64,000 nt of DNA from Larkinella soli (lineage in GTDB: Bacteria; Bacteroidota; Bacteroidia; Cytophagales; Spirosomataceae). The stretch is taken from NCBI RefSeq assembly GCF_003703975.1, contig NZ_QTJY01000014.1, positions 62,001 to 126,000 of the forward strand, read 5' to 3'. The position numbers were made by a program, and so were the translations under genes. The notes beneath the pieces are model-generated. The model was given only the letters and a program-made list of their open reading frames with translations, did not search any database and was not told the DNA's origin. Below are positions 1 to 64,000 of the stretch, piece after piece (position 1 is the stretch's first letter; every line of letters starts with the position of its first letter).

Positions 1-310
1 TGGCGATGTAGGCGGAAAAATACCCGAGCGAGTCACCCGCCAGGGTATACGATTTCAGGCCGTTGAAAAAAGAATCGAGCGTATACTTATTGTATCCGTA
101 ACGCTGATGATAGAGCCAGCCCAGCCGCTCGTAGGCCTGCGCCAGAGCCCCGTAGTTCTTCTCCTGCGTCAGGTGCTGGATACGGGTTTTCAGGCTGTCG
201 ATCGCCGGGTCGGCGGGTCGGGCCTGAACACCCGGGAAAAGAACGGCCAGCCCGAGGAGCAAAACCACTCCCAGGTTCCTGATTTCCGGAAAAGAAAGGC
301 AAGGCTTCAT
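1..310 (-). CDS. Secreted TPR protein, probable sensor histidine kinase (N-terminus only)
   Basis: Only the first 103 codons are present; the gene runs off the left edge. It begins with a hydrophobic signal peptide (about residues 11-30) followed by helical sequence containing AQAYERLGWLYHQ, a pattern typical of tetratricopeptide repeats. The ATG lies 12 bases after the stop of the NarL-type response regulator on the same strand, so the two are probably cotranscribed. In Bacteroidota, a secreted TPR protein beside a LuxR-type regulator is usually a TPR sensor kinase. That identity is inference, because no kinase domain is inside the window. Confidence 0.6.
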   Translation of the reverse strand, partial: MKPCLSFPEIRNLGVVLLLGLAVLFPGVQARPADPAIDSLKTRIQHLTQEKNYGALAQAYERLGWLYHQRYGYNKYTLDSFFNGLKSYTLAGDSLGYFSAYIA

Positions 311-322
311 GGATACGTTATA

Positions 323-970
323 TCAATCGATGACGCGCATTTCCATCGCGGTTTTGACGAGCAGGGCGGTATTCGGCACCCCAAATTTCATCAGCAGGCT
401 GCTCCGGTGAAATTCGACCGCCTTCACACTGACGAACAGCTGCGTGGCCATCTGCTGCGTCGTCATTCCCTGAGCGATGAGGGCCAGCACTTCGGTTTCC
501 CGGGGCGTCAGGTTGGGTTTCAGGCCCGCTCCATTCACCGGCTTCCGCGTACGCGGCTCGTCATGCAGCAGAATGTTGGTGATCACCTCGTTGAAATACG
601 GCTTTTCGCCGTGTACGGTCCGGATGGCCTGCAACAGCTCCGTCTTGGTCGTATTTTTCAATAAAAATCCCCTGGCCCCTTTCTTCACCACCCGCTTGAT
701 CAGACTGGCGTCGTCGTGCATCGTCAGCGCCACTACCCTCGTTGCCGGATAATGGCGGGTGATGTATTCACAAAGACTCAGACCGTCCTGAATCTGAGGA
801 AACGAAATGTCGAGCAGCACCACGTCGATCGGCATCCGGCCCAGACACTCGACCACCGACGTGACCGTATAACACCGCTCGGCCACTTCCATTTCTGACG
901 ATCCTGATATCAGCGACTCAATCCCCTCGACAAACACATTATGGTCGTCGGCTATCAATACCCGGATCAT
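323..970 (-). CDS. NarL/FixJ-family response regulator
   Basis: A 215-residue DNA-binding response regulator. The N-terminal receiver domain (about 1-120) has the acidic pair at D8-D9, the phosphoacceptor D54 in VVLLDISFP and the conserved Thr in VVALTMHDD. The C-terminal LuxR-type helix-turn-helix (about 150-210) starts with LTPRETEVLALIAQGMTTQQ and contains VSVKAVEFHRSSLLMKFGV. The length is normal for the family. It precedes the TPR protein by 12 bases, which is probably its cognate sensor. The target genes cannot be read from the sequence. Confidence 0.92.
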   Translation of the reverse strand: MIRVLIADDHNVFVEGIESLISGSSEMEVAERCYTVTSVVECLGRMPIDVVLLDISFPQIQDGLSLCEYITRHYPATRVVALTMHDDASLIKRVVKKGARGFLLKNTTKTELLQAIRTVHGEKPYFNEVITNILLHDEPRTRKPVNGAGLKPNLTPRETEVLALIAQGMTTQQMATQLFVSVKAVEFHRSSLLMKFGVPNTALLVKTAMEMRVID

Positions 971-1197
971 TTCGTTGGGTGCGTTCCTTAAATTGAATAT
1001 TGTTTAGCAAAATTAGGACTAATCAGGTTGGAGATGAAATAGTGAAAACCCGACTCCGGAATAATTTAGGGTATACCCTAACCCGTCCGTCCACTGCCCA
1101 GGACCCCTCGAATCTTCCCGCTCCGTATTAAAATGTCAACATTAATCCATGAAAATCCATTCCCGGAAATTGTCCGGCAATAAAATATTTTCAGCCC

Positions 1198-1230
1198 ATG
1201 AAAAAAGGGGCCGGCGGCCCCTTTTTTCAT
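1198..1230. terminator. Strong hairpin terminator
   Basis: A perfect 15-bp stem (1198-1212 with 1216-1230) with a 3-base loop. The GC core GGGGCC is flanked by A6 on one side and T6 on the other, so it can terminate in either direction. It lies just upstream of the regulator promoter region and 17 bases beyond the stop of the minus-strand gene at 1247-1930, which it most likely terminates. Confidence 0.8.
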
Positions 1231-1246
1231 CTCAAGCACGTGAAGA

Positions 1247-1930
1247 TCAGTTGAAGTGATACGGCCGATTGTCCTGGTTGATCATTTTGGAATTATGAAT
1301 CAAGCCCATCACAATAGCCCCGATCACGACGGCCACGGAGATCTGCAACAGGGAAATCAGGTTGAAAACCGACGACTCGCTGCGGCTCTCCCGAACCAGT
1401 TCGCTGCCGACGACCGACTGAATGCGGGTCAGGTCGTTCAGCCGCCCGATGGCCAGCCGGAACACGTCGGCGCTCTCCGCATCGAACAGGCGGTTGCCCG
1501 CCCCGGGGTCGCCGGCATCGCTGAGACGGAGAATGTCCTGCTCAAGCGTCGCATAGGCCCGCGTCCAGACCTTGAACTCCCGCAGACTCCGGGACTCCTC
1601 GGCCACCAGAAACGTTTTCTCAAACGCCCGGACCAGCGAGTCGATGCGCTGGTCGTGCAGCCGAAGCTGCCTTCTGACGTCCGCCGACGAGCTTCCCTGA
1701 CCGGCCAGCAGGTGCTTTTCGAGCAGGAGCCGCTTGTCGTAGAGGTTTTCGCTGAGGTAGACGATGCCGGTGGCCGGCACCAGCCGGTCGCTGTAGATGG
1801 AGGAAAAAGATTTATCGATATCGCGTATGTTGCTTCGGGAAATAATCGTGCTGAGAATGATCAGCAGCATGATCCCGGTTAACAGCAGGGACGCTATCAG
1901 CTTCTGCTGGATGATGAATGACCATTTCAT
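1247..1930 (-). CDS. Chemoreceptor-like four-helix-bundle membrane protein lacking an output domain
   Basis: A 227-residue protein with an N-terminal membrane helix (about 8-28), a periplasmic helical region (about 30-190) and a second membrane helix near the C-terminus (about 192-213), ending in a tail of about 15 residues. The spacing and the early motif SRSNIRDIDKSFSSIYSDRLVPA fit the 4HB_MCP_1 ligand-sensing domain. Unlike normal chemoreceptors it has no HAMP or MA signalling domain. Its stop is 17 bases before a strong terminator, so it looks monocistronic. It might act by contacting another membrane protein, but the function is unknown. Confidence 0.7.
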   Translation of the reverse strand: MKWSFIIQQKLIASLLLTGIMLLIILSTIISRSNIRDIDKSFSSIYSDRLVPATGIVYLSENLYDKRLLLEKHLLAGQGSSSADVRRQLRLHDQRIDSLVRAFEKTFLVAEESRSLREFKVWTRAYATLEQDILRLSDAGDPGAGNRLFDAESADVFRLAIGRLNDLTRIQSVVGSELVRESRSESSVFNLISLLQISVAVVIGAIVMGLIHNSKMINQDNRPYHFN

Positions 1931-2030
1931 GGGTGTCGCTATTTATGACGGCCCGAATCGCCGGACCCGTTATGTATTTAATATAACGAAAATATCATAA
2001 ATAAACTACATTCCGTCCCTCAGAACCTTT

Positions 2031-3116
2031 CTACCGGCTGGTTTTTAATACCGCCGTCACGGCCGGCCCGACGGGGTGTTCGCATTTGAAGTCGAACCCG
2101 AGCAGCTTCGCCATCGTAGCCGCCACCTGGTTCTGATAAAGCACAGGGCCGCCCGACTGCTCTCCGGTGGGTGCCACCCCGGCTCCGAAAGCCGCCAGCC
2201 ACATCTGGTACGAATCGGGGGTTTTGGTGCCGTGGTCCTTCCAGCGGGCCTTGGGCGTGTGACCCCGGCCGTGGTCGGTGGTGACGAGAATCGCCGTCTT
2301 CCCGGCATATTCGGGCATCGACTGGATCAGCTTCCAGAGATCGGCCATCCATGTATCGATCATCCGGAGCTGGCGCAGGTGATCGTGGTATCGGCCGGCG
2401 TGGGCCAGGTCGTCGGGTTCGTCGTAGGATAGAAACAGCACTTTCGGTTTTTGCCGCTTCAGGTAAGAACGCGCGGAGAAATAGGTCAGGTAGTCGCTCC
2501 GGACGCCGTTGCCGAACTCGTTGGGAACCAGAGAAGTCATGTCGCTCAGAAGCGAGTCGACGGCCGAAACCGGGTGCGTCGGTTCGTTGGCCGAGCTGGC
2601 CGGAATGCCGGTTTTCTCCTCGTTGACGGCCGCTTCGATCACATCCCAGGACGAAAACACCGCCACTTTGCCCCGGTAGGCCGGCTGGTTGTTCAGGAAC
2701 TCCAGCACCGTGGTGTTCGGGTTGTCCTTCTTATCGTTGGAGTTGATGCGCTCGTCGGCATAGCCGGACAGGATTTCGTTGTAACCCGGGTAGCTGAACC
2801 AGAACGGGTTCGAGACGTTGACGCGGCTGCCGCGCTGCCGGTTGCCGTAGAGCTGGCCCTCTTTAGCCGTCATGTTCCACAGAAACGGCAGGAGCAGCTG
2901 CCGCCGGGCCTCGGGCGTGGGCGCCCAGAACTGTTTGCGGGCCGCGGCCGTGTCGCGCGAGAAGACCGGATCGAACAGCAGCGTCGAATCCGCCCCGTTG
3001 AATACCTCCTGCCAGCGAACCCCGTCGAGGGTGATCAGAATCAGGTTCTGCGCGGGCTGCTGCGCTAGGGTCGGGAGGGACAAAAGCATCCCCGACAGCC
3101 AGAAAATGAGTTTCAT
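2031..3116 (-). CDS. Secreted alkaline-phosphatase-superfamily enzyme (type I phosphodiesterase-like)
   Basis: A 361-residue exported hydrolase with a signal peptide (residues 1-18, cleavage near TLAQ). Family metal ligands are visible: D31 in ITLDGVRW, D232 and H239 in YDEPDDLAHAGR, the DH pair 281-282 in TTDHGRGH, and H295. The probable nucleophile is S108 in NPFWFSYPGYNE, at the position of the Thr of nucleotide pyrophosphatases. It follows the FAD oxidoreductase by 33 bases on the same strand, so it may release phosphate from an organic phosphorus compound in the periplasm. The substrate is unknown. A phosphonoacetate hydrolase is possible by fold, but the signal peptide argues against it. 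Confidence 0.75.
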   Translation of the reverse strand: MKLIFWLSGMLLSLPTLAQQPAQNLILITLDGVRWQEVFNGADSTLLFDPVFSRDTAAARKQFWAPTPEARRQLLLPFLWNMTAKEGQLYGNRQRGSRVNVSNPFWFSYPGYNEILSGYADERINSNDKKDNPNTTVLEFLNNQPAYRGKVAVFSSWDVIEAAVNEEKTGIPASSANEPTHPVSAVDSLLSDMTSLVPNEFGNGVRSDYLTYFSARSYLKRQKPKVLFLSYDEPDDLAHAGRYHDHLRQLRMIDTWMADLWKLIQSMPEYAGKTAILVTTDHGRGHTPKARWKDHGTKTPDSYQMWLAAFGAGVAPTGEQSGGPVLYQNQVAATMAKLLGFDFKCEHPVGPAVTAVLKTSR

Positions 3117-3149
3117 AGCGTAAAAAAAGTGAAGGATGAAAGGTGGTAT

Positions 3150-4304
3150 TTATCCAAACAGGGTGGCGATGACCTCTTCCGCGTAACCGCAGCTTCCGGT
3201 CATTCCTTTCCCGCCGATGGCCGTACGGATGTGAATGCTGTTCCCGATGTCGTGTTCATAAACGTCGTGGTCGCCGTGCTGGGGATAGAAACCCGACCAG
3301 GTTTCGGACAACGCCCGGACGTCGAACGTCACGATGCGCTGGGCTTCCCGGAGCATCAGTTCGTTCAGGTGCGCATTGGTGTGATACCCCAGCGACTCGA
3401 CCTCGTCCACCGACGCATATTCGTGCGAATCGCCGATGATGACCGAGCCGTCGACGGCTTTCTTGAACAGGATATGAATGCCCCAGCGCTTCAGTTCCTC
3501 CAGAGGTTCCGGCGTCCGGATCCGGCCGTAGGAGGGGCACTGAGTAAAAGACTCATACCGGCGGATGGTCAGACCCGTCAGGATGTTACCTTCCAGCGGC
3601 AGGTCGGGCAGGGCCACGGTCCGCATCATCTGGAGTTTGGACGTGATGATCCCGCTGGTGCGGAACACGTTCGGAAACAGCAGCCGGAACTCCCCGCCCC
3701 CGCAGACGATCACCTTCCCGGCCTGCCAGGTTTCGCCGGCGGTGCTTCGGACGGTCACATGGCTTTCCGAAGGATCACAACCCACCACGGCGGTCCGGAA
3801 CTGAAGCGTCAGATTCGGAAACCGCCCGGCCATGTACTGATGCAGCCGGTGAATGAACTGATTCGGTTCGGCGCTCAGCTCCTGCGGAAAAAACAGAGCC
3901 TCCCGGGCGTACGACCGCCGGATCACCGGATAACGTTCGAGCAGCCGGTCGGCCGTCAGCAGTTCGGATGCGTACGATTCGGCGTCGAAACGGGCCTTGA
4001 CCTCGTGCAGCAGCGTCTGTTCGTCCTCGTCCGAAGCGATGTAGACCGAGCCGTTCCGCCGGAGCGAGAGGTCGAATTCCTGCTGAATCTGTCCATAGAT
4101 CTCCAGCCCCCGCCGACCGTAGGCAAACCAGCGGCCGCTCATCCCCGACGGAACGATCTGACCGAAATTGCGGACCGTCGCCTGGTGCGGCTGCGCATCT
4201 TTCTCCAGCAGCAGCACCTTCAGTCCCCGAACGGCGGCATGGTAAGCGTGGAACGTCCCGACGATACCGCCACCGACCACAATCAGATCGTACGTCATGT
4301 TCAA
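3150..4304 (-). CDS. FAD-dependent oxidoreductase of the phosphonate-associated TIGR03364 type
   Basis: A 384-residue DAO-family flavoenzyme. The N-terminal Rossmann dinucleotide-binding motif is DLIVVGGGIVGTFHAYHAA with the acidic LLLEKD that follows, and a second FAD-contacting segment, AIGGKGMTGSCGYAEE, lies at the C-terminus. TIGR03364 members are recurrently encoded beside phosphonatase-like hydrolases and are thought to oxidatively deaminate 2-aminoethylphosphonate analogues. Exactly that partner is present here at 5303-6064, which strengthens the assignment. It is followed by the secreted phosphatase-like gene 33 bases on. A consensus -7 box lies at 4319-4326. The exact substrate is inference. 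Confidence 0.8.
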   Translation of the reverse strand: MNMTYDLIVVGGGIVGTFHAYHAAVRGLKVLLLEKDAQPHQATVRNFGQIVPSGMSGRWFAYGRRGLEIYGQIQQEFDLSLRRNGSVYIASDEDEQTLLHEVKARFDAESYASELLTADRLLERYPVIRRSYAREALFFPQELSAEPNQFIHRLHQYMAGRFPNLTLQFRTAVVGCDPSESHVTVRSTAGETWQAGKVIVCGGGEFRLLFPNVFRTSGIITSKLQMMRTVALPDLPLEGNILTGLTIRRYESFTQCPSYGRIRTPEPLEELKRWGIHILFKKAVDGSVIIGDSHEYASVDEVESLGYHTNAHLNELMLREAQRIVTFDVRALSETWSGFYPQHGDHDVYEHDIGNSIHIRTAIGGKGMTGSCGYAEEVIATLFG

Positions 4305-4318
4305 GTTGAAAATTAACC

Positions 4319-4326
4319 CAAAATTA
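4319..4326 (-). promoter_or_regulatory. Bacteroidota -7 promoter element for the FAD oxidoreductase
   Basis: TAATTTTG on the minus strand matches the Bacteroidota TAnnTTTG -7 consensus exactly, 15 bases before the ATG at 4304. No good -33 TTTG is seen at the usual spacing, so an activator may be needed. Confidence 0.45.
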
Positions 4327-4374
4327 GCCGCCGGATGTTTAATTAATAATAAACACCGTTAAGTATTTATTAAC

Positions 4375-4968
4375 TTACCGATTGGCGGTTTCGCGAAAAA
4401 AATAAACGATCAGCATCAGGGCGGGTTCAGTGCCCGGATTACGGGGTTTATGCGGCAGTACGGCGTCGAAGAAAATGGAGTCGCCGGTTTCCAGCAGGAA
4501 GGTCTCCGTTCCGATGGTATATTCAACCCGGCCGGTGATGACGTATTTGAATTCGAAGGCGTCGGTCCGGATCAGCCGGGGCCGGTCGGCGCCCGGCTGC
4601 AGCTCCAGCAGCACGAAATCGACCGGATGGCCGGCAATGCCCTTTGCCAGCACGCGCTGGTAGCGGAACCCCTTCGTCGGCTCCTTTTCAAAATCCTTGT
4701 AGTCGGCCCGCCTGCGGACGATCACCTTCGGGTCGGCGGCCATGTCCCCGATGTCCCTGAAAAATTCGTTGATGTCCATATCCAGAGACTGGATGAGGCA
4801 GATCAGCACCAGCAGGGAAGGAATCGTGCGGTTGTTTTCGATCTGGGAAATCAGACTTTTGCTGACATCGGCCCGTCGGGCCAGTTCATCGAGGGTAACT
4901 TTTTTACTTTTCCGAATTTCACGCAATCGCTGACTGATCTGCATTGCGATTTCTTCCTGCATTATCAT
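4375..4968 (-). CDS. XRE-family transcriptional regulator with cupin sensor domain
   Basis: A 197-residue regulator with an N-terminal XRE helix-turn-helix (about residues 10-65; LDELARRADVSKSLISQIEN) and a C-terminal cupin barrel (about 120-190; ETFLLETGDSIFFDAVLPHKPRN). The open frame extends to a TTG at 5022, but the ATG at 4968 directly before the conserved region is preferred. It sits between the FAD oxidoreductase (same strand, 70 bases downstream) and the divergent phosphonatase-like gene, so it probably controls both, with a small ligand bound in the cupin. The ligand, perhaps an aminophosphonate or its product, is inference. Confidence 0.85.
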   Translation of the reverse strand: MIMQEEIAMQISQRLREIRKSKKVTLDELARRADVSKSLISQIENNRTIPSLLVLICLIQSLDMDINEFFRDIGDMAADPKVIVRRRADYKDFEKEPTKGFRYQRVLAKGIAGHPVDFVLLELQPGADRPRLIRTDAFEFKYVITGRVEYTIGTETFLLETGDSIFFDAVLPHKPRNPGTEPALMLIVYFFRETANR

Positions 4969-5254
4969 TCGATCGGTACTTTTTAAGGTCGGTTGGTCCA
5001 ATTCGTTCAAGCGGATTTCCAAAGGTCATCAGTCCGGCGGCAAATATCAACATATCAGCCATCAAATCCCGACCCCGCTTCCGATGAGCGGATAGATCCC
5101 TTTCGGTTCGTTCAGCCGGTCCTTTTCCCTACCTTTCGCTTTTTATAACGTTCGGGGGCAGCCGGAACCGGATGTAAAGCCTGTGTTAGCGTGTGCCGGA
5201 CGCTTTTCGCAAAAATTTTATTTCAGTATTAGTTAATAAAAGTTCAGCACAGTT

Positions 5255-5262
5255 TAATTTTG
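5255..5262 (+). promoter_or_regulatory. Bacteroidota -7 promoter element for the phosphonatase-like gene
   Basis: TAATTTTG matches the TAnnTTTG -7 consensus exactly, 40 bases before the ATG at 5303, and is identical to the -7 box of the FAD oxidoreductase. The -33 region is poor. The motif AGTTAATAAA lies 14 bases upstream. Confidence 0.45.
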
Positions 5263-5302
5263 TAGTCAGTTTATGCAATCTGAATAAGCAGGACAGAGCA
5301 TT

Positions 5303-6064
5303 ATGTCGTTGATTCAACTGGTGATTTTCGATATGGCCGGCACCACCGTGCGTGACCGGAAGGAGGTAGAAGGCTGTTTTGCTGAAGCCGCCCGGCAAAC
5401 CGGCCTGATCGTTTCCGGCGAACGCATTACCGCCGTCCAGGGCTGGGCCAAGCGGTTTGTTTTCGAAACACTCTGGACCGAGCAGCTCGGTGCCGGTGAC
5501 CCGTCGATCCCGGAGCGGGTCGATCATTCCTACGCGGTATTCCGTGACATTCTGGAGAATCACTATCGGACCCAGTCCGTCGAACCCACCGAAGGCTGCC
5601 TCGACACCTTCCGCCTGCTCCGCGAGCAGGGCATCGCCATCGCCCTGACGACCGGCTTTTACCGCAAAGTCACGAACATCATCCTGGAACGCCTGGGCTG
5701 GAACGCCGGGCTGGACGACCAGTACCGGGGCACGCCCGAGAGCCTGATTCAGTTGTCGGTCGCCAGCGACGAGGTGGCGCAGGGCCGACCGGCCCCGGAC
5801 CTGATTTTCAGAGTCATGGAAACGCTGGGCATTTCGGACCCGCAGGCCGTGGTCAACCTCGGCGATACGCCCTCCGATCTGGAATCGGGCCGCCGGGCAG
5901 GCGTCCGGCTGAGCCTCGGCATCACGAACGGCACCCATACCGCCGACCAGTTGCGGCCATACGACAGCGACGGCCTGATCGGCTCGCTGCGGGAATTGCC
6001 GGCTTTTCTGGCGGAACGGAATCTGATCCTGCCGGAAAATCGGACGCAGGCAATTTCGAACTAA
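5303..6064 (+). CDS. Phosphonatase-like HAD hydrolase (TIGR03351 type)
   Basis: A 253-residue haloacid-dehalogenase hydrolase close to phosphonoacetaldehyde hydrolase. Motif I is FDMAGTTV with nucleophile D10. The cap region contains GWAK with K50, near where PhnX has its Schiff-base lysine. Motif II is T116/T117 in ALTTGF, motif III is in GRPAPDLIF, and motif IV is NLGDTPSDLESG with D188 and D192. The TIGR03351 family is syntenic with TIGR03364 FAD oxidoreductases, as here. Predicted role: C-P bond cleavage of a phosphonoaldehyde made by the oxidoreductase, giving phosphate. It is divergent from the XRE-cupin regulator across about 330 bases. Confidence 0.82.
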   Translation: MSLIQLVIFDMAGTTVRDRKEVEGCFAEAARQTGLIVSGERITAVQGWAKRFVFETLWTEQLGAGDPSIPERVDHSYAVFRDILENHYRTQSVEPTEGCLDTFRLLREQGIAIALTTGFYRKVTNIILERLGWNAGLDDQYRGTPESLIQLSVASDEVAQGRPAPDLIFRVMETLGISDPQAVVNLGDTPSDLESGRRAGVRLSLGITNGTHTADQLRPYDSDGLIGSLRELPAFLAERNLILPENRTQAISN

Positions 6065-6179
6065 CTCTCATTCAGCCGCTTTCGCAGTTCACCGTTCATT
6101 TTTCGATAACTACCGGGTTTCCCTCTCCTGCTGCCGGTTCGCGCTGGCTTTCCGGCCGTGAAGCGTCTACCTTCCGGAC

Positions 6180-6810
6180 ATGAAAGCCATAACGGTACTC
6201 AACTGGTCGCTCATCGGGCTTTACGCCGTTCTGCTGACGTACGGGTGGCTGACGCTGGACCGGTCCGGGACGGATGCCGCCGGAAAGGGCATGGCGGTCG
6301 CTTACCTGCTGGCGGTTTTGACCGCCCCGCTCGGCATCGGTCTGTTTCAGGGGGTTTCGGGTATCTTCTCCCTCCGGCAAAGCCGAAGAAGGCCGGCTTG
6401 ACGGTACGTTTTACTTCCCCGATGCACCCCGGCAGGAAGCCGCAGCCGCCATTCTGGCGGGCGATACGGCCCGGCTTGAAAAACGGCTGCTGCCCCTTCG
6501 GCCCCGGCTCAACGAAAGCGGCAACGAACCCATCACCCTGCTCGATTTTGCCGCCCTACAGGCCGTCCGGACCGGAAACAAGGCTCCGGCCATGGCGTGT
6601 CTGGCGCTTCTGGTGGAGGCCGGGGCCACCCTGAAAACGGCCGACACGCTTCACACGGATACGCACGCGCTCATCGCCCGGGAGTGTTCGGCCCCGCTGC
6701 CGGAACTCATCGACCGCCGGGCCGAACAGTTTGCCGCCGAAGGCGATACCCCCGCCGGATTTCCGTCCCTGAAAATTTTTTTGCGGAAACAGCCACCGCA
6801 AAACCCCTGA
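6180..6810 (+). pseudogene. Frameshifted membrane-anchored ankyrin-repeat protein
   Basis: Two reading frames seem to belong to one broken gene. Frame one (ATG 6180 to stop 6401) encodes 73 residues with two hydrophobic segments. A second frame is open from 6322 to the stop at 6808-6810 but has no ATG until 6592, and encodes ankyrin-like sequence: AAILAGDTARLEKRLL, then LNESGNEPITLLDFAAL and CLALLVEAGATL. The N-terminal frame ends in basic residues after the second helix, while the ankyrin part starts without an initiator. The simplest reading is a +1/-2 shift, perhaps with a small deletion, between about 6322 and 6401. A sequencing error would look the same. Confidence 0.55.
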
Positions 6811-6816
6811 AAAACA

Positions 6817-6849
6817 GAAAACCAACCGGCTTCAGCACAGTTGGTTTTC
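6817..6849 (-). terminator. Hairpin terminator shared by converging units
   Basis: A 10-bp perfect stem, 6817-6826 (GAAAACCAAC) with 6840-6849, and a 13-base loop. On the minus strand the T-rich arm is followed by CTGTTTTT. This places it 19 bases after the stop of the riboswitch-linked 28-codon ORF. It can also stop the ankyrin transcript from the other side. Confidence 0.7.
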
Positions 6850-6868
6850 CCTCCGGTGAACAGGATGA

Positions 6869-6955
6869 TTAGCGAGCCGGCCGGCAGACCACAACGGGTA
6901 CGAGATGCCAGTCCTGATCGGGATCGCAGCGCTGATAAGATGCTTTGTTGATCAT
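6869..6955 (-). CDS. 28-residue ORF directly downstream of a SAM-I riboswitch
   Basis: A short ORF of 28 codons (ATG at 6953-6955, TAA at 6869-6871) starting 11 bases after the 3' arm of the riboswitch P1 helix. The predicted peptide begins MINKASYQRC, has D-P-D-Q-D-W-H in the middle, a hydrophobic VPVVV run and a second Cys at position 24, and ends in PAR. It has no signal peptide. A terminator follows and no other minus-strand gene lies behind it, so this ORF is the only apparent coding target of the riboswitch. I do not recognise the peptide. It could be a real small protein, a leader remnant, or non-coding. Confidence 0.5.
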   Translation of the reverse strand: MINKASYQRCDPDQDWHLVPVVVCRPAR

Positions 6956-6966
6956 GGTTGTTGTTA

Positions 6967-7067
6967 ATTTATAGGTCCTAAAATAGTTTTAGGCCGGTTA
7001 GCACTAACACCTTGCGGTAAGTTGCTAAGGGTTCACAGAGCCGGTCTCTCCCCCTTTCGGTATAAAT
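6967..7067 (-). promoter_or_regulatory. SAM-I (S-box) riboswitch
   Basis: Read on the minus strand, all SAM-I elements are present. P1 is ATTTATA (7067-7061) with TATAAAT (6973-6967). P2 is AAGGG/CCCTT (7056-7052 with 7031-7027) plus AGAG/CTCT, separated by GG on one side and GTGAA on the other, as in the kink-turn. Its loop ACCGG can pair with CCGG at 6997-6994 (pseudoknot). The conserved AGCAAC follows at 7026-7021. P3 is ACC-GCAA-GGT, then GTGCTAA in the P3/P4 joining region, and P4 is CCTAAAA/TTTTAGG (6993-6987 with 6983-6977). The ligand, S-adenosylmethionine, is inferred from family identity. Confidence 0.88.
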
Positions 7068-7107
7068 CACAACTACTCACAGAAGAGAAGTAATTGAGAT
7101 AACGATG

Positions 7108-7139
7108 CAAAAATGAAGCACGAAATTCTTATTTCCAAA
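7108..7139 (-). promoter_or_regulatory. Bacteroidota promoter for the riboswitch transcript
   Basis: Minus strand: -33 element TTTG (7139-7136), a 20-base spacer, then CATTTTTG (7115-7108), one mismatch from the TAnnTTTG -7 consensus. Spacing is ideal. Transcription would start near 7100, about 35 bases before the riboswitch P1 helix. Confidence 0.65.
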
Positions 7140-7181
7140 TTTAATCTATATTATTTATAGAATAAATATTTTATTACCCCA

Positions 7182-7215
7182 TTTGACCGACGTATCGGCT
7201 TAAGGAATAATTTAG
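7182..7215 (+). promoter_or_regulatory. Possible promoter of the aminotransferase operon
   Basis: TTTG at 7182-7185, then a 22-base spacer and TAATTTAG at 7208-7215 (one mismatch to TAnnTTTG). It would give a leader of about 18-20 bases before the ATG at 7240. Spacing is slightly long, so this is tentative. Confidence 0.35.
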
Positions 7216-7239
7216 TCGGCAGTTTTTAACCGGATCTGA

Positions 7240-8394
7240 ATGCAACGATTGCCCACCATCGGCTCGAAACTACCGGCCGTCGGTACCACCATCTTCACGG
7301 TCATGTCGCGGCTGGCCGCCGAGCACGACGCGATCAACCTTTCACAGGGCTTTCCCGGCTTCGACTGTTCACCCCGGCTTCAGGAACAGGTAGTGAAATA
7401 CCTGCGGGGCGGCTATAACCAGTATGCGCCGATGCCGGGCGTTCCGGCCCTGCGGGAAGTGCTGGGCCGGAAAACCGCCGACCTCTACGGCGTCGCCTAC
7501 GACCCTGATACCGGGATCACGATCACCTCCGGCGCCACCGAGGCCCTGTTTGCGGCCATCACGGCGGTAGTCCGGCCGGGCGATGAGGTCATCCTGTTCG
7601 AACCGGCCTACGACAGCTATGCCCCGGCCGTCGAACTGAACGGCGGGGTGCCGGTCTACGTCACCCTGACCCCGCCGGAGTATGCCGTCGACTGGGCGCA
7701 GGTGGCCGGCCGGATCACCGACAAAACCCGGCTGATGGTCGTCAATACCCCGCATAACCCCACCGGGCGCGTCTGGACGCAGGACGACCTCGACCGGCTG
7801 GCCGCCCTCGTCCGCGACCGCGACATCATGCTGGTGGCCGACGAGGTCTACGAACACATTACCTTCGACGGTCGCCCGCACATCTCCCTGATGACGCACC
7901 CTACTCTGCGGGAGAGAACCTTCGTCTGCGGCTCCTTCGGCAAGACCTTTCACATTACGGGCTGGAAAGTGGGCTACTGCCTCGCTCCCCCGGAGCTGAC
8001 GGTCGAGTTCCGCAAAGTTCACCAGTTCCTGACGTTCAGCACCATCACCCCGGTGCAGCACGCCCTGGCCGACTACCTCCGCGAACCGGAACATTACTTA
8101 TCGCTGCCGGCCTTCTATGAACGGAAGCGGAATTTGTTTCTGGAAAGTATCGGGGCCTCGCGGTTTCGGTTCGCGCCGACGCAGGGGACGTTTTTTCAGA
8201 ACGTTTCCTACGCCGATATCACCGACGGGTCCGACTACGAACTGGCGATCCGGCTGACGAAGGAAATCGGCGTGGCTTCCATCCCGGTTTCGGTATTTTA
8301 CCACGGGCAGAACGACTACCGCATCCTGCGTTTCTGCTTCGCTAAAGACGACGACATCCTGAAACGGGCCGGTGAGCGGCTCAGCAAACTATAA
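7240..8394 (+). CDS. Methionine-type aminotransferase (class I, YbdL-like)
   Basis: A 384-residue PLP-dependent fold-type I aminotransferase. The N-terminus has the INLSQGFPGFDCSP signature of the YbdL / kynurenine aminotransferase group. Further visible are the TSGATEALFAAI cofactor-phosphate region, NTPHNPTGR, VADEVYEHITFDG, and the PLP lysine K235 in GSFGKTFHITGWK. YbdL-type enzymes prefer methionine and aromatic amino acids, converting them to 2-oxo acids. It is the first gene of a plus-strand run with gaps of 4 to 52 bases. A SAM riboswitch lies divergently upstream, a fitting methionine link, but that riboswitch is on the other strand and does not control this gene. Confidence 0.88.
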   Translation: MQRLPTIGSKLPAVGTTIFTVMSRLAAEHDAINLSQGFPGFDCSPRLQEQVVKYLRGGYNQYAPMPGVPALREVLGRKTADLYGVAYDPDTGITITSGATEALFAAITAVVRPGDEVILFEPAYDSYAPAVELNGGVPVYVTLTPPEYAVDWAQVAGRITDKTRLMVVNTPHNPTGRVWTQDDLDRLAALVRDRDIMLVADEVYEHITFDGRPHISLMTHPTLRERTFVCGSFGKTFHITGWKVGYCLAPPELTVEFRKVHQFLTFSTITPVQHALADYLREPEHYLSLPAFYERKRNLFLESIGASRFRFAPTQGTFFQNVSYADITDGSDYELAIRLTKEIGVASIPVSVFYHGQNDYRILRFCFAKDDDILKRAGERLSKL

Positions 8395-8398
8395 TTCT

Positions 8399-8941
8399 AT
8401 GCCACGCATTCAGCCCCTCCGCCGGGACCAGGCTCCGCCCGAGGTTCAGGCCGCCTACGACCGGCACGTTGCCGACTATCCGGGCAGCCGCATCACCAAC
8501 ATGAAAGCCACGCTGGGCCGCTCGCTGCCGGCGTTCCTGATCTATATGCAGTGGTATCCGCTGTATGAGGAGGTGAAAACCATCGTCGGCCGACGCCCGG
8601 CCTATCTCTTCGCCCACGCCATCTCACTCGGGTCGAACTGCCCGCTCTGCACGACCTTCTTCCGGCGCATCATCATCGACAACGGCGAGAAGCCCGAAGA
8701 CCTTCAGGTGACGGAACCCGAACAGCTCCTGCTCGATTTCGGAAGCCACATGGCCCTGAACCGGGGCGAGGTGCCCGACGGCCTGTTCGAACGCATCCGG
8801 AAGGATTACACCGACGAGCAGATCGTGGTGCTGGTGGCCTTCGCCGGCCAGATGATCGCCACCAATATCTTCAACAATGCCCTCGAAGTAGAAATCGACG
8901 AGTATCTGCAGCCGTATCTGGCGAAGGAGATGGAGAGTTAA
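8399..8941 (+). CDS. AhpD / carboxymuconolactone-decarboxylase-like protein
   Basis: A 180-residue protein from the ATG at 8399, four bases after the aminotransferase stop. An upstream in-frame start would overlap that gene and is not preferred. The central HAISLGSNCPLCTTFFRR carries the CxxC of AhpD-like thiol peroxidases and decarboxylases, followed by a helix-rich C-terminus (VAFAGQMIATNIFNNALEVEIDEYL) typical of the fold. Such proteins reduce peroxides or act on small carboxylates; the substrate is not readable. Tight spacing implies cotranscription with the aminotransferase and the SDR. Confidence 0.7.
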   Translation: MPRIQPLRRDQAPPEVQAAYDRHVADYPGSRITNMKATLGRSLPAFLIYMQWYPLYEEVKTIVGRRPAYLFAHAISLGSNCPLCTTFFRRIIIDNGEKPEDLQVTEPEQLLLDFGSHMALNRGEVPDGLFERIRKDYTDEQIVVLVAFAGQMIATNIFNNALEVEIDEYLQPYLAKEMES

Positions 8942-8944
8942 AGG

Positions 8945-8976
8945 GTTGGGGTGTTTGGGAGTTGGAGAGTTGAGGA
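8945..8976. repeat. Degenerate 8-bp-period repeat (four units)
   Basis: Four consecutive octamers, GTTGGGGT, GTTTGGGA, GTTGGAGA and GTTGAGGA, fill the gap between the AhpD-like gene and the SDR. The same period is seen in the larger array at 57949-58104. Confidence 0.6.
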
Positions 8977-8993
8977 ATTTAATCTGATTGGTT

Positions 8994-9800
8994 ATGACGA
9001 ACGATCTGAAAAACAAGGTGGCTTTCATTACGGGGGCAGCTCACGGACAGGGGCGGGCGGTGGCGCTGGCTCTGGCCGGGGAGGGAGTGCATATCGTCGC
9101 CTTCGATATTGCCAAACCGCTCTCCTACCCAGGCTATACCCTCGGCTCGGAAACGGAACTGGATTCGCTCCGCCGGGAATGCGAAGCGCGAAACGTCCGC
9201 TGCCTGACGGCCCAGGGCGACGTTCGCCGGGACGAGGACATCCGCCGGGCGGTCGAAGCGGCCACGGCGGAGTTCGGCACCATCGACATTTTGTTCAACA
9301 ATGCCGGCATCTGCGCCTACGGCCTCGTCCATGAACTGCCGGAGGAGGAATGGGACGCCATGCTCGACATCAACCTGAAAGGGGCCTGGCTGGTGGCCCG
9401 GCGCATCATTCCGCTCATGATGGCGCAGCAATCGGGCGTCATCATCAACAATTCCTCCATTGCGGGGCTGCGCGGCATGAACCGGCTCAGCCACTATGCC
9501 GCGTCGAAATGGGGGCTGGTCGGCCTGACCAAGTCCTGGGCCATCGAACTGGCGCCTTATAACATCCGGGTCAATTCCATCCATCCCACCGGCGTCAACA
9601 CCCCGATGAACGACGGACTGGCGGCCCTCGAAGGCGCTACCCCACAGGAAATTGCCGAACGCTCGGCCGGGAATCTGCTGCCGGTGCCCTGGGTGGAGCC
9701 GGAAGACGTCTCGGCCATGGTCCTGTTTCTGGCGTCCGACAAGGCCCGCTATGTGACAGGGTCGCAGTTCGTGCTGGATGCCGGCCTGCTGACCCGCTAA
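8994..9800 (+). CDS. Short-chain dehydrogenase/reductase (SDR), mycofactocin-type subfamily look
   Basis: A 268-residue classical SDR. The frame is open from a TTG at 8988, but ATG 8994 (MTNDLKNK) is preferred. Features: the cofactor motif TGAAHGQGRAVA (variant of TGxxxGxG), the NAGI motif in LFNNAGICAYG, catalytic Ser in NNSSIAGLRG, and Y-x-x-x-K in HYAASKWG. The GQGR motif, the extra loop after the second strand and NSIHPTGVNTPMN resemble mycofactocin-coupled SDRs (TIGR03971). No mycofactocin gene is in the window, so cofactor use stays open. Likely substrate: an alcohol or 2-hydroxy acid from amino acid breakdown. Confidence 0.82.
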   Translation: MTNDLKNKVAFITGAAHGQGRAVALALAGEGVHIVAFDIAKPLSYPGYTLGSETELDSLRRECEARNVRCLTAQGDVRRDEDIRRAVEAATAEFGTIDILFNNAGICAYGLVHELPEEEWDAMLDINLKGAWLVARRIIPLMMAQQSGVIINNSSIAGLRGMNRLSHYAASKWGLVGLTKSWAIELAPYNIRVNSIHPTGVNTPMNDGLAALEGATPQEIAERSAGNLLPVPWVEPEDVSAMVLFLASDKARYVTGSQFVLDAGLLTR

Positions 9801-9818
9801 GTTTTATCATTCATCGAC

Positions 9819-11273
9819 ATGCTGAAAAAATCACTCGACCAGCTCCGGCAGGAAGCCGCCGAAAGCGGTACGAATACGCTTAAACGAAGCCTGACCGGCA
9901 TCAACCTCATCGCCATCGGCATCGGCGTCATCATCGGCGCCGGGCTGTTCTCCCTCACCGGCATTGCGGCCGCCAACCACGCCGGACCGGCCGTGACGCT
10001 CTCGTTCGTGGTGGCCGCGGTCGGCTGTGCGTTCAGCGCCCTCTGCTACGCCGAATTTGCCTCGATGGTGCCGGTGGCGGGCAGCGCCTACACCTACGCC
10101 TATACTACCCTCGGCGAGTTGTTTGCCTGGATCATCGGCTGGGACCTCGTGCTGGAGTATTCGGTGGGGGCGGCTACGGTCGCCATCAGCTGGTCGCAGT
10201 ACCTGATGCGGTTTCTGGACAACTACGGCATCCACCTGCCGGCGGCTTGGGTGCATTCTCCTTTTGAAACCGTTACGGCCGCCGACGGCACGGTGGTGTC
10301 GGGCATCATCAACCTGCCGGCGGTGCTGATCGTGGTGCTGATAACGGGCGTCATCATCCGGGGTACACAAGGCTCCGCCCTGTTCAACGGCATCGTGGTG
10401 GCGCTGAAAATTGCGGTGGTGCTGGTGTTCATCGCCCTCGGCTGGAACTACATCAATCCCGACAATTACCACCCGTACATCCCGCCCAATACCGGCGTTT
10501 TCGGGGAATTCGGCCTGAGCGGGATTCTGCGGGGGGCCGGGGTGGTGTTTTTCGTCTTCATCGGCTTCGACATCGTGGCGACGATGGCTCAGGAAGCCCG
10601 CGACCCGCAGCGCAATATGCCCATCGGCATCATTGGATCGCTGATCATCTGTACGGTTCTGTTCGTGCTGTTCGGCTACGTTCTGACCGGCCTTGCCAAC
10701 TACACCGAATTTCGCAACAGCGCGGCCCCGGTCGCCATCGCCATCGAAAAAACGCCTTACCGCTGGCTGGGGCAGGCCATTCTGCTCGCCATCCTGATCG
10801 GCTATACCTCCGTCATTCTGGTCGATCTGCTGGGACAGTCGCGTGTGTTTTTCTCGATGAGCCGCGACGGGCTGCTGCCCCGGGTGTTCTCCGACGTTCA
10901 CCCCCGCTTCCGGACGCCCTACAAATCCAACATTCTCCTCTGCGTGTTCATCAGCCTGTTTGCCGGGCTGGTGCCGATCCGGGTGGTCGGCGAAATGACG
11001 AGCATCGGGACGCTGCTGGCCTTCATCATGGTGTGCCTCGGCGTCATGATCCTCCGCAAACAGCAGCCCGACGCCCCGCGCGCTTTCCGGACGCCCTGGG
11101 TGCCGGTCGTGCCGATCCTGGGCATCCTGACCTGCCTCGTCATGATGGTGTCCCTGCCCGGCGACACCTGGCTTCGGCTGGTGATCTGGCTGGCCCTGGG
11201 CCTCGTCATCTACTTCACCTACGGAAAAAAACGGAGCAAATTGCGGAATCAGGCCCCAGTTACCGATCGTTAG
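9819..11273 (+). CDS. APC-family amino acid permease (cationic amino acid transporter-like)
   Basis: A 484-residue inner-membrane transporter with about 12-14 hydrophobic segments. The first membrane segment carries IGVIIGAGLFSLTGIAA, the substrate-binding GAG motif of APC transporters, and LLGQSRVFFSMSRDGLLP is the signature loop of the CAT (YfnA-like) group. It follows the SDR by 18 bases and precedes the M28 peptidase by 47. With the aminotransferase upstream, the likely role is proton-coupled uptake of amino acids for catabolism. The exact substrate is not determinable. Confidence 0.88.
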   Translation: MLKKSLDQLRQEAAESGTNTLKRSLTGINLIAIGIGVIIGAGLFSLTGIAAANHAGPAVTLSFVVAAVGCAFSALCYAEFASMVPVAGSAYTYAYTTLGELFAWIIGWDLVLEYSVGAATVAISWSQYLMRFLDNYGIHLPAAWVHSPFETVTAADGTVVSGIINLPAVLIVVLITGVIIRGTQGSALFNGIVVALKIAVVLVFIALGWNYINPDNYHPYIPPNTGVFGEFGLSGILRGAGVVFFVFIGFDIVATMAQEARDPQRNMPIGIIGSLIICTVLFVLFGYVLTGLANYTEFRNSAAPVAIAIEKTPYRWLGQAILLAILIGYTSVILVDLLGQSRVFFSMSRDGLLPRVFSDVHPRFRTPYKSNILLCVFISLFAGLVPIRVVGEMTSIGTLLAFIMVCLGVMILRKQQPDAPRAFRTPWVPVVPILGILTCLVMMVSLPGDTWLRLVIWLALGLVIYFTYGKKRSKLRNQAPVTDR

Positions 11274-11320
11274 GGTTATCTTTACTATTTGACTGAACCT
11301 ATCCTAATTCAGACTGACCC

Positions 11321-13018
11321 ATGAAGAGACTTCATTCGACGAACCCCATAAAACGATTAGGCCTCCTGCTGCTGGCCGGTTGTGCGGTTTCCATGGCCCA
11401 GGCCCAGCCCCCTTCGGTCATCCCGGCCGAAGCGCAGAAAGCGACCAAAGCGGTCCGGCCGGAAGCCATCCGCGAACACATGCGCATCCTGGCGGCCGAC
11501 TCGATGGCCGGGCGCCGGCCCGGCACCAAAGGCTTCGATATGGCGGCCGCCTACGTGCAGAAGCAGTTTCAGGCCCTCGGTTTCAAGCCCGCCGGTGAGA
11601 AGAACACCTATCGTCAGGACGTGCCCCTGCGCCGGTGGACGGTCAACGAAGCCGGCAGCTCCATGACCATCTCCCTGAACGGCCGCGAGCAGAACCTGGT
11701 TTTCGGTAAGAACTACCTGCTGAACCCCAACTTCAACCAGGCCGTCAGCGAGGTATCGGCGCCGGTGGTGTTTGTCGGCTACGGCGTCACGGCCCCTGAA
11801 CTCAACTACGACGATTACAAGGGCATCGACGTCAAAGGCAAGATCGTGGCCTATTTCAACGGCGCCCCGGCCACTTTTCCGTCCAACCAGCGGGCTTATT
11901 ACACTTCGGCCAAACAGGAGAATGCGGCCGCGCACGGCGCCGTGGGCGTAATCTCCTTCAGCCTGCCCAACGACCTCCGGATGCGGCTCGAAGCCTCGGC
12001 TCCGCGCGTCCGCCAGGGCACCTACCGCTGGGTCGACAAACAGGGCAAACCGCAGCGCACCTACCCCGAACTGCGCGGCACCGCCCTGCTCGGCGACTCG
12101 ACGGCCCGTGCCCTGTTCACCGGTGCCGCCCGTCCGTTCGACGAGGCCATAGCAAACGCCAACAAATCCATCCCGCAGGCCTTTCCGCTGGCGGCTTCGG
12201 TGCGGATGAGAACCCGGACCGACGCCGGTGGCAACGTTCCTGCCTACAACCTCGTGGGCCTGCTGCCCGGCAGCGACCCGGTCCTGAAAAACGAATACAT
12301 CGTCTATGTGTCGCACCTCGACCACCTCGGCATCGGCCGGCCGGTCAAGGGCGATTCGATCTTCAACGGGGCGCACGACAATGCCTCGGGTGTCGCCATC
12401 AACCTGGAAGCCGCCCGGCTGTTTACGCTCCTGCCCAAAGCGCCCAAACGCTCGATCCTGTTCGTGGCGCTGACCGGCGAGGAAATGGGCCTGCTGGGTT
12501 CCGACTACTTCGCCAGCAACCCGACGGTGCCGAAGGAGAAGATCGTCGCCAACCTCTGCCTCGACATGCCGTTCTTCTTCCACCCGCTCCTCGACATCGT
12601 GCCTTACGGCGCCGAGCATTCGAGCCTCGGCACGCAGGTGAAACAGGCCGCCGATTTCCTGAACGTGCAGATCGCCAAAGACCCCATGCCCGAGCAGACG
12701 GTATTCATGCGCAGCGACCACTTCAGCTTCGTACGGCAGGGCATTCCGGCGCTGTTCATCAAGAGCGGCACCCAGACCGGCGACCCGAACGTGAACGGCC
12801 TGAAACTCAACCTCGACTGGCGGGCGTCCATCTACCACACCCCGCTGGACGGCATGGACCAGCCGTTCAACTTCGACGCGGCCGCCCGGCACGTACAGCT
12901 TCAGTTTCTGATCGGTTACCTCACCGCCCAGGACCCGGCCCGGCCGGTCTGGAACGAAGGTGACTTCTTCGGCGGTAAGTTCGGCCGGGTGACGACGCCG
13001 GGACAGCAGGGGCGGTAA
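11321..13018 (+). CDS. Secreted M28-family zinc aminopeptidase
   Basis: A 565-residue exported peptidase. The signal peptide covers residues 1-28 (ending AQAQ). A PA-type insert follows (about 110-250; VGYGVTAPELNYDDYKGIDV). The M28 catalytic core has zinc ligands in YVSHLDHLG and FNGAHDNASGVA, the catalytic Glu pair in TGEEMGLLGSDYF, Asp in LCLDMP and His in YHTPLDGMD. It removes N-terminal amino acids from peptides outside the cytoplasm. As the last gene of the 7240-13018 run it would supply amino acids to the permease. A terminator hairpin follows at 13023-13054. Confidence 0.9.
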   Translation: MKRLHSTNPIKRLGLLLLAGCAVSMAQAQPPSVIPAEAQKATKAVRPEAIREHMRILAADSMAGRRPGTKGFDMAAAYVQKQFQALGFKPAGEKNTYRQDVPLRRWTVNEAGSSMTISLNGREQNLVFGKNYLLNPNFNQAVSEVSAPVVFVGYGVTAPELNYDDYKGIDVKGKIVAYFNGAPATFPSNQRAYYTSAKQENAAAHGAVGVISFSLPNDLRMRLEASAPRVRQGTYRWVDKQGKPQRTYPELRGTALLGDSTARALFTGAARPFDEAIANANKSIPQAFPLAASVRMRTRTDAGGNVPAYNLVGLLPGSDPVLKNEYIVYVSHLDHLGIGRPVKGDSIFNGAHDNASGVAINLEAARLFTLLPKAPKRSILFVALTGEEMGLLGSDYFASNPTVPKEKIVANLCLDMPFFFHPLLDIVPYGAEHSSLGTQVKQAADFLNVQIAKDPMPEQTVFMRSDHFSFVRQGIPALFIKSGTQTGDPNVNGLKLNLDWRASIYHTPLDGMDQPFNFDAAARHVQLQFLIGYLTAQDPARPVWNEGDFFGGKFGRVTTPGQQGR

Positions 13019-13022
13019 AATG

Positions 13023-13054
13023 AAAAGAAGCAGGGATCCTGCCCCGCTTCTTTT
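13023..13054. terminator. Convergent hairpin terminator
   Basis: Outer stem AAAAGAAGC (13023-13031) with GCTTCTTTT (13046-13054). It lies between the M28 peptidase and the converging YceI gene and is followed by T-rich sequence on either strand. Confidence 0.6.
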
Positions 13055-13080
13055 ACAAACCCTACCCTCTTAATCTGTAC

Positions 13081-13629
13081 TCAACTTTTTCGGTTGAATT
13101 CCACCTTGTTGGTCACCTTGATCTGTTCGGCGATCTTGACGATCATCAGGGTCGGAATCTGAATATGGTGGGCCGCCGGCTGTACCGTGAAATCGGTGGT
13201 CAGCAGGATGCGGCTGGCTTCGATGGTGAGCGTTCCGGTCAGCGTCCGGGGCTGTTTGACGCCGTGGATGTCCAGCGTCCCTTTCGCCGTGACCGGATAC
13301 GTCCCCGGTTTGCTCCAGTCGATCTTTTCGTTGATCGTTCCCTGAAAGCTGGCCGTCGGGAATTTCTCCGACTCGATGTAGTTCTCGTTGAAATGCTCCT
13401 GCATCAGTTTGTTGGGAAACTGGAACTCGGCCATTTCCATCCGGACGGCGACCTGGTTGTTGGCCGGATTCAGGACGGCTTTCACTTTCGTGTTGTTGGC
13501 GACTATGTTCTCCAGCGGGGTTTCCGAGAAGAAGCTCGTCTGGGCTGAAGTGGAGGAGAGCAGTTGCGCCGACGCGGAGGTCAGGCCGAGCAGGCCGATG
13601 GCCGCAAGGGTGAAAAGAATGGATTTCAT
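13081..13629 (-). CDS. YceI-family periplasmic lipid-binding-like protein
   Basis: A 182-residue secreted protein with a signal peptide (about 1-21, ending SASA). YceI features: NTKVKAVLNPANNQVAVRMEMAEFQFPNKLMQEHFNENY, the EKFPTASFQGTI strand pair and VTAKGTLDIHGVKQPRTLTGTL. YceI proteins form lipocalin-like barrels that bind long isoprenoids or similar lipids. Its ATG overlaps the stop of the DUF5777 barrel gene by 4 bases, so the two are translationally coupled. Together with the Rieske protein upstream they form a three-gene export module. Confidence 0.9.
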   Translation of the reverse strand: MKSILFTLAAIGLLGLTSASAQLLSSTSAQTSFFSETPLENIVANNTKVKAVLNPANNQVAVRMEMAEFQFPNKLMQEHFNENYIESEKFPTASFQGTINEKIDWSKPGTYPVTAKGTLDIHGVKQPRTLTGTLTIEASRILLTTDFTVQPAAHHIQIPTLMIVKIAEQIKVTNKVEFNRKS

Positions 13630-14540
13630 GGCTGTGTGGATTGTTTTTTGAAACTGAATGTGCGCGTGACGCTGAACCCGAAGTGGATGTCGCCCTTCTC
13701 CCAGCGACCGCCCAGAATACCGCCGGTCTGCGTCAGAAACTGCTTTTCGATCATCCCGAACGAGTTCGTGAAAATGAGCTGGAACACGTGGCCGCCGGTT
13801 TCGATATCCAGCCCCAGCGAGAGCGGGTTGAACGTCTCCCGGTCGGCTCCGCCGTTTTTTTCGGGCGTGACGGCGTAGTACTCGGCATTGACGGAAAGCC
13901 GCTTGGTCAGCTTGAACCGCCCGCCGACTCCGAGGGCCCCGCGCGTTTCATTACTGACTTTCGATCCCGTGCCGGCTTCGGTGGATGAAACCGGCTGAAG
14001 CACCGTCGGCGCAACCTGAAGCGACAGCCGTTCGCTGAATTTGCGGGCAATCAGCAGTTGGCCGGTGTAGAACGTCCGGTCCTGAAAGTCCCGGAAGCGG
14101 GCGCCCTGGTTGGGTGTGCGGGTGTCGATGGCGACCGAGCCGAACGCCGTCAGCGTGAACGGAAACCGGCGGGCACCCTGCGTTTGCTGCAACACCTTGT
14201 ATTTCAGGTACGCATCGACATTTTTTTCGATGGAACTCCGGCCGACGCCGATCATGAACCGGTCGCTGATGCCGTAATCCAGCCCGAGCCGGACCGTGGC
14301 ATAATCCAGACCGAATAGTTCTTCGGCGCCCTTGTTGATGCGGTCGAAGCGGTGGGAGATGCGGAAATCGAGGTGGTGGGCCTTGACGGTTTCTACCGAC
14401 TGCCCGTTGAGCAGCCGCGTGGACTTGAAGGTGGCCGACACCGGGCGCGTCGTGGCGGGGCCGTCCAGCTTCGACAGGAGGTCGTCCTGCGCAAACACCG
14501 GCCCGCCGATTAACAGGGTCAGAAAAAGTACGGATTTCAT
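13626..14540 (-). CDS. DUF5777-family outer-membrane beta-barrel protein
   Basis: A 304-residue protein with a short signal peptide (1-17, ending VFAQ) and alternating amphipathic strands throughout, ending in a typical C-terminal barrel strand (GDIHFGFSVTRTFSFKK). The early segment SATFKSTRLLNGQSVETVKAHHLDFRISHRF is characteristic of DUF5777. It probably sits in the outer membrane. It lies between a Rieske lipoprotein (48 bases upstream) and YceI (4-base overlap), a gene set that recurs in Bacteroidota. A role linked to extracytoplasmic redox chemistry is inference. Confidence 0.82.
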   Translation of the reverse strand: MKSVLFLTLLIGGPVFAQDDLLSKLDGPATTRPVSATFKSTRLLNGQSVETVKAHHLDFRISHRFDRINKGAEELFGLDYATVRLGLDYGISDRFMIGVGRSSIEKNVDAYLKYKVLQQTQGARRFPFTLTAFGSVAIDTRTPNQGARFRDFQDRTFYTGQLLIARKFSERLSLQVAPTVLQPVSSTEAGTGSKVSNETRGALGVGGRFKLTKRLSVNAEYYAVTPEKNGGADRETFNPLSLGLDIETGGHVFQLIFTNSFGMIEKQFLTQTGGILGGRWEKGDIHFGFSVTRTFSFKKQSTQP

Positions 14541-14588
14541 GGCGTGGAAGATGGGGCGACCGCTGCGGACGACCGCCGGGTGGTGGAA

Positions 14589-15050
14589 TTACTCGGTCAC
14601 TTTCAGCGTGTTGGTAGCCGCGTCGAAGCTGGTTTTAAACTTTTTCAGCGGAGAACCGGCGGGGCCGTTGATTACGCTGCCGTCGATCTTAAAGTTGGAA
14701 CCGTGGTTCGGGCAGTGCAGGCGGTTACCGGCCGCATCGAACTGAACCGTGGTTCCCTGGTGCGTACAGGCCTGTGCTACGGCAATGAATTCACCGTCTT
14801 TCGTCCGGGCGATGATGACGCCGTCCTTGTAGAGAAAACCGCCGTTCTGCTTCAGGGCGCCGTTGGCCGCATCGTTCAGGTTCAGCGAGAGATTGGTTTT
14901 GCCGCCCGAACCGGTGCCCGGGGTACTGGGGGCGGGGGTGTCGTCACCGCCTGAGGAGCAGGCCGTCATGCAGTGGGTCAATACGATGGCGCCGACGCCG
15001 ATGCCTACCCGGGAAAGAAACTCCTGTCGATTCATTGTCTTCATTGTCAT
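14589..15050 (-). CDS. Rieske [2Fe-2S] lipoprotein
   Basis: A 153-residue exported protein. An N-terminal hydrophobic segment (about 12-30) ends in the lipobox-like MTAC at C31, followed by a Ser/Pro/Gly-rich linker. The Rieske cluster ligands are clear: C95 and H97 in CTHQG, and C113 and H116 in CPNHG. Only one Arg is present where a twin-arginine signal would have two (NRQEFL), so Tat export is doubtful. It is the first gene of a minus-strand run with DUF5777 and YceI and probably passes electrons at the inner or outer membrane surface. The partner is unknown. Confidence 0.88.
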   Translation of the reverse strand: MTMKTMNRQEFLSRVGIGVGAIVLTHCMTACSSGGDDTPAPSTPGTGSGGKTNLSLNLNDAANGALKQNGGFLYKDGVIIARTKDGEFIAVAQACTHQGTTVQFDAAGNRLHCPNHGSNFKIDGSVINGPAGSPLKKFKTSFDAATNTLKVTE

Positions 15051-15503
15051 TACTGGTTAAAAAGAGGAAGCGGAAACGTTGATGTGGATCGGATGAAAAA
15101 AGCTGGTGTCCGATTGACGATTCAAAACTAACCGGCGAAACTGCCCGCGGCCCGGTGGAAGAAGCGCGGACCTCCCAAACGCTGATCTCAGACCACCAAA
15201 TCCTGAAATGATCGCTTGAATTTTTCGAGGCCCCGCCAAAGCACTGATTCCTCTAAACTGATGATTATCAACCCTCGCCCCAGCTTCTCTTATTTCCGGA
15301 ATTGCATTTTACGTAAAGAGAGATTGAAATTATCGAAGGCCGGTGTCGGCCGGTTCGCAGGATAGGAAGATCATTATTCCGTGTGATTTCAGACGCTGAA
15401 AAGAGCATTTAAGACACTGGAACGGGGCTTTGGTGTCTTCGGCCGGCAACGGAAGGAGATCTGCGGCTTTTTTTGCTAACTTACACTTTATCAAGCCCCA
15501 ACT
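15051..15503. other. Divergent intergenic region
   Basis: About 450 bases between the Rieske gene (minus) and the sensor kinase gene (plus). Small frames here have no family features. No clear consensus promoter pair, RNA gene or repeat was found; promoters of both flanking units must lie here. Confidence 0.5.
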
Positions 15504-18500
15504 ATGCCGTTTCCGCCTTCTGTCATGATGAGCTTACGAATCTGGGTGACCGTGATCGGGTGCCTTCTGCTCTGCGGGATGGTCCGACCCGGCGCGGCCC
15601 AGCGGTTTGCGCATCAGCATTACGGCATCGGGGAGGGGCTCGACAACGTGCGCGTGTATTACCTCTTGTCCGACGCCAAAGGCCGGATCTGGGTCGGTAC
15701 GGACTGGGGGCTGGATTATTTCGATCCGGAACGCCAGCTGATCAACCAGCGCCAGCGCCCCAGCCTGCCCCAGGGCTTCATTAACGACCTCGCCACCGGC
15801 CCCGACGGCTCGGTCTGGGTCGCCAGCAACGAACTCTACCAGGTCAGAATCGGCGCAGGAACGACGATGCGGGTCGATACGCATTTCGTGGGCTACAGCC
15901 CGCACTTCAACCGGGTCGGCACGTCGTTCCTGACCGTCGATCACCGAAATCAGGTCTGGACGACGGGCCTGCCCGGACACCCCTATACCGAAAAAGGCAT
16001 CTGTTACCTGGAAAAGGGGCAGCTGCGGGACGCCACGCCCCGGCTTTTTCCGAAAGCATTTCCGGGTGTCGTCGATCTGAAAGCCGATCGGCGCAATCGC
16101 CGGGTGCTGGTCGTAACGAAAGACGGGCGCTTGTGGGAAATCCCGGCCGATGCGAAACCGGTTGGGCCGGCCCGGCCGGTTCCGCTGACCGGAAAGGTGA
16201 AACGTCTGCTCGAATCGCCGGACGGGCGGCTGTACGGCCTGACCGACGAAGCGCTCTACTGCCTGGCCGGCCGGACTGCCGAAAAGCGGTTTTCCCTGCC
16301 GGCTTCCGTTCTGAATGCCAAAGTCTTTGCGATCAGCGCGCGGGAGGAGGTTGCTTTTTGTGACCCGGCCGGTTACCTGTGCTGGTTCGACGGCCTGCGC
16401 CTGACCAACTCGCGGGTGCCGACGGCGCCCGTGCGTTCCCTGCTCTTCGACCGTTCGGGCAACCTCTGGGCCGGAACCACCGACGGCATCAATCAGGTGA
16501 TCCGGACCGGCTGGCGGTATTTCGACCATATGGAAGGCTGGCAGCAGGAAACCATCTCGGCCACCGAGGACCGCAACGGCGTGTTATGGTTTGCCTCCCG
16601 GGGTCACGGCCTTTCCCGGCTGGTCGGCGACCGGCTGATTCCGGACAGCACCTACCTGAAAACCCTGCCGACCAGGGATTTTATAGCCGCCACCCACCGG
16701 GATGCCTCCGGTAATCTGATCTTTTCCTCCGTGGGCGGAGAGGGCCTGCTGTGGTACGACGGGAAAGAATACCGGGTCCTGCCGGAAAGCAAACAGGGGA
16801 CCAACATCCGGGGCTTTTACGACGACGTTGCCGGTAACCGGTATCTGTTCGCGACGAGTAAAAAGCTGCTGATCTACGACCGCCGGACGCTGGCCCTGAA
16901 ACAGATTACCCCTTTGCCGACGACCGGCTACTACGCTATCGAAAAAGACCGGCAGGGCCGTTTCTGGATGGGCGGCCAGGGCAGCACCGTTATCTGGGAC
17001 GGCCACTCCGCCCGCTACGATACACTGCCGCATCACCAGGGTACCCTGCCGGTCTGGATGACCTTCCAGATGTTCCGGGACCCGCGCGGTAACCTCTGGC
17101 TGGCGACCGACCGGGGGCTCTGGTTATACGACTACAAACGGTTTCGGCGCGTCGCGCCCGACCACCTGCAGCGGATCGTGTATTTCTGCCGCCCCATCGG
17201 GCGGGATTACCTGCTGCTGGGCACCATCGAGGGGTTGTATGTGCTGGACCTCAACCGCTTCTACCGGACCGGTCAGGAATGGCTGGCCTGGTTCGACCAG
17301 AAGAACGGTTTCGGGGGTCAGTGCATTCCGAACGGAGCGTTCCGCGACAGCCGCAGCCGCTGGTGGCTGCCGACGCACGACCGGATCATGGTGATTCCGG
17401 AAAAGCAGCTCATCGGCCTGCTGAAACCGGTGGCGACCGGCATCGAATCCGTCGGCGACCTGCGCACGGGCCGGCGGTTTCAGGCCACCCCTTCCGAACT
17501 GCGCCTGAGCCCCGACCAGAACGACCTCGAAATCCGGCTGCGCGAACCCGACCCCCGTAGTCTGGTAGCCAATACCACCTACACCTACCGGCTTGAACGG
17601 CTCGACGCCCCCCAGTCTACCGCCGAATGGTCGGCCCCGGTCCGAACCAACACCATCGCCCTGCGCAACCTGTCGGACGGCAATTACCGGCTCACGGTGC
17701 GGCCCCTGCGGGCTACCGGGCTGTGGGATACCCGGCCGATGGTGCAGTTGTTCCGGATCACTGCGCCCTGGTGGGCGACCTGGTGGTTCCGGATGCTGGC
17801 CCTGCTGGCGGTGTCGGGCAGTATTTTTTACCTCCGGCTGCGGCAGGTACGCAACCAGGCCCGTCGGCGGCAGGAGGTGCTGGAAGCCCGGCAGCGCGTG
17901 ACCGAACTGGAACTGGAAACCGCCAACCGCCGGAATCAGGAAGCGCAGATGCACCAGGCCCTGGCCGAAGCCAGCCGGGAGCGGGCGCTGCTGGAGGTGC
18001 GGGCCATCACGAACCAGATCGACCCGCATTTCGTCTCCAACTTCCTGACCGCCATGCAGGCCGTGCTGTATGATCAGGATGCGAAAACGGTGACCCAGTA
18101 TCTGGCCAAATTCGGCACCATTTTCCGGCATAAGCTCCTGAGCCGCAGTAAAGTGTTCTGGACGCTCAGCGAAGAACTCGACTTTGTCCGGAACTACCTC
18201 GACCTGGAAAAGCTCCGGTTCCGGAGCCGCATCGAGTTTCTGGTGGAGGTGGATCCGACGGTTCCGACGGATACCAGCCTGCCCAAGATGCTCATTCAGG
18301 GGTACGTCTCCAATGCCATCAAACACGGTCTGGAGAATAAGCCGGGGGGCGGCACCGTGAAGGTGAAGGTCGGGCGGCAGACCGACTACCTCCACATTCA
18401 GGTGGAAGACGACGGGGTCGGGATGGAAAAAGCCAAACAATACCGCCGTCGCTCGACCGGCCGGGGCCTAACGATCAACCAGGCCCTGTTCGACCAGCTG

Positions 18501-18656
18501 AACCAGTACAATACGCTTAAAAGTTACCAGCATTTTACCGATCTGACCGAGACCGACAGCGGCAGAAGCGGGGTCCGGGCGGAAGCCTTTCTGCCCCTCT
18601 ACCCGAAACTGCCGCCGGAAGAAATTCCCACCGAAAACGAAGTACCACAAGTGTAA
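15504..18656 (+). CDS. LytS-type sensor histidine kinase with beta-propeller sensor
   Basis: A 1050-residue membrane sensor. A signal peptide (about 8-33) is followed by a long periplasmic region (about 35-650) of two-component-regulator-propeller repeats such as DAKGRIWVGTDWGLDYFD, DRNGVLWFASRGHGLSRL and DPRGNLWLATDRGLWLYD. A Y_Y_Y-like beta domain follows (about 660-750; YTYRLERLD), then one membrane helix near 757-775, a coiled coil, and a His_kinase domain with phosphoacceptor His in NQIDPHFVSNFL and an ATPase part with VSNAIKHG and DDGVGM. The MPFPPSVMM start may be internal: ATG 15525 gives a better signal peptide. It overlaps the LytTR regulator by one base. The stimulus is unknown. 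Confidence 0.9.
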   Translation: MPFPPSVMMSLRIWVTVIGCLLLCGMVRPGAAQRFAHQHYGIGEGLDNVRVYYLLSDAKGRIWVGTDWGLDYFDPERQLINQRQRPSLPQGFINDLATGPDGSVWVASNELYQVRIGAGTTMRVDTHFVGYSPHFNRVGTSFLTVDHRNQVWTTGLPGHPYTEKGICYLEKGQLRDATPRLFPKAFPGVVDLKADRRNRRVLVVTKDGRLWEIPADAKPVGPARPVPLTGKVKRLLESPDGRLYGLTDEALYCLAGRTAEKRFSLPASVLNAKVFAISAREEVAFCDPAGYLCWFDGLRLTNSRVPTAPVRSLLFDRSGNLWAGTTDGINQVIRTGWRYFDHMEGWQQETISATEDRNGVLWFASRGHGLSRLVGDRLIPDSTYLKTLPTRDFIAATHRDASGNLIFSSVGGEGLLWYDGKEYRVLPESKQGTNIRGFYDDVAGNRYLFATSKKLLIYDRRTLALKQITPLPTTGYYAIEKDRQGRFWMGGQGSTVIWDGHSARYDTLPHHQGTLPVWMTFQMFRDPRGNLWLATDRGLWLYDYKRFRRVAPDHLQRIVYFCRPIGRDYLLLGTIEGLYVLDLNRFYRTGQEWLAWFDQKNGFGGQCIPNGAFRDSRSRWWLPTHDRIMVIPEKQLIGLLKPVATGIESVGDLRTGRRFQATPSELRLSPDQNDLEIRLREPDPRSLVANTTYTYRLERLDAPQSTAEWSAPVRTNTIALRNLSDGNYRLTVRPLRATGLWDTRPMVQLFRITAPWWATWWFRMLALLAVSGSIFYLRLRQVRNQARRRQEVLEARQRVTELELETANRRNQEAQMHQALAEASRERALLEVRAITNQIDPHFVSNFLTAMQAVLYDQDAKTVTQYLAKFGTIFRHKLLSRSKVFWTLSEELDFVRNYLDLEKLRFRSRIEFLVEVDPTVPTDTSLPKMLIQGYVSNAIKHGLENKPGGGTVKVKVGRQTDYLHIQVEDDGVGMEKAKQYRRRSTGRGLTINQALFDQLNQYNTLKSYQHFTDLTETDSGRSGVRAEAFLPLYPKLPPEEIPTENEVPQV

Positions 18657-19492
18657 TGATGAGTTTACAAAACGAGAATCCGATGCATTCCATTATCGCC
18701 AGGGCCGTCATCATCGACGACGAATATTTAGTCCGGCATACCCTCCGCAAAATGCTCGCGGAGATTCCTGAGATCAAGGTCGTGGGGGAAGCCGAAAACG
18801 TGCCGGAGGGCCTCGATCTGCTGGCCGCCCAGCGCCCCGACCTGATTTTTCTGGACATCAAGATGCCCATTCTCAGCGGCTTCGACCTGCTTGACGAGCT
18901 AACCCGGCAGGAGCAGTTCTACGGGGTAATCTTCGTCTCGGGCTACCCGGACGAGGCCCTGGCGGCCGTGCAGCGGGCGGCTGCCCACCTGCATACCGAC
19001 TTCATCGTCAAGCCCATCGACCCGGAGGTGCTGGAAGAAAAAGTGGGGCTGTTCTATCAGAAATGGAAAGCCGGTCAGGAGCAGGAAGCCGAATTTCAGG
19101 CCCAGCTGGAAGCCGCCATGAGCCAGAACGAAGCCGACCGGCTGAGCGGTCCGGCCAGCCTGATCTTCCAGAATTCGCTGGTGTTTTACCGCATCGAGAT
19201 CGCAGACATCATGTACTGCGAGTCGGCCAACCGGCAGATCAATATTTACTGTTCGTACCAGGAATACCTCAACGTACCGAACATTTCGCTGGATGCGCTG
19301 GAACGCCTGCTCCCGGCAGGGCAGTTCGTGCGGGTCGGCAAAAGCCATATCCTGAACAAGTATACGATCAGCAGCATCGAGAAAGGCCCCCGGCCCAAAT
19401 GCAAGCTGATCAAGAACGGCAAACTGCGGGAGTTTCAGCTCTATGCCAGCAACGTCGAAAAGGTCGAGCAGAGCTTCAGCCCGAGCCTCTGA
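18656..19492 (+). CDS. LytTR-family response regulator
   Basis: A 278-residue regulator with its ATG overlapping the kinase stop (TAATG), so translation is coupled. The receiver domain (about 10-135) has IIDDEY, phosphoacceptor Asp in LIFLDIKMP, and Lys in FIVKPID. The C-terminal LytTR domain (about 165-270) has IADIMYCESANRQINIYC and FVRVGKSHILNKYTISSIEK. In-frame ATGs at 18659 and 18683 are alternative starts. LytTR domains bind DNA as tandem repeats and often control nearby genes; no target site was found. Confidence 0.93.
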   Translation: MMSLQNENPMHSIIARAVIIDDEYLVRHTLRKMLAEIPEIKVVGEAENVPEGLDLLAAQRPDLIFLDIKMPILSGFDLLDELTRQEQFYGVIFVSGYPDEALAAVQRAAAHLHTDFIVKPIDPEVLEEKVGLFYQKWKAGQEQEAEFQAQLEAAMSQNEADRLSGPASLIFQNSLVFYRIEIADIMYCESANRQINIYCSYQEYLNVPNISLDALERLLPAGQFVRVGKSHILNKYTISSIEKGPRPKCKLIKNGKLREFQLYASNVEKVEQSFSPSL

Positions 19493-19532
19493 ACGGTCCG
19501 AAAATGAAGTACTTACCAAACCATATCCATTC

Positions 19533-19943
19533 ATGATCGATCAGTTAAGCCCGCTGACGGCGAAAGCCCTGCGGTTTTACGAGTTGGTAGAGCAGTTCTC
19601 CGGCGATGCCGGCGCTTATGCCGAAATCTTTCACCCCGACATCGAGTTGACGGAATACCCCAATGCCATCTCGCCCGTCACCCGGGTCCGGACGGCCGAA
19701 GACCGCGCCAAAGGCATTCAGGCCGGGCGCGGAATGCTGGCCTGGCACCGCTTCGACATTCAGAAAGTGACCGAAACCGCCGACACCGTGGTGCTGGAAT
19801 CCGTCTGGACCGGGGAAATGGCCATCGACGCCGGGCCGCTGAAGAAAGGCCAGCGGATGACAGCCCACGTCTGCTGCGTCATCGAGTTCAAAGACGGCCT
19901 GATCTTTCGCACCCGCAACTACGACTGCTACGACCCGTTCTGA
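19533..19943 (+). CDS. SnoaL-like / NTF2-superfamily protein
   Basis: A 136-residue soluble protein from the ATG at 19533, 40 bases after the LytTR gene. The cone-shaped NTF2 fold is suggested by an N-terminal helix (ALRFYELVEQFSG), IFHPDIELTEYPN, a central helix and the C-terminal strands MTAHVCCVIEFKDGLIFRTRNYDCYDPF. Such proteins act as small enzymes or ligand binders; none of the catalytic residues allow a specific call. A palindromic terminator follows at 19956-19985. Confidence 0.75.
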   Translation: MIDQLSPLTAKALRFYELVEQFSGDAGAYAEIFHPDIELTEYPNAISPVTRVRTAEDRAKGIQAGRGMLAWHRFDIQKVTETADTVVLESVWTGEMAIDAGPLKKGQRMTAHVCCVIEFKDGLIFRTRNYDCYDPF

Positions 19944-19955
19944 TCGGAGCATCCC

Positions 19956-19985
19956 ATCCACCCCCGCGCCGGCGCGGGGGTGGAT
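19956..19985. terminator. Perfect 30-bp palindrome, terminator
   Basis: A 15-bp arm ATCCACCCCCGCGCC (19956-19970) is followed directly by its exact complement (19971-19985), then ATTTTTC. It ends the sensor kinase / LytTR / SnoaL run. A related C-rich hairpin with the same TGGAT end lies at 46958-46985. Confidence 0.75.
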
Positions 19986-20057
19986 ATTTTTCGGCGGACG
20001 AAAATTTTGTAAGATTTTTACACCCGCTTTCCGCTCATTTCCAGCCATTTTTGCAGC

Positions 20058-20609
20058 ATGAAAGCGACCCCCGATTCCGTCACGACCGTCCTGCTGCGGG
20101 ATCTCAGGCCGACCGACGCGCCCCGGCTGGCCTTCCTGGCGAACAACCACAGCCTCTGGCGGCAGCTCCGCGACGGCCTGCCCCACCCCTACACCGAAGC
20201 CGATGCGGAGTGGTTCATCGGCGAAGTCGGGCAGAACCGGATGGGGGTGGTTCGCGGTATTATCGCCGACGGTGAACTGGCCGGGGTGGTCGGATTGATC
20301 CCACAGGGGGATGTCCACCGGCTTTCGGCCGAAATCGGCTACTGGCTGGGTGAGCCGTACTGGGGCGGGGGCGTCATGACCCGGGCCGTCGGCGAGATGG
20401 TTCGGTACGGGTTCGAGACAATGAACCTGGTGCGGATCTATGCCGGCATCTTCTCTTCCAACCCGGCTTCGATGCGGGTGCTTGAAAAAAACGGATTTCT
20501 GCTCGAAGGAATCGGCCGGATGGCCGTCGTCAAGGAGGGTCGCCTGCTGGACGAATACCGCTATGCCCTTACCTGTCACACCGGCAACCATCCGCCCTAT
20601 GAGCCCTGA
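20058..20609 (+). CDS. GNAT N-acetyltransferase (RimJ/RimL type)
   Basis: A 183-residue acetyltransferase. The N-terminus LLRDLRPTDAPRLAFLAN is the usual RimJ/RimL opening. The GNAT core has strand AEIGYWLGEPYWGGGVMTRAVGEMVRYGF, which covers the acetyl-CoA pyrophosphate loop (a variant of RxxGxG), then NLVRIYAGIFSSNPASMRVLEKNGFLLEG, the classic motif B ending. Substrates in this group range from ribosomal protein N-termini to antibiotics; nothing here fixes one. Its end overlaps the next gene by 11 bases. Confidence 0.88.
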   Translation: MKATPDSVTTVLLRDLRPTDAPRLAFLANNHSLWRQLRDGLPHPYTEADAEWFIGEVGQNRMGVVRGIIADGELAGVVGLIPQGDVHRLSAEIGYWLGEPYWGGGVMTRAVGEMVRYGFETMNLVRIYAGIFSSNPASMRVLEKNGFLLEGIGRMAVVKEGRLLDEYRYALTCHTGNHPPYEP

Positions 20610-21555
20610 GGTTATCGAAAAAATCCTGAAAAAAACCGGGCAGCCGGACCTGATCGGGCTGCTGACCGAGTCGCTGAGCGCGTCGGAGCTGAACTCCCTG
20701 CTGCTGGAGGTGTTCAACCGGTCGGTGAGCCGGTATTCGGCCCCGGAGTTGCTGCGCAATTACCAGTTGAACCGGTTCGTCAAACCGGTCGATCTGGATT
20801 TCATGCGATTCCGGGAGTTGGAGACGGCGGTGCTGAACGTGTTTGCGGCTTTCCGGTTTCAGCCTCAGGAGCTGTCGCCGGTGTCGGCGCTTGGGTCCTG
20901 TTCGGTGGTGGCTCCCGCCGATCAGAAAAAGATCCTGTCGGCCCTGCGCGGCACGGAAGTGCTGGCCGACGCCACCAACGCCCTGGCCCTGCATATTGCC
21001 GACCTGAAACAAACCGGCCGCTGGAAACCGGGGGACCCCTCGGAACAACTCCGGCTGAGCGCCGTTCACCGGCACGTCCGAACGCCGATGGTGGTCCATG
21101 CCGGCCATACGCCCCACTTCAAGATCGGCTGCCTCGTGTCGGCGGGCCGCGACACGGGCGATTTCCGGTTCGAGATGCAGAGCGTGGCCGAACACCTGTC
21201 GGTATTGACCGCCGTCTTCCGCGATACGCTGAAAGCCGAAAACCTGCGGTTTAAATTCATGACCCGGGGTGGTTATGACGATCCGGTGCGGCTGCTGGAA
21301 CGGGTCCGCGATCACATTTGTTCCCAGCGCAGCGACGTACCGATCACGCTGGATACCGAACCCGCCACCAGCAATACCTATTACAAAGGACTGCAATACA
21401 AGGCGCTGATCACGGTGCGGGGGCAGGAAATCGAGATCGGGGACGGCGGCTTCGTCGACTGGACGCAGCAGTTCCTCCAGAACCGGAAGGAGCGTCTGAT
21501 GACGTCCGGCATCGGCGTCGAGTGGTTCTACCGATTAATGAATCAAACGACATGA
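20599..21555 (+). CDS. Conserved-looking protein of unknown function
   Basis: A 318-residue protein from the ATG at 20599, inside the last 11 bases of the acetyltransferase gene. No signal peptide or membrane helix. I do not recognise the family. Segments such as LGSCSVVAPADQKKILSALRGTEVLADATNALALHIADL, RLSAVHRHVRTP and HFKIGCLVSAGRDTGDFRFEMQS loosely recall a class II aminoacyl-tRNA-synthetase-like core (HisRS/HisZ style), but the motifs are not good enough to claim it. Its stop overlaps the AraC regulator ATG by 4 bases, so the three genes 20058-22358 are one unit. Confidence 0.65.
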   Translation: MSPEVIEKILKKTGQPDLIGLLTESLSASELNSLLLEVFNRSVSRYSAPELLRNYQLNRFVKPVDLDFMRFRELETAVLNVFAAFRFQPQELSPVSALGSCSVVAPADQKKILSALRGTEVLADATNALALHIADLKQTGRWKPGDPSEQLRLSAVHRHVRTPMVVHAGHTPHFKIGCLVSAGRDTGDFRFEMQSVAEHLSVLTAVFRDTLKAENLRFKFMTRGGYDDPVRLLERVRDHICSQRSDVPITLDTEPATSNTYYKGLQYKALITVRGQEIEIGDGGFVDWTQQFLQNRKERLMTSGIGVEWFYRLMNQTT

Positions 21556-22358
21556 AAAGCCAGGTCATATACGAGGACGAAGCCACCCGGTATCTGAAAA
21601 TCGCGTACCCGACCGCCCCGCTGCGGCCATACGTGGAGTATTTCTTTGAAGTACTTCAGCCGGCGACGCTCTCTAACCCGCTGTATCTGACCGGGCTTCC
21701 GAGCCTGAACGGCCTGCTCTGCGTCGTCCTGAACGACCGGCACTGGCTGTCGTTCCATTCGTCGGCGCCGACGGTCCAGTCGCTGAAGGGATCCCGGTTT
21801 CTGGGACCGATCTCCCATCTGTTTACTTCCATCTACCCGGAAGGAACCCACCAGTTTCTGGTCAAGTTCAAACCGGGAATGATGGGCCGGTTCTTCGGCT
21901 TTCCGGACCGGGAGCTGGAAAACGGCCAGGTAGACCTAAGCTACCTGGCCCCGGGCGAACCTATCGACGACCTCCTGCGCGAACTGCCGGATTTTCAAAG
22001 CCGTGTGAATCGGATAGAGTTCGTTCTGCTGGATAAACTCCCCAACCTGAAGTCGGATTACCGCTTCGAACTGGTGCAGCGGGCGCTGCACTATTTCCAA
22101 AGCGCTCCCGGTCATGCCGGCGTGTCGGACGTATCGCGGCAATTGCCGGTGACGTATCCGTCGCTCTACCGGTATTTCACAGAGGAACTGGGCTACTCGC
22201 CCAAATACTGCCAGCGGCTGATCCGGTTCAAGAAAGCCTACCGGCTCTATAAACTCCACGGCAGCATCTACCCCTTCGAGGAAGCGGGCTACACCGACTT
22301 CTCCCATTTTGTCAGGGAAACCCGGCTGCTGACGACCAAAGTGCCTTCCGAATTATAA
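21552..22358 (+). CDS. AraC-family transcriptional regulator
   Basis: A 268-residue protein starting at the ATG 21552 that overlaps the previous stop (ATGA). The N-terminal half has the DUF6597-like sensor start YLKIAYPTAPLRPYVEYFFE and a GTHQFLVKFKPGMMGRFFGF segment. The C-terminal AraC helix-turn-helix region includes DVSRQLPVTYPSLYRYFTEELGYSPKYCQRLIRFKKAYRL and, in the second HTH, EEAGYTDFSHFVRE. It probably regulates its own operon with the acetyltransferase and unknown protein. The final residues are shorter than in many family members but the second HTH is intact. Confidence 0.88.
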   Translation: MKSQVIYEDEATRYLKIAYPTAPLRPYVEYFFEVLQPATLSNPLYLTGLPSLNGLLCVVLNDRHWLSFHSSAPTVQSLKGSRFLGPISHLFTSIYPEGTHQFLVKFKPGMMGRFFGFPDRELENGQVDLSYLAPGEPIDDLLRELPDFQSRVNRIEFVLLDKLPNLKSDYRFELVQRALHYFQSAPGHAGVSDVSRQLPVTYPSLYRYFTEELGYSPKYCQRLIRFKKAYRLYKLHGSIYPFEEAGYTDFSHFVRETRLLTTKVPSEL

Positions 22359-22364
22359 GTTACC

Positions 22365-23822
22365 TCAGAGCCCGGCCTGCCGGACCTGCTCGGCCACGGG
22401 CGTGTACTGCACTTCGCAGGGATACCCAAAAAGGCAGTTGTCCTTGATGATCCGGGCGACGCCTTCGGGCACCATGGCTTCCCAGCCTTCCTGACCGGCT
22501 TTCACCAATTCGAGCACCCGGTCGGTCGAGATGTGGAGGTTAGCCTCGTTGTAGTCCGTGATGTCCTCGATCTTATCGTTCTGTTTCAGGTACTGGTACA
22601 GCGGCTCCAGGTTCGGGGCGAGCTGAAAACACTGGCAGTTGTAAATCGAGCCGTCGGGGCGCAGGGTCGGGTAGACGAACAGTTTCACCTTCCGGCTGAA
22701 CAGCGTCGCGAACGATTCCAGAATTCCGCCGGTCAGCGTCTGGTAGTGGCTTTCCTCGAAAATGTATTCCAGGTTCGGAATGCCGAGGATCAGGCCCATT
22801 TTGAGTCTGGTCAGCCGGGAGAGATAGGCCACTAAGCGGTAATATTCGAGAAAGCTGGAGATCATCACCGTCTGTCCGAGCGAACAGAGAATGTCCACCC
22901 GGTCCAGAAAGTCCTTCTCGTCGATGCCGTGGTCACCGCTGGCGACCAGGTTGTGCAGCGTCAGTTCGGCGATGGTTACGACGCGGGCCGGGTCGATGTC
23001 GGGTTCCTCCAGAAACTGTTTCTGGCCGTTGCCGAGCATATCCATGTGGACGTTCGTGACGGGCCGCAGCCGCCCGCGCAGCAGCAGGATGTGCCGCTTA
23101 TAGAGGGCCTCGGAGGGTTGCAGCACCCGACCGTCCGGACCGAACAGGGCGGCATTCGTAAAGCCGTTCTTGACCAGATGCAGGCTCATCAGCCGGTTGT
23201 CGATCCCGGAGAAGTCCGGCCCGTCGAAGCGAATCATGTCGATCTCGATGCGCTCCGGCGACAGGTCGTCCATCAGCGACAGCAGCAGCGTCTCGGGCGA
23301 CTTGTAATAGTAGTAGCAGCCGTAGATCAGGTTGACGCCGATGACGCCCAGCGCCTGCTGCTGCAGCACGTTTTCGTTATCGAGCATCCGGACGTGGATA
23401 ATGACGTCGTTGAACGGCGCCTGGGGCGTCAGCTGAAACCGCATCCCGATCCAGCCGTGGGCCTCGTTGGTTTTCTGGTAGTTGAGGGCCACCACGGTAT
23501 TCGCAAAAGCAAAAAACGTGGTATTTTCCCCACGTTTTTCGGCCAGTCGCTTCTCCAGGAGACTATACTCCTTATTGAGCATCTTTATCAATCGCGATTC
23601 GACGACATACCGGCCGCTTTCTTCCGGCCCATAAATCGCATCGCTGAAGGTCATGTCATAGGCCGACATGGTTTTGGCGATCGTGCCCGATGCCCCTCCG
23701 GATTTGAAAAACATAGCCGCCGTTTCCTGCCCCGCCCCGATTTCGGCAAAAGAACCGTAAATCCGGCGGTCGAGGTTGATCCGCAGCGCCTTTTGCTTGG
23801 TTCCAATCGTTTTATCGTACAT
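22365..23822 (-). CDS. Large cytoplasmic protein of unknown function (Bacteroidota family)
   Basis: A 485-residue protein starting at MYDKTIGTKQKALRINLD (ATG 23822). An upstream in-frame extension to 24104 would overlap the divergent gene at 23898 and is rejected. Visible segments include YGSFAEIGAGQETAAMFF, GASGTIAKTMSAYD, LDRVDILCSLGQTVMISSFLEYYRL and the Cys-containing GSIYNCQCFQL. No signal peptide. I recall similar proteins being auto-labelled nicotinate-nucleotide adenylyltransferase, but no nucleotidyltransferase HxGH motif is visible, so I do not adopt that name. It converges with the AraC gene with only 6 bases between. Confidence 0.6.
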   Translation of the reverse strand: MYDKTIGTKQKALRINLDRRIYGSFAEIGAGQETAAMFFKSGGASGTIAKTMSAYDMTFSDAIYGPEESGRYVVESRLIKMLNKEYSLLEKRLAEKRGENTTFFAFANTVVALNYQKTNEAHGWIGMRFQLTPQAPFNDVIIHVRMLDNENVLQQQALGVIGVNLIYGCYYYYKSPETLLLSLMDDLSPERIEIDMIRFDGPDFSGIDNRLMSLHLVKNGFTNAALFGPDGRVLQPSEALYKRHILLLRGRLRPVTNVHMDMLGNGQKQFLEEPDIDPARVVTIAELTLHNLVASGDHGIDEKDFLDRVDILCSLGQTVMISSFLEYYRLVAYLSRLTRLKMGLILGIPNLEYIFEESHYQTLTGGILESFATLFSRKVKLFVYPTLRPDGSIYNCQCFQLAPNLEPLYQYLKQNDKIEDITDYNEANLHISTDRVLELVKAGQEGWEAMVPEGVARIIKDNCLFGYPCEVQYTPVAEQVRQAGL

Positions 23823-23897
23823 AGGTTGGTTGTATTCCCCCGTGCGGGTACTTTTTGATATAAATTTACAAATACTTCCCTGAAAGCCTATCACCGG

Positions 23898-24281
23898 ATG
23901 ATTACTTCTCCAACGCTCTCCAGCCTTCTTTTTGTGTACGGGACGCTCCTGAGCGCATCGAATCATCCCATGGCCGCCACCCTTCGTCAGCTTGGGGAGC
24001 GGGTCGGGCCGGGGCACTTTCCGGGCCGCCTGTTCCATCTCGGCGGGTATCCCGGTGCCGTCTACGAGCCGGAGGCCGCCACCCTCGTTCACGGTGAAAT
24101 CCACCGGCTGACCGACCCGGAACGGTCGCTGCCGCTGCTCGACGACTACGAAGGCGACGAATATGCCCGGGCGCTGGTTCCGGTTCGGACCGAAGGCGGC
24201 CTGGTCGACTGCTGGACGTATCTTTTCATCCGGCCGACCGCACCCTTCCGACTCATCACTTCCGGGCGGTATTTCGACTGA
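23898..24281 (+). CDS. Gamma-glutamylcyclotransferase-like (GGCT/AIG2) protein
   Basis: A 127-residue protein with the family opening LLFVYGTLLSASNHPMA (YGTL), GGYPGAVYEPEAATLVHGEIH, and the catalytic-region LPLLDDYEGDEYARALVPV with the conserved Glu. Enzymes of this family release 5-oxoproline from gamma-glutamyl peptides or amines. It stands alone between a divergent unknown gene and a bidirectional terminator at 24286-24324. Confidence 0.88.
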   Translation: MITSPTLSSLLFVYGTLLSASNHPMAATLRQLGERVGPGHFPGRLFHLGGYPGAVYEPEAATLVHGEIHRLTDPERSLPLLDDYEGDEYARALVPVRTEGGLVDCWTYLFIRPTAPFRLITSGRYFD

Positions 24282-24285
24282 AAAC

Positions 24286-24324
24286 CAACAAAAAACCCAT
24301 CGGTGATCGACGGGTTTTTTGTTG
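24286..24324. terminator. Bidirectional hairpin terminator
   Basis: A 13-bp perfect stem, CAACAAAAAACCC (24286-24298) with GGGTTTTTTGTTG (24312-24324). It serves the converging cyclotransferase gene and S41 peptidase gene. Confidence 0.85.
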
Positions 24325-24339
24325 CGCTTCAGTTGCTAA

Positions 24340-25788
24340 TCAGAAAAGCAATTTCGATTTGACCTCGAACATGTTGCTGCCTCCGGCCCGGCGCTGAACG
24401 GATGAACCGACTTCCTTGCGCTGCGGACCCGCCGGAGCGGCAATTCGGGCGGTCGTTCCGCTGATCTGAGCCAGAGCCGCATTTAGATACGTTTCCTGAA
24501 CGTCGCCCAGGGCTTTCAGTTGCAGCGGCTCATCGATAGCGATGGTCGGCTTGAAGCCCGTCGAATAGTCGGACTGGTTCTGGGCGTTGAACGACTTGAA
24601 CACGATGGGCTGCATACCCCACTTGATCTTGCCGGTTTCGTCTTCGATGGTGATCGAGCCGACGTTCTTGCCGTAAGTGGTTTCACCGATGGTGACGACC
24701 GGCATGAAAGGCCGCAGGCCGTTGATGATCAGCTCACTGGCCGAAGCCGTGTGGCCAGTAGTCAGCACGAACACCCGCGACAGATTGCTGCCGATGTTCT
24801 GCCCCTTGTTCTGGAACCGGGTGACCAGCTGGCCGGCCTGATTGGCTTTTTCGAATTCGGCCATCAGGTCCTTGTTGTATTCGGTCCGGTAAAAGGTTTT
24901 CGTATTGTCGATGCCCTTGCCGATCATGCTGGCCAGCTTCACCGATGACGAAACGTAGCCGCCGGGGTTGTAGCGCAGATCGAGCACGAGTTCATTGACG
25001 CCTTTGGCCTTGAACTCACTGAAGATCTGCTCCAGCTGCTGGTCGTAAGTGGCGGAATTGCTGCCGTTCGGACCCGGAATAAACTGGTTGTAGACCAGGT
25101 AGCCGATGGTTTTACCGCCCCGCACGTACACCGAATCCAGGAAGACCGGGTTCTGCTGGAACACCTGAGCCGTTACGGTCTTCACGGCATCCGTATCGAC
25201 GATCTGGTTATTCTCCACTTTTGCCAGCCCGTAAGCAAAGGTCGTATTGTCGAAGATCAGCGAACTATAGTTGCCGGTGGTCAGCTTCTGGCCGTTGATG
25301 GCGGAAATGATGTCTCCCCGTTTCAGGCCGGCTTTGGCCGCCGGAGACCCGGGCAGCACGTAAAGCACCTGCATGATCACCTCACTCGACCCCTGCGACC
25401 GCAGATACAGGCCGAATTCCAGCCCGGTGGTTTTCTCCTCACCGCTCAGAGATGATTTCAGTTCTTCGGCGCTTTCCTGAATCCAGGAGAACCGGTCGCG
25501 TTCGGTGTTGGCGCTGTTGTTATAGTCGTACAACAGCGAATAAAAGAACTTGTCGGGAGCCAGGGTCGTATCCGGGTTGGCGGGAATTTTGTCGTTCCAG
25601 TAATACACCTCCCGCATGTTCTCCAGAATCCAGTTGTTGACCGACTGGTTCGGGTTCGAGGGAGCGGCCGTGACCGGCGTCTGCGGATCGGGAGCAATTT
25701 CCTGATCTTTGTTGCAGGAAGTCATCCATAAACCGGCCGCTACCGCCACCATCCAGGTACTCTGCCGGACATTGAAAGGAAAATTCAT
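24340..25788 (-). CDS. S41-family C-terminal processing peptidase, lipoprotein
   Basis: A 482-residue envelope protease. A lipobox ending at C25 (WMTSC) follows the N-terminal hydrophobic segment. A PDZ domain occupies about residues 110-190 (VLPGSPAAKAGLKRGDIISAING). The peptidase domain has LVLDLRYNPGGYVSSS, the catalytic Ser in TTGHTASASELIINGL and the catalytic Lys in GETTYGKNVGS. It cleaves proteins near their C-termini outside the cytoplasm. The Ser- and Gly-rich C-terminal tail (about 440-482) is of unknown function. Confidence 0.92.
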   Translation of the reverse strand: MNFPFNVRQSTWMVAVAAGLWMTSCNKDQEIAPDPQTPVTAAPSNPNQSVNNWILENMREVYYWNDKIPANPDTTLAPDKFFYSLLYDYNNSANTERDRFSWIQESAEELKSSLSGEEKTTGLEFGLYLRSQGSSEVIMQVLYVLPGSPAAKAGLKRGDIISAINGQKLTTGNYSSLIFDNTTFAYGLAKVENNQIVDTDAVKTVTAQVFQQNPVFLDSVYVRGGKTIGYLVYNQFIPGPNGSNSATYDQQLEQIFSEFKAKGVNELVLDLRYNPGGYVSSSVKLASMIGKGIDNTKTFYRTEYNKDLMAEFEKANQAGQLVTRFQNKGQNIGSNLSRVFVLTTGHTASASELIINGLRPFMPVVTIGETTYGKNVGSITIEDETGKIKWGMQPIVFKSFNAQNQSDYSTGFKPTIAIDEPLQLKALGDVQETYLNAALAQISGTTARIAAPAGPQRKEVGSSVQRRAGGSNMFEVKSKLLF

Positions 25789-26004
25789 AAGTTGGGTTTG
25801 TTGATATTTAAGACACGTACTTTCTAACGCACTGATTCATTGTAATATTTTAACGTATTCCGTGTCTTTTATGTTCGCTGCAACCCGGCAGTTAATTGCA
25901 TTTTAATCAGTTTTTTAGCCATCTTTCAGTCTTTTCATATCACATTCCGTATTCAAGCAGAAATACCTATCGTGTTAAAATTCAGGAAGTCATAAAAACG
26001 AAGT

Positions 26005-26058
26005 CGCCCTTAGCGTCTCTGCCGGAGGTAACTTTCTCAGGCAGAGACGCTAAGGGCG
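26005..26058. repeat. Long inverted repeat, REP-like
   Basis: A 19-bp perfect inverted repeat: CGCCCTTAGCGTCTCTGCC (26005-26023) with its complement at 26040-26058, and a 16-base loop. The core TTAGCGTCTCTGC resembles a palindromic repeat family spread through many bacterial genomes. It sits in the 290-base gap between the S41 peptidase and the secreted protein at 26078 and may also act as terminator for the latter. Confidence 0.65.
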
Positions 26059-26077
26059 TCAGGGGGATCGGAAGGGC

Positions 26078-26746
26078 TTATTTGGTTTTCTGCGCAGTAT
26101 TACCGCCCCAGTTCAGTTTGAACTTTCCGTCCGTAATGGTGATCTCGCCGTCGGTTTCCATCCGCTTGGTGTTGTCGTGATCGTGCGGGCCGGATTTGGT
26201 CAGCATCCCCCCGCCGGCGGCCGTAACCACTTTGTCTTCAATATTCTGACGCAGGCCGAAACCGGAGACGGTGGCCAGACCCCGTTTTTTGTAGTTCACT
26301 TCCTTCAGGGTAGCCTCGAACGTGCCCTCGATGCTGTGGTCGGTTACGCTGGTGATCGTAACGGTGCCTTTCCAGGATTCGCCGTCGCGGAAGGCGTGGC
26401 CCAGACCCTTGGTTTCCTCCGTATAATCGACCAGGGCCCAGATGACGCTGCCGTTGGATTCCTTATATTTTCTTTCCATCTCACGGTCGTTCTCCGCGAT
26501 GATCGGGTACGTACCCGGTTTCAGCTGATCGACGTACACGAACCGAATCCAGGTCTGCACGTCGGGGCTGACGTTCATGCCGGCGATGGCGAGGTACTTT
26601 ACACCCGTGAAGGGCAGATTCAGGCGCTGGGCTTTGCCCTGCCATTCCTTTCCGTTAATTTTGGCGGATACGGTGTTCTCGGCGGTCTGGCCGAACGCCG
26701 TCAGGCCAAGACCGAGGGCGAGGAAAAGAGCGAAGATTTTTTTCAT
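26078..26746 (-). CDS. Secreted beta-rich protein of unknown function
   Basis: A 222-residue exported protein with a clean signal peptide (MKKIFALFLALGLGLTAFGQ). The mature part is beta-rich: a domain about 25-165 with VSAKINGKEWQGKAQRLNLPF, RFVYVDQLKPGTYPII and SWKGTVTITSVTDHSIEGTFEATL, resembling the DUF6252-type fold common in Bacteroidota lipoprotein-like proteins. A His/Asp-rich stretch (SGPHDHDNTKR, about 185-195) could bind metal. No enzyme motif. It appears monocistronic. Confidence 0.72.
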   Translation of the reverse strand: MKKIFALFLALGLGLTAFGQTAENTVSAKINGKEWQGKAQRLNLPFTGVKYLAIAGMNVSPDVQTWIRFVYVDQLKPGTYPIIAENDREMERKYKESNGSVIWALVDYTEETKGLGHAFRDGESWKGTVTITSVTDHSIEGTFEATLKEVNYKKRGLATVSGFGLRQNIEDKVVTAAGGGMLTKSGPHDHDNTKRMETDGEITITDGKFKLNWGGNTAQKTK

Positions 26747-26918
26747 GATGTTCAGTTCGTTATCGTGTTCGTAAGATATACAATTAAAAGTCGACCCTCA
26801 ATCTCCCGCTTAACCGTTCACTAAAAGTCGTTTACAAATGTAACCGCTCCCCGCGACGGCTCCTTCGCCTATCGGTATGGAATGCGGTTTTCGTTGTTTC
26901 AACCCGCCTTTTCCCTAC

Positions 26919-27956
26919 ATGAAACTACTTTTGTTTTTGCTGCTGCCCTCGCTTGTTTTCGCTCAGTGGATGCCCCGGAGCAGCGGCACCGACGCCCATT
27001 TCAGAGCCGTCCACGCGGTCGGTAAAAACGTGGTCTGGGTGGGAGGCAGCAAAGGTACCTTCGTCCGGACCACCGACGGCGGCAAAACCTGGCAGGCCGG
27101 CACCGTCCCCGGCGCCGAAACCTGCGACTTCCGGGATGTACATGCCTTCAGCGCCACCACCGCCTACCTGATGGCCGCCGGCCCCGCCGAGCAGGGACAG
27201 GCCCGGCTCTACCGCACCACCAACGGCGGCAAAACCTGGCAGCTGCTCTACCAGAGCCGGCAGCCCGGCGTCTTCTTCGACTCGATGGACTTCTGGAACC
27301 GCTGGGAAGGGCTGGTTTTCAGCGATCCCGTCGACGGCAAATGGTTCGTGTTACATACGACCAACGGCGGGCGGTCGTGGCAGCGGATTCCGCCGGAAAA
27401 CCTGCCGGCCCTCCAGACCGGCGAAGCCGCCTTTGCCGCCAGCGGAAGCAGCCTCATCACGCGGGGCTATAAATGGAAAACCTACAACTACCAGCGGGCC
27501 TGGATCGCTTCCGGCGGGGCCGGAAAGGGCCGCATCTTTTACGCCCAGAGCCCGACGACCGAATGGCGCACCGCCGAAACCCCGATTCCGGCCGGAAAGA
27601 CATCGGGCATTTTCGGGCTGTGGTTCGACGATCAGGGCCAGCGGGGCATCGCCGTGGGCGGTGATTACAAGGACGAGAAAGCACCTTCGCAGAACGTCGC
27701 CGTCACCTCCGACGGCGGCCGCACCTGGACTCCGGCCACGCCCACCGATCCGCCCGGTCTAAAGGAAGCCATCGGGCAGCTTTCCGGATCGCGGCTGATC
27801 GCGGTCGGACCGTCGGGAACCTGCTACACCCTCGATTACGGCAAAACCTGGACCCGCATCGACGATTCCGCTTTCCACGCCCTCTCCTGCGCCGGCGGAC
27901 GCTGCTGGGCCGTCGGGGCCAAAGGAGTGATTGCGGTGATCGGGACGGTGAAGTGA
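26919..27956 (+). CDS. Secreted Ycf48-like / BNR-repeat beta-propeller protein
   Basis: A 345-residue exported protein. The preferred start is ATG 26919 (MKLLLFLLLPSLVFAQ), which gives a clean signal peptide; the frame is open further upstream to 26877. The mature protein repeats the pattern T-x-D-G-G-K-T-W: RTTDGGKTWQAG, RTTNGGKTWQLL, HTTNGGRSWQRI, VTSDGGRTWTPA and DYGKTWTRI. This is typical of seven-bladed BNR/Ycf48-type propellers. Such proteins are often called oxidoreductase or photosystem assembly factors, neither of which is supported here; a binding or assembly role is more likely. Confidence 0.85.
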   Translation: MKLLLFLLLPSLVFAQWMPRSSGTDAHFRAVHAVGKNVVWVGGSKGTFVRTTDGGKTWQAGTVPGAETCDFRDVHAFSATTAYLMAAGPAEQGQARLYRTTNGGKTWQLLYQSRQPGVFFDSMDFWNRWEGLVFSDPVDGKWFVLHTTNGGRSWQRIPPENLPALQTGEAAFAASGSSLITRGYKWKTYNYQRAWIASGGAGKGRIFYAQSPTTEWRTAETPIPAGKTSGIFGLWFDDQGQRGIAVGGDYKDEKAPSQNVAVTSDGGRTWTPATPTDPPGLKEAIGQLSGSRLIAVGPSGTCYTLDYGKTWTRIDDSAFHALSCAGGRCWAVGAKGVIAVIGTVK

Positions 27957-28054
27957 TTCGCTATTCTTTTTCCCTCTCTCCTTCCGCAACTTTTTTCGTA
28001 ATTTTGATTGTTATACTTAGATGAATTCTGACTACTGAAGCGGGAGAGCTGTTG

Positions 28055-30313
28055 ATGACCGATTATATTTCAACCTTGAATGAACCCCAGCGGCAGGCCG
28101 TGCTGCATGGCGACGGGCCGCTGATGATCATTGCCGGCGCCGGGTCGGGGAAAACGCGCGTCCTAACGTTCCGGATCGCGCACCTCATCGAGTCGGGGAT
28201 CGATCCGTTCCGGATTCTGGCTCTGACGTTTACCAATAAAGCCTCCGGCGAAATGCGCCACCGGATCGAGTCGGTGGTCGGTTCCGAAGCCCGCAACATC
28301 TGGATGGGGACCTTCCACTCGGTGTTCGCCAAAATCCTGCGGATCGAGGCCCGGGCCATCGGCTATACCAGCAACTTTTCCATCTACGATACCGATGATT
28401 CCAAATCGCTCCTGAAAAGCATTATCCGCGAATTCGGGATCGACGATAAGGTCTACCGCCCGAACGTCGTGTTTTCCCGCATTTCCGGAGCCAAGAACCG
28501 GCTCGTCGGCCCCGACGACTACCTGAACAACCCGCTGATCCAGGCCGACGACGCGGCCGCGCGGATGCCCGAGATCGGGCGCATCTACAAAGCCTATTCG
28601 CTCCGGTGTTTTCAGGCCAACGCCATGGACTTCGACGATCTGCTGTTCAACACGAACGTGCTGTTCCGGGATCACCTCGACATTCTGAATAAATACCAGC
28701 ATAAATTCCGGCACGTGCTGGTCGACGAGTTTCAGGACACCAACGTGTCGCAGTACTTGATTACCCGGAAGCTGTCGGCGGTGCATCAGAACATCTGCGT
28801 CGTGGGCGACGATGCGCAGAGCATCTATGCCTTCCGCGGGGCCAACATCGAAAACATCCTCAATTTCGAGAAGGACTTTCCGGACGTCCAGACGATCAAG
28901 CTGGAGCAGAATTACCGCTCCACGAAAACCATCGTCCACGCGGCCAACTCCGTCATTGCGCGCAACCGCGCCCAGCTGCGCAAAAGCGTGTTCACGGATA
29001 ACGAGGAAGGTCCGCTGATCGACGTCATCAAGGCGGCTTCCGACAACGAGGAAGGCCGGCTGGTGGCGACCTCCATCTTCGAGGCCAAGATGCAGGAGAG
29101 CCTGCATAACAACGACTTCGCCATCCTGTACCGCACCAACGCCCAGTCGCGGGCGTTTGAAGAGGCCCTGCGCAAGCTGAGCATCAAATACCGCATCGTG
29201 GGCGGCCTTTCGTTCTATCAGCGGAAGGAGATCAAGGACCTGCTGGCCTACCTCCGGTTTACGGTCAACCAGAGCGACGAGGAAGCCTTCAAGCGGATCA
29301 TCAACCTGCCCAAGCGCGGCATCGGCGACACGACCGTCGCCAAAATCGCCGTCGTGGCGGCCGAAAACCAGGTGTCGGTCTGGGAGGTGGTGAGCAACAT
29401 CAACCAGTATGTGGCCGGACGGGCGGGTATCGCCATCGAAGGTTTCGGCACCCTCATCAAGAGCTTTCAGCTGATGCTGGAGAAGAAAGACGCCTATGAG
29501 GTGGCCGCCCATATCGCCAAGGCATCCGGTATTCTGAAGGAACTGTACGAGGATAAAACCGTAGAAGGGCTGTCGCGCTATGAGAACGTTCAGGAGTTGC
29601 TGAACGCCATCAAGGAGTTTGTGGACAACCCGGAGAACGACGACAAGAGCCTGAGCGCCTTCCTACAGGCGGTTTCGCTGCTGACCAGCGCCGACGAGAA
29701 GGATGACGACGGCGACAACGACAAGGTCACGCTCATGACCATCCACGGCGCCAAGGGGCTGGAGTTCCGCAACGTCTATATCGTGGGCCTGGAAGAAGAC
29801 CTGTTTCCCTCGCAGCTGATGCTCGAAAGCCGGGCCGATCTGGAAGAGGAACGGCGGCTGTTTTACGTCGCCATTACCCGCTCGGAAAAGCGGCTCACGC
29901 TGTCGTATGCCGAATCCCGCTACCACTACGGCCGGCTGAAGGTGTGCGAACCCAGCCGATTCCTGATGGAAATCGATCAGGCTTACCTGAAAATGGCCCG
30001 GCTGCGCCCGAGCGAGGTGGAGCGCGATACGCCCTCGGGCGGCTCGATGAGCTTCGTGCGGAGTCTGGCGCAGAAAACCGCCCGTACGCAGGCCCCCCAG
30101 CCGACGGTCGCTCACGTGCCCTCCGCCGATTTTGCGCCCAGCGATACCTCGACGCTGACCGAAGGAATGCGCGTCGAACACATGAAATTCGGCTTCGGGA
30201 CCGTCAAGAAGGTCGATCAGAACGGAAACGACCGCAAAGCCGTCATCCAGTTCGAATCGGCCGGGGAAAAGACGCTGCTGCTGAGTTTTGCCAAACTGAA
30301 AATTGTCGGATAA
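28055..30313 (+). CDS. uvrD: UvrD/PcrA-type ATP-dependent DNA helicase
   Basis: A 752-residue superfamily 1A helicase; ATG 28055 is preferred over the TTG one codon earlier. Motifs in order: the Q motif LNEPQRQAVLHGDGPL, Walker A IIAGAGSGKTRV, Ia LALTFTNKASGEM, II VDEFQDTN, III VVGDDAQSIYAFRGA, IV LEQNYRSTK, V MTIHGAKGLEF and VI ITRSEKRLTLS. The C-terminal tail (about 690-750) ends in the Tudor-like GMRVEHMKFGFGTVKKVDQNG domain typical of PcrA, which contacts RNA polymerase. It unwinds 3'-5' in repair and replication restart. A palindrome at 30317-30344 separates it from ybeY. Confidence 0.95.
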   Translation: MTDYISTLNEPQRQAVLHGDGPLMIIAGAGSGKTRVLTFRIAHLIESGIDPFRILALTFTNKASGEMRHRIESVVGSEARNIWMGTFHSVFAKILRIEARAIGYTSNFSIYDTDDSKSLLKSIIREFGIDDKVYRPNVVFSRISGAKNRLVGPDDYLNNPLIQADDAAARMPEIGRIYKAYSLRCFQANAMDFDDLLFNTNVLFRDHLDILNKYQHKFRHVLVDEFQDTNVSQYLITRKLSAVHQNICVVGDDAQSIYAFRGANIENILNFEKDFPDVQTIKLEQNYRSTKTIVHAANSVIARNRAQLRKSVFTDNEEGPLIDVIKAASDNEEGRLVATSIFEAKMQESLHNNDFAILYRTNAQSRAFEEALRKLSIKYRIVGGLSFYQRKEIKDLLAYLRFTVNQSDEEAFKRIINLPKRGIGDTTVAKIAVVAAENQVSVWEVVSNINQYVAGRAGIAIEGFGTLIKSFQLMLEKKDAYEVAAHIAKASGILKELYEDKTVEGLSRYENVQELLNAIKEFVDNPENDDKSLSAFLQAVSLLTSADEKDDDGDNDKVTLMTIHGAKGLEFRNVYIVGLEEDLFPSQLMLESRADLEEERRLFYVAITRSEKRLTLSYAESRYHYGRLKVCEPSRFLMEIDQAYLKMARLRPSEVERDTPSGGSMSFVRSLAQKTARTQAPQPTVAHVPSADFAPSDTSTLTEGMRVEHMKFGFGTVKKVDQNGNDRKAVIQFESAGEKTLLLSFAKLKIVG

Positions 30314-30316
30314 ACC

Positions 30317-30344
30317 GGGAAGGAACACGGCCGTGTTCCTTCCC
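30317..30344. terminator. Perfect 28-bp palindrome between helicase gene and ybeY
   Basis: Arm GGGAAGGAACACGG (30317-30330) is followed directly by its complement (30331-30344), then TCTCTTTC. It begins 4 bases after the helicase stop and ends 9 bases before the ybeY ATG. It could act as an attenuating terminator or as an RNA-processing hairpin. Confidence 0.55.
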
Positions 30345-30353
30345 TCTCTTTCA

Positions 30354-30773
30354 ATGCTTCGATTTTTTACGGAAGACATCGCCTTCAAACTCCCTCAGAA
30401 ACAGAAAACCCGCAAGTGGCTGAATGAACTGGCCGCCCGGGAAGGCTTCACGATCGGGCAGCTGAACTACATCTTCTGCTCGGACGAGTACCTGCTGAAC
30501 GTCAACCGCGAGTACCTGGACCACGATTATTACACCGACATCATCACTTTCGACAACTCGGATGAGGAAGACCGGCTGGAGGGTGATATCTTCATCAGCA
30601 TCGACCGGGTGCGCGACAACGCCCGGCAGTTGAGCATTTCCGAGGAGCAGGAACTCCGGCGGGTGCTGGCCCACGGCCTGCTGCACCTCTGCGGCTACGG
30701 CGACAAGTCGGAAGAAGAAGCCCGGCAGATGCGGGCCGGGGAAGAGGAAAGCCTGAAGTGGTGGGTGCTTTAA
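30354..30773 (+). CDS. ybeY: Endoribonuclease YbeY (16S rRNA maturation)
   Basis: A 139-residue protein from ATG 30354 (MLRFFTEDIAFKL); longer in-frame starts lie inside the palindrome. The signature NREYLDHDYYTDIITFDNS is followed by the zinc site HGLLHLCGYGDKS. The first two His ligands are present, while the third, usually His, is Asp, as I recall for other Bacteroidota. YbeY processes the 16S rRNA 3' end and takes part in ribosome quality control. Its last bases overlap the converging DUF2442 gene by 4 bases. Confidence 0.92.
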   Translation: MLRFFTEDIAFKLPQKQKTRKWLNELAAREGFTIGQLNYIFCSDEYLLNVNREYLDHDYYTDIITFDNSDEEDRLEGDIFISIDRVRDNARQLSISEEQELRRVLAHGLLHLCGYGDKSEEEARQMRAGEEESLKWWVL

Positions 30774-31054
30774 ACCGTCTTTTTTTGCTGGTTTTTCGGG
30801 GGAAAAGGCAGTGAATGAGCGTACAGAACATCCGGGCAGAAATCTACACCATTGTCCCACGCCAGCGTACCATAGTCATCCAGAAATACTTCCCTGAAAT
30901 AGTTTCCATCCCAAAGCCTTTGAATTACCGGCGTTTGGTCGAGCCGCCTTAATAAAGGTTTCAGGTCAACCAGCCGTTTCTCGTCTTCATCGAACCGGCA
31001 AACGATCCGGTGCCCTTCCTGAACTTCTTCTATTTTCCTGATCGTGTGAAGCAT
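30770..31054 (-). CDS. DUF2442-family small protein
   Basis: A 94-residue cytoplasmic protein. The C-terminal FLDDYGTLAWDNGVDFCPDVLYAHS matches the W-x-N-G-x-D-x-x-P-x-x-LY signature of DUF2442. These genes often pair with DUF4160 in toxin-antitoxin-like arrangements; no DUF4160 gene is seen here, so it is solitary. Its 3' end overlaps ybeY by 4 bases in tail-to-tail orientation. The function is unknown. Confidence 0.8.
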   Translation of the reverse strand: MLHTIRKIEEVQEGHRIVCRFDEDEKRLVDLKPLLRRLDQTPVIQRLWDGNYFREVFLDDYGTLAWDNGVDFCPDVLYAHSLPFPPKNQQKKTV

Positions 31055-31230
31055 TCTCCAATTTCAAACCTACATCTCGTCATTGGTCTGCCTTTTAGAC
31101 TTGGAACCGTTGAAAAGTAACCGGCAATCGTTTTTCTTTCTTTCTTGGCTAACCTTTCCTGTGCCTTGACTCAAGCCGACAAATTCCCGTATTTGCCGCC
31201 CGTAAAGCCACTGTTTTTCCGCTTCTTTTT

Positions 31231-32715
31231 ATGCAATTCACTGAACAGGACCAGCACCAGATTTTATCACAGGGAGCCACGCTCGACCTTGTCGAGAAAC
31301 AGATCAAGCATTTCGTCGACAACTTCCCGTATTTGCCGGTAATCAAAGCCGCCACCGTCGGCGATGGAATCATTCGGGTCAGTGAACAGGATCTGGACGG
31401 CATCGTCACCCGGTTCGACCGGCAGGCTGCGGCCCTCTCGCTGATGAAGTTCGTTCCGGCCTCCGGAGCCGCCACGCGGATGTTCAAATCGCTGTTTGCC
31501 GCACTGGAAGGGAAAAACGACAAATCGGTCGACGAATTTTTTGCCCGCCTGCCCGATTTTGCCTTCTATGACGCGCTGAAAGCCGTGCTGACCGCCGACG
31601 AATCGGACCGCCCTGCCGTGCTGAAGGCCCTGCTGACCGAGGACGGGCTAGATTACGGCAGCCTGCCGAAAGGGCTGCTGCAGTTTCATCAGTATCCCGA
31701 AGGTCCCCGCACGCCGGTCGAGGAGCATCTGGTCGAAGGAGCCGTCTACGCCAACTCGGGCGGGCGGGTCCGGATTCATTTCACGGTGTCGCCCGAACAC
31801 CGCAGCCGCTTCGAGGAACTGATCGAGCGGGTCGTGCCGGATTATGAAGCCAAACTGGGCGTGACTTACGAAGTTACCTTCTCCGAGCAGAAAAAAGCGA
31901 CCGATACCCTCTCGGTCAACCCCGACAATACGCCCTTCCGGAATTCCGACGGCACCCTGCTGTTCCGCCCGGCGGGCCACGGTGCCCTCATCGAGAACCT
32001 GAACGATATCGACGCCGACGTGGTGTTCATCAAAAACATCGACAACGTCGTCCCGGATGCGCTGAAAGACACGACTTATACTTACAAGAAAGTGCTGGGC
32101 ACGCTGCTTCTGGACGTTCAGCAGCAGATCTTCCGCTTTCAGGAGTTGCTGGATGATGATCTCGTCAGCGAAGGGTATCTGGCGGAAATCGACGATTTTC
32201 TGCGGATCACGCTCTGTACGCTGCCTCCGGACGGTTTCGACCAGCTTTCCCAGGAGGAAAAAGTCGATTACTACCGTCGCAAGCTCGACCGGCCGGTGCG
32301 GGCCTGCGGGATGGTGAAGAACGTGGGAGAGCCGGGCGGAGGCCCGTTCTGGGCCCGCAACGCCGACGGTTCGGTATCGCTCCAGATCGTGGAATCGGCT
32401 CAGATCGATCTGAACAACCCGAAACAGAAACAGATTTTCGATGCGGCCACGCACTTCAACCCGGTGGATCTGGTGTGTTCGCTGAAAAACCGGACGGGCG
32501 TAAAATACAATCTGCCCGCCTACCGTGATCCCCAGACGGGTTTCATCACCTCGAAATCGAAAGATGGAAAGGAACTCAAAGCCCAGGAACTGCCCGGGCT
32601 CTGGAACGGCGCGATGGCCGACTGGAATACCGTATTCGTAGAGGTTCCTCTGATAACGTTCAATCCGGTTAAAACGGTTAACGATCTGTTACGCAAGGAG
32701 CATCAGCCGGCCTGA
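31231..32715 (+). CDS. DUF4301-family protein
   Basis: A 494-residue cytoplasmic protein, full length for DUF4301. The opening MQFTEQDQHQILSQGATLDLVEKQIKHFV, the segment FVPASGAATRMFKSLFAALE, GRVRIHFTVSPEHRSRFEELI, FRPAGHGALIENLNDIDADVVFIKNIDNVV and RACGMVKNVGEPGGGPFWA are conserved-looking. The GAATRM motif and the overall pattern suggest a nucleotide- or sugar-nucleotide-binding enzyme, but that is inference; no biochemical role is established that I know of. It stands alone, convergent with the Rrf2 regulator. Confidence 0.85.
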   Translation: MQFTEQDQHQILSQGATLDLVEKQIKHFVDNFPYLPVIKAATVGDGIIRVSEQDLDGIVTRFDRQAAALSLMKFVPASGAATRMFKSLFAALEGKNDKSVDEFFARLPDFAFYDALKAVLTADESDRPAVLKALLTEDGLDYGSLPKGLLQFHQYPEGPRTPVEEHLVEGAVYANSGGRVRIHFTVSPEHRSRFEELIERVVPDYEAKLGVTYEVTFSEQKKATDTLSVNPDNTPFRNSDGTLLFRPAGHGALIENLNDIDADVVFIKNIDNVVPDALKDTTYTYKKVLGTLLLDVQQQIFRFQELLDDDLVSEGYLAEIDDFLRITLCTLPPDGFDQLSQEEKVDYYRRKLDRPVRACGMVKNVGEPGGGPFWARNADGSVSLQIVESAQIDLNNPKQKQIFDAATHFNPVDLVCSLKNRTGVKYNLPAYRDPQTGFITSKSKDGKELKAQELPGLWNGAMADWNTVFVEVPLITFNPVKTVNDLLRKEHQPA

Positions 32716-32744
32716 CGGTCACGCCTTCTCCCCCTGAAATCCGG

Positions 32745-33209
32745 TCAGGCGACCGTTCCGACAGGAACCTCGTCGGCCGGATTTTCCGTGGGTGCTTCTT
32801 TCCGGAAGAAGGTCGTCAGTGACGTGTTTTCATAAACGGCCAGGTTGGCGTCCCGAACGCGCTCCATGATCGGGCGGATGGCGCAGGTTACCTCGTCGGA
32901 ACAGTCGTCACAGCGAACGTAAAAATTCAGCGAAACACAGGGCGTCGGAGCGATCGGTCCGTCGATGACCCGCAGCACCTGGGCCAGATTGACCCGCTCC
33001 GGATCGACGCGCAGCAGATAGCCGCCCCCCTTGCCTTTCTGGCTCTGAAGAATGCCGTGGTTCCGCAATTCCAGCAAAATGGCTTCCAGAAATTTCTTCG
33101 GAATGTTTTCCTTCGCCGAGATGTAGGAAATCAATACCGGTCCCTTACCGAATTCCTCCGTAAGGACTTTTAATGCTTTAATTGCGTACTTGGCTTTCTT
33201 CGAGATCAT
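32745..33209 (-). CDS. Rrf2-family transcriptional regulator with four-Cys sensor region
   Basis: A 154-residue regulator. The winged helix-turn-helix occupies about 1-85 (KYAIKALKVLTEEF, ISAKENIPKKFLEAILLELRNHGIL, KGKGGGYLL). C91, C100, C103 and C109 in the following loop could bind an Fe-S cluster, as in IscR or NsrR, although the spacing differs from both. Targets may be iron-sulfur, sulfur or redox genes; none is adjacent, and the nearest minus-strand gene is the TonB-linked lipoprotein upstream across a 500-base gap. Confidence 0.9.
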   Translation of the reverse strand: MISKKAKYAIKALKVLTEEFGKGPVLISYISAKENIPKKFLEAILLELRNHGILQSQKGKGGGYLLRVDPERVNLAQVLRVIDGPIAPTPCVSLNFYVRCDDCSDEVTCAIRPIMERVRDANLAVYENTSLTTFFRKEAPTENPADEVPVGTVA

Positions 33210-33650
33210 TGTGTTACGGTAATTTATCAGTTAAATAGAGGTTCTAACGCAAAAGAACTGTATCTATTAGGATGTCTAACGGCTCCAAAAGTCACATGAA
33301 TCGTTTTAAAACAGCGCTTTCCGTCTTCCGGCCGCAGCAGGTTTTGAAAAAAGGTGTACAAAGTAACCGAGTATGGAGTGATGAAGCAATCCGAAAGAAT
33401 GCAATTGCAGTAAAGAAAATCGACGGGCGGGGTGGATATTCGGCTATTCTTCAATTTGCCAACAATCGGGCAAGATAATAACTTCATATAAACCGGTCAA
33501 CTTTTCCGCCTGATTTTACTGCAAACGCAAACTCCAGGCCATTTTACTCATTTTCCGTCCTTAAGGTACAAATATTATAACCTATAAACAAAGTAGATTA
33601 TTATTTGGTTTGCGTGCGGGCGGATTTGACACTCAGCCGCTTATAAAAAG
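33210..33650. other. AT-richer intergenic region
   Basis: About 440 bases with lower GC than the neighbours. Short frames on both strands have no family features and are not called. The Rrf2 promoter must lie here. No RNA gene or repeat was recognised. Confidence 0.45.
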
Positions 33651-33656
33651 AAAAAA

Positions 33657-33673
33657 CCGGGGCAAAGCCCCGG
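33657..33673 (-). terminator. Intrinsic terminator of the TonB-receptor operon
   Basis: Stem CCGGGGC/GCCCCGG with an AAA loop. On the minus strand it is followed by TTTTTTCTTTTT. It lies 38 bases beyond the stop of the lipoprotein gene. Confidence 0.88.
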
Positions 33674-33710
33674 CCATTTCGTGCGACACCAATATGAAAA
33701 TTAAACTTGA

Positions 33711-35387
33711 TTACTTATCGTAGTCGGTATTCTGCGGATCGAAGTTCGTCCAGCCCTGCAGCCAGTTGGTCGTTCCGAAGGCTCCTTTGTAGTCGACCTT
33801 CTCGAAGAAGGCATCGGCCACTTTGCCGTCCTTGACGGCTCCGGTCAGCAGCGGAGATGTTCCCTGGGGCAGGAAGTTCGGCGCCGTCAGGTTGAACGTA
33901 GCAGCATTGAGCAGTTGAGTGGCCAGATCGGCGGCAGCCACCGTCTGGTTCTTGCGGGCTGCGTCGTTGAAGTAAGTCTGAGCCAGGGCATCGGTAACGG
34001 CGCCCGCCCCCGCAACGGGCTTCAGCATATTGGCCAGGACGTTGCCGCGCAGGTCCAGTTTATCGCCCGTGGCGTTGGCCAGCGTACCGGTGGCCGTACC
34101 GTCCAGGCGCAGCCCTTCCGGATAACCGACGAACACCGAGTTGTAGATGCTGATGGCCGTATTCCGGCGCAGGTGCATGGCCCGGCCGTACGGACCGCTG
34201 CCTTTCGGCGACGGGTTGCCGTTCGGGGCCGCGCTGAAGTTAAAGATGCTGACGTTCGAGAAAACCGGGGCGGTCAGCGGCAGACCCACGTTCGCGCCGG
34301 TAGCCGGCTCACCCGGATCGAAGTTGTCCGATTCAAACCCGTTGGAAGTCGACTGGTCGGCTACTTCGGGGTCGCGCAGGGAAACCGCGAACTGGATTTT
34401 TCCGGTGAACCCGTGGTCGGTATCGAAATCGTCGTCGAAGCCCCGGTGAGCCACCAGATATTTGGCGTTGACCGTACCGCCGAACCACTCGTAAGAGTCG
34501 TCACCGCTGTAGGAGACCTGCACATGGTCGATGGTCGTGCCGGAACCGACGCCGTAGAGCGTCAGACCGTTGATTTCGCTGTTGGATGCGTTCGAGAGCG
34601 CAATCCCGCCGAACTCGATCCGAACGTACTGGAGCGTTCCGGAATTGTCGGCCGGTTCGTTGGACGTTCCGTAGGTTCCCTCGATACCGCCTTCGAACGA
34701 GCGGGTTCCGGCCTGGTTGTGCGGAGCTTTCCCGATCAGGACGATCCCGCCCCAGTCACCGTAACCACGCTGGCCCGGCGCCTTGCCCGACGTAAAAATG
34801 ATCGGCTGCTGGGCCGTACCCTTCGCTTCGATTTTACCGCCGGGCTGTACGATCAGCGTACCGCCTTTCTGCTGGCCGGAGGGGTCCTGCGCCGGCGTTC
34901 CCCCCTTGATGATGGTACCGGGCTGAATGGTCAGCGTAGCCCCGCTGCGTACATAAACAAACCCTTTGATAAGGTAGACTTTCGAGCTGGACCAGGTGGC
35001 ATTCGCGGTAATCTGACCCGAAACTTCTTCGACCGGTTTATTACCCAGTGTAAATGACTGCGTACTCGTTGCCGTTTGCGTACCGGTTTTTACGGTAATC
35101 GGGCCGTTCTGCGCCCCGGCCGGAACCGTCACCACCAGCTGGGTTTCCGTAGCTGAAGTAACCGTCGCCTGAACATTTCCCCCGAACGTGACGGTATTGC
35201 TGGCAGGCGTGGCGCTGAACTGCGTTCCCGCGATGGTCACCGTCCCTCCTACCGGAGCAGTCAGAGGCTCGATGGCCGTAATGCTGAGCACCGGATCCGG
35301 TTCATCATCGTTCTTACACGCCGTCACGGCCACAAACACGCCCAGAATCAGTAACAGAGAGTAAGGCCAGCTTTTGAAAAAATTCAT
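33711..35387 (-). CDS. Surface lipoprotein with IPT/TIG domain and parallel beta-helix
   Basis: A 558-residue lipoprotein with lipobox VTAC (C24). The acidic CKNDDEPD after the Cys resembles the Bacteroidota lipoprotein export signal, so it is probably surface-exposed. An IPT/TIG domain follows (about 35-110; ITAIEPLTAPVGGTVTIAGTQFS). A long right-handed beta-helix-like region (about 125-480) has repeats such as GATLTIQPGTIIKGG, GGTLIVQPGGKIEAKG and NSEINGLTLYGVGSGTTIDHVQVSYSGDDSYEWFGG. It follows the TonB-dependent receptor by 39 bases and is the last gene before the terminator. It probably captures the ligand for the receptor. No catalytic residues identified. Confidence 0.82.
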   Translation of the reverse strand: MNFFKSWPYSLLLILGVFVAVTACKNDDEPDPVLSITAIEPLTAPVGGTVTIAGTQFSATPASNTVTFGGNVQATVTSATETQLVVTVPAGAQNGPITVKTGTQTATSTQSFTLGNKPVEEVSGQITANATWSSSKVYLIKGFVYVRSGATLTIQPGTIIKGGTPAQDPSGQQKGGTLIVQPGGKIEAKGTAQQPIIFTSGKAPGQRGYGDWGGIVLIGKAPHNQAGTRSFEGGIEGTYGTSNEPADNSGTLQYVRIEFGGIALSNASNSEINGLTLYGVGSGTTIDHVQVSYSGDDSYEWFGGTVNAKYLVAHRGFDDDFDTDHGFTGKIQFAVSLRDPEVADQSTSNGFESDNFDPGEPATGANVGLPLTAPVFSNVSIFNFSAAPNGNPSPKGSGPYGRAMHLRRNTAISIYNSVFVGYPEGLRLDGTATGTLANATGDKLDLRGNVLANMLKPVAGAGAVTDALAQTYFNDAARKNQTVAAADLATQLLNAATFNLTAPNFLPQGTSPLLTGAVKDGKVADAFFEKVDYKGAFGTTNWLQGWTNFDPQNTDYDK

Positions 35388-35426
35388 AAAAATTCAGATT
35401 TGGTTTAACAGATGATTAGGTAGTTA

Positions 35427-38315
35427 TTAAGGGATGATGATTCGGCGACCAAAAGTGTAAATGGCGGTTAACGTGAAATACTGACCCCGGCGGAACTTGC
35501 GCACATCCTGATCGGCGGTGGCCGACTGAGACGTCACGTCGCTGCCGATTTTCGCATCCCGGTTGAAATCCTGGGAAAACCGAACCGGGTTGTTCAGAAT
35601 ATCCTGGATACCCAGCCGGACTTCGAACTGCTTATTGAACGTCTTGCTGATGTTCAGGTCGACGACGTTGCGGGGCATTTCGTAGACGGTGGGGTTGTCG
35701 AGGTTCCCGACGGCGAAAATCCGCTGCCCGGCCACGTTGTACAGGATGTTGGCCTCCCAGGTGGTTTTCGGATCGGCATAGTACAGACCGGCGTTCACGA
35801 GATACGGCGACTGGTTGGCCAGCGGACGCTTGATGTCGGTCGTTCCGGCCAAAGGATAGTTCTGGATGGCTCCGCTGAGGTCCGGTGCCTGAATCACATC
35901 GCCGAGGTCGATCCGGCTGTTGATTAGGGACGCGTTCCCGACCACCTGCAGGTTTTGCAGGAACGTGCCGGCCGCATTCGGGAAACCCTTCCGGAATTCG
36001 ACCTCAACCCCATAGTTGCGGGCCGATTTGGCGTTGGTGAACGTATAGGCCAGCCCGTTGGCAGAAGGCAGCAGGAAGGTTTCGATCGGGTTGACGAACG
36101 ACTTGTAAAAGGCCGTCACCGAGATCAGTTCGTTCGGCGTCGGGTACAGTTCCCATTTGGCGTCGAAGTTCTGGATCGTGGCGGTTTTCAGAGCGGTATT
36201 TCCGCGCACGTCGGCCAGCAGGTTGAAGTCGAAGTAGTTGAACGGGGCCAGCTCGCGGAGTTCCGGACGGTTGAGGGTGGCACTGTAGGCCAGACGCACG
36301 TTCTGTTTGTCGTTCAGCTTGTAGGTAAAGTTCAGCGACGGCAGCGGGCTGAATACGCTCCGGTCGACAAGCGTCTTCTTCTGGTTGACCACGACCGACT
36401 CCAGCGTCTGGTTGTTGAATTCGCCCCGGAAACCGGCCGTCAGGCTGACGCGCGTTCCCAGGCTCAGGTCACCGCTCACGTAAGCCGCTCCATAGGTATT
36501 GAATCCTTCATACGAGTCGAGGTCACGCGTACCGTCGAGCAGCGAAAGACCGCCCGGCTGGCCGGTGACGTTCTGCGGGGAGAACAGCGAGCCGATGTCC
36601 TGACGCAGGATGGCGGAGGCATTCCCGAGCGACTGATAGCCGTAGAACCGTGCGGAATAATCCCGGGCCCGGCGTTCCGCGTAGATACCGGCCTTGATAC
36701 GGCTCGGTTCACGGTCGGTCGGGTTGCCGAAGGTATGCTCGTAGTTGCTTACCAGCGAGAAGACGTTCTCGTTCAGTTTCGAGTAGAAACGACCGACGTC
36801 GACGGGGTTCGGCTGGGTCGGCACGGAAAGCTGATAGGGCTGCGGCTGACCGTCGGGACCGGTGGCACCGGTAATGCGAAGGAAACGGGCCCGCTTCCAG
36901 TCCGGCTCCCAGCGCCCGGAGTAACCGTAGCTGGCGATCCAGTTTACTTTGGTGAGTTCGCTGAGCGTATGTTCACCCGAGACCTGCGTATTGGCGATGG
37001 TCCGGTTTTCGAAGCGCTCGGAGTAGCTGCGCACGTCTACGCCGTCGATGACCAGCTGGCCCTGGCGATCCACGGTTTCGGTGGTACTCAGTTGGTTGAA
37101 CATCGTTTTCCACTCCAGGATGAAATTCGGAGAGAACCGCAGCGTCCAGTTGTGCAGAACGCCCAGCCGGCTGCTGCGCTGGTAGTTGGCGTCGTTGTAA
37201 CGCTCGAACAGGTCGTTGGCGGTCAGACCGTTCTCGTAGATATTCAGGCCGACGTCGGCAACCTGGTTGGTTTGCGAGTAGTTGATGCTGGTGATGTTAC
37301 TGGCGGCAATCCCGCCGATGTCGAGCCGGCGGCCGAGGTTGATGGCCACCCGCACGTCCGGTGATAACGAGACGTTCTTTAGCCCCCAGGTATTGGGCAG
37401 CAGCCGGGCGTAGGCGGCCCGCTGAGCCGCGTTCAAGTTGTTGAAATCGCTCGAACGGGACGGGAAGCTGGACGGAATCTGCTGGTCGGCACCCCAGAGA
37501 CCCAGAAAGTTAAGGCCGCTGCGGGAGTGCGTCTGCACGTTCCGGAAGGTGGTGTTCGGACGATAACCGACCGTCACCCCGACGTCCGTAAAATTCTGAT
37601 CGGGCCGGCGTTTCGTGTAGATTTTGATAACCCCGCCCGCAAAATCGCCGGGAAGGTCGGCCGAGCCGGATTTGTAGACGATCATCCGGTCGAGGATGTT
37701 GCTCGGCACGATGTCGAAGGAGAAGGAGCGTGATTCGACTTCCGTGGAAGGCGTAATGACGTCGTTGATCAGGACCGAGTTGTAGCGGGAACCCAGCCCG
37801 CGGATCAGCACGAAGCGGTTGTCGACGATGCTGACGCCCGGAACCCGGCGGATGGCCGCAGCGGCATCGCGGTCCTGCGAGCGCTGAATCTGCTGCGCCG
37901 AAATCCCGACGGCGATCGGCTTGAGCTGTTTGATCTCGGTGATGACGGCCACCTCGGTGTTGGTGGCGCGGCTGGCCCGGACCACCACCTCCTGCAGGGA
38001 GGTACCTTCCTCGTCGAGTTCGGTGTCGATTACGGTAGAATTTCCGGATTCCACCCGGACCCCGGGAATTTCTTTGGCTTTGTAGGAAACGTAGGTGACC
38101 ACCACCTTATGGTTACCTACCGGAACGTTGGAGAGAGAGAAAGCGCCTTCAACATCCGTAGTGGTTCCGAGTTGGGTTCCGTCGATCCGGACCGTAGCGC
38201 CGATGAGTACTTCTTTGGTTTTCGCGTCCTTGACGCTTCCCCGGAGGGTGCCCGTCTGGGCAAGAGCGGTTAAACTGGTAAATAAAAAAGTGATAAACGT
38301 TAACGTGGTCTTCAT
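35427..38315 (-). CDS. TonB-dependent outer-membrane receptor
   Basis: A 962-residue receptor from ATG 38315 (MKTTLTFITFLFTSLTALAQ), which gives a proper signal peptide; the frame is open 14 codons further upstream. A carboxypeptidase-regulatory-like domain (about 22-105; LRGSVKDAKTKEVLIGATVRIDG) precedes the plug (about 115-235; DAAAAIRRVPGVSIVDNRFVLIRGLGSRYNSVLINDV) and a 22-strand-type barrel ending in QYFTLTAIYTFGRRIIIP. It is cotranscribed with the surface lipoprotein. The substrate is unknown. The promoter carries 11-bp direct repeats that look like a PHO box, which would make it a phosphorus-compound transporter. Confidence 0.93.
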   Translation of the reverse strand: MKTTLTFITFLFTSLTALAQTGTLRGSVKDAKTKEVLIGATVRIDGTQLGTTTDVEGAFSLSNVPVGNHKVVVTYVSYKAKEIPGVRVESGNSTVIDTELDEEGTSLQEVVVRASRATNTEVAVITEIKQLKPIAVGISAQQIQRSQDRDAAAAIRRVPGVSIVDNRFVLIRGLGSRYNSVLINDVITPSTEVESRSFSFDIVPSNILDRMIVYKSGSADLPGDFAGGVIKIYTKRRPDQNFTDVGVTVGYRPNTTFRNVQTHSRSGLNFLGLWGADQQIPSSFPSRSSDFNNLNAAQRAAYARLLPNTWGLKNVSLSPDVRVAINLGRRLDIGGIAASNITSINYSQTNQVADVGLNIYENGLTANDLFERYNDANYQRSSRLGVLHNWTLRFSPNFILEWKTMFNQLSTTETVDRQGQLVIDGVDVRSYSERFENRTIANTQVSGEHTLSELTKVNWIASYGYSGRWEPDWKRARFLRITGATGPDGQPQPYQLSVPTQPNPVDVGRFYSKLNENVFSLVSNYEHTFGNPTDREPSRIKAGIYAERRARDYSARFYGYQSLGNASAILRQDIGSLFSPQNVTGQPGGLSLLDGTRDLDSYEGFNTYGAAYVSGDLSLGTRVSLTAGFRGEFNNQTLESVVVNQKKTLVDRSVFSPLPSLNFTYKLNDKQNVRLAYSATLNRPELRELAPFNYFDFNLLADVRGNTALKTATIQNFDAKWELYPTPNELISVTAFYKSFVNPIETFLLPSANGLAYTFTNAKSARNYGVEVEFRKGFPNAAGTFLQNLQVVGNASLINSRIDLGDVIQAPDLSGAIQNYPLAGTTDIKRPLANQSPYLVNAGLYYADPKTTWEANILYNVAGQRIFAVGNLDNPTVYEMPRNVVDLNISKTFNKQFEVRLGIQDILNNPVRFSQDFNRDAKIGSDVTSQSATADQDVRKFRRGQYFTLTAIYTFGRRIIIP

Positions 38316-38340
38316 ACATTGGTGTCGTTTCAAAACAACA

Positions 38341-38348
38341 CAAAAGTA
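38341..38348 (-). promoter_or_regulatory. -7 promoter element of the TonB-receptor operon
   Basis: TACTTTTG on the minus strand is an exact TAnnTTTG match, 25 bases before the ATG at 38315. There is no good -33 TTTG at normal spacing; the repeats at 38352-38395 occupy that place. Confidence 0.6.
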
Positions 38349-38351
38349 GCG

Positions 38352-38395
38352 GACCAATATTACCGCAATGTTAACCCAATGTTACGACTCAGTTA
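38352..38395 (-). promoter_or_regulatory. Four 11-bp direct repeats, PHO-box-like operator
   Basis: On the minus strand the units are TAACTGAGTCG, TAACATTGGGT, TAACATTGCGG and TAATATTGGTC, each 11 bp and contiguous. The array ends 3 bases before the -7 box and replaces the -33 element, the geometry of PhoB/PhoP-activated promoters. The TTAACA-like core with 5-base spacers matches the Bacillus PhoP box type. Assignment to PhoB is inference. Confidence 0.5.
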
Positions 38396-38528
38396 TATTT
38401 GATAAGATGAAAATACCTGAAAATGAGCGTGTTGCGCAAAAAGATTAAATCACAGAACGTATACACGCTATTTGGCGATTAACACGAACTATTATTTGGT
38501 TACCCTACCGCTTACACACCAGAAACGT

Positions 38529-40013
38529 CTACTCGATCACTCCGTTGGATAAATTCCCCCTCCCGGTTTCGGCTTCGTACCAGAACCCGTTGACGAAGAC
38601 ATACCGGAGTTGATTCCCGCGTCGGAGCAGGAAGGTCGGAATCCGTCCGGTCTGGATGGAACGGGCCGCCGGGGTGCCGGGCTGGAGCAGGTGAACTGGG
38701 GAAACGTGAGTCGTGGCCCGGCTCGCAGCCGCCAGCCGGAACGTGGTCACGCCCTGCCTGACCAACGAGTCCGGATTGTACTTTTTCAAGTCAGCCACTG
38801 ATTGAAGCGTATCCGGATGCACCAGCCCGGGCGAGAGCGTCAGGCCGGTCGCGTCGATCTCCTCGATGCCGAAAAAGGTCGACAGATCGCCGAAATCGTC
38901 GATGGAACTCCGGTAGGCAAAGGTCGTGGCATTGCCCAGATTGATCTCGTTGCGGTTGATGCCGACATCCACTGTCACCGGCTTTCCGTTTCGGATGATC
39001 TGCGCATTCCGAACCAGCACGTCGAACAGATAGCGGTCGTTTTCGGGGATGGTATTGTATTCCGAGCGCGACTCGTTCCGGTAGGCGTCCGTTGCGATGG
39101 TTTGCAGGGCCGTCAGGATGGCGACGTAGTTCAGTTTGCGGATAAACTGCTTCTCCGGGTCGTTGGGATAACCGCCGGATTCGATCAGGATCAGGGTGGT
39201 TCCCCACTTCTGGATGTTGTCGCCGAACGCCCGCGGCTCGAATTCGTCGGAATACCGCCCGACTCCGTCCGGGATGAACTGCTGCAGTACCCGGTTCATG
39301 CCCACGATGAGCTGCATCGACCGCTCGCGCACCGGGTTGATGTTGCGGGCGGGGTCGTAGGCCGTCGCCAGAAACGAAATCGTGGCCTGTTTGGCCGTCT
39401 GCCCCACGCTGTACCGGGTGTTCTGATCATGCAGGTTAAACCCGAAATCCGGCTTCAGGGTCTGCTGAAGGTTTTTCAGAATCCGCGATTCGGGCGACTG
39501 AAGCCGAAGGGCATCCCGGTTCATGTCGATGTCGAGGGCGTTCCGGCGCTGGTAGCGTTCGGCTCCATCGGGATTGAGCATCGGTACGAAATACAGTGTC
39601 GTTTCGGTCAGAAGCTGTTTTTTGAGGTCACCGAAGGCGTCGTCCGCACGCATGAAATTGAACAGGTCGAACAGCGCCATCGTAGCTGAAGGCTCGTCGC
39701 CGTGCATCTGTGACCACAGCAGCACCTTGCGGGGGCCGTTTCCCAGCTTAATGAGCTGAATCGGCCGTTTCTCCACCGATTCGCCCACCTGCCTGACTTC
39801 AAACCGGGCGTCGGTCTTCAGGCGGTCGATGAGGGGCAGAATGTCGGTCTGTTTGAACCGGCGGTGGGTCAGGGCGGGTTCGCGATAGGTGTCGTAGGTA
39901 TCGAAAAGCTGCCGGGAAAGCGACAAATCCTGGCTGTAGGCGGTAGTCATCAGAAGAAAATTAAGCAAAACGACGGCAAAGCGACCGGCAATAACGACAT
40001 TGGAGCGTGACAT
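38529..40013 (-). CDS. Secreted M14-family zinc carboxypeptidase
   Basis: A 494-residue exported peptidase from ATG 40013, 37 bases after crcB; a longer frame to 40079 would overlap crcB. The signal peptide ends near TAYSQ. The metallopeptidase domain (about 40-310) has the zinc motif in WSQMHGDEPSATMALFDL (HxxE), the third ligand in FNLHDQNTRYS, Arg-containing NPDGAERYQRRNALDIDMNRDA, and the catalytic Glu in LILIESGGYPND. It removes C-terminal residues from peptides or muropeptides. The C-terminal part (about 330-494) is a divergent beta-rich region. Confidence 0.9.
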   Translation of the reverse strand: MSRSNVVIAGRFAVVLLNFLLMTTAYSQDLSLSRQLFDTYDTYREPALTHRRFKQTDILPLIDRLKTDARFEVRQVGESVEKRPIQLIKLGNGPRKVLLWSQMHGDEPSATMALFDLFNFMRADDAFGDLKKQLLTETTLYFVPMLNPDGAERYQRRNALDIDMNRDALRLQSPESRILKNLQQTLKPDFGFNLHDQNTRYSVGQTAKQATISFLATAYDPARNINPVRERSMQLIVGMNRVLQQFIPDGVGRYSDEFEPRAFGDNIQKWGTTLILIESGGYPNDPEKQFIRKLNYVAILTALQTIATDAYRNESRSEYNTIPENDRYLFDVLVRNAQIIRNGKPVTVDVGINRNEINLGNATTFAYRSSIDDFGDLSTFFGIEEIDATGLTLSPGLVHPDTLQSVADLKKYNPDSLVRQGVTTFRLAAASRATTHVSPVHLLQPGTPAARSIQTGRIPTFLLRRGNQLRYVFVNGFWYEAETGRGNLSNGVIE

Positions 40014-40050
40014 GAGTTTTATCCGTTTTTCCGGTAAATCCTGCAGAAAA

Positions 40051-40428
40051 CTACGGCCGGCCCAGCCATAGGCCGGCAAACGACGCCAGCAGACACAGAC
40101 ACATATTCAACATCACATTCAGACCGGCGGTCCACCAGCGTCCTGTCTGGAGCAGGAGAAGCGTCTCGCTGCTGAAGGTGGAAAACGTACTGAACCCTCC
40201 GCAGAAGCCGACCCCGATCAGAAGCCGGATCGTTTCCCGGCCGCTCGCCCGGGCGGTCATCCATCCGACCAGAAAGCCCAGAATCAGACTGGCCAGGACG
40301 TTCGCGATCAGCGTAGCCGCCGGAAAAGTGGTTCGAAGCAGCGGCTGCACGTATCGGCTGAGGCTGTAGCGGGTGATGCTGCCCAGCCCTCCTCCCAGAA
40401 AAACCAGCCAGAACGGATTGGTCATCAT
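40051..40428 (-). CDS. crcB: Fluoride channel CrcB/Fluc
   Basis: A 125-residue inner-membrane protein with four hydrophobic helices. Family motifs are GGGLGSITRYSLSRY near the N-terminus, NVLASLILGFLVG in helix 2 and GFCGGFSTFSTFSSETLLL in helix 3, with the Phe residues that line the fluoride path. CrcB dimers export fluoride and protect against its toxicity. I looked for a crcB-motif fluoride riboswitch in the 60-base gap upstream and did not find one. It is followed by the M14 carboxypeptidase on the same strand. Confidence 0.94.
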   Translation of the reverse strand: MMTNPFWLVFLGGGLGSITRYSLSRYVQPLLRTTFPAATLIANVLASLILGFLVGWMTARASGRETIRLLIGVGFCGGFSTFSTFSSETLLLLQTGRWWTAGLNVMLNMCLCLLASFAGLWLGRP

Positions 40429-40488
40429 TTATGCGGATTGAGTCGGTAAATTTAGCCTGTTTTTGGTGAAAAAGCCTATTATTGTGCA

Positions 40489-41817
40489 ATGACGCCCCCT
40501 GAAACGAACCGTTCTTCGCAACTCCTGCGCCTTTTGGGCGTGGGCTTCGGCATTGCCGTGACCATCGGCGGCACCATCGGCACCGGCATCCTCCGCCGGC
40601 CCGGTACCATCGCGCAGGAACTGGGGCAACCCTCGCTGGCGCTGCTGATCTGGACCCTGGTCGGTATCTACGCCCTGGTCGGTTCGCTTCAGGTGATCGA
40701 ACTGGGCACGATGCTGCCGAAGGCCGGCGCCTGGTATGTGTTCGCCCGGCGGGCGTTCGGGGATTACGCCGGATTTCTGATCGGGATCGGAAGCTGGCTC
40801 GGAAGTATTTCGGCAATGGCTTTCGGGGCGGCCGTCATGGGGGAGTATATCGCGCTGCTGGTCCCGGCTTCGTCGGGTTATATCAAACCGATGGCGATCG
40901 GGATTCTGGTCCTTTTCGTGGCTTTCCACTGGGTAGGTGTTCGGCTTGCCAGCCAGGCGCAGGAGGTCATGAGCTTTCTGAAAGCCGTCGGCCTGCTGGC
41001 GTTCGTCTTCGTCTGCTTCGCCTACACCCCCGACGAACCGATTCAGTTTTCCGGCGACAATACCCTTCCCATTCAGGGATCGCTGACGGTGGCGGTGCTG
41101 GCCGCGCTGCAATCGGTGTTCTATACCTACGACGGCTGGCATACGGCGGCCTATTTTACGGAAGAAGACGTCGATCCGAGTAAAAACCTGCCCCGCTCCA
41201 TGCTGGCAGGCGTTCTGCTGATCATCGGCATTTACCTGCTGGTCAATCTGGCGCTGTTTCACGTGCTGCCGATCGAGCGGCTGGCGCAGTCCAAACTCCC
41301 GGCGGCCGACGCTATTCAAACGCTCTACGGGCCGGCCAGCGCCCGGGTCGTTACGGGCCTGCTGCTGATCTCGATCATGGGCATCATCAACGCCCAGATC
41401 ATGTTCAACCCGCGGGTGCTGTTCGCCATCAGCCGCGACGGCCTGTTCTCAAGGTTCTTTGCCCGGGTCAACGCCGGCGGCACGCCCGGCCGGGCCATGA
41501 TTCTGACGGCCGGGATGTCCATTCTCATGATCATCACCGGCACCTACGGCAAGCTCTCCGACATTGCCTCCTTCTTCTTCGTGCTGTGCTATGCGGCCGG
41601 TTTTGCGTCCCTGATCCGGCTTCGGCAGACCGCCCCGGAACTGCCCCGCCCCTTCCGGGCCTGGGGCTATCCCGTCTCGACCTGGGTGATGCTGGCGGCC
41701 TCGCTGGCCTTTCTGGTCGGCGTCATCGTCAGCGACCCCTACAGCAGCGCCTACGCCGTCGGGTTCATCATCATCAGTTACCCGGCCTACCGGCTGGTGA
41801 AGCAACTGAATCGGTAA
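40489..41817 (+). CDS. APC-family amino acid permease
   Basis: A 442-residue transporter with about 12 membrane segments. The first segment carries VTIGGTIGTGILRRPGTIAQ, the substrate-binding GTG motif of APC transporters, and QIMFNPRVLFAISRDGLF is the conserved late loop. LAALQSVFYTYDGWHTAAYFTEE matches the LAT/YkbA-like branch, commonly serine/threonine or neutral amino acid exchangers. Divergent from crcB with 60 bases between; otherwise isolated. Distinct from the permease at 9819. Confidence 0.88.
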   Translation: MTPPETNRSSQLLRLLGVGFGIAVTIGGTIGTGILRRPGTIAQELGQPSLALLIWTLVGIYALVGSLQVIELGTMLPKAGAWYVFARRAFGDYAGFLIGIGSWLGSISAMAFGAAVMGEYIALLVPASSGYIKPMAIGILVLFVAFHWVGVRLASQAQEVMSFLKAVGLLAFVFVCFAYTPDEPIQFSGDNTLPIQGSLTVAVLAALQSVFYTYDGWHTAAYFTEEDVDPSKNLPRSMLAGVLLIIGIYLLVNLALFHVLPIERLAQSKLPAADAIQTLYGPASARVVTGLLLISIMGIINAQIMFNPRVLFAISRDGLFSRFFARVNAGGTPGRAMILTAGMSILMIITGTYGKLSDIASFFFVLCYAAGFASLIRLRQTAPELPRPFRAWGYPVSTWVMLAASLAFLVGVIVSDPYSSAYAVGFIIISYPAYRLVKQLNR

Positions 41818-41828
41818 GTCCTCCCTGC

Positions 41829-43103
41829 TCAATACCGCTCATGAATTTTGGTCAGGAAGGCGATGGTCTGCGCCCGGACCTCGGCGACCGGTCCCGGAAA
41901 GTTGTTATGCATCATACTGAACAGCAGCACCTTCCCCTTTCTGGTCACCAGATAACCGCTCAGGTTGAAGGCCCCGGTCAAAGCCCCGGATTTGGCGAAG
42001 ATGAAGGGAGCGCTTCCGGCTGTCGAGCCCCGGGCCATCGAGCCCCGGGCCGCCAGCAGACTAAAAAGCCGCTTCTGCGGCACGGTGCGGTAAATTTTCT
42101 GCAACAGGCTGACGAAAGTCCGGGGCGTGATCAGATTGTAACGCGATAACCCCGAACCGTCCACCCACTTGATCGGGTCGGGCAGGTCCGTCAGGTGTTT
42201 CTGGAGGGCGGCCCGGATGGCAAGCGTGCCGTCGAGCGTATCCTGCCCCGACGCGCAGAGCAGCAGGAGATGTTCGGCCAGCATATTGTCGCTGAGCTGA
42301 AGCATTCGTTTATACAGCGAATCGGCCGGGAGGCCGTAAACGGTTTTCGCCCGGCGATCCGGCGGAATGGCGGCCACCGTCACGGGCCGGTGCAGCGTAT
42401 CGGCCAGCAGCCGGGCGGCCACTTCCGGTGACCAGTGAAACGGAACGTCCTGCCGGAACGGCCGCACGGCCTGGGGCCGGTCGAAACGGTTGCCGAACTC
42501 GTCCCGGCGGACATCCCGGGAGCCTTTCCAGGAAGAGACCGCCGTCACGCTGTCGCGGAAGATGCGGGGCTCCACGTCCAGACGCGCCACCCGGTCGGGT
42601 GAGGTGAACCGGACAAAATTCCCGTACAAGGGCAGCGGGGTGATTTCCGGGGAGTAATAGCTGTTGTAGTCGTCCCAGGCCCAGCCCGGCCCGAAGCGCC
42701 GGGCGTTGAAGTTACCCGGGGAGAACACCAGCCGTTCGGGGCGGTTTCGGAGAAAATGCAGGGCCGTCGTATCGGGCAGGTTGGGGTTGAGCAGCGAGGG
42801 GTCGCCGGTGCCCCAGAAGATCAGCGAGTCGTTGCGCGAAACGTAGCGAAGAGCCGGCAGGGAATCGCCCAGCGTCATCAGCCCGGCGTAAAAACTAAAA
42901 AGTTTGGTATTAGAGGCCGGAACGAAATGCCGGTCGGCGTTCTGCGCCACGACCATCTCTTGTTTTTCCGGGTCGTAGAGGGCGAAACCGGTGAAATGAT
43001 CGGTCAGGCGGGGGTTTTGCTCCAGTTCCCGCCGAATGGGCCGGTAGGCGGAGCAGCCGGTCAGAAGAAAGAAAAGAAAAACCGGGAGAAGCGAACGTGT
43101 CAT
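41829..43103 (-). CDS. dacB: D-alanyl-D-alanine carboxypeptidase/endopeptidase, PBP4-type lipoprotein
   Basis: A 424-residue S13-family enzyme from ATG 43103, 41 bases after msrB. The lipobox LLTGC (C17) anchors it. Active-site motifs: SxxK as PASNTK (S64-K67), SDN in LQLSDNMLAEHL, and KSG in FAKSGALTGAFN. It trims or cleaves peptidoglycan cross-links in the periplasm. The length is normal for PBP4. The catalytic triad is intact, so it should be active. Confidence 0.9.
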   Translation of the reverse strand: MTRSLLPVFLFFLLTGCSAYRPIRRELEQNPRLTDHFTGFALYDPEKQEMVVAQNADRHFVPASNTKLFSFYAGLMTLGDSLPALRYVSRNDSLIFWGTGDPSLLNPNLPDTTALHFLRNRPERLVFSPGNFNARRFGPGWAWDDYNSYYSPEITPLPLYGNFVRFTSPDRVARLDVEPRIFRDSVTAVSSWKGSRDVRRDEFGNRFDRPQAVRPFRQDVPFHWSPEVAARLLADTLHRPVTVAAIPPDRRAKTVYGLPADSLYKRMLQLSDNMLAEHLLLLCASGQDTLDGTLAIRAALQKHLTDLPDPIKWVDGSGLSRYNLITPRTFVSLLQKIYRTVPQKRLFSLLAARGSMARGSTAGSAPFIFAKSGALTGAFNLSGYLVTRKGKVLLFSMMHNNFPGPVAEVRAQTIAFLTKIHERY

Positions 43104-43144
43104 TCCCAAAGATACGACTTGCCGGCTTCTCCCGGCCGGGCCGG

Positions 43145-43540
43145 TCAGTTGCTTTTCAGCTTCAGAGCCGCCGAATTGAGGCAATACCGCATGCCGGTCG
43201 GGGGCGGGCCGTCATTGAAGACGTGCCCCAGATGGGCGTCGCATACCGCACACTGCACCTCCACCCGGACCATGCCGTAGCTGTAATCCTGCTCAAAATG
43301 GATCAGCTCCGTGTCGATCGGGTCGGTGAAACTGGGCCAGCCGGTGCCCGACTCGAATTTACGGCCCGCTTCGAACAGGGGCGTTCCGCAGCAAACGCAT
43401 TCGTACACGCCGGGGTCATGGGTTTCACAATATTCGCCGGTAAAAGGACGTTCAGTGCCTTTCTGGCGGGTGACGCGGTATTGTTCGGGCGTCAGCAGAC
43501 GACGCCATTCCTCGTCGGACTTCACAACTTTCTGGATCAT
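43145..43540 (-). CDS. msrB: Peptide-methionine (R)-S-oxide reductase MsrB
   Basis: A 131-residue enzyme from ATG 43540 ([16 protein letters not shown]); the frame is open to 43588. The zinc-binding Cys pairs are in [11 protein letters not shown] and [24 protein letters not shown] is the substrate pocket, and the catalytic Cys is in [10 protein letters not shown]. It repairs methionine-R-sulfoxide in proteins. It is cotranscribed with the PBP4 gene downstream; the pairing has no obvious functional logic. Confidence 0.95.
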
Positions 43541-43631
43541 ATCCTGTGATTTTTGATGGGTAACCGGACTTTCAATCCTGTTCACCAATTCTCTAAACTA
43601 TTTTCCGATTCGTTTATCTTTACGGTCGGCT

Positions 43632-45551
43632 ATGACCATCCACCAAATTCTCAAACAGTTCTGGGGTTACGAGTCGTTCCGGCCGTTGCAGGAGGACATC
43701 ATCCGTGCCGTCATCGACCGGCGCGACACGCTCGTGCTGATGCCGACCGGCGGTGGCAAATCCGTCTGTTTCCAGCTTCCGGCGCTGGCGATGGGGGGCG
43801 TCTGTATCGTCGTGACACCCCTGATCGCCCTAATGAAAGACCAGGTCGAGCAGCTGCGTCGGCGGGGGATTCCGGCCGTCGCCATCTACTCCGGGATGCA
43901 CTGGCGCGAGATCGACACCGCCCTCGACAACTGCATCTACGGGAACATCCGGTTTCTGTACGTCTCGCCCGAACGGCTCCGGACCGCTATTCTTATCGAA
44001 CGGGTCAAGCAGATGAACGTCTGCCTGCTGGCCGTCGATGAAGCCCACTGTATCTCGGCCTGGGGGTATGATTTTCGCCCTCCCTATCTTCAGATTGCGG
44101 AATTTCGGCAGTTGCTGCCCGAGGTTCCGGTGGTGGCCCTGACGGCTTCGGCTACCCCCGACGTGCAGAAAGATATCGTCGACAAGCTCGAAATGCGGGA
44201 AGCCCAGGTCTTCCGCCAGACGTTCGCCCGCAAGAATCTGTCGTATTCGGCGTTTTACGAAGAGAATAAGGAAGCCCGTCTGCTGAAGGTGCTGCAGGGC
44301 GTTCCGGGTTCGGCCATCGTCTACGTCCGAAGCCGCCGGCAGACGCAGGAAATCGCCGAATGGCTCCATCACCACGCCATCCGCGCCGACTATTACCACG
44401 CGGGCCTGTCGACGAAACAGCGCTCCGAAAAGCAGGATGCCTGGATTCATAACCGGGTGCGGGTGATGGTGGCGACGAATGCCTTCGGCATGGGCATCGA
44501 CAAGCCGGACGTCCGGGTGGTGGTGCACATGGACGTTCCGGACAACCTGGAAGCGTATTACCAGGAAGCCGGACGGGCGGGCCGGGATGAGAAGAAGGCT
44601 TTTGCGGTATTGCTTTATAACCGGAAGGATCTGACGGACATCGAACAGCGTGTCATCCAGCAGTATCCACCGGTGGAGACGCTGAAGCGGGTGTATCAGG
44701 CGCTGGCCAATTTCGCCAACCTGGCGATCGGCGGGGGCGAACTGTCGAGCATCGATTTCGACCTGGCGGCTTTCTGTCAGACGTTCCAGCTGCCGGTGAC
44801 CGACACGCATTTTGCGCTCCGCCAGTTGCAGCTGGAGGGTTTTATCGAACTGAGCGAAGCCTATTTCATCCCGTCGAAGGTGATGGTGACCGTGGACAAC
44901 CGGGGGTTGTACGAGTTTCAGGTGATGAACCCGCATTACGATGCCTTCATCAAGCTGCTGCTGCGGATGTACGGCGGAGAACTGTTTACCAACTTCGTCA
45001 GTATCTCGGAGACAACGATTGCCAAAACCGCCAATATGCCGGAAAGGGACGTGGTTGCCCTGCTGGAGCAGCTGGCGCAGCGGTCGATCATCAATTACGA
45101 AAAACAGAAGGATAAGCCGCAGCTGACCTTCCTGACCCCCCGTTTCGATGCCCGGCAGCTCCCGGTCAACGTGCTGGGCATGGAGGAGAGCAAACAGCGA
45201 AACCTCGGTAAGGTGCGGGCGGTGGTGCAGTACGTCGAAAACCCGGTCCAATGCCGGACCCGCATGCTTCAGGCGTATTTCGGGGAAGAACCCGGGGACG
45301 CCTGCGGCATCTGCGACCGCTGCCTGAGCCGGCGGCCGGCCGATCCGACGGATGCCGACGAACTCCGGAAGCGCATCCTGAAACAGATCGAAGCCGCCAA
45401 CGGCGACGGGATTTCACCCCGACAGCTGGCCGACCGGCTCCACCTGACGTCCGACCGGATCGGAGAAACCCTCCGGATGATGGTAGCCAACCACGAACTG
45501 CGCATCGACCGGGTCGGTAATTTACATGCAATGCACACAATGAATCCATAA
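43632..45551 (+). CDS. recQ: ATP-dependent DNA helicase RecQ
   Basis: A 639-residue helicase. Motifs: motif 0 LKQFWGYESFRPLQEDII, Walker A MPTGGGKSVCFQLPA, Ia VVTPLIALMKDQV, II AVDEAHCISAWGYDFRPPY, III ALTASATPDV, IV SAIVYVRSRR, and V-VI VATNAFGMGIDKPDVRVVVHMDVP then YYQEAGRAGRDE. The RQC zinc site is CRTRMLQAYFGEEPGDACGICDRC. The usual HRDC domain is not obvious; the C-terminus (about 570-639) looks like a winged helix (GISPRQLADRLHLTSDRIGETLRMMV). It acts in recombination and fork repair. DUF5723 follows 8 bases on. Confidence 0.95.
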   Translation: MTIHQILKQFWGYESFRPLQEDIIRAVIDRRDTLVLMPTGGGKSVCFQLPALAMGGVCIVVTPLIALMKDQVEQLRRRGIPAVAIYSGMHWREIDTALDNCIYGNIRFLYVSPERLRTAILIERVKQMNVCLLAVDEAHCISAWGYDFRPPYLQIAEFRQLLPEVPVVALTASATPDVQKDIVDKLEMREAQVFRQTFARKNLSYSAFYEENKEARLLKVLQGVPGSAIVYVRSRRQTQEIAEWLHHHAIRADYYHAGLSTKQRSEKQDAWIHNRVRVMVATNAFGMGIDKPDVRVVVHMDVPDNLEAYYQEAGRAGRDEKKAFAVLLYNRKDLTDIEQRVIQQYPPVETLKRVYQALANFANLAIGGGELSSIDFDLAAFCQTFQLPVTDTHFALRQLQLEGFIELSEAYFIPSKVMVTVDNRGLYEFQVMNPHYDAFIKLLLRMYGGELFTNFVSISETTIAKTANMPERDVVALLEQLAQRSIINYEKQKDKPQLTFLTPRFDARQLPVNVLGMEESKQRNLGKVRAVVQYVENPVQCRTRMLQAYFGEEPGDACGICDRCLSRRPADPTDADELRKRILKQIEAANGDGISPRQLADRLHLTSDRIGETLRMMVANHELRIDRVGNLHAMHTMNP

Positions 45552-45559
45552 AACGCGAG

Positions 45560-46954
45560 ATGAAGAGATTTACAATCGGCCTGCTCCTGGCCCTGCTGAC
45601 CGGCTCTCTGTCCCCGGTTTCGGCACAATACCTTCCGGGGCTGGTGAGCAGCAACTACGGCGGTATTTACCGAATGCTGCAAAACCCCTCGTCCATTGCC
45701 GGCACCCGGTACAGCTATCAGTTCGTTGCCTTCAATGGTACGTCCACCGTCAATTCGCTCTACACCAAATACATTTCCAAGGGCTTTTTCCAGACGCTTC
45801 GCCTGCCCTACGGCCAGAACCTGAGCCTGCCGCTGCGAACCGTCGGCTCCCTCACGAACGCGCCCCGAACCACTTCCTACTCTGAAATTCTGGGGCCTTC
45901 CGTGCTGGTCAACATCGGCGGTACGCAATCGCTGGCCCTGCATACCCGTATGCGCAGTTACCTCTACGGCAGCTCGCTGCCCGAACCGCTGACCGGCGCC
46001 TACCGCGACCGCCTGACTAATCGTAAGCTGCAACCGGCCTCAGGGGATTTCGACTTCGACCTGGCCCATAACAGCTACGGAGAAATCGGCCTGACCTATG
46101 GCCTTCAGGTGTTCGACGGGCAATGGCACCGGCTGAAGCTGGGAGCAACCGTTCGGCGGATCGTCGGGGCACAGTTAAGTTACCTCAATGCCCGGGGCGA
46201 CTACGCCATCCTGCAAACCAACGGCGACGGCGAGAAAACGCTGGAACTGACCAATCTGGAATATGGTCTGGGTCATACGACGGCCCGGCAGGGGTTCAGC
46301 CTGTCTTCCCTGTTCTCATCGGCGTACGGCAGCGGCTGGGGGTATGATTTCGGGGTGACCTACGAAATCGGTCGTCGGACCACCGGCCGGGGTTACAATT
46401 CGGAAACCCCCACAAAAGACCCCCGGCCGGCCTATTTCCTCCGGCTTTCGGCGGCCCTGATGAACGGGGGCAGCATTACCTATCCGACAGGGCAGGCTTA
46501 TACGGGCAGCGGTCCGTTTACGTTCGGGCAGGATGAATTCGAACGGTTCGGCAATGCCCCGGCCGATTACCTGACCGCCAATGCCGACGGTTCTGCCGAT
46601 CGCTACGCTCCGGGGAAGATAGCCTTGCCCCGGATGCTGCACCTGGAAGGCGACCTGCGGCTGGCGCGGTCGTTTTTCGTGAATGGACTGCTGATGGAGA
46701 ACCTGATGTCGGGCTCGACCGTCCGGATGCCCAACATGCTGATTGTCAGCCCCCGGTTTGAGGATGAGGACACAGAGTTCGCCCTGCCGATTTCCATCAT
46801 CGGCCCCGACAGCCGGGTGGCGGTCGGAATGTCGACGCGGGTCGGCCCGCTGACATTGGGTTTCAGCGACGTCGGGCGAATCTTCAGCAAAAAAGGGGAT
46901 AACCGCAGTTCGATGGCCTGGATCGGCCTTTCGGTCTGGGGCTGGCGGAAGTGA
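45560..46954 (+). CDS. DUF5723-family outer-membrane-like protein
   Basis: A 464-residue exported protein with a signal peptide (about 1-23, ending VSAQ). The opening LVSSNYGGIYRMLQNPSSIAGTRYSYQFVAFNGTSTVN is the DUF5723 pattern, in which early residues recall PorP/SprF-type proteins. Many amphipathic strands follow and the protein ends in GLSVWGWRK, fitting an outer-membrane barrel. It starts 8 bases after recQ and may be cotranscribed by position only. A C-rich terminator hairpin follows. Confidence 0.82.
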   Translation: MKRFTIGLLLALLTGSLSPVSAQYLPGLVSSNYGGIYRMLQNPSSIAGTRYSYQFVAFNGTSTVNSLYTKYISKGFFQTLRLPYGQNLSLPLRTVGSLTNAPRTTSYSEILGPSVLVNIGGTQSLALHTRMRSYLYGSSLPEPLTGAYRDRLTNRKLQPASGDFDFDLAHNSYGEIGLTYGLQVFDGQWHRLKLGATVRRIVGAQLSYLNARGDYAILQTNGDGEKTLELTNLEYGLGHTTARQGFSLSSLFSSAYGSGWGYDFGVTYEIGRRTTGRGYNSETPTKDPRPAYFLRLSAALMNGGSITYPTGQAYTGSGPFTFGQDEFERFGNAPADYLTANADGSADRYAPGKIALPRMLHLEGDLRLARSFFVNGLLMENLMSGSTVRMPNMLIVSPRFEDEDTEFALPISIIGPDSRVAVGMSTRVGPLTLGFSDVGRIFSKKGDNRSSMAWIGLSVWGWRK

Positions 46955-46957
46955 TTT

Positions 46958-46985
46958 ACCCCCGACCGCCGGTGCGGTCGGGGGT
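46958..46985. terminator. C-rich hairpin between converging genes
   Basis: Stem ACCCCCGACCGC (46958-46969) with GCGGTCGGGGGT (46974-46985) and a 4-base loop. It lies between the DUF5723 and tpiA stops. No T-run follows; it resembles the hairpin at 19956-19985. Confidence 0.6.
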
Positions 46986-46988
46986 GGA

Positions 46989-47753
46989 TTACTGCCGTGC
47001 TTTCACGACGTTGGTAAATTCGCGGGATTTCAGGGAAGCTCCGCCGATCAGACCGCCGTCGACGTCCGGACAGGCGAAGAGTTCGGCGGCATTTTTTTCA
47101 TTGGCGCTTCCGCCGTAGAGGAGAGAGGTATTGTCGGCCACTTCGGCTCCATATTTTCCGGCAATGTGCTCGCGGAGCAGGGCGTGCATTTCCTGCGCCT
47201 GTTCGGAACTGGCCGTCAGACCCGTGCCGATGGCCCAGATCGGTTCATAGGCGATCACGATGTCGGCAAACTGCTCGGGGGAAAGGTGGAACAGGCTCTC
47301 GGTCAGCTGAGTACGTACGAAATCGAAATGAATTTCCGCCTGCCGCTGTTCGAGAGACTCTCCACAGCAAAAGATGGGCGTCAGACCATGGGCCAGGGCT
47401 ATATTGACTTTTTCGGCCAACTGGGCGTTGGTTTCTCCGGCATACTGCCGGCGTTCGCTGTGGCCGAGAATGACGTACTGCACCCCGATCGACTGCAGCA
47501 TCGGAGCCGCAATGTCGCCCGTATAGGCGCCGGAAGCTTTCTCATGGCAGTTCTGTGCGCCCAGCGCGACCCGCGACTGGCCCTGCAGGTATTGCCGGAT
47601 CGTGGTCAGATACACGAAAGGCGGACACAGCACCACCTGAACATCGCCCGTCACCTCGTCTTTCACCATATTGACTACCTCCGACACCAGCGCGACGGCT
47701 TCGTCGAGCGTCTTGTTCATCTTCCAGTTTCCGGCGACAATTTTTCTCCGCAT
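46989..47753 (-). CDS. tpiA: Triose-phosphate isomerase
   Basis: A 254-residue TIM-barrel enzyme interconverting dihydroxyacetone phosphate and glyceraldehyde-3-phosphate in glycolysis. Active-site residues: N and K in VAGNWKMNKT, the His in YVILGHSERRQYAGET, and the catalytic Glu in VIAYEPIWAIGTGLTAS. The phosphate-binding loop is LLYGGSANEKNAAELFACPDVDGGLIGGASL. Length is standard. Monocistronic, with its terminator shared with DUF5723. Confidence 0.97.
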   Translation of the reverse strand: MRRKIVAGNWKMNKTLDEAVALVSEVVNMVKDEVTGDVQVVLCPPFVYLTTIRQYLQGQSRVALGAQNCHEKASGAYTGDIAAPMLQSIGVQYVILGHSERRQYAGETNAQLAEKVNIALAHGLTPIFCCGESLEQRQAEIHFDFVRTQLTESLFHLSPEQFADIVIAYEPIWAIGTGLTASSEQAQEMHALLREHIAGKYGAEVADNTSLLYGGSANEKNAAELFACPDVDGGLIGGASLKSREFTNVVKARQ

Positions 47754-47926
47754 AAATCAATGAGTTAGAAAACAATTTGTTGCAATTTCGGGGCGAAATT
47801 AGTGGTTTTTTACTACTGTTTTCCATCCACATAAAAAGTAAACCTTCCGTCACGCAACGATTCGCATAAAATTGTGTTTTTAGACAAAAGATTTGTATCT
47901 TTCCTTATGATTTGATTTTTACAGCC

Positions 47927-49180
47927 ATGAAACAATTCGGCCTCCTTATTGGGTTATTGCTATCCTGTCTGGGCGCCATTGCAGGGAATGACGATCAGCA
48001 TAACCAGGAACGGTATGGTTATTTCATAGACAAAAACCGCAAACAGGCCCGCATCCCTTTTCAACTCCATTCCAATCTCATTATCGTCCCGATCCGGGTC
48101 AATAATTCAGATACACTGCACTTCATTCTGGATACCGGCGTCAGCTCGGTCATTATTACCGATCCGGAAGCCCTCCGGAAGCAGCCCTTGCGGTATACGC
48201 GGAAAGTGAAGCTGTCGGGGGCGGGCGAAGGCGGACAACTGATGGCTTCCGTCGCCATCGACAATCTGCTGAGCATGGGGCCGATGCAGGCCACGCACCA
48301 GAATATCGTGGTGCTGGACGACGACATCCTCCACCTTTCCGAGTACGTCGGAGTACCGATCCACGGCATTTTCGGATACGAGGTCTTCAACAATTTCGTC
48401 GTTACCATCGACTTCCAGCGCAAGGAGCTGATCCTGACCAACCCCAAGTCGTACCGGTACAAGCGGTCGCAGGGGTTCCGGTATCCCATTACCATTCAGG
48501 ATACCAAGCCGTACACGGATGTTCTGGCCCTGCTCGAGGGTAACAAAACTCTCCCGATCCGGGTCGTGATCGACACGGGAGCCGGCCATGCGCTGCTGAT
48601 CAACCGCAGTGAGGATGTCCGTTTGCCCGACAAGGTCATCCGGGCGCAGCTCGGCCGGGGCCTCAGCGGGGTCATCAACGGCAATCTGGGGCGGATTGAG
48701 AAGATCCGGCTGGGCAATTTTGAAATGGACAACGTGGTGGCTTCCTTCCCCGACAGCTCGTCGTTCGGGCTGAAGATCGCCCAGCAGGCCAGTGAACGGA
48801 ACGGAAACATCGGCTGCGAAATCCTGCGAAGGTTCCGGGTGACGTTCAACTATCAGGATAAGTACCTGGTTCTGAAACCGGTCAAACGCATCCTGAAGCA
48901 GACGTTCGAACACGACATGAGCGGGATCGAGCTGAAGGCCCGGGGCAATAATTACCGCAGCTTCTACATCGCCAAAGTCATCGACGACTCCCCCGCCGGG
49001 ATGGCCGGCCTCCGCGACGGCGACGAAATCCTGTTCATCAACAATACGCCGGCCGGTGAGATGAGCATCAGCGAAATCTATAAGGTTCTTCAGAAGGGCG
49101 AAGGCAAGGAAATCAGCATGCTGGTCCGAAGGAACGGCAATGTGGTGTTCGCCAGCTTCGCGCTGAAACGAATGATCTGA
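47927..49180 (+). CDS. Secreted retropepsin-like aspartyl protease with PDZ domain
   Basis: A 417-residue exported protein from ATG 47927 (MKQFGLLIGLLLSCLGAIAG). It contains two aspartyl-protease half-sites, FILDTGVSSVIITD (about residues 65-80) and VVIDTGAGHALLI (about 210-225), so one chain can form the whole active site. A C-terminal PDZ domain (about 335-415) has VIDDSPAGMAGLRDGDEILFINNTPAGEMS. This architecture is common in Bacteroidota as a periplasmic protease of unknown substrate. A strong terminator follows immediately. Confidence 0.88.
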   Translation: MKQFGLLIGLLLSCLGAIAGNDDQHNQERYGYFIDKNRKQARIPFQLHSNLIIVPIRVNNSDTLHFILDTGVSSVIITDPEALRKQPLRYTRKVKLSGAGEGGQLMASVAIDNLLSMGPMQATHQNIVVLDDDILHLSEYVGVPIHGIFGYEVFNNFVVTIDFQRKELILTNPKSYRYKRSQGFRYPITIQDTKPYTDVLALLEGNKTLPIRVVIDTGAGHALLINRSEDVRLPDKVIRAQLGRGLSGVINGNLGRIEKIRLGNFEMDNVVASFPDSSSFGLKIAQQASERNGNIGCEILRRFRVTFNYQDKYLVLKPVKRILKQTFEHDMSGIELKARGNNYRSFYIAKVIDDSPAGMAGLRDGDEILFINNTPAGEMSISEIYKVLQKGEGKEISMLVRRNGNVVFASFALKRMI

Positions 49181-49184
49181 CAAC

Positions 49185-49222
49185 AATGAAAAAGGCCGGG
49201 CTTCAGTCCGGCCTTTTTCATT
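49185..49222. terminator. Strong bidirectional terminator
   Basis: A 15-bp perfect stem, AATGAAAAAGGCCGG (49185-49199) with 49208-49222, loop of 8 bases. It terminates the protease gene and can also stop rpmB transcription from the other side. Confidence 0.9.
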
Positions 49223-49292
49223 TCGTACAAAAATTAAAACGGTCTCTTCAGGGGTGAAAAGACCGCTCAAAACGCTTCGACACCGTATCGAA

Positions 49293-49532
49293 TCAGACGG
49301 AAAGCGTACCTTTCTGGTGTGCTTCCTTCAATACAGCCTCCAGGCCTTTCTTGTTGATGGTCCGCATCGCTGAGGTCGCCACTTTCAGGGTAATCCATTC
49401 ACCCTGCGACTCCAGGAAGAACCGCTTCTTCTGTAAGTTGGGATAAAACTTACGCTTGGTTTTATTGTTAGCGTGCGATACGTTATTACCAACCCGCGTC
49501 CGTTTTCCCGTAATTTGACAAACTCGTGCCAT
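49293..49532 (-). CDS. rpmB: 50S ribosomal protein L28
   Basis: A 79-residue protein starting at [20 protein letters not shown] (ATG 49532), the standard L28 opening; a longer frame upstream is not real. It binds 23S rRNA in the large subunit. In many Bacteroidota rpmB is followed by rpmG and a DUF4295 gene. Here the next gene on this strand is absent and the terminator at 49185-49222 follows, so it appears as a single gene or pairs only with the small upstream protein at 49652. Confidence 0.96.
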
Positions 49533-49651
49533 GACAATTACCAGTTTCTGAATGAGCCTGCAAAATTGGCAAATATTTGACAGTAATCCAACTAAACGCC
49601 GGAAAAGTTCTGCCGACGAGGTTAAAAATTTAGCCGGCCGGCCGGTCTCCG

Positions 49652-49825
49652 TCAGATTTTTTCTCGTTTGAAACCATAAGGGCAGTGCCGGCAGCCGTTC
49701 CGGCAGCAATAGCCGCGCTTCAGATGGTATTTCTCGGTAAAAACCAGGAAACCTTCTTCCGTATAGTAATAGTCTTCCTCTTCAAGGCCAGGCGTTCTGG
49801 GCTTTTCAGGGCGAGGTCTTCGCAT
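49652..49825 (-). CDS. DUF5522-family small Cys-rich protein
   Basis: A 57-residue protein from the internal ATG 49825 ([13 protein letters not shown]); the frame is open to 49945. The C-terminus [19 protein letters not shown] has four Cys and one His in a CCxxxCxHC pattern, the DUF5522 signature, which may bind a metal. It often appears next to housekeeping genes in Bacteroidota. The function is unknown. It lies about 120 bases upstream of rpmB on the same strand and head to head with the ornithine aminotransferase gene. Confidence 0.78.
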
Positions 49826-49953
49826 GTTTTGTCCGGCAGTACAAGTATTCGTATTTTTGAACCGGTGTTTAAGTAAAAAGTTTCGGACGGCGGCCCAGTC
49901 GAATCGGCCGGGCGTCGGTTCAGTTCCTGCGTGCCAACCTATCAATCCTGATT

Positions 49954-51201
49954 ATGGAAACGATTTCCTCTCTCTCCGCGACGCAACAGGCCATTGACCT
50001 CGAGTTAAAATATGGCGCCCACAACTATAAGCCTCTGCCGGTCGTCCTGAGCCGGGGAGAAGGAATCTTCGTCTGGGACGTGGAGGGCCGCAGATATTTC
50101 GATTTTCTGTCGGCTTACAGCGCCGTCAGCCAGGGCCACTGCCACCCGCGCATCATTGGCGCGCTCGTCGGGCAGGCCCAGCGCCTGACCCTGACCTCCC
50201 GTGCCTTTCATACCGACCGGCTCGGGGTGTGCGAAAAATTTCTCTGCGAGTATTTCGGCTACGACAAGGTGCTGATGATGAACTCCGGCGCGGAAGGTGG
50301 AGAAACCGCCCTCAAACTAACCCGCAAATGGGCCTATAAGGTCAAGGGAATCCCGCAGAACCAGGCCCGAACCGTGTTTGCCACCGGAAACTTCTGGGGC
50401 CGTACGATGGCCGCCATCTCCTCCTCGACCGATCCCGAAAGCACCAACGACTACGGCCCCCTCCTGCCGGGCTATGTGCTGGTCCCCTACAACAACCTCC
50501 ATGCTCTGGAGGATACGTTCCGGAAAGACCCGAACATCGCCGGCTTCATGGTGGAACCGATTCAGGGCGAAGCGGGCGTGGTCGTGCCGGACGAAGGTTA
50601 CCTGAAAGGCGTCCGCGACCTATGTACCCGCTATAACGTCCTGTTCATCGCCGACGAGGTACAGACCGGCATCGGCCGCACCGGCCGCCGGCTGGCCTGC
50701 GACCATGAAGCCGTCAAACCGGACCTGCTCGTGCTGGGAAAAGCGCTCTCCGGCGGCATTATGCCGGTTTCGGCCGTCCTGGCCGATGACGAGGTCATGC
50801 TGACCATCCGGCCGGGTGAACACGGTTCCACCTACGGCGGCAACCCGCTCGCCTGCGCCGTCACGATGGAAGCCCTGCGGGTGGTGGAAGACGAAAAACT
50901 GGCCGAAAACGCGGCCGCCATGGGCGACATCTTTCGGAGCCGGATGAACGGTCTGAAGGAAAAAAGCGGGCTGGTGAGCCTGGTTCGCGGGAAAGGCCTG
51001 CTGAACGCCCTGGTGATCGGAGCGCACCCGGCTTACGGCGAAAAGACCGCCTGGGAAATCTGCCTGCGTCTGAAGGATGCGGGCCTGCTCTGTAAGCCTA
51101 CCCATGGCGATAAGATCCGCTTTGCCCCCCCGCTGGTCATCACCGAAGAACAGATGCACGAAGCCTGCGATCTGATCGAACAGGTGGTCGTCGGCCTGTA
51201 A
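49954..51201 (+). CDS. rocD: Ornithine aminotransferase
   Basis: A 415-residue class III PLP enzyme that converts ornithine and 2-oxoglutarate to glutamate semialdehyde and glutamate, in arginine/ornithine breakdown and proline formation. Signatures: [60 protein letters not shown], the cofactor Asp in [16 protein letters not shown] and the PLP Lys in [16 protein letters not shown]. The early Tyr in KYGAHNY is typical of OAT rather than acetylornithine aminotransferase. Length is normal. Confidence 0.94.
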
Positions 51202-51250
51202 GACGGCTTCCTCAGAATCAAGCGGTTGCCAACGCTGACGGAGGCCGCTT

Positions 51251-51258
51251 TATTTTTG
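51251..51258 (+). promoter_or_regulatory. Candidate housekeeping -7 element upstream of the ECF operon
   Basis: TATTTTTG matches TAnnTTTG exactly. GTTG at 51225-51228 is 22 bases upstream, a weak -33. It lies about 95 bases before the sigma-factor start. Confidence 0.3.
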
Positions 51259-51286
51259 GCATTTGTTAAAAATTTTAAATGCTTCG

Positions 51287-51313
51287 TGCAACGTTGTTTA
51301 ACGACACCGTGTC
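51287..51313 (+). promoter_or_regulatory. Candidate ECF-type autoregulated promoter
   Basis: TGCAAC (51287-51292) and CGTGTC (51308-51313) are 15 bases apart, the spacing and AAC/CGT-type composition of ECF promoters. It lies about 40 bases before the sigma-factor start. Many ECF sigma factors transcribe their own operon; this link is inference. Confidence 0.35.
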
Positions 51314-51353
51314 ATTGGTTTGAATTTCAGCCGTACCCGATTCCTCAGTCCGC

Positions 51354-51914
51354 TTGGAAACGAAGTTGTATATCGATCGACATGTCGAATTAGTAGAAAG
51401 GTGTAAACAGGGCGACCGACGTGCTCAGTACGAGTTGTACAAGCATTACTCGAAGGCAATGTTCAACGTCTGTATGCGAATCCTCAACCACATTGGTGAG
51501 GCCGAGGACGTATTGCAGGAGGCCTTTCTGGACGCTTTCAACAATCTGCAGACTTTCCGGAATCAATCGACGTTCGGTGCCTGGCTGAAGCAGATCGTCG
51601 TCCACCGGGCCATCAATCACCTCCGCGGACGCAGGGTGCAATGGGTCGATATCGATTCGTATCGACCGGGCGAAGACGACGGCCTGGACATGGCCGACGC
51701 CGAACCGTACGACGAGGAAGGAGTTCAACTGGAAGTGGATCGGGTCCGGCGGGCCATGCAAAACCTGCCGGAAGGGTACCGGGTAGTTCTGTCGCTGTAC
51801 CTGTTCGAAGGCTACGATCATGAGGAAATCGGCGCCGTTCTCGGAATCAGCGAAACCACCTCCCGGACGCAGTACATGCGGGCCAAGAAACGGTTGCTGG
51901 AAATGTTGAAATAA
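51354..51914 (+). CDS. ECF RNA polymerase sigma-70 factor
   Basis: A 186-residue sigma factor. Sigma region 2 (about 15-80) has YELYKHYSKAMFNVCMRILNHIGEAEDVLQEAFLDAFNNL. Region 4 (about 125-180) has LPEGYRVVLSLYLFEGYDHEEIGAVLGISETTSRTQYMRAKKRLLEML. No in-frame ATG precedes region 2, so the TTG at 51354 (METKLYIDRH) is the likely start. It heads an operon with a predicted anti-sigma factor and an exported effector, and it may control a cell-surface or stress response. Confidence 0.93.
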   Translation: METKLYIDRHVELVERCKQGDRRAQYELYKHYSKAMFNVCMRILNHIGEAEDVLQEAFLDAFNNLQTFRNQSTFGAWLKQIVVHRAINHLRGRRVQWVDIDSYRPGEDDGLDMADAEPYDEEGVQLEVDRVRRAMQNLPEGYRVVLSLYLFEGYDHEEIGAVLGISETTSRTQYMRAKKRLLEMLK

Positions 51915-52071
51915 GTTTAATACGCGTGTGCCGAAAGGCGAAATAATTGAATTGCTGAATGACGGTTCGCTGTTGCGACGGTTCGCCGTTGCGATTGAAT
52001 AATCGATGGAAGGTTGCCTTCGGGCGCCGGAAGATCCCTTCATTCACCGGTTCGAAAATAGAATGTAACCA

Positions 52072-52647
52072 ATGATGAAAGACAAACTGGAACGATTTGT
52101 CCGGGATAACCGGGAAGACTTCGATGCATTTGAGCCTCGTGCGGATTTATGGAAGGAGTTGGAAAAAGGGCTTGGGCATAAAGAGCGCCCGTTGTGGCTG
52201 GGTTCGGCATGGACCGGCCTGAATACATCCCGTCGCATGGTCTGGCAGATTGCCGCAACGATTGCACTGGTGATCGGCCTGGGTGGTTTCTGGTACTTTA
52301 AGTATAACTACGGCATCACCGAACAACCGGACGTGATGGCCGTCAACCCGACCTACGCCCGGACGGTGACGCAGTATACCCGCCTGATCGAAGTGAAGCA
52401 GTCGGAATTGAAAACGCTTACCGAAAATAACCCTGCGCTCTACCAGCAGTTTGCAACTGATCTGGAACGACTGGAGAAAAGCTACCAGAACCTGCGGATG
52501 GAGCTTCCGAAGACTCCCAATCAGGAAGTGCTGATCCAGGCGATGGTACAGAATCTGCAAACGCAGATCGACCTGCTCAACCAGCAGTTGATGATTATCC
52601 AACGCATCAAGCAACAAAGAAATGGACCGAATAAAGAACTTGTTTAA
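52072..52647 (+). CDS. Probable anti-sigma factor (single-pass membrane protein)
   Basis: A 191-residue protein. The N-terminal cytoplasmic part (about 1-55; KLERFVRDNREDFDAFEPRADLWKELEKGLG) resembles the sigma-binding start of Bacteroidota anti-sigma factors. One membrane helix follows (about 57-77) and the C-terminal periplasmic part is a long helical/coiled-coil region (about 100-185). It is encoded 157 bases after the ECF sigma gene and overlaps the next gene by 26 bases. It should hold the sigma factor inactive until an envelope signal; the assignment rests on position and topology. Confidence 0.75.
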   Translation: MMKDKLERFVRDNREDFDAFEPRADLWKELEKGLGHKERPLWLGSAWTGLNTSRRMVWQIAATIALVIGLGGFWYFKYNYGITEQPDVMAVNPTYARTVTQYTRLIEVKQSELKTLTENNPALYQQFATDLERLEKSYQNLRMELPKTPNQEVLIQAMVQNLQTQIDLLNQQLMIIQRIKQQRNGPNKELV

Positions 52648-53689
52648 CGTGCTGATCGTCGGCTTTCTGTCGGTCGGTTTCCTTCGGGCCGAAGATATTT
52701 CGGCCGCCGAACGGAAAAAGACCATCGTGAAGGTCTACGACGTCAGTCAGAAAGACAATCTGGTGATTGAAAACCAGTTTGGGAATGTGAATATCAATCT
52801 GTGGAGCCGCGACGAAATCCGGGTAGACATTACCATCACGGCCAACTCCAGCTCCGACGAACGGGTGCAGCGGTTTCTCGACGCCGTCGAGATCATCGAA
52901 AAGCGGAACGGTGACCAGATCATGCTGAAAACCCAGATCGAGCGGAACGGCATGGGCCAGAACGGCAACTGGATCATCAACAAGAACAAGGACGGCGAAA
53001 AGAACTTCGTCCAGATCGACTACCAGGTTTCGATGCCCAAAGGCAACGCCCTGACGGTCAAAAACTCCTTCGGAAATACGACGATTCCGACCTTCCGCGC
53101 CCCGTTGACCGTCAACAACCAGTACGGTAACTTCTACGCCACCGAACTCGTCGGCAGCCAGAATACCATCGACGTGCGGTTCGGGAAGGCCGAAATCCGG
53201 CAGATCGAGAACGGAAAGCTCAATATTCAATACTCGAAGCTGCAACTCGACAAGGCCAATGTGCTGAATCTGAACAACCAGTTCGGCGCCCTCAAGATCG
53301 GGGAAGTGAACGTCCTGGACGGCAACATCGGCTACTCCGGCGCCCTCATCGGCCTGCTGAAAGAATCCTGCCGGATGAAGCTCAATTTCTCCGGCAGCTT
53401 CAAGATCGAACAGATGAACAAATCGGCCGACAACGTCGATATTCAGGCGAATTATTCCTCGGTGGTATTGCCGATCGCGGAGAGCAGCGACGCCAACTTC
53501 GACGTTACGGTAAGCTACGGCGGCTTCAAATATCCATCAGACCCCCGGTTTGTCCTGACCGCCCAGCCGGCGGAGGATGATAACCGCCACGGTCCGAAGT
53601 TTACGAAGCAATACAGCGGAAAGATGGGCAAAGGAAACGGAACCAAAGTCCGGGTCGTGGCCACCTTCGGCGATGTGAAATTTCAATAA
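52622..53689 (+). CDS. Exported DUF4097-like beta-helix protein of the ECF operon
   Basis: A 355-residue exported protein starting within the last 26 bases of the anti-sigma gene. A signal-like hydrophobic start (about 7-23) precedes a repetitive beta-rich region. It repeats N-x-F/Y-G-N/A-x-x-I/L: ENQFGNVNINLW, KNSFGNTTIPTF, NNQYGNFYATEL and NNQFGALKIGEV, the pattern of DUF4097-type adhesin-like solenoids. Cofolding of expression with the sigma / anti-sigma pair suggests an envelope-stress or surface role. No enzyme motif is visible. A hairpin terminator follows. Confidence 0.78.
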   Translation: MDRIKNLFNVLIVGFLSVGFLRAEDISAAERKKTIVKVYDVSQKDNLVIENQFGNVNINLWSRDEIRVDITITANSSSDERVQRFLDAVEIIEKRNGDQIMLKTQIERNGMGQNGNWIINKNKDGEKNFVQIDYQVSMPKGNALTVKNSFGNTTIPTFRAPLTVNNQYGNFYATELVGSQNTIDVRFGKAEIRQIENGKLNIQYSKLQLDKANVLNLNNQFGALKIGEVNVLDGNIGYSGALIGLLKESCRMKLNFSGSFKIEQMNKSADNVDIQANYSSVVLPIAESSDANFDVTVSYGGFKYPSDPRFVLTAQPAEDDNRHGPKFTKQYSGKMGKGNGTKVRVVATFGDVKFQ

Positions 53690-53694
53690 TCGAC

Positions 53695-53722
53695 TCCCGC
53701 ACCGCTTCCGGGCGGTGCGGGA
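53695..53722. terminator. Convergent hairpin terminator
   Basis: Stem TCCCGCACCGC (53695-53705) with GCGGTGCGGGA (53712-53722) and a 6-base loop. It lies between the ECF operon end and the converging DUF985 gene. No long T-run. Confidence 0.6.
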
Positions 53723-53726
53723 CCAT

Positions 53727-54224
53727 TTACGTCAGCAGCCCGATCACCTCGCTGCACTGCGGGTAGCTTTTCAGCAGTTCCTCCCGCTTCCCAAGTTCAA
53801 AATCGGCAAAGTCAAATCCGGGTGCAACCGTACAGCCTACCAGCGAATAGGCGCTTTCGTCGGCCGGTTTGGAACCGAACCAGCATCCGGCCGGCACGAC
53901 GGCCTGAAACACCTCTCCCCGGTCCGGGTTGCTGCCCAGCCGGATCGTCTCCAGCCTTCCTTCCCGATCGATCACGTACACGTTCAGCGGCCCTCCGGCG
54001 TAAAAGTGCCACATTTCATCGGACTGAATCCGGTGGAGGGCCGAGAAATGGTGGTTTTCCAGCAGAAAATAAATGCCGGTGCCGAACCGGCGGTCGCCGG
54101 AAAAACGGGCGGGCAGCGCCGGCTGCGGGATGATTTCGGGCGAGCGGTAGGTTTCGACGTAAAAACCGCCTTCCGGGTGCGGCTGCATCCGGTATTTCTC
54201 AATCCAGTACGATGCCGGTTTCAT
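53727..54224 (-). CDS. DUF985 / Cupin_5-family protein
   Basis: A 165-residue cupin. The opening KYRMQPHPEGGFYVETYRS and the central FLLENHHFSALHRIQSDEMWHFYAGGPLNVYVID are diagnostic of DUF985; the His/Glu cluster (HHFSALHRIQSDEMWHF) can bind a metal. VAPGFDFADFELGKREEL closes the domain. Homologues are found in all kingdoms, some proposed to bind nucleotide-sugars, but the role is unsettled. Its ATG overlaps the recF stop by 4 bases, so the two are coupled. Confidence 0.9.
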   Translation of the reverse strand: MKPASYWIEKYRMQPHPEGGFYVETYRSPEIIPQPALPARFSGDRRFGTGIYFLLENHHFSALHRIQSDEMWHFYAGGPLNVYVIDREGRLETIRLGSNPDRGEVFQAVVPAGCWFGSKPADESAYSLVGCTVAPGFDFADFELGKREELLKSYPQCSEVIGLLT

Positions 54225-55321
54225 GAGGGGTCTGCGAAAGATTCGGTATGATGATAGGCGACCTCCGACTTCACGGCAGCCAGCAGGTCGCGGGTGCGTT
54301 CGGGCCGGGCGTCGGTGATGAAAATCTGCCCGAAGGTATGATGTTCCATCAGCTCGATCAGCTTGCCGATGCGCCGGTCGTCGAGTTTATCGAAGATATC
54401 GTCGAGCAGCAGCAGCGGCTTGAGGTCTTTTTCGGCCTGTAACTGCTCGAACTGCGCCAGCTTCAGGGCGATCACGAACGTTTTCTGCTGCCCCTGCGAC
54501 CCGAATTTCTTCAGCGCGACGCCGTTGGCTTCAAACACGAAATCGTCCTTATGAACGCCCTTGCCGGTGCGCTGCAGCTGAATGTCCCGCTGTCGGTTGC
54601 GCCGGAAATCCCGCGGAAACTCCTCATTGGCGACATCCGACTCGTAAATAATATCGACGGCCTCGCGGGCATCGCTCAGATAGGCATAATGCTTCTGAAC
54701 GATCGGCAGAAACTCCCCGACGAACGACGTCCGTCGCTGGTGAATCCGCTGCGCCAGCTGGAGCAGGGGCTCGTTGTAGGTTTCCAGAAGTTCTTCATCG
54801 AGGTAATTTCGCTCCGCGAAGATTTTCAGCAGCCCGTTCCGCTGTTTCAGAATCTGCTGATACATCAGGTAATCGCGCAGGTAGTCGGCATCCAGCTGGG
54901 AGAGAACCCCGTCGAAAAAGTGCCGGCGCTCCTCGCTGTGCTCCCGAACCAAGTCCGTATCGTTCGGGGCCAGCAGCACCACCGGAAACCGCCCGATGTG
55001 GTCGCTGATACGCTCATACGGTTTTTTGTCGGAGAGCAGCACCTTGCGCTGGCCGCGCTGCAGACTACAGGTAATCTGGGTCGGTTTGTTACCGTTTTTG
55101 AAGACTCCGTCGATAATAAAGAAATCGGCCTGATGTGAAATGCTGAGGGCGTCCTGATTATGAAAGGCGCTCTTACTCAGCGACAAAAAATAGATGGCAT
55201 CCAGTAGATTGGTCTTTCCGCTTCCATTGGGTCCGATGATGCAGTTAATCTGTTCGCTAAACGTAAAACTTCCCTCCTCGTAGTTCTTGAAGTTGGTCAG
55301 CCTGAGTTTTTCCAAATGCAT
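54221..55321 (-). CDS. recF: DNA replication and repair protein RecF
   Basis: A 366-residue SMC-like ATPase of gap repair. Walker A IIGPNGSGKTNLLDAIYFLS (about 29-48), the signature LKKFGSQGQQKTFVIALKLAQ (about 270-290) and Walker B PLLLLDDIFDKLDDRR are all in order. RecF loads RecA at single-strand gaps with RecO and RecR. It lies outside a dnaA/gyrB context here. Coupled to the DUF985 gene downstream. Confidence 0.95.
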   Translation of the reverse strand: MHLEKLRLTNFKNYEEGSFTFSEQINCIIGPNGSGKTNLLDAIYFLSLSKSAFHNQDALSISHQADFFIIDGVFKNGNKPTQITCSLQRGQRKVLLSDKKPYERISDHIGRFPVVLLAPNDTDLVREHSEERRHFFDGVLSQLDADYLRDYLMYQQILKQRNGLLKIFAERNYLDEELLETYNEPLLQLAQRIHQRRTSFVGEFLPIVQKHYAYLSDAREAVDIIYESDVANEEFPRDFRRNRQRDIQLQRTGKGVHKDDFVFEANGVALKKFGSQGQQKTFVIALKLAQFEQLQAEKDLKPLLLLDDIFDKLDDRRIGKLIELMEHHTFGQIFITDARPERTRDLLAAVKSEVAYHHTESFADPS

Positions 55322-55515
55322 CGATATGGTTGTTAGCGGGAATTGCGTATTTTCGCGGCAGCGTGGCGAACCCGGCCCCTCAAACCCGGTCGGATGTTCC
55401 GCGCTTTAAAGCAACAAAGATAGAGGTCGTTTGTTACTTAATGACCGGCTATCGTGGTTGTTCAGCGATTTCCGTTTGTAATCGGTTACTCCTTGTTTTA
55501 CGCCCAACGAACTAT

Positions 55516-56559
55516 ATGGCAAGTGTAAAGGAAAAATCTAAGCCGGGCGACGCTTCGCCAGCCGCAGCAAAGACCAAGCACCCGAAGGAGCGCTACCTGT
55601 ACTGGTACGAATCCATGCTGCTCCAGCGCAAATTTGAAGAAAAAGCCGGTCAGCTCTACGGCCAGCAGAAGATCCGGGGATTTTGTCACCTCTATATCGG
55701 GCAGGAAGCCTGCTCCTCCGGGTCCGTATCGGCCCTGACCAAAGATGACAAATGGATTACGGCCTACCGCGATCACGGCATTCCGCTGGCGCTGGGCAGC
55801 GATCCGAAAGCCGTCATGGCCGAACTGTTTGCCAAACAGACCGGCTCCTCCAAGGGAAAAGGCGGCTCGATGCACATTTTCGATAAGTCGGTCAATTTCA
55901 TGGGCGGACATGGTATCGTCGGCGCACAGATTCCGCTGGGTGCCGGGGTTGCCTTCGCCGAAAAATACAACAAGACGAAAAACCTCTGCATGTGTTTCAT
56001 GGGCGACGGTGCGGTCCGGCAGGGTGCCTTCCATGAGACGCTGAACATGGCGATGACCTGGAAGCTGCCGGTCATCTTCGTCATCGAAAACAACGGCTAT
56101 GCGATGGGTACCTCGGTGTCCCGCACGTCGAACGTAACCGACCTGTACACGCTGGGTGAAGCCTACGACATGCCGTCCGAACCGGTCGACGCCATGGACG
56201 TGGAGGCCGTTCATGAAGCCGTAAGCCGGGCCGCCGAGCGTGCCCGCAACGGCGAGGGCCCGACCCTGCTGGAATTCCGTACCTACCGCTACCGGGGCCA
56301 CTCCATGTCGGACCCGCAGAAGTACCGGACCAAAGAGGAACTGGAGCAATACAAACAGCGCGACCCGGTCGAGAACGTCCGCGCCCGGATTCTGGACCAG
56401 AAGCTGGCCACCGAAGAGGACCTGGCGGCTATCGACCAGAAAATAAAGGCCATCGTGGAAGAGTCGGTGAAGTTTGCCGAGGAATCTCCCTATCCGTCGC
56501 CGGACGAAGCGTTCAAGGACGTCTATATGCAGAAAGATTACCCGTTCATTTCGGAATAA
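55516..56559 (+). CDS. pdhA: Pyruvate dehydrogenase E1 component, alpha subunit
   Basis: A 347-residue subunit from ATG 55516; the frame is open further upstream but without conserved sequence. Key regions: YESMLLQRKFEEKAGQLYGQ, GFCHLYIGQEA, YRDHGIPLALG, GKGGSMHIF, and the TPP/Mg site GDGAVRQGAFHETLNMA with VIENNGYAMGTS. The phosphorylation-loop-like RYRGHSMSDPQKYR follows. It decarboxylates pyruvate with thiamine diphosphate in the PDH complex. The beta subunit and E2 are not in the window. Confidence 0.93.
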   Translation: MASVKEKSKPGDASPAAAKTKHPKERYLYWYESMLLQRKFEEKAGQLYGQQKIRGFCHLYIGQEACSSGSVSALTKDDKWITAYRDHGIPLALGSDPKAVMAELFAKQTGSSKGKGGSMHIFDKSVNFMGGHGIVGAQIPLGAGVAFAEKYNKTKNLCMCFMGDGAVRQGAFHETLNMAMTWKLPVIFVIENNGYAMGTSVSRTSNVTDLYTLGEAYDMPSEPVDAMDVEAVHEAVSRAAERARNGEGPTLLEFRTYRYRGHSMSDPQKYRTKEELEQYKQRDPVENVRARILDQKLATEEDLAAIDQKIKAIVEESVKFAEESPYPSPDEAFKDVYMQKDYPFISE

Positions 56560-56662
56560 GCCGGGACGGAGTCCTGTTTCGTCCTGCAAATTTTCCCGGT
56601 TATTCTTTCTATTGTACAGAAAATCACTAATTTTGCAGTCCGAAATTTTGTAAATATTTCAA

Positions 56663-57364
56663 ATGAGTAAGACAAACACAGGCTCCAAACTGGAGTTTCT
56701 GGAAGACCCGGCCGCACTGGCCGGAAAGTTGGGGAAGGCGGAGCTGTTTTTCGAGAAAAACCGGAATCTCATTCTGGGCGTTCTGGGTGCCCTCGTTCTG
56801 GCGGTGGTCGGCTTTTTCGGCTATCGCTACTGGGTCGGCAGCCAGGACCAGGAAGCACAGACGGCCATGTTCCCCTCCGTCTATGAATGGGAAGCCGACT
56901 CGCTGAAAAAAGCGCTCAGCGGCAACGGAGCCAATGAAGGCTTAGTGACGGTTGCCGACGAATACGGAGCCACTCCCGCCGGGAATCTGGCTGATTTTTA
57001 TGCCGGTGTCGCGCTGCTCAAGCAGGGAAAATATGATGATGCCATCGAACACCTGAAAGGGTTCAGCTCATCCGACCTGCTCGTTCAGGCCCGCGCCTAC
57101 GCGCTCGTGGGCGATGCCTATATGGAGAAGAAGGAATACGGCGAAGCGATCTCCTTCTATAAGAAAGCCGCCGATCACAAGCCGAACCAATACTTTTCGC
57201 CCTCGTATCTGATGAAACTGGCGGTGGCCTACGAACAGAATAAACAGGTTCAGGAAGCCGTCGATACGTATAATCAGATCATCGAGAAATATCCGAATGC
57301 CGCTGAAGTGGCGAACGCCAAGAAGTATAAATCCGCTCTGGAAAGTACGGTTGGCGAGTCATAA
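56663..57364 (+). CDS. Membrane-anchored TPR protein (YfgM-like)
   Basis: A 233-residue protein with a cytoplasmic N-terminus, one membrane helix (about 36-56) and a helical C-terminal domain. The TPR-like repeats include AGNLADFYAGVALLKQGKYDDAIEHLKGFSS, AYALVGDAYMEKKEYGEAISFYKKAADHKP and LMKLAVAYEQNKQVQEAVDTYNQIIEKYPNAAE. It resembles the YfgM group of periplasmic chaperone partners. It commonly precedes ribH in Bacteroidota; a terminator at 57389-57420 separates them here. Confidence 0.85.
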   Translation: MSKTNTGSKLEFLEDPAALAGKLGKAELFFEKNRNLILGVLGALVLAVVGFFGYRYWVGSQDQEAQTAMFPSVYEWEADSLKKALSGNGANEGLVTVADEYGATPAGNLADFYAGVALLKQGKYDDAIEHLKGFSSSDLLVQARAYALVGDAYMEKKEYGEAISFYKKAADHKPNQYFSPSYLMKLAVAYEQNKQVQEAVDTYNQIIEKYPNAAEVANAKKYKSALESTVGES

Positions 57365-57388
57365 GCATATCTGAATCAAACCAGTGCG

Positions 57389-57420
57389 AAAGGACAAAGC
57401 CGACCGGGGTTTTGTCCTTT
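57389..57420 (+). terminator. Hairpin terminator or attenuator before ribH
   Basis: Stem AAAGGACAAA (57389-57398) with TTTGTCCTTT (57411-57420), followed by TATTTTG. It lies between the TPR gene and ribH (ATG 57450). Confidence 0.7.
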
Positions 57421-57449
57421 TATTTTGTAAATACTTCAACCAGAAACCG

Positions 57450-57950
57450 ATGGCTACCGAGCTGAAGAACCTGAGCGTCTTTTCCACCGATAACCTGCCC
57501 GATATCAGCGGCCGGCGATTTGCCCTCGTCGTGGCCGAATGGAACACCGAAGTAACCGAGGCCCTCTTCGAAGGCGCCTATCAGACGCTCGTCCAGTACG
57601 GCGCCAGAAAGGAAAACATCGTGCGGGGCAACGTGCCGGGCAGTTTCGAACTGACGCTCGGTGCCCAGTGGTTCGCCCAGCGCGACGACATCGACGCCGT
57701 CATTGCGCTCGGCTGCGTCATCCAGGGTGAAACCAAACACAACGATTACATCAACCACGCCGTTGCCCAGGGACTGACGAACGTGGGACTGAAGACGGGA
57801 AAACCGGTCATCTTCGGCGTCCTGACGCCCAACACCCAGCAGCAGGCCCTCGACCGCGCGGGCGGCATCCACGGCAACAAAGGCGACGAAGCCGCCATGA
57901 CCGCCATCAAGATGCTCGGCCTGCAAAAACAGGTATACAGCTTTAAGTAA
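57450..57950 (+). CDS. ribH: 6,7-dimethyl-8-ribityllumazine synthase
   Basis: A 166-residue enzyme from ATG 57450. It condenses 5-amino-6-ribitylaminouracil with 3,4-dihydroxybutanone phosphate in riboflavin synthesis. Conserved segments: RFALVVAEWNTEVTEALFEGA, the VPGSFELTLGAQWFA pocket, ALGCVIQGETKHNDYINHAV with the catalytic His, PVIFGVLTPNTQQQALDRAGG and KGDEAA. No FMN riboswitch is seen upstream. The stop codon is the first base of an 18-bp repeat arm that extends into the gap. Confidence 0.95.
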   Translation: MATELKNLSVFSTDNLPDISGRRFALVVAEWNTEVTEALFEGAYQTLVQYGARKENIVRGNVPGSFELTLGAQWFAQRDDIDAVIALGCVIQGETKHNDYINHAVAQGLTNVGLKTGKPVIFGVLTPNTQQQALDRAGGIHGNKGDEAAMTAIKMLGLQKQVYSFK

Positions 57951-58104
57951 ATTGTTGAGTTGTTGAGTGATTGAATTGTTGAATGTGCGTTGCCAATCCT
58001 GCACTGCGGAGCCCATCCAACAAATCAACAATTCAACAACTCAACAATTTCACTTCTGCGGAGCGCATTCAATCATTCAATTATTCAACCATTCAATTAT
58101 TCCC
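57949..58104. repeat. Arrays of degenerate octamers forming a large inverted repeat
   Basis: Left array: TTGTTGAG, TTGTTGAG, TGATTGAA, TTGTTGAA from 57952. Middle array: AACAAATC, AACAATTC, AACAACTC, AACAATTT ending at 58050. Right array: ATTCAATC, ATTCAATT, ATTCAACC, ATTCAATT ending near 58100. Arm 57949-57966 (18 bases) is exactly complementary to 58033-58050. The 9-mer CTGCGGAGC occurs twice in the spacers. It fills the whole ribH-lysC gap and reaches into the ribH stop codon. Confidence 0.75.
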
Positions 58105-58109
58105 AATTC

Positions 58110-59444
58110 ATGCAAGTCTGGAAATTTGGCGGAACATCCGTGGGCAAGCCTGAGCGCATGCACTCCATTCGCAACCTGATTACGGCCGACAACGGTCAGA
58201 AAATCATTGTCCTGTCGGCGCTGTCGGGTACGACCAACGCGCTGCTGTCGATTGCCGAATCGCTGAAAGCGAATCAGGCCGACGAAGCGGTTGAGAAAAT
58301 GGAGCATCTGAAGGCACACTATGACACGTTCGTCCGGGAACTGTACAAAACCTCGGAAGGGCTGGCGAAGGGGCAGCAGATCATCGAAAACGAGTTCTCG
58401 TTCATTCGCTCGCTGACCCGCATCAGGCCGTTCACGCTGAAACAGGAGAAAGAACTGGTTGCCGAAGGAGAGCTGCTGAGTACGCAGATGTTCCAGGCGT
58501 ATCTGGAGGAAGCCGGCGAAGCCTCGATCCTGCTGCCCGCGCTGGAGTTCATGCGGATCGACGCCGACGGCGAGCCGGAACTGGACTTCATCGAGCGCAA
58601 GCTGCGCGAAATGCTCCGGGCCCATCTGGACAAGAAGCTGATTGTGACGCAGGGCTTCATTTGCCGCAACCCGCGCGGTGAGGTCGACAACCTGAAGCGG
58701 GGCGGCTCCGACTATACGGCTTCCCTGATCGGCGGGGCCATCCGGGCCGACGAAATTCAGATCTGGACCGACATCGACGGCATGCACAACAACGACCCGC
58801 GCATCGTGAAGCGGACGTTCCCGATCCGGGAGCTGACCTTTGAGGAAGCCGCCGAACTGGCCTATTTCGGAGCGAAAATCCTGCACCCGTCCACGATCAC
58901 CCCGGCCAAGCTGTACGGCGTACCGGTCCGGCTGAAAAACACGATGGACCCCGACGCCCCCGGCACGCTGATCGCCACCAAAACCAGCGATCAGGTGTTC
59001 AAGGCCGTGGCCGCCAAAGACGGCATCACGGCCCTCTACATCCACTCGCTGCGGATGCTGAACGCCTACGGATTCCTGCGCCGGATTTTCGAGGTATTCG
59101 AGAAATACAAGACGCCCGTCGACCTGATCACCACCTCGGAGGTGTCGGTGTCCGTCACCGTCGATAATACCGAGAACGTGCCGCTGATCATGAACGAACT
59201 CCGCACGTTCTGCGACCTGGAAGAACCGGACTACGACCAGACCATCATCTGCATCGTCGGTAACTTCAGCGCCGACAACGCCGGTATTGCGCTTCAGGTG
59301 CTGAAAGCCCTGGAGGGCATTCCGATCCGGATGATCTCCTACGGCGGCACCGAGCACAACATTTCGCTGCTCGTCCACGGCCGTTACAAAGCCGAAGCCC
59401 TGAACGCCCTGAACGAAGGTCTGTTCGCCCTCAAGGAAGCTTAA
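58110..59444 (+). CDS. lysC: Aspartokinase
   Basis: A 444-residue monofunctional aspartate kinase from ATG 58110, just after the repeat arrays. It phosphorylates aspartate, the first step to lysine, threonine, methionine and diaminopimelate. The kinase signature KFGGTSVGKPERM opens the protein, with FICRNPRGEVDNLKRGGSDYTASLIG in the active site. Two ACT-type regulatory domains follow (about 300-440), including TTSEVSVSVTVDN. Feedback control by lysine or threonine is likely but not readable. serS follows 11 bases on. Confidence 0.95.
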   Translation: MQVWKFGGTSVGKPERMHSIRNLITADNGQKIIVLSALSGTTNALLSIAESLKANQADEAVEKMEHLKAHYDTFVRELYKTSEGLAKGQQIIENEFSFIRSLTRIRPFTLKQEKELVAEGELLSTQMFQAYLEEAGEASILLPALEFMRIDADGEPELDFIERKLREMLRAHLDKKLIVTQGFICRNPRGEVDNLKRGGSDYTASLIGGAIRADEIQIWTDIDGMHNNDPRIVKRTFPIRELTFEEAAELAYFGAKILHPSTITPAKLYGVPVRLKNTMDPDAPGTLIATKTSDQVFKAVAAKDGITALYIHSLRMLNAYGFLRRIFEVFEKYKTPVDLITTSEVSVSVTVDNTENVPLIMNELRTFCDLEEPDYDQTIICIVGNFSADNAGIALQVLKALEGIPIRMISYGGTEHNISLLVHGRYKAEALNALNEGLFALKEA

Positions 59445-59455
59445 CCGACATTCTC

Positions 59456-60727
59456 ATGCTTCAAATTCCCTTTATCCGCGATAACCGTGACGCCACGCTG
59501 GCGGGCCTGCAAAAGAAGCGCTTCGCCAACGCGGAAACCGCCGTCGATCAGGTGCTGGCCCTCGACCAGCAACGGCGCGATACCCAGAAAGAACTCGACG
59601 ACGTGCTGGCCCGCTCGAACGCCATGGCGCGGGAGATCGGGGCATTGATGAAAGCCGGTCAGAAGGCCGAGGCCGAAACCGCCAAAGCCGAAACCGCCCA
59701 GCTCAAAACCCGCTCGAAAGACCTCGAAGAAACGCTGAAAACCGTCGAGCAGCAGCTGCAGGCCGTGTTGGTGACGCTTCCGAACCTGCCGCACAGCAGC
59801 GTGCCGGAGGGCCGGAGCGCGGAAGATAACGAGGTGGTTTTGCAGAATGGCGCCGTTCCGACCCTGGCGGAAGGTGCCCTGCCTCACTGGGAGCTGATCA
59901 AGAAGTACGACATCATCGACTTCGATCTGGGCAACAAGATCACCGGGGCTGGTTTTCCGGTCTACAAAGGCAAGGGCGCCCGGATTCAGCGGGCCATGAT
60001 CAATTTCTTCCTGGATCAGGCCCTGCAGGCCGGTTATCTGGAGATACAGCCGCCGATCGTCATCAACGAGGATTCCGGTTTCGGAACCGGCCAGCTGCCC
60101 GACAAGGAAGGCCAGATGTACTACATCACCGAAGAAAAACTCTATCTGATCCCGACGGCCGAGGTACCGATCACGAACCTTTACCGGGATGTGATTCTGG
60201 CCGACGATCAGCTGCCGGTGAAGAACGCGGGCTACACGCCCTGCTTCCGGCGTGAAGCGGGCTCCTGGGGCGCGCACGTCCGCGGCCTGAACCGCCTGCA
60301 CCAGTTTGACAAGGTGGAGATCGTGCAGATCCGCAAACCGGAGGAGTCGTACGAGGCTCTGGAAGAAATGAGCCGCTATGTGCAGTCGCTGCTGCAGAAG
60401 CTGGAACTGCCCTATCGGGTACTCCGGCTCTGCGGGGGCGATATGGGCTTCACGTCGGCCCTAACCTACGACATGGAGGTGTTTTCGGCAGCCCAGCAGC
60501 GCTGGCTGGAGGTCAGCTCGGTGTCCAACTTTGAAAGCTATCAGGCCAACCGGCTGAAGCTCCGGTACCGGGTGGAGGGAAAAACCCAGTTGCTGCACAC
60601 GCTCAACGGCTCGGCGCTGGCCCTGCCCCGGATTCTGGCGGCCATCCTGGAAAACAACCAGACGCCCGAAGGCATCCGGATTCCCGAGGTGCTGGTCCCC
60701 TACTGCGGCTTCGACCGGATCAGTTAA
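59456..60727 (+). CDS. serS: Seryl-tRNA synthetase
   Basis: A 423-residue class II synthetase. The N-terminal helical arm (about 25-100) contacts the long variable arm of tRNA-Ser. Motif 2 is in TPCFRREAGSWGAHVRGLNRLHQF and motif 3 in LNGSALALPRILAAILENNQ. The serine-binding TAEVPITNLYRD precedes motif 2. Length is standard. A strong terminator follows at 60729-60772. Confidence 0.97.
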   Translation: MLQIPFIRDNRDATLAGLQKKRFANAETAVDQVLALDQQRRDTQKELDDVLARSNAMAREIGALMKAGQKAEAETAKAETAQLKTRSKDLEETLKTVEQQLQAVLVTLPNLPHSSVPEGRSAEDNEVVLQNGAVPTLAEGALPHWELIKKYDIIDFDLGNKITGAGFPVYKGKGARIQRAMINFFLDQALQAGYLEIQPPIVINEDSGFGTGQLPDKEGQMYYITEEKLYLIPTAEVPITNLYRDVILADDQLPVKNAGYTPCFRREAGSWGAHVRGLNRLHQFDKVEIVQIRKPEESYEALEEMSRYVQSLLQKLELPYRVLRLCGGDMGFTSALTYDMEVFSAAQQRWLEVSSVSNFESYQANRLKLRYRVEGKTQLLHTLNGSALALPRILAAILENNQTPEGIRIPEVLVPYCGFDRIS

Positions 60728-60728
60728 T

Positions 60729-60772
60729 AAAAGAGCGGACGCTTTCCGGCCAGGAAAGGCGTCCGCTCTTTT
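60729..60772. terminator. Intrinsic terminator of serS (bidirectional)
   Basis: Stem AAAAGAGCGGACGC (60729-60742) with GCGTCCGCTCTTTT (60759-60772), an inner TTTCC/GGAAA helix, then T-rich sequence. It ends one base before the converging TonB-domain gene stop. Confidence 0.9.
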
Positions 60773-62212
60773 TTAGTTTAGCTGAAAATTCACTGGTAGA
60801 CGATGCCTCACCCGAACGGGTTTTCCCCGCTGGATGCCCGGTTTCCATTTTCCGTTGGAGGCCTTCACTACCCGCAGAGCCTCCCGGTCTACCGTGGAGT
60901 GTACGCCCTGTATGACCTCGTAATTGCAGAGTGAGCCGTCTTCGCAGACCACAAAGCTGATTACCACCCGCCCCTGAATCCTGTTTTTGGACGCAAATTC
61001 GGGATAACGGATGTTACTGGCCAGGAACTGCCCCAGACTATTCATTCCGCCCTTAAATTCCGGATTCCGTTCGGGTTCGCCGTAGGCTACGGAATCCGTA
61101 CCGTAATACGCCATACCGGAAAGAAACTTCCCGGCCTGATAGTTTTCCCGGTAAAACAGGCCTCCGTCGGCAAATCTACCCTCCCAGACGCCTTCCTTTT
61201 CGCCGTCTTTGACGCGCCCAGTCTCCTCCAGCAGCCGGCTATTCTGTTTTGAAACCATCCGGGCCGTCCCGTTGCCCTCCGTCACCAGCGGCTTTCCGGC
61301 GGCATCCCACAGGTTCAGTAACACCAGCGATGAAGCGCCCGGAGCGGCCGGTTTGCGGACGGAAACCCGGGCCAGCTGCCCGTTCGGATGCCAGTGCCAC
61401 TCCCGGATCTGGTCGTCGGCCAGCGTTTCTTCCAGTCGCCGGACCATGCCGTTCGGGTAATAGTATTTTGCCTGCCCGGCCGGTTTTCCGGCCGAAAAGT
61501 GTTCCTGCGCAAACAGAGCCCCGTCCGGATAAAACGAATAGCAGGGGCCGTCGGACTGATACAGCAGGTTCGAGGATCGGATGGAAGTGACCTGGATGGA
61601 GTCGGGAGCGTCCGGATCGTCGTTGTAGCGGGCAATCGTCTTCTTTTCCAGAATATACTCAAACGTCCGCTGCCATTTGCCGTTTTCGGCCGTGAAGAAG
61701 ACCGGCGTGCCGTTCGGAATACCGGTGCTGTCGACCGGCGTGACGATTTTAAAACCGGCCTGCGTACTGTCCGGCGTCTGGAAGCCGTCTTTGTTGTAAA
61801 AGGCGGTGGTTTGGCCCGGTTCGGCCTTCAGGGGACCCGGCGCGAACCGGACGTGGTAAGTGAGCTGTTGCCGAACCGGTTTTCCGTCTTTGAGGGCGGG
61901 CTGCCAGGCCCGGAACAGTTTGAACACCCGGACGGCTTCGCGGTCGCAGTCGGGCCGGAGACCCCGCAGAACGCTCACCTCCGACACCTCGCCCCCCGGT
62001 CCCACAATGGCCGAGAGAATCACCCGGCCCTGAACCCGGCTTACCTCGGCGGCATACGGCATGCGCCGGTTTACGTCGAGAAACCGTTCCAGCAGGGCAA
62101 AACCGCCCCTCGGACGGGCCGCCGAATCGACTTCAAATTCCTTGTAGAGCTGTTGCGCCCGGGCAGGCGTCAGCAACAAAAGCAGACACACGGCTTTAAG
62201 ACATGTTCTCAT
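60773..62212 (-). CDS. Exported protein with two TonB C-terminal domains
   Basis: A 479-residue protein with a cleavable-looking signal peptide (1-19, ending ARAQ). An N-terminal TonB_C domain (about 45-130; LDVNRRMPYAAEVSRVQGRVILSAIVGPGGEVSEVSVLRG) and a second at the C-terminus (about 395-475; NIRYPEFASKNRIQGRVVISFVVCEDGSLCNYEVIQG) flank a region of MORN-like repeats (about 230-370; YYPNGMVRRLEE, WHPNGQLARVSV). Ordinary TonB has an uncleaved inner-membrane anchor and a proline-rich spacer, both missing here. It is probably a periplasmic protein, and an energy-transducing role is doubtful. Confidence 0.82.
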   Translation of the reverse strand: MRTCLKAVCLLLLLTPARAQQLYKEFEVDSAARPRGGFALLERFLDVNRRMPYAAEVSRVQGRVILSAIVGPGGEVSEVSVLRGLRPDCDREAVRVFKLFRAWQPALKDGKPVRQQLTYHVRFAPGPLKAEPGQTTAFYNKDGFQTPDSTQAGFKIVTPVDSTGIPNGTPVFFTAENGKWQRTFEYILEKKTIARYNDDPDAPDSIQVTSIRSSNLLYQSDGPCYSFYPDGALFAQEHFSAGKPAGQAKYYYPNGMVRRLEETLADDQIREWHWHPNGQLARVSVRKPAAPGASSLVLLNLWDAAGKPLVTEGNGTARMVSKQNSRLLEETGRVKDGEKEGVWEGRFADGGLFYRENYQAGKFLSGMAYYGTDSVAYGEPERNPEFKGGMNSLGQFLASNIRYPEFASKNRIQGRVVISFVVCEDGSLCNYEVIQGVHSTVDREALRVVKASNGKWKPGIQRGKPVRVRHRLPVNFQLN

Positions 62213-62256
62213 GGGTGGATGAAACAGTGTTAAAGCCGAAAAATATGAGCGAATTA

Positions 62257-63141
62257 TCAGAATTTCAAGCCCAGTTCCAGCGAAATGATGTGGTTTTTGG
62301 AAACGAGGTCTTTCGCCCGGGCCACGTCGGTCAGGCCCCGCTGGTAGGCGATTCCCATGATGAACGCCTGGTTCTGGTTCAGGCGGTATTGAATCCCGGT
62401 GCCCAGCAGCAGGCCCAGGCCGAAGCGGCTGTACTGGCGGTTATACCGGCCATTGTCCTCGGCGAACTGAAACAGGCCGTTATGGGTCGGGTCGAGGGCT
62501 TTTTCGGCCAGTTTGACGTTCACCAGCCCGCCGGTCTGAATGTAAAGCCGGGCGTTAGGAAACAGATTGTTGGCGTACATCTTGGCCGACAGCGGAATCT
62601 GCAGATACTGAAGATTATAGGCCGACTGCTGGGTTTTGGCCGCCGGGTCCCAGACCGGCTGGCCGAACTGTCCCGGCATCCGGTAGCCCGACCGGTGGAT
62701 GGTATACCAGAGCCCCGAGCTGAACGAATAGCGGTCCTTGAAGAAGAAATAATCGAGCGAAGGGCCGAGGCTCAGCCGCATCCCCGCACCATTTTCACGA
62801 AAACCCGTATACGAATTGAAGCCTTCCGCCGTATTGAAGGTAACGGAGGGGGCAAACCGGAAACTCATCTCGATCAGCTTCTGCGGGGGAGCGTAATCGA
62901 CTTCATCTTCCTGAATCCGCCGGAACACCCGCTCGGTCGACCGGCGATCGGACGAGCGGGTGTCGGTTTTCGGGCGGGAATTCCGGCGCGGGCCGGGCTG
63001 GCCCCATCCGTCGTCGGAAGAGCGTTCTTCTTTTTCAGTTGCCTCGCTGCCGGAACGCTTTTCCTGAACCGTCACCCGACCCTGCGCACGGGCATTCCAA
63101 ACCAGCCCCAAAAGCAGGACCAGTACTGCAACTTTTTTCAT
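62257..63141 (-). CDS. Outer-membrane beta-barrel protein (PorT/OMP_b-brl_2-like)
   Basis: A 294-residue exported protein from ATG 63141 (MKKVAVLVLLLGLVWNARAQ). A charged, low-complexity linker (about 22-75, rich in R, S, D and E) precedes a barrel domain of amphipathic strands (about 90-294), with GPSLDYFFFKDRYSFSSGLWYTIHRSGY and YLQIPLSAKMYANNLFPNARLYIQTGGLVN, and C-terminal HIISLELGLKF. This matches small porin-like barrels of Bacteroidota. It is divergent from gldB across about 40 bases. The function is unknown. Confidence 0.82.
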   Translation of the reverse strand: MKKVAVLVLLLGLVWNARAQGRVTVQEKRSGSEATEKEERSSDDGWGQPGPRRNSRPKTDTRSSDRRSTERVFRRIQEDEVDYAPPQKLIEMSFRFAPSVTFNTAEGFNSYTGFRENGAGMRLSLGPSLDYFFFKDRYSFSSGLWYTIHRSGYRMPGQFGQPVWDPAAKTQQSAYNLQYLQIPLSAKMYANNLFPNARLYIQTGGLVNVKLAEKALDPTHNGLFQFAEDNGRYNRQYSRFGLGLLLGTGIQYRLNQNQAFIMGIAYQRGLTDVARAKDLVSKNHIISLELGLKF

Positions 63142-63179
63142 AAATTTGTATGTTTCAAAGAGAACGCCCACGTATTCGG

Positions 63180-64000
63180 ATGAAGCTCCAAGGTGTCTTT
63201 TTCGTTTTAGTAAGTTTACTCATTTTCAGTGCCTGCTCCAAAACGAAGGAACCGGTGTTGATTCAACGGTCGGACGAACAGCTGTTCGCGGCCCGCAATC
63301 CGAAGGATATCCGTCGCTGGCTCGATACCAACCGGGATATTGCCCGGGCCTATTTCGGAACGACCCGCTTCGGAAATGATACCGCTTTAGTCAATGAGTT
63401 AACTCATCGGGTAAACGATAAAGAACTGGGCGTATTGTATGACCAGGTTCACCAGACCTTCGGTACCCTGGGCGACCTGACCGGCCAGCTCTCGGAAGCG
63501 TTTACCAATATCCGGGAAATCTATCCGGAATTCAAACCGCCGAAGGTGGCGGCCATGGTAACGGGCTTCATGGGGCCGGACCTGGTCATCACCGACAGCC
63601 TGATCGTGATCGCACTGGATTACTTCATCGGTCCGAAGGCCAAATACCGGCCCGTGGGTGAGCAGTTTCCGAATTATATCCTGCGACGGTATCAGAAGGA
63701 ATACATCGTTCCGGCCATCGTTTTTGCCATCTCCGACCGGTTCAACGCCACCAACCGGCAGGACCAGACGCTGCTGGCCGACATGGTATATTACGGCAAA
63801 GGCTATGTGTTTACGAAAGCCATGCTGCCGGACACTCCCGACAGCCTGATTATCGGTTATTCCGACCGGCAGCTGACGCAGACCTTCAACGTTCAGGAAG
63901 ACATCTGGGCCTATTTCATCGATGCACAACTGCTTTACCAGACCAACCCGTCCGTCAAGAACCGCTATATCACGGAGCGACCGTTTACGGCCGAGATCAG
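63180..64000 (+). CDS. gldB: Gliding motility lipoprotein GldB (C-terminus cut off)
   Basis: The first 273 codons are present; the gene continues past the right edge. A lipobox IFSAC (C19) follows the signal segment. Family features: LYDQVHQTFGTLGDLTGQLSEAFTNIREIYPEF, VTGFMGPDLVITDSLIVIALDYFIGPKAKYRPVGEQFPNYILRRY and EYIVPAIVFAISDRFNATN. GldB is required for gliding in Flavobacterium and for the type IX secretion and gliding machinery of many Bacteroidota. The ATG at 63180 is preferred. The gene is absent from simple ATG-to-stop lists because its stop is outside. Confidence 0.88.
   Translation, partial: MKLQGVFFVLVSLLIFSACSKTKEPVLIQRSDEQLFAARNPKDIRRWLDTNRDIARAYFGTTRFGNDTALVNELTHRVNDKELGVLYDQVHQTFGTLGDLTGQLSEAFTNIREIYPEFKPPKVAAMVTGFMGPDLVITDSLIVIALDYFIGPKAKYRPVGEQFPNYILRRYQKEYIVPAIVFAISDRFNATNRQDQTLLADMVYYGKGYVFTKAMLPDTPDSLIIGYSDRQLTQTFNVQEDIWAYFIDAQLLYQTNPSVKNRYITERPFTAEI

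Follow-up and report, generated by a model that had tools for sequence, protein, structure and literature searches.

Features of the locus

The window, which is the whole stretch of 64,000 nucleotides analysed, carries on its minus strand a compact unit of promoter, SAM-I riboswitch aptamer, 28-codon open reading frame (ORF) and terminator-like hairpin (Table 1). A preliminary description of this DNA had proposed a near-consensus Bacteroidota promoter with 20-base spacing, and this was borne out. The downstream element, CATTTTTG, is the Bacteroidota TAnnTTTG box with one mismatch, and the promoter block, including the upstream TTTG, is kept in the alignment of all ten homologous loci. The CTATA-N5-TATAG repeat ahead of it also occurs at the other nine loci with at most one arm base changed (CTACA), in flanks that differ. 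The 28-codon ORF (ATG at 6955, stop at 6869) was likewise as described, but it begins 10 nt after the end of P1 at 6966 and not 11. A strict consensus terminator scan of the window locus gave no match and so missed the terminator that had been proposed; a hairpin-plus-tail comparison was used instead. By this comparison the window hairpin comprises 35 nt (-19.2 kcal/mol) followed by the tail GTTTTTCAG, and at each of the ten loci an equivalent terminator-like hairpin, also followed by a T-rich tail, lies 13-22 nt beyond the stop (-19 to -26 kcal/mol).

Table 1. Coordinates of the orphan SAM-I unit and of its divergent neighbour in the window.
Feature	Position	Strand	Basis or remark
Candidate operator, inverted repeat CTATAAATAATATAG (CTATA-N5-TATAG)	7146-7160	-	Directly upstream of the -33 box
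Bacteroidota-type promoter: TTTG (7139-7136), 20 bases, CATTTTTG (7115-7108)	7108-7139	-	Coordinates and conservation
5' hairpin CAATTACT...AGTAGTTG, before the aptamer	7070-7096	-	Folding of the window transcript
SAM-I riboswitch aptamer, P1-P4	6966-7068	-	RF00162, 73.9 bits, E = 1.9e-15
P1-to-start spacer AACAACAACC, 10 nt, A-rich, initiation region	6956-6965	-	Sequence
28-codon ORF MINKASYQRCDPDQDWHLVPVVVCRPAR, core RCDPDQDWHL	6869-6955	-	Conservation across ten genomes; dN/dS 0.004 in the core
Hairpin resembling an intrinsic terminator (6850-6816), with T-rich tail	6807-6850	-	18 nt past the ORF stop
Methionine aminotransferase-type PLP enzyme, divergent neighbour	7240-8394	+	NF006569, 589 bits; outside the unit

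The 3' arm of the 5' hairpin is predicted to form an alternative extension of P1 (GUUGU:ACAAC) up to the start-codon region. The spacer sequence differs in other Larkinella, and thus this extension is not conserved throughout. A leader similar to CAATTACT...AGTAGTTG is also present in related cassettes, and a search of viral contigs did not find the hairpin sequence.

A plus-strand gene (6180-6810) converges on the unit and is split over two frames near 6390 by a frameshift or a sequencing error. It had been called a broken ankyrin gene facing the unit; its orientation and its broken frame are correct, but it has no match to any Pfam model, not even to ankyrin. The methionine aminotransferase gene on the other side is not adjacent to the unit in other genomes by neighbourhood comparison. 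YciW-like and SDR genes follow it (window 8372-9800). Since similar genes lie near a thioredoxin-like cassette of L. humicola (G091, L179), they may belong to a sulfur-related cluster.

The aptamer and its predicted control of translation

The complete SAM-I aptamer that had been read from the minus strand was recovered by the RF00162 search (cmscan), which matched the model over its full length (positions 1-108) and scored 73.9 bits, where the gathering score is 44.4. The alignment to RF00162 has a mean posterior accuracy of 0.98 and two non-standard pairs, and it gives a four-way junction of P1-P4 with the conserved core, which is almost unchanging across the ten loci. This was the sole Rfam match within the 64-kb window, where the RF01704 aptamer was not found. 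Judged by its sequence, the orphan aptamer is an ordinary member of the known SAM-I class.

Direct translation attenuation has been assigned to SAM-I riboswitches with a start codon no more than 15 nt from the aptamer end (Barrick and Breaker 2007; PMC2258182). The 10-nt distance from P1 to the AUG lies inside this limit, in agreement with the earlier suggestion that so short a distance fits translational control. In the predicted SAM-free ensemble of the window transcript, bases -18 to -1 are unpaired once codons 10-20 are included. When the fold is constrained to the aptamer, P1 is predicted to be closed and the ACAAC before the AUG to be paired, which costs 2.6 to 6.6 kcal/mol in the model. 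Judging by SAM-I affinities, SAM binding could supply this energy. The terminator is distinct from P1 and does not form an alternative structure of it. Most simply, these predicted structures would make the unit OFF with SAM and ON without SAM, and repression of the ORF by SAM is very likely. A pairing between aptamer and ORF proposed by RNAalifold was set aside, as the aptamer has no variation to support it.

Conservation of the unit across genomes

Promoter, SAM-I aptamer, an ORF of 22-29 codons and terminator hairpin occur together in all nine Larkinella genomes and in one genome of another genus of the same family (G048), a family which we take to be Spirosomataceae. At each of the ten loci the ORF opens 10 nt past P1 and contains RCDPDQDWHL. 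The stem of the terminator shows compensatory changes among the other loci, its sequence differing while its pairing is kept.

The unit sits in three unrelated neighbourhoods. In most other Larkinella a galactokinase/SusD-type region lies upstream of it and a membrane-protein gene converges on it from downstream, in the window it has the divergent methionine aminotransferase gene and the frame-shifted converging gene, and in G048 an M28-type peptidase gene lies behind the hairpin. A co-directional gene before the hairpin is present in none of them. Thus, the unit is not a leader tied to a single gene, and it is probably a self-contained, monocistronic micropeptide gene. The central claim of the preliminary description is therefore left standing, with RF00162 matched, the short ORF conserved and a met gene downstream absent.

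The genome that contains the window (6.9 Mb; window on contig 13) carries SAM-I riboswitches at three sites: metH is preceded by one and a metY-type gene by another, and the third is the orphan. Exactly the same three are found in all nine Larkinella genomes. The metY-type locus of the window genome carries the short ORF MNYIRCCMPPGAAEL... in addition. An exact search of the core pattern against GTDB r220 (84,980 species) gave 16 matches, seven of which were Larkinella with the full unit; these are genomes already in our comparison set and add no evidence. By inspection, the other matches were frames in unrelated ORFs, and convincing matches were limited to Larkinella. A wider pattern (the aptamer subtype with an ATG behind it) was matched only by genomes of the same family among 395 genomes of the phylum and 390 of the order. 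By these pattern searches the distribution of the unit is narrow.

Selection on the peptide

A short ORF this near to P1 arises in about 15% of shuffled downstream sequences. Thus, its observation in a single sequence is weak, and it is the conservation across species that places it beyond chance. The conservation and the Ka/Ks ratio of the short ORF had been proposed as a check, and both support it. The core RCDPDQDWHL shows zero amino-acid differences in ten genomes, although nine of its ten codons vary synonymously, all changes falling at third positions except for one Leu first position. The core dN/dS is about 0.004, with pS near saturation (Nei-Gojobori, ten genomes). The ratio is 0.054 for codons 9-22 in eight Larkinella and reaches 0.45 in the N-terminal codons 2-8; as a control, the two other frames of the same DNA give 4.2 and 1.4. 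In addition, the window ORF is 18 nt longer than the 22-codon ORFs, which is a multiple of three. The low dN/dS, the frame controls and this length difference together indicate that translation of the ORF is maintained and that the sequence of the peptide matters. Since the amino acids are invariant while synonymous sites are near saturation, selection appears to keep the peptide, not the RNA, in the ORF. Comparative evidence of this kind makes it almost certain that the ORF is genuinely coding and under selection.

The 28-residue peptide matched no model in Pfam or NCBIfam. Across the loci the orphan peptide contains one or two separated Cys codons, with no run of Cys control codons.

Related SAM-I cassettes with cysteine leader ORFs

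To place the orphan among its relatives, 95 SAM-I loci of the same family, a non-random sample, were classified. An ORF of 8-60 codons opens 4-12 nt after P1 at 51 of these 95 loci. Cysteine is present in 49 of the 51 short ORFs, and Cys makes up 9.3% of residues versus 3.1% in shuffled controls. Some of the short-ORF cassettes precede metY, nifS-like, yceI or thioredoxin-like genes. For example, the metY-leader ORFs have RCCMP-like sequences in common, and the yceI-leader ORFs contain KCCPEDKWRS and KCCPNDKWRS. It is likely, from this comparison of loci, that a SAM-I riboswitch followed by a cysteine leader ORF is a family-wide device, and the orphan may be a member of it that turned into a gene in its own right. 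The range of genes suggests a SAM-controlled sulfur/redox regulon in the family that would extend beyond methionine synthesis.

Similarity of the orphan peptide to the other leader peptides was assessed in nine comparisons with uncorrected p values, and only p 0.001 is firm. This value was obtained for MSTSLFQYRCAPDQDQSVALRCCQATGQLG, the leader of a thioredoxin-like gene in L. humicola. The yceI-leader peptides gave p of about 0.015, the nifS-leader was marginal (p 0.07), and similarity to the metY-leader peptides was not significant (p about 0.4).

Several other observations were made on these cassettes. The metY leaders of Larkinella and a related genus (L002, L045-L052, L082-L097) have an RCCMP-like ORF of 13-33 codons about 10 nt after P1, and in many of them the stop of the short ORF is followed, after roughly 25 nt, by a hairpin whose loop is GGGAG (AACCGGGAG-GG). 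In other genera of the family (L134, L136-L143), SAM-I lies before nifS-like cysteine desulfurase, yceI and thioredoxin-like genes. In L. humicola (G091 contig 16; L164, L171), the inverted repeat, the promoter and the 5' hairpin of the orphan recur at two thioredoxin-like genes. The aptamer-like RNA in their cassettes is shortened and matches no Rfam family, and their Cys-rich ORFs are MPTHSILSRCEPAQARPLALRCCQTTGQRG and MSTSLFQYRCAPDQDQSVALRCCQATGQLG. Also, a SusC/TonB gene of the window genome (L175 1500-1650; contig 24 near 37261) shares this 5' hairpin and has a stem like P1, GGATTTATAG/CTATAAATTT, without the SAM-I core, and the Cys-rich ORF MFTLRISCCPDTFSCTCDPFGALCCCW follows.

Alternative explanations

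These cassettes allow the orphan to be read as a cysteine leader ORF without a gene, in which charged tRNA-Cys would be sensed by ribosome stalling and the effect would be exerted in cis, on termination, stability or release of a 3' RNA, the peptide itself being inert in trans. The frequency of short, cysteine-containing ORFs near P1 in the family agrees with this, and so does the position of related cassettes with Cys-rich ORFs before metY, nifS-like, yceI, thioredoxin-like and SusC genes. Leader peptides of this cysteine type have been described from Actinobacteria (PMC1262725) and before cysS in Rhodobacterales (PMC8632094), and a hairpin 13-22 nt after a stop codon resembles an attenuator terminator. 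However, a control peptide requires its control codons only, whereas the orphan has just one or two Cys codons and the majority of its conserved positions (D, P, D, Q, D, W, H, L) hold other residues. In addition, none of the three neighbourhoods offers a gene ahead of the hairpin that could be regulated, and we regard this explanation as unlikely.

The preliminary description had offered three alternatives of its own, and peptide-level selection in ten genomes favours the first, a SAM-controlled small protein. Its second, a small RNA whose 3' part acts in trans, would have the transcript of about 290 nt base-pair with targets in the manner of SreA/SreB of Listeria; a free-standing transcript with SAM-I and terminator is what such an RNA would look like, and SreA is a precedent (PMC8079631). 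The aptamer segments themselves could pair with targets, but the RNA beyond promoter, aptamer and ORF is not conserved and the terminator is kept by pairing only. Invariant amino acids with near-saturated synonymous sites in the core are the opposite of an RNA-level constraint, and the free variation at synonymous sites and after the stop speaks against a base-pairing function of the 3' part, so that this explanation is quite improbable. The third, that a met or sulfur operon was lost and left the unit behind without a function, draws on the related SAM-I/short-ORF cassettes that precede sulfur genes, from which it follows that an ancestor may have had a downstream gene. A remnant would hardly be kept in ten of ten genomes at three positions, with its own promoter, aptamer and terminator intact and dN/dS near zero, and we give this origin very little credence.

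Proposed mechanism and comparison with known systems

The reading that we favour, with a probability of about 0.6, is that the unit is a SAM-I-controlled monocistronic gene for a peptide of 22-29 residues, which is repressed via P1 and acts in trans. We infer from the sequence that the aptamer binds SAM and that the ORF is translated. From the promoter to the start codon, the SAM-I aptamer is the one control element recognised. With abundant SAM, the aptamer would close P1 10 nt before the AUG and ribosome loading would be blocked; with scarce SAM, P1 would open and the peptide would be made. The peptide, through its core RCDPDQDWHL, would then act in trans; the likeliest target is a protein of methionine/cysteine metabolism, though this is a guess. 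Such action is proposed by analogy to the small inactivating factors under cyanobacterial glutamine riboswitches, and we consider action in trans probable. Some points weigh against the favoured reading. The related ORFs look like cis-acting cysteine leaders before sulfur/redox genes, so the orphan could act through its own translation only, and its likeness to the related leader peptides is modest except in one case. The narrow distribution of the unit also counts against this reading, and the fold energies are model values. A more specific version, in which a SAM-repressed micropeptide is made at low SAM to adjust in trans an enzyme, a transporter or the ribosome in sulfur metabolism and is a survivor of the family-wide device of SAM-I and Cys leader ORF, is tentative and somewhat doubtful.

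The closest precedent is the glutamine-II Downstream-peptide motif (RF01704) together with the gifB/IF17 glutamine riboswitch, where a metabolite riboswitch controls a small conserved protein, as is proposed here. The short ORF of the Downstream-peptide motif was recognised by synonymous changes and by indels in multiples of three (PMC2864571), and the Larkinella ORF was recognised in the same way. IF17 regulates glutamine synthetase (PMC6316151). In contrast to the glutamine riboswitches, the orphan is a SAM-I riboswitch, with another ligand and in another phylum, and it is presumed to be OFF with SAM whereas they are ON with glutamine. In addition, the Larkinella peptide, at 22-29 amino acids, is unrelated to DUF4278/IF17. 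Thus, the likeness to the RF01704 system is one of function (a small protein under purifying selection) and not of membership.

With the SAM-I riboswitches of direct translation attenuation (PMC2258182) the orphan shares the start codon within 15 nt of P1 and the Rfam family, but its product would be a stand-alone micropeptide and not that of a methionine or sulfur gene. With the Cys leader ORFs of Actinobacteria cys/cbs genes (PMC1262725) and of Rhodobacterales cysS (uORFC-8-2; PMC8632094) it has in common a short, Cys-containing ORF, and its sister cassettes precede sulfur/redox genes. It differs from them in having no downstream gene, few Cys codons, conserved non-Cys residues and SAM-I in front. 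In SreA/SreB of Listeria monocytogenes (PMC8079631) a SAM riboswitch likewise yields a short terminated RNA; however, SreA also precedes an operon and acts as an RNA, whereas the orphan has no operon and its dominant constraint is coding. In Sinorhizobium, the translation of metA is controlled from a distance by a SAM-II riboswitch, which also yields sRNAs (PMC9373788).

Significance

The novelty of the orphan unit is what SAM-I controls, a stand-alone conserved micropeptide. A search of the open-access literature, with most subscription papers outside its scope, yielded no match for a Bacteroidetes SAM riboswitch that is combined with a small ORF or a leader peptide. If the proposed reading is true, this would be, as far as the literature searched shows, the first SAM-I riboswitch with a regulatory micropeptide as its dedicated product. 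Orphan riboswitches without an obvious gene are easily dismissed or read as small RNAs; here, the comparison of genomes identifies the regulated gene as an ORF of 22-29 codons, a size that annotation pipelines would probably overlook. With the metabolite known, the role of the peptide is directly testable by methionine/SAM starvation. Lastly, no description of a leader switch with the two inputs SAM and cysteine was found for Bacteroidota in the literature searched, and the sister cassettes of this family suggest that SAM sensing and the reading of cysteine codons are combined in one leader, which would make it a two-input sulfur switch.
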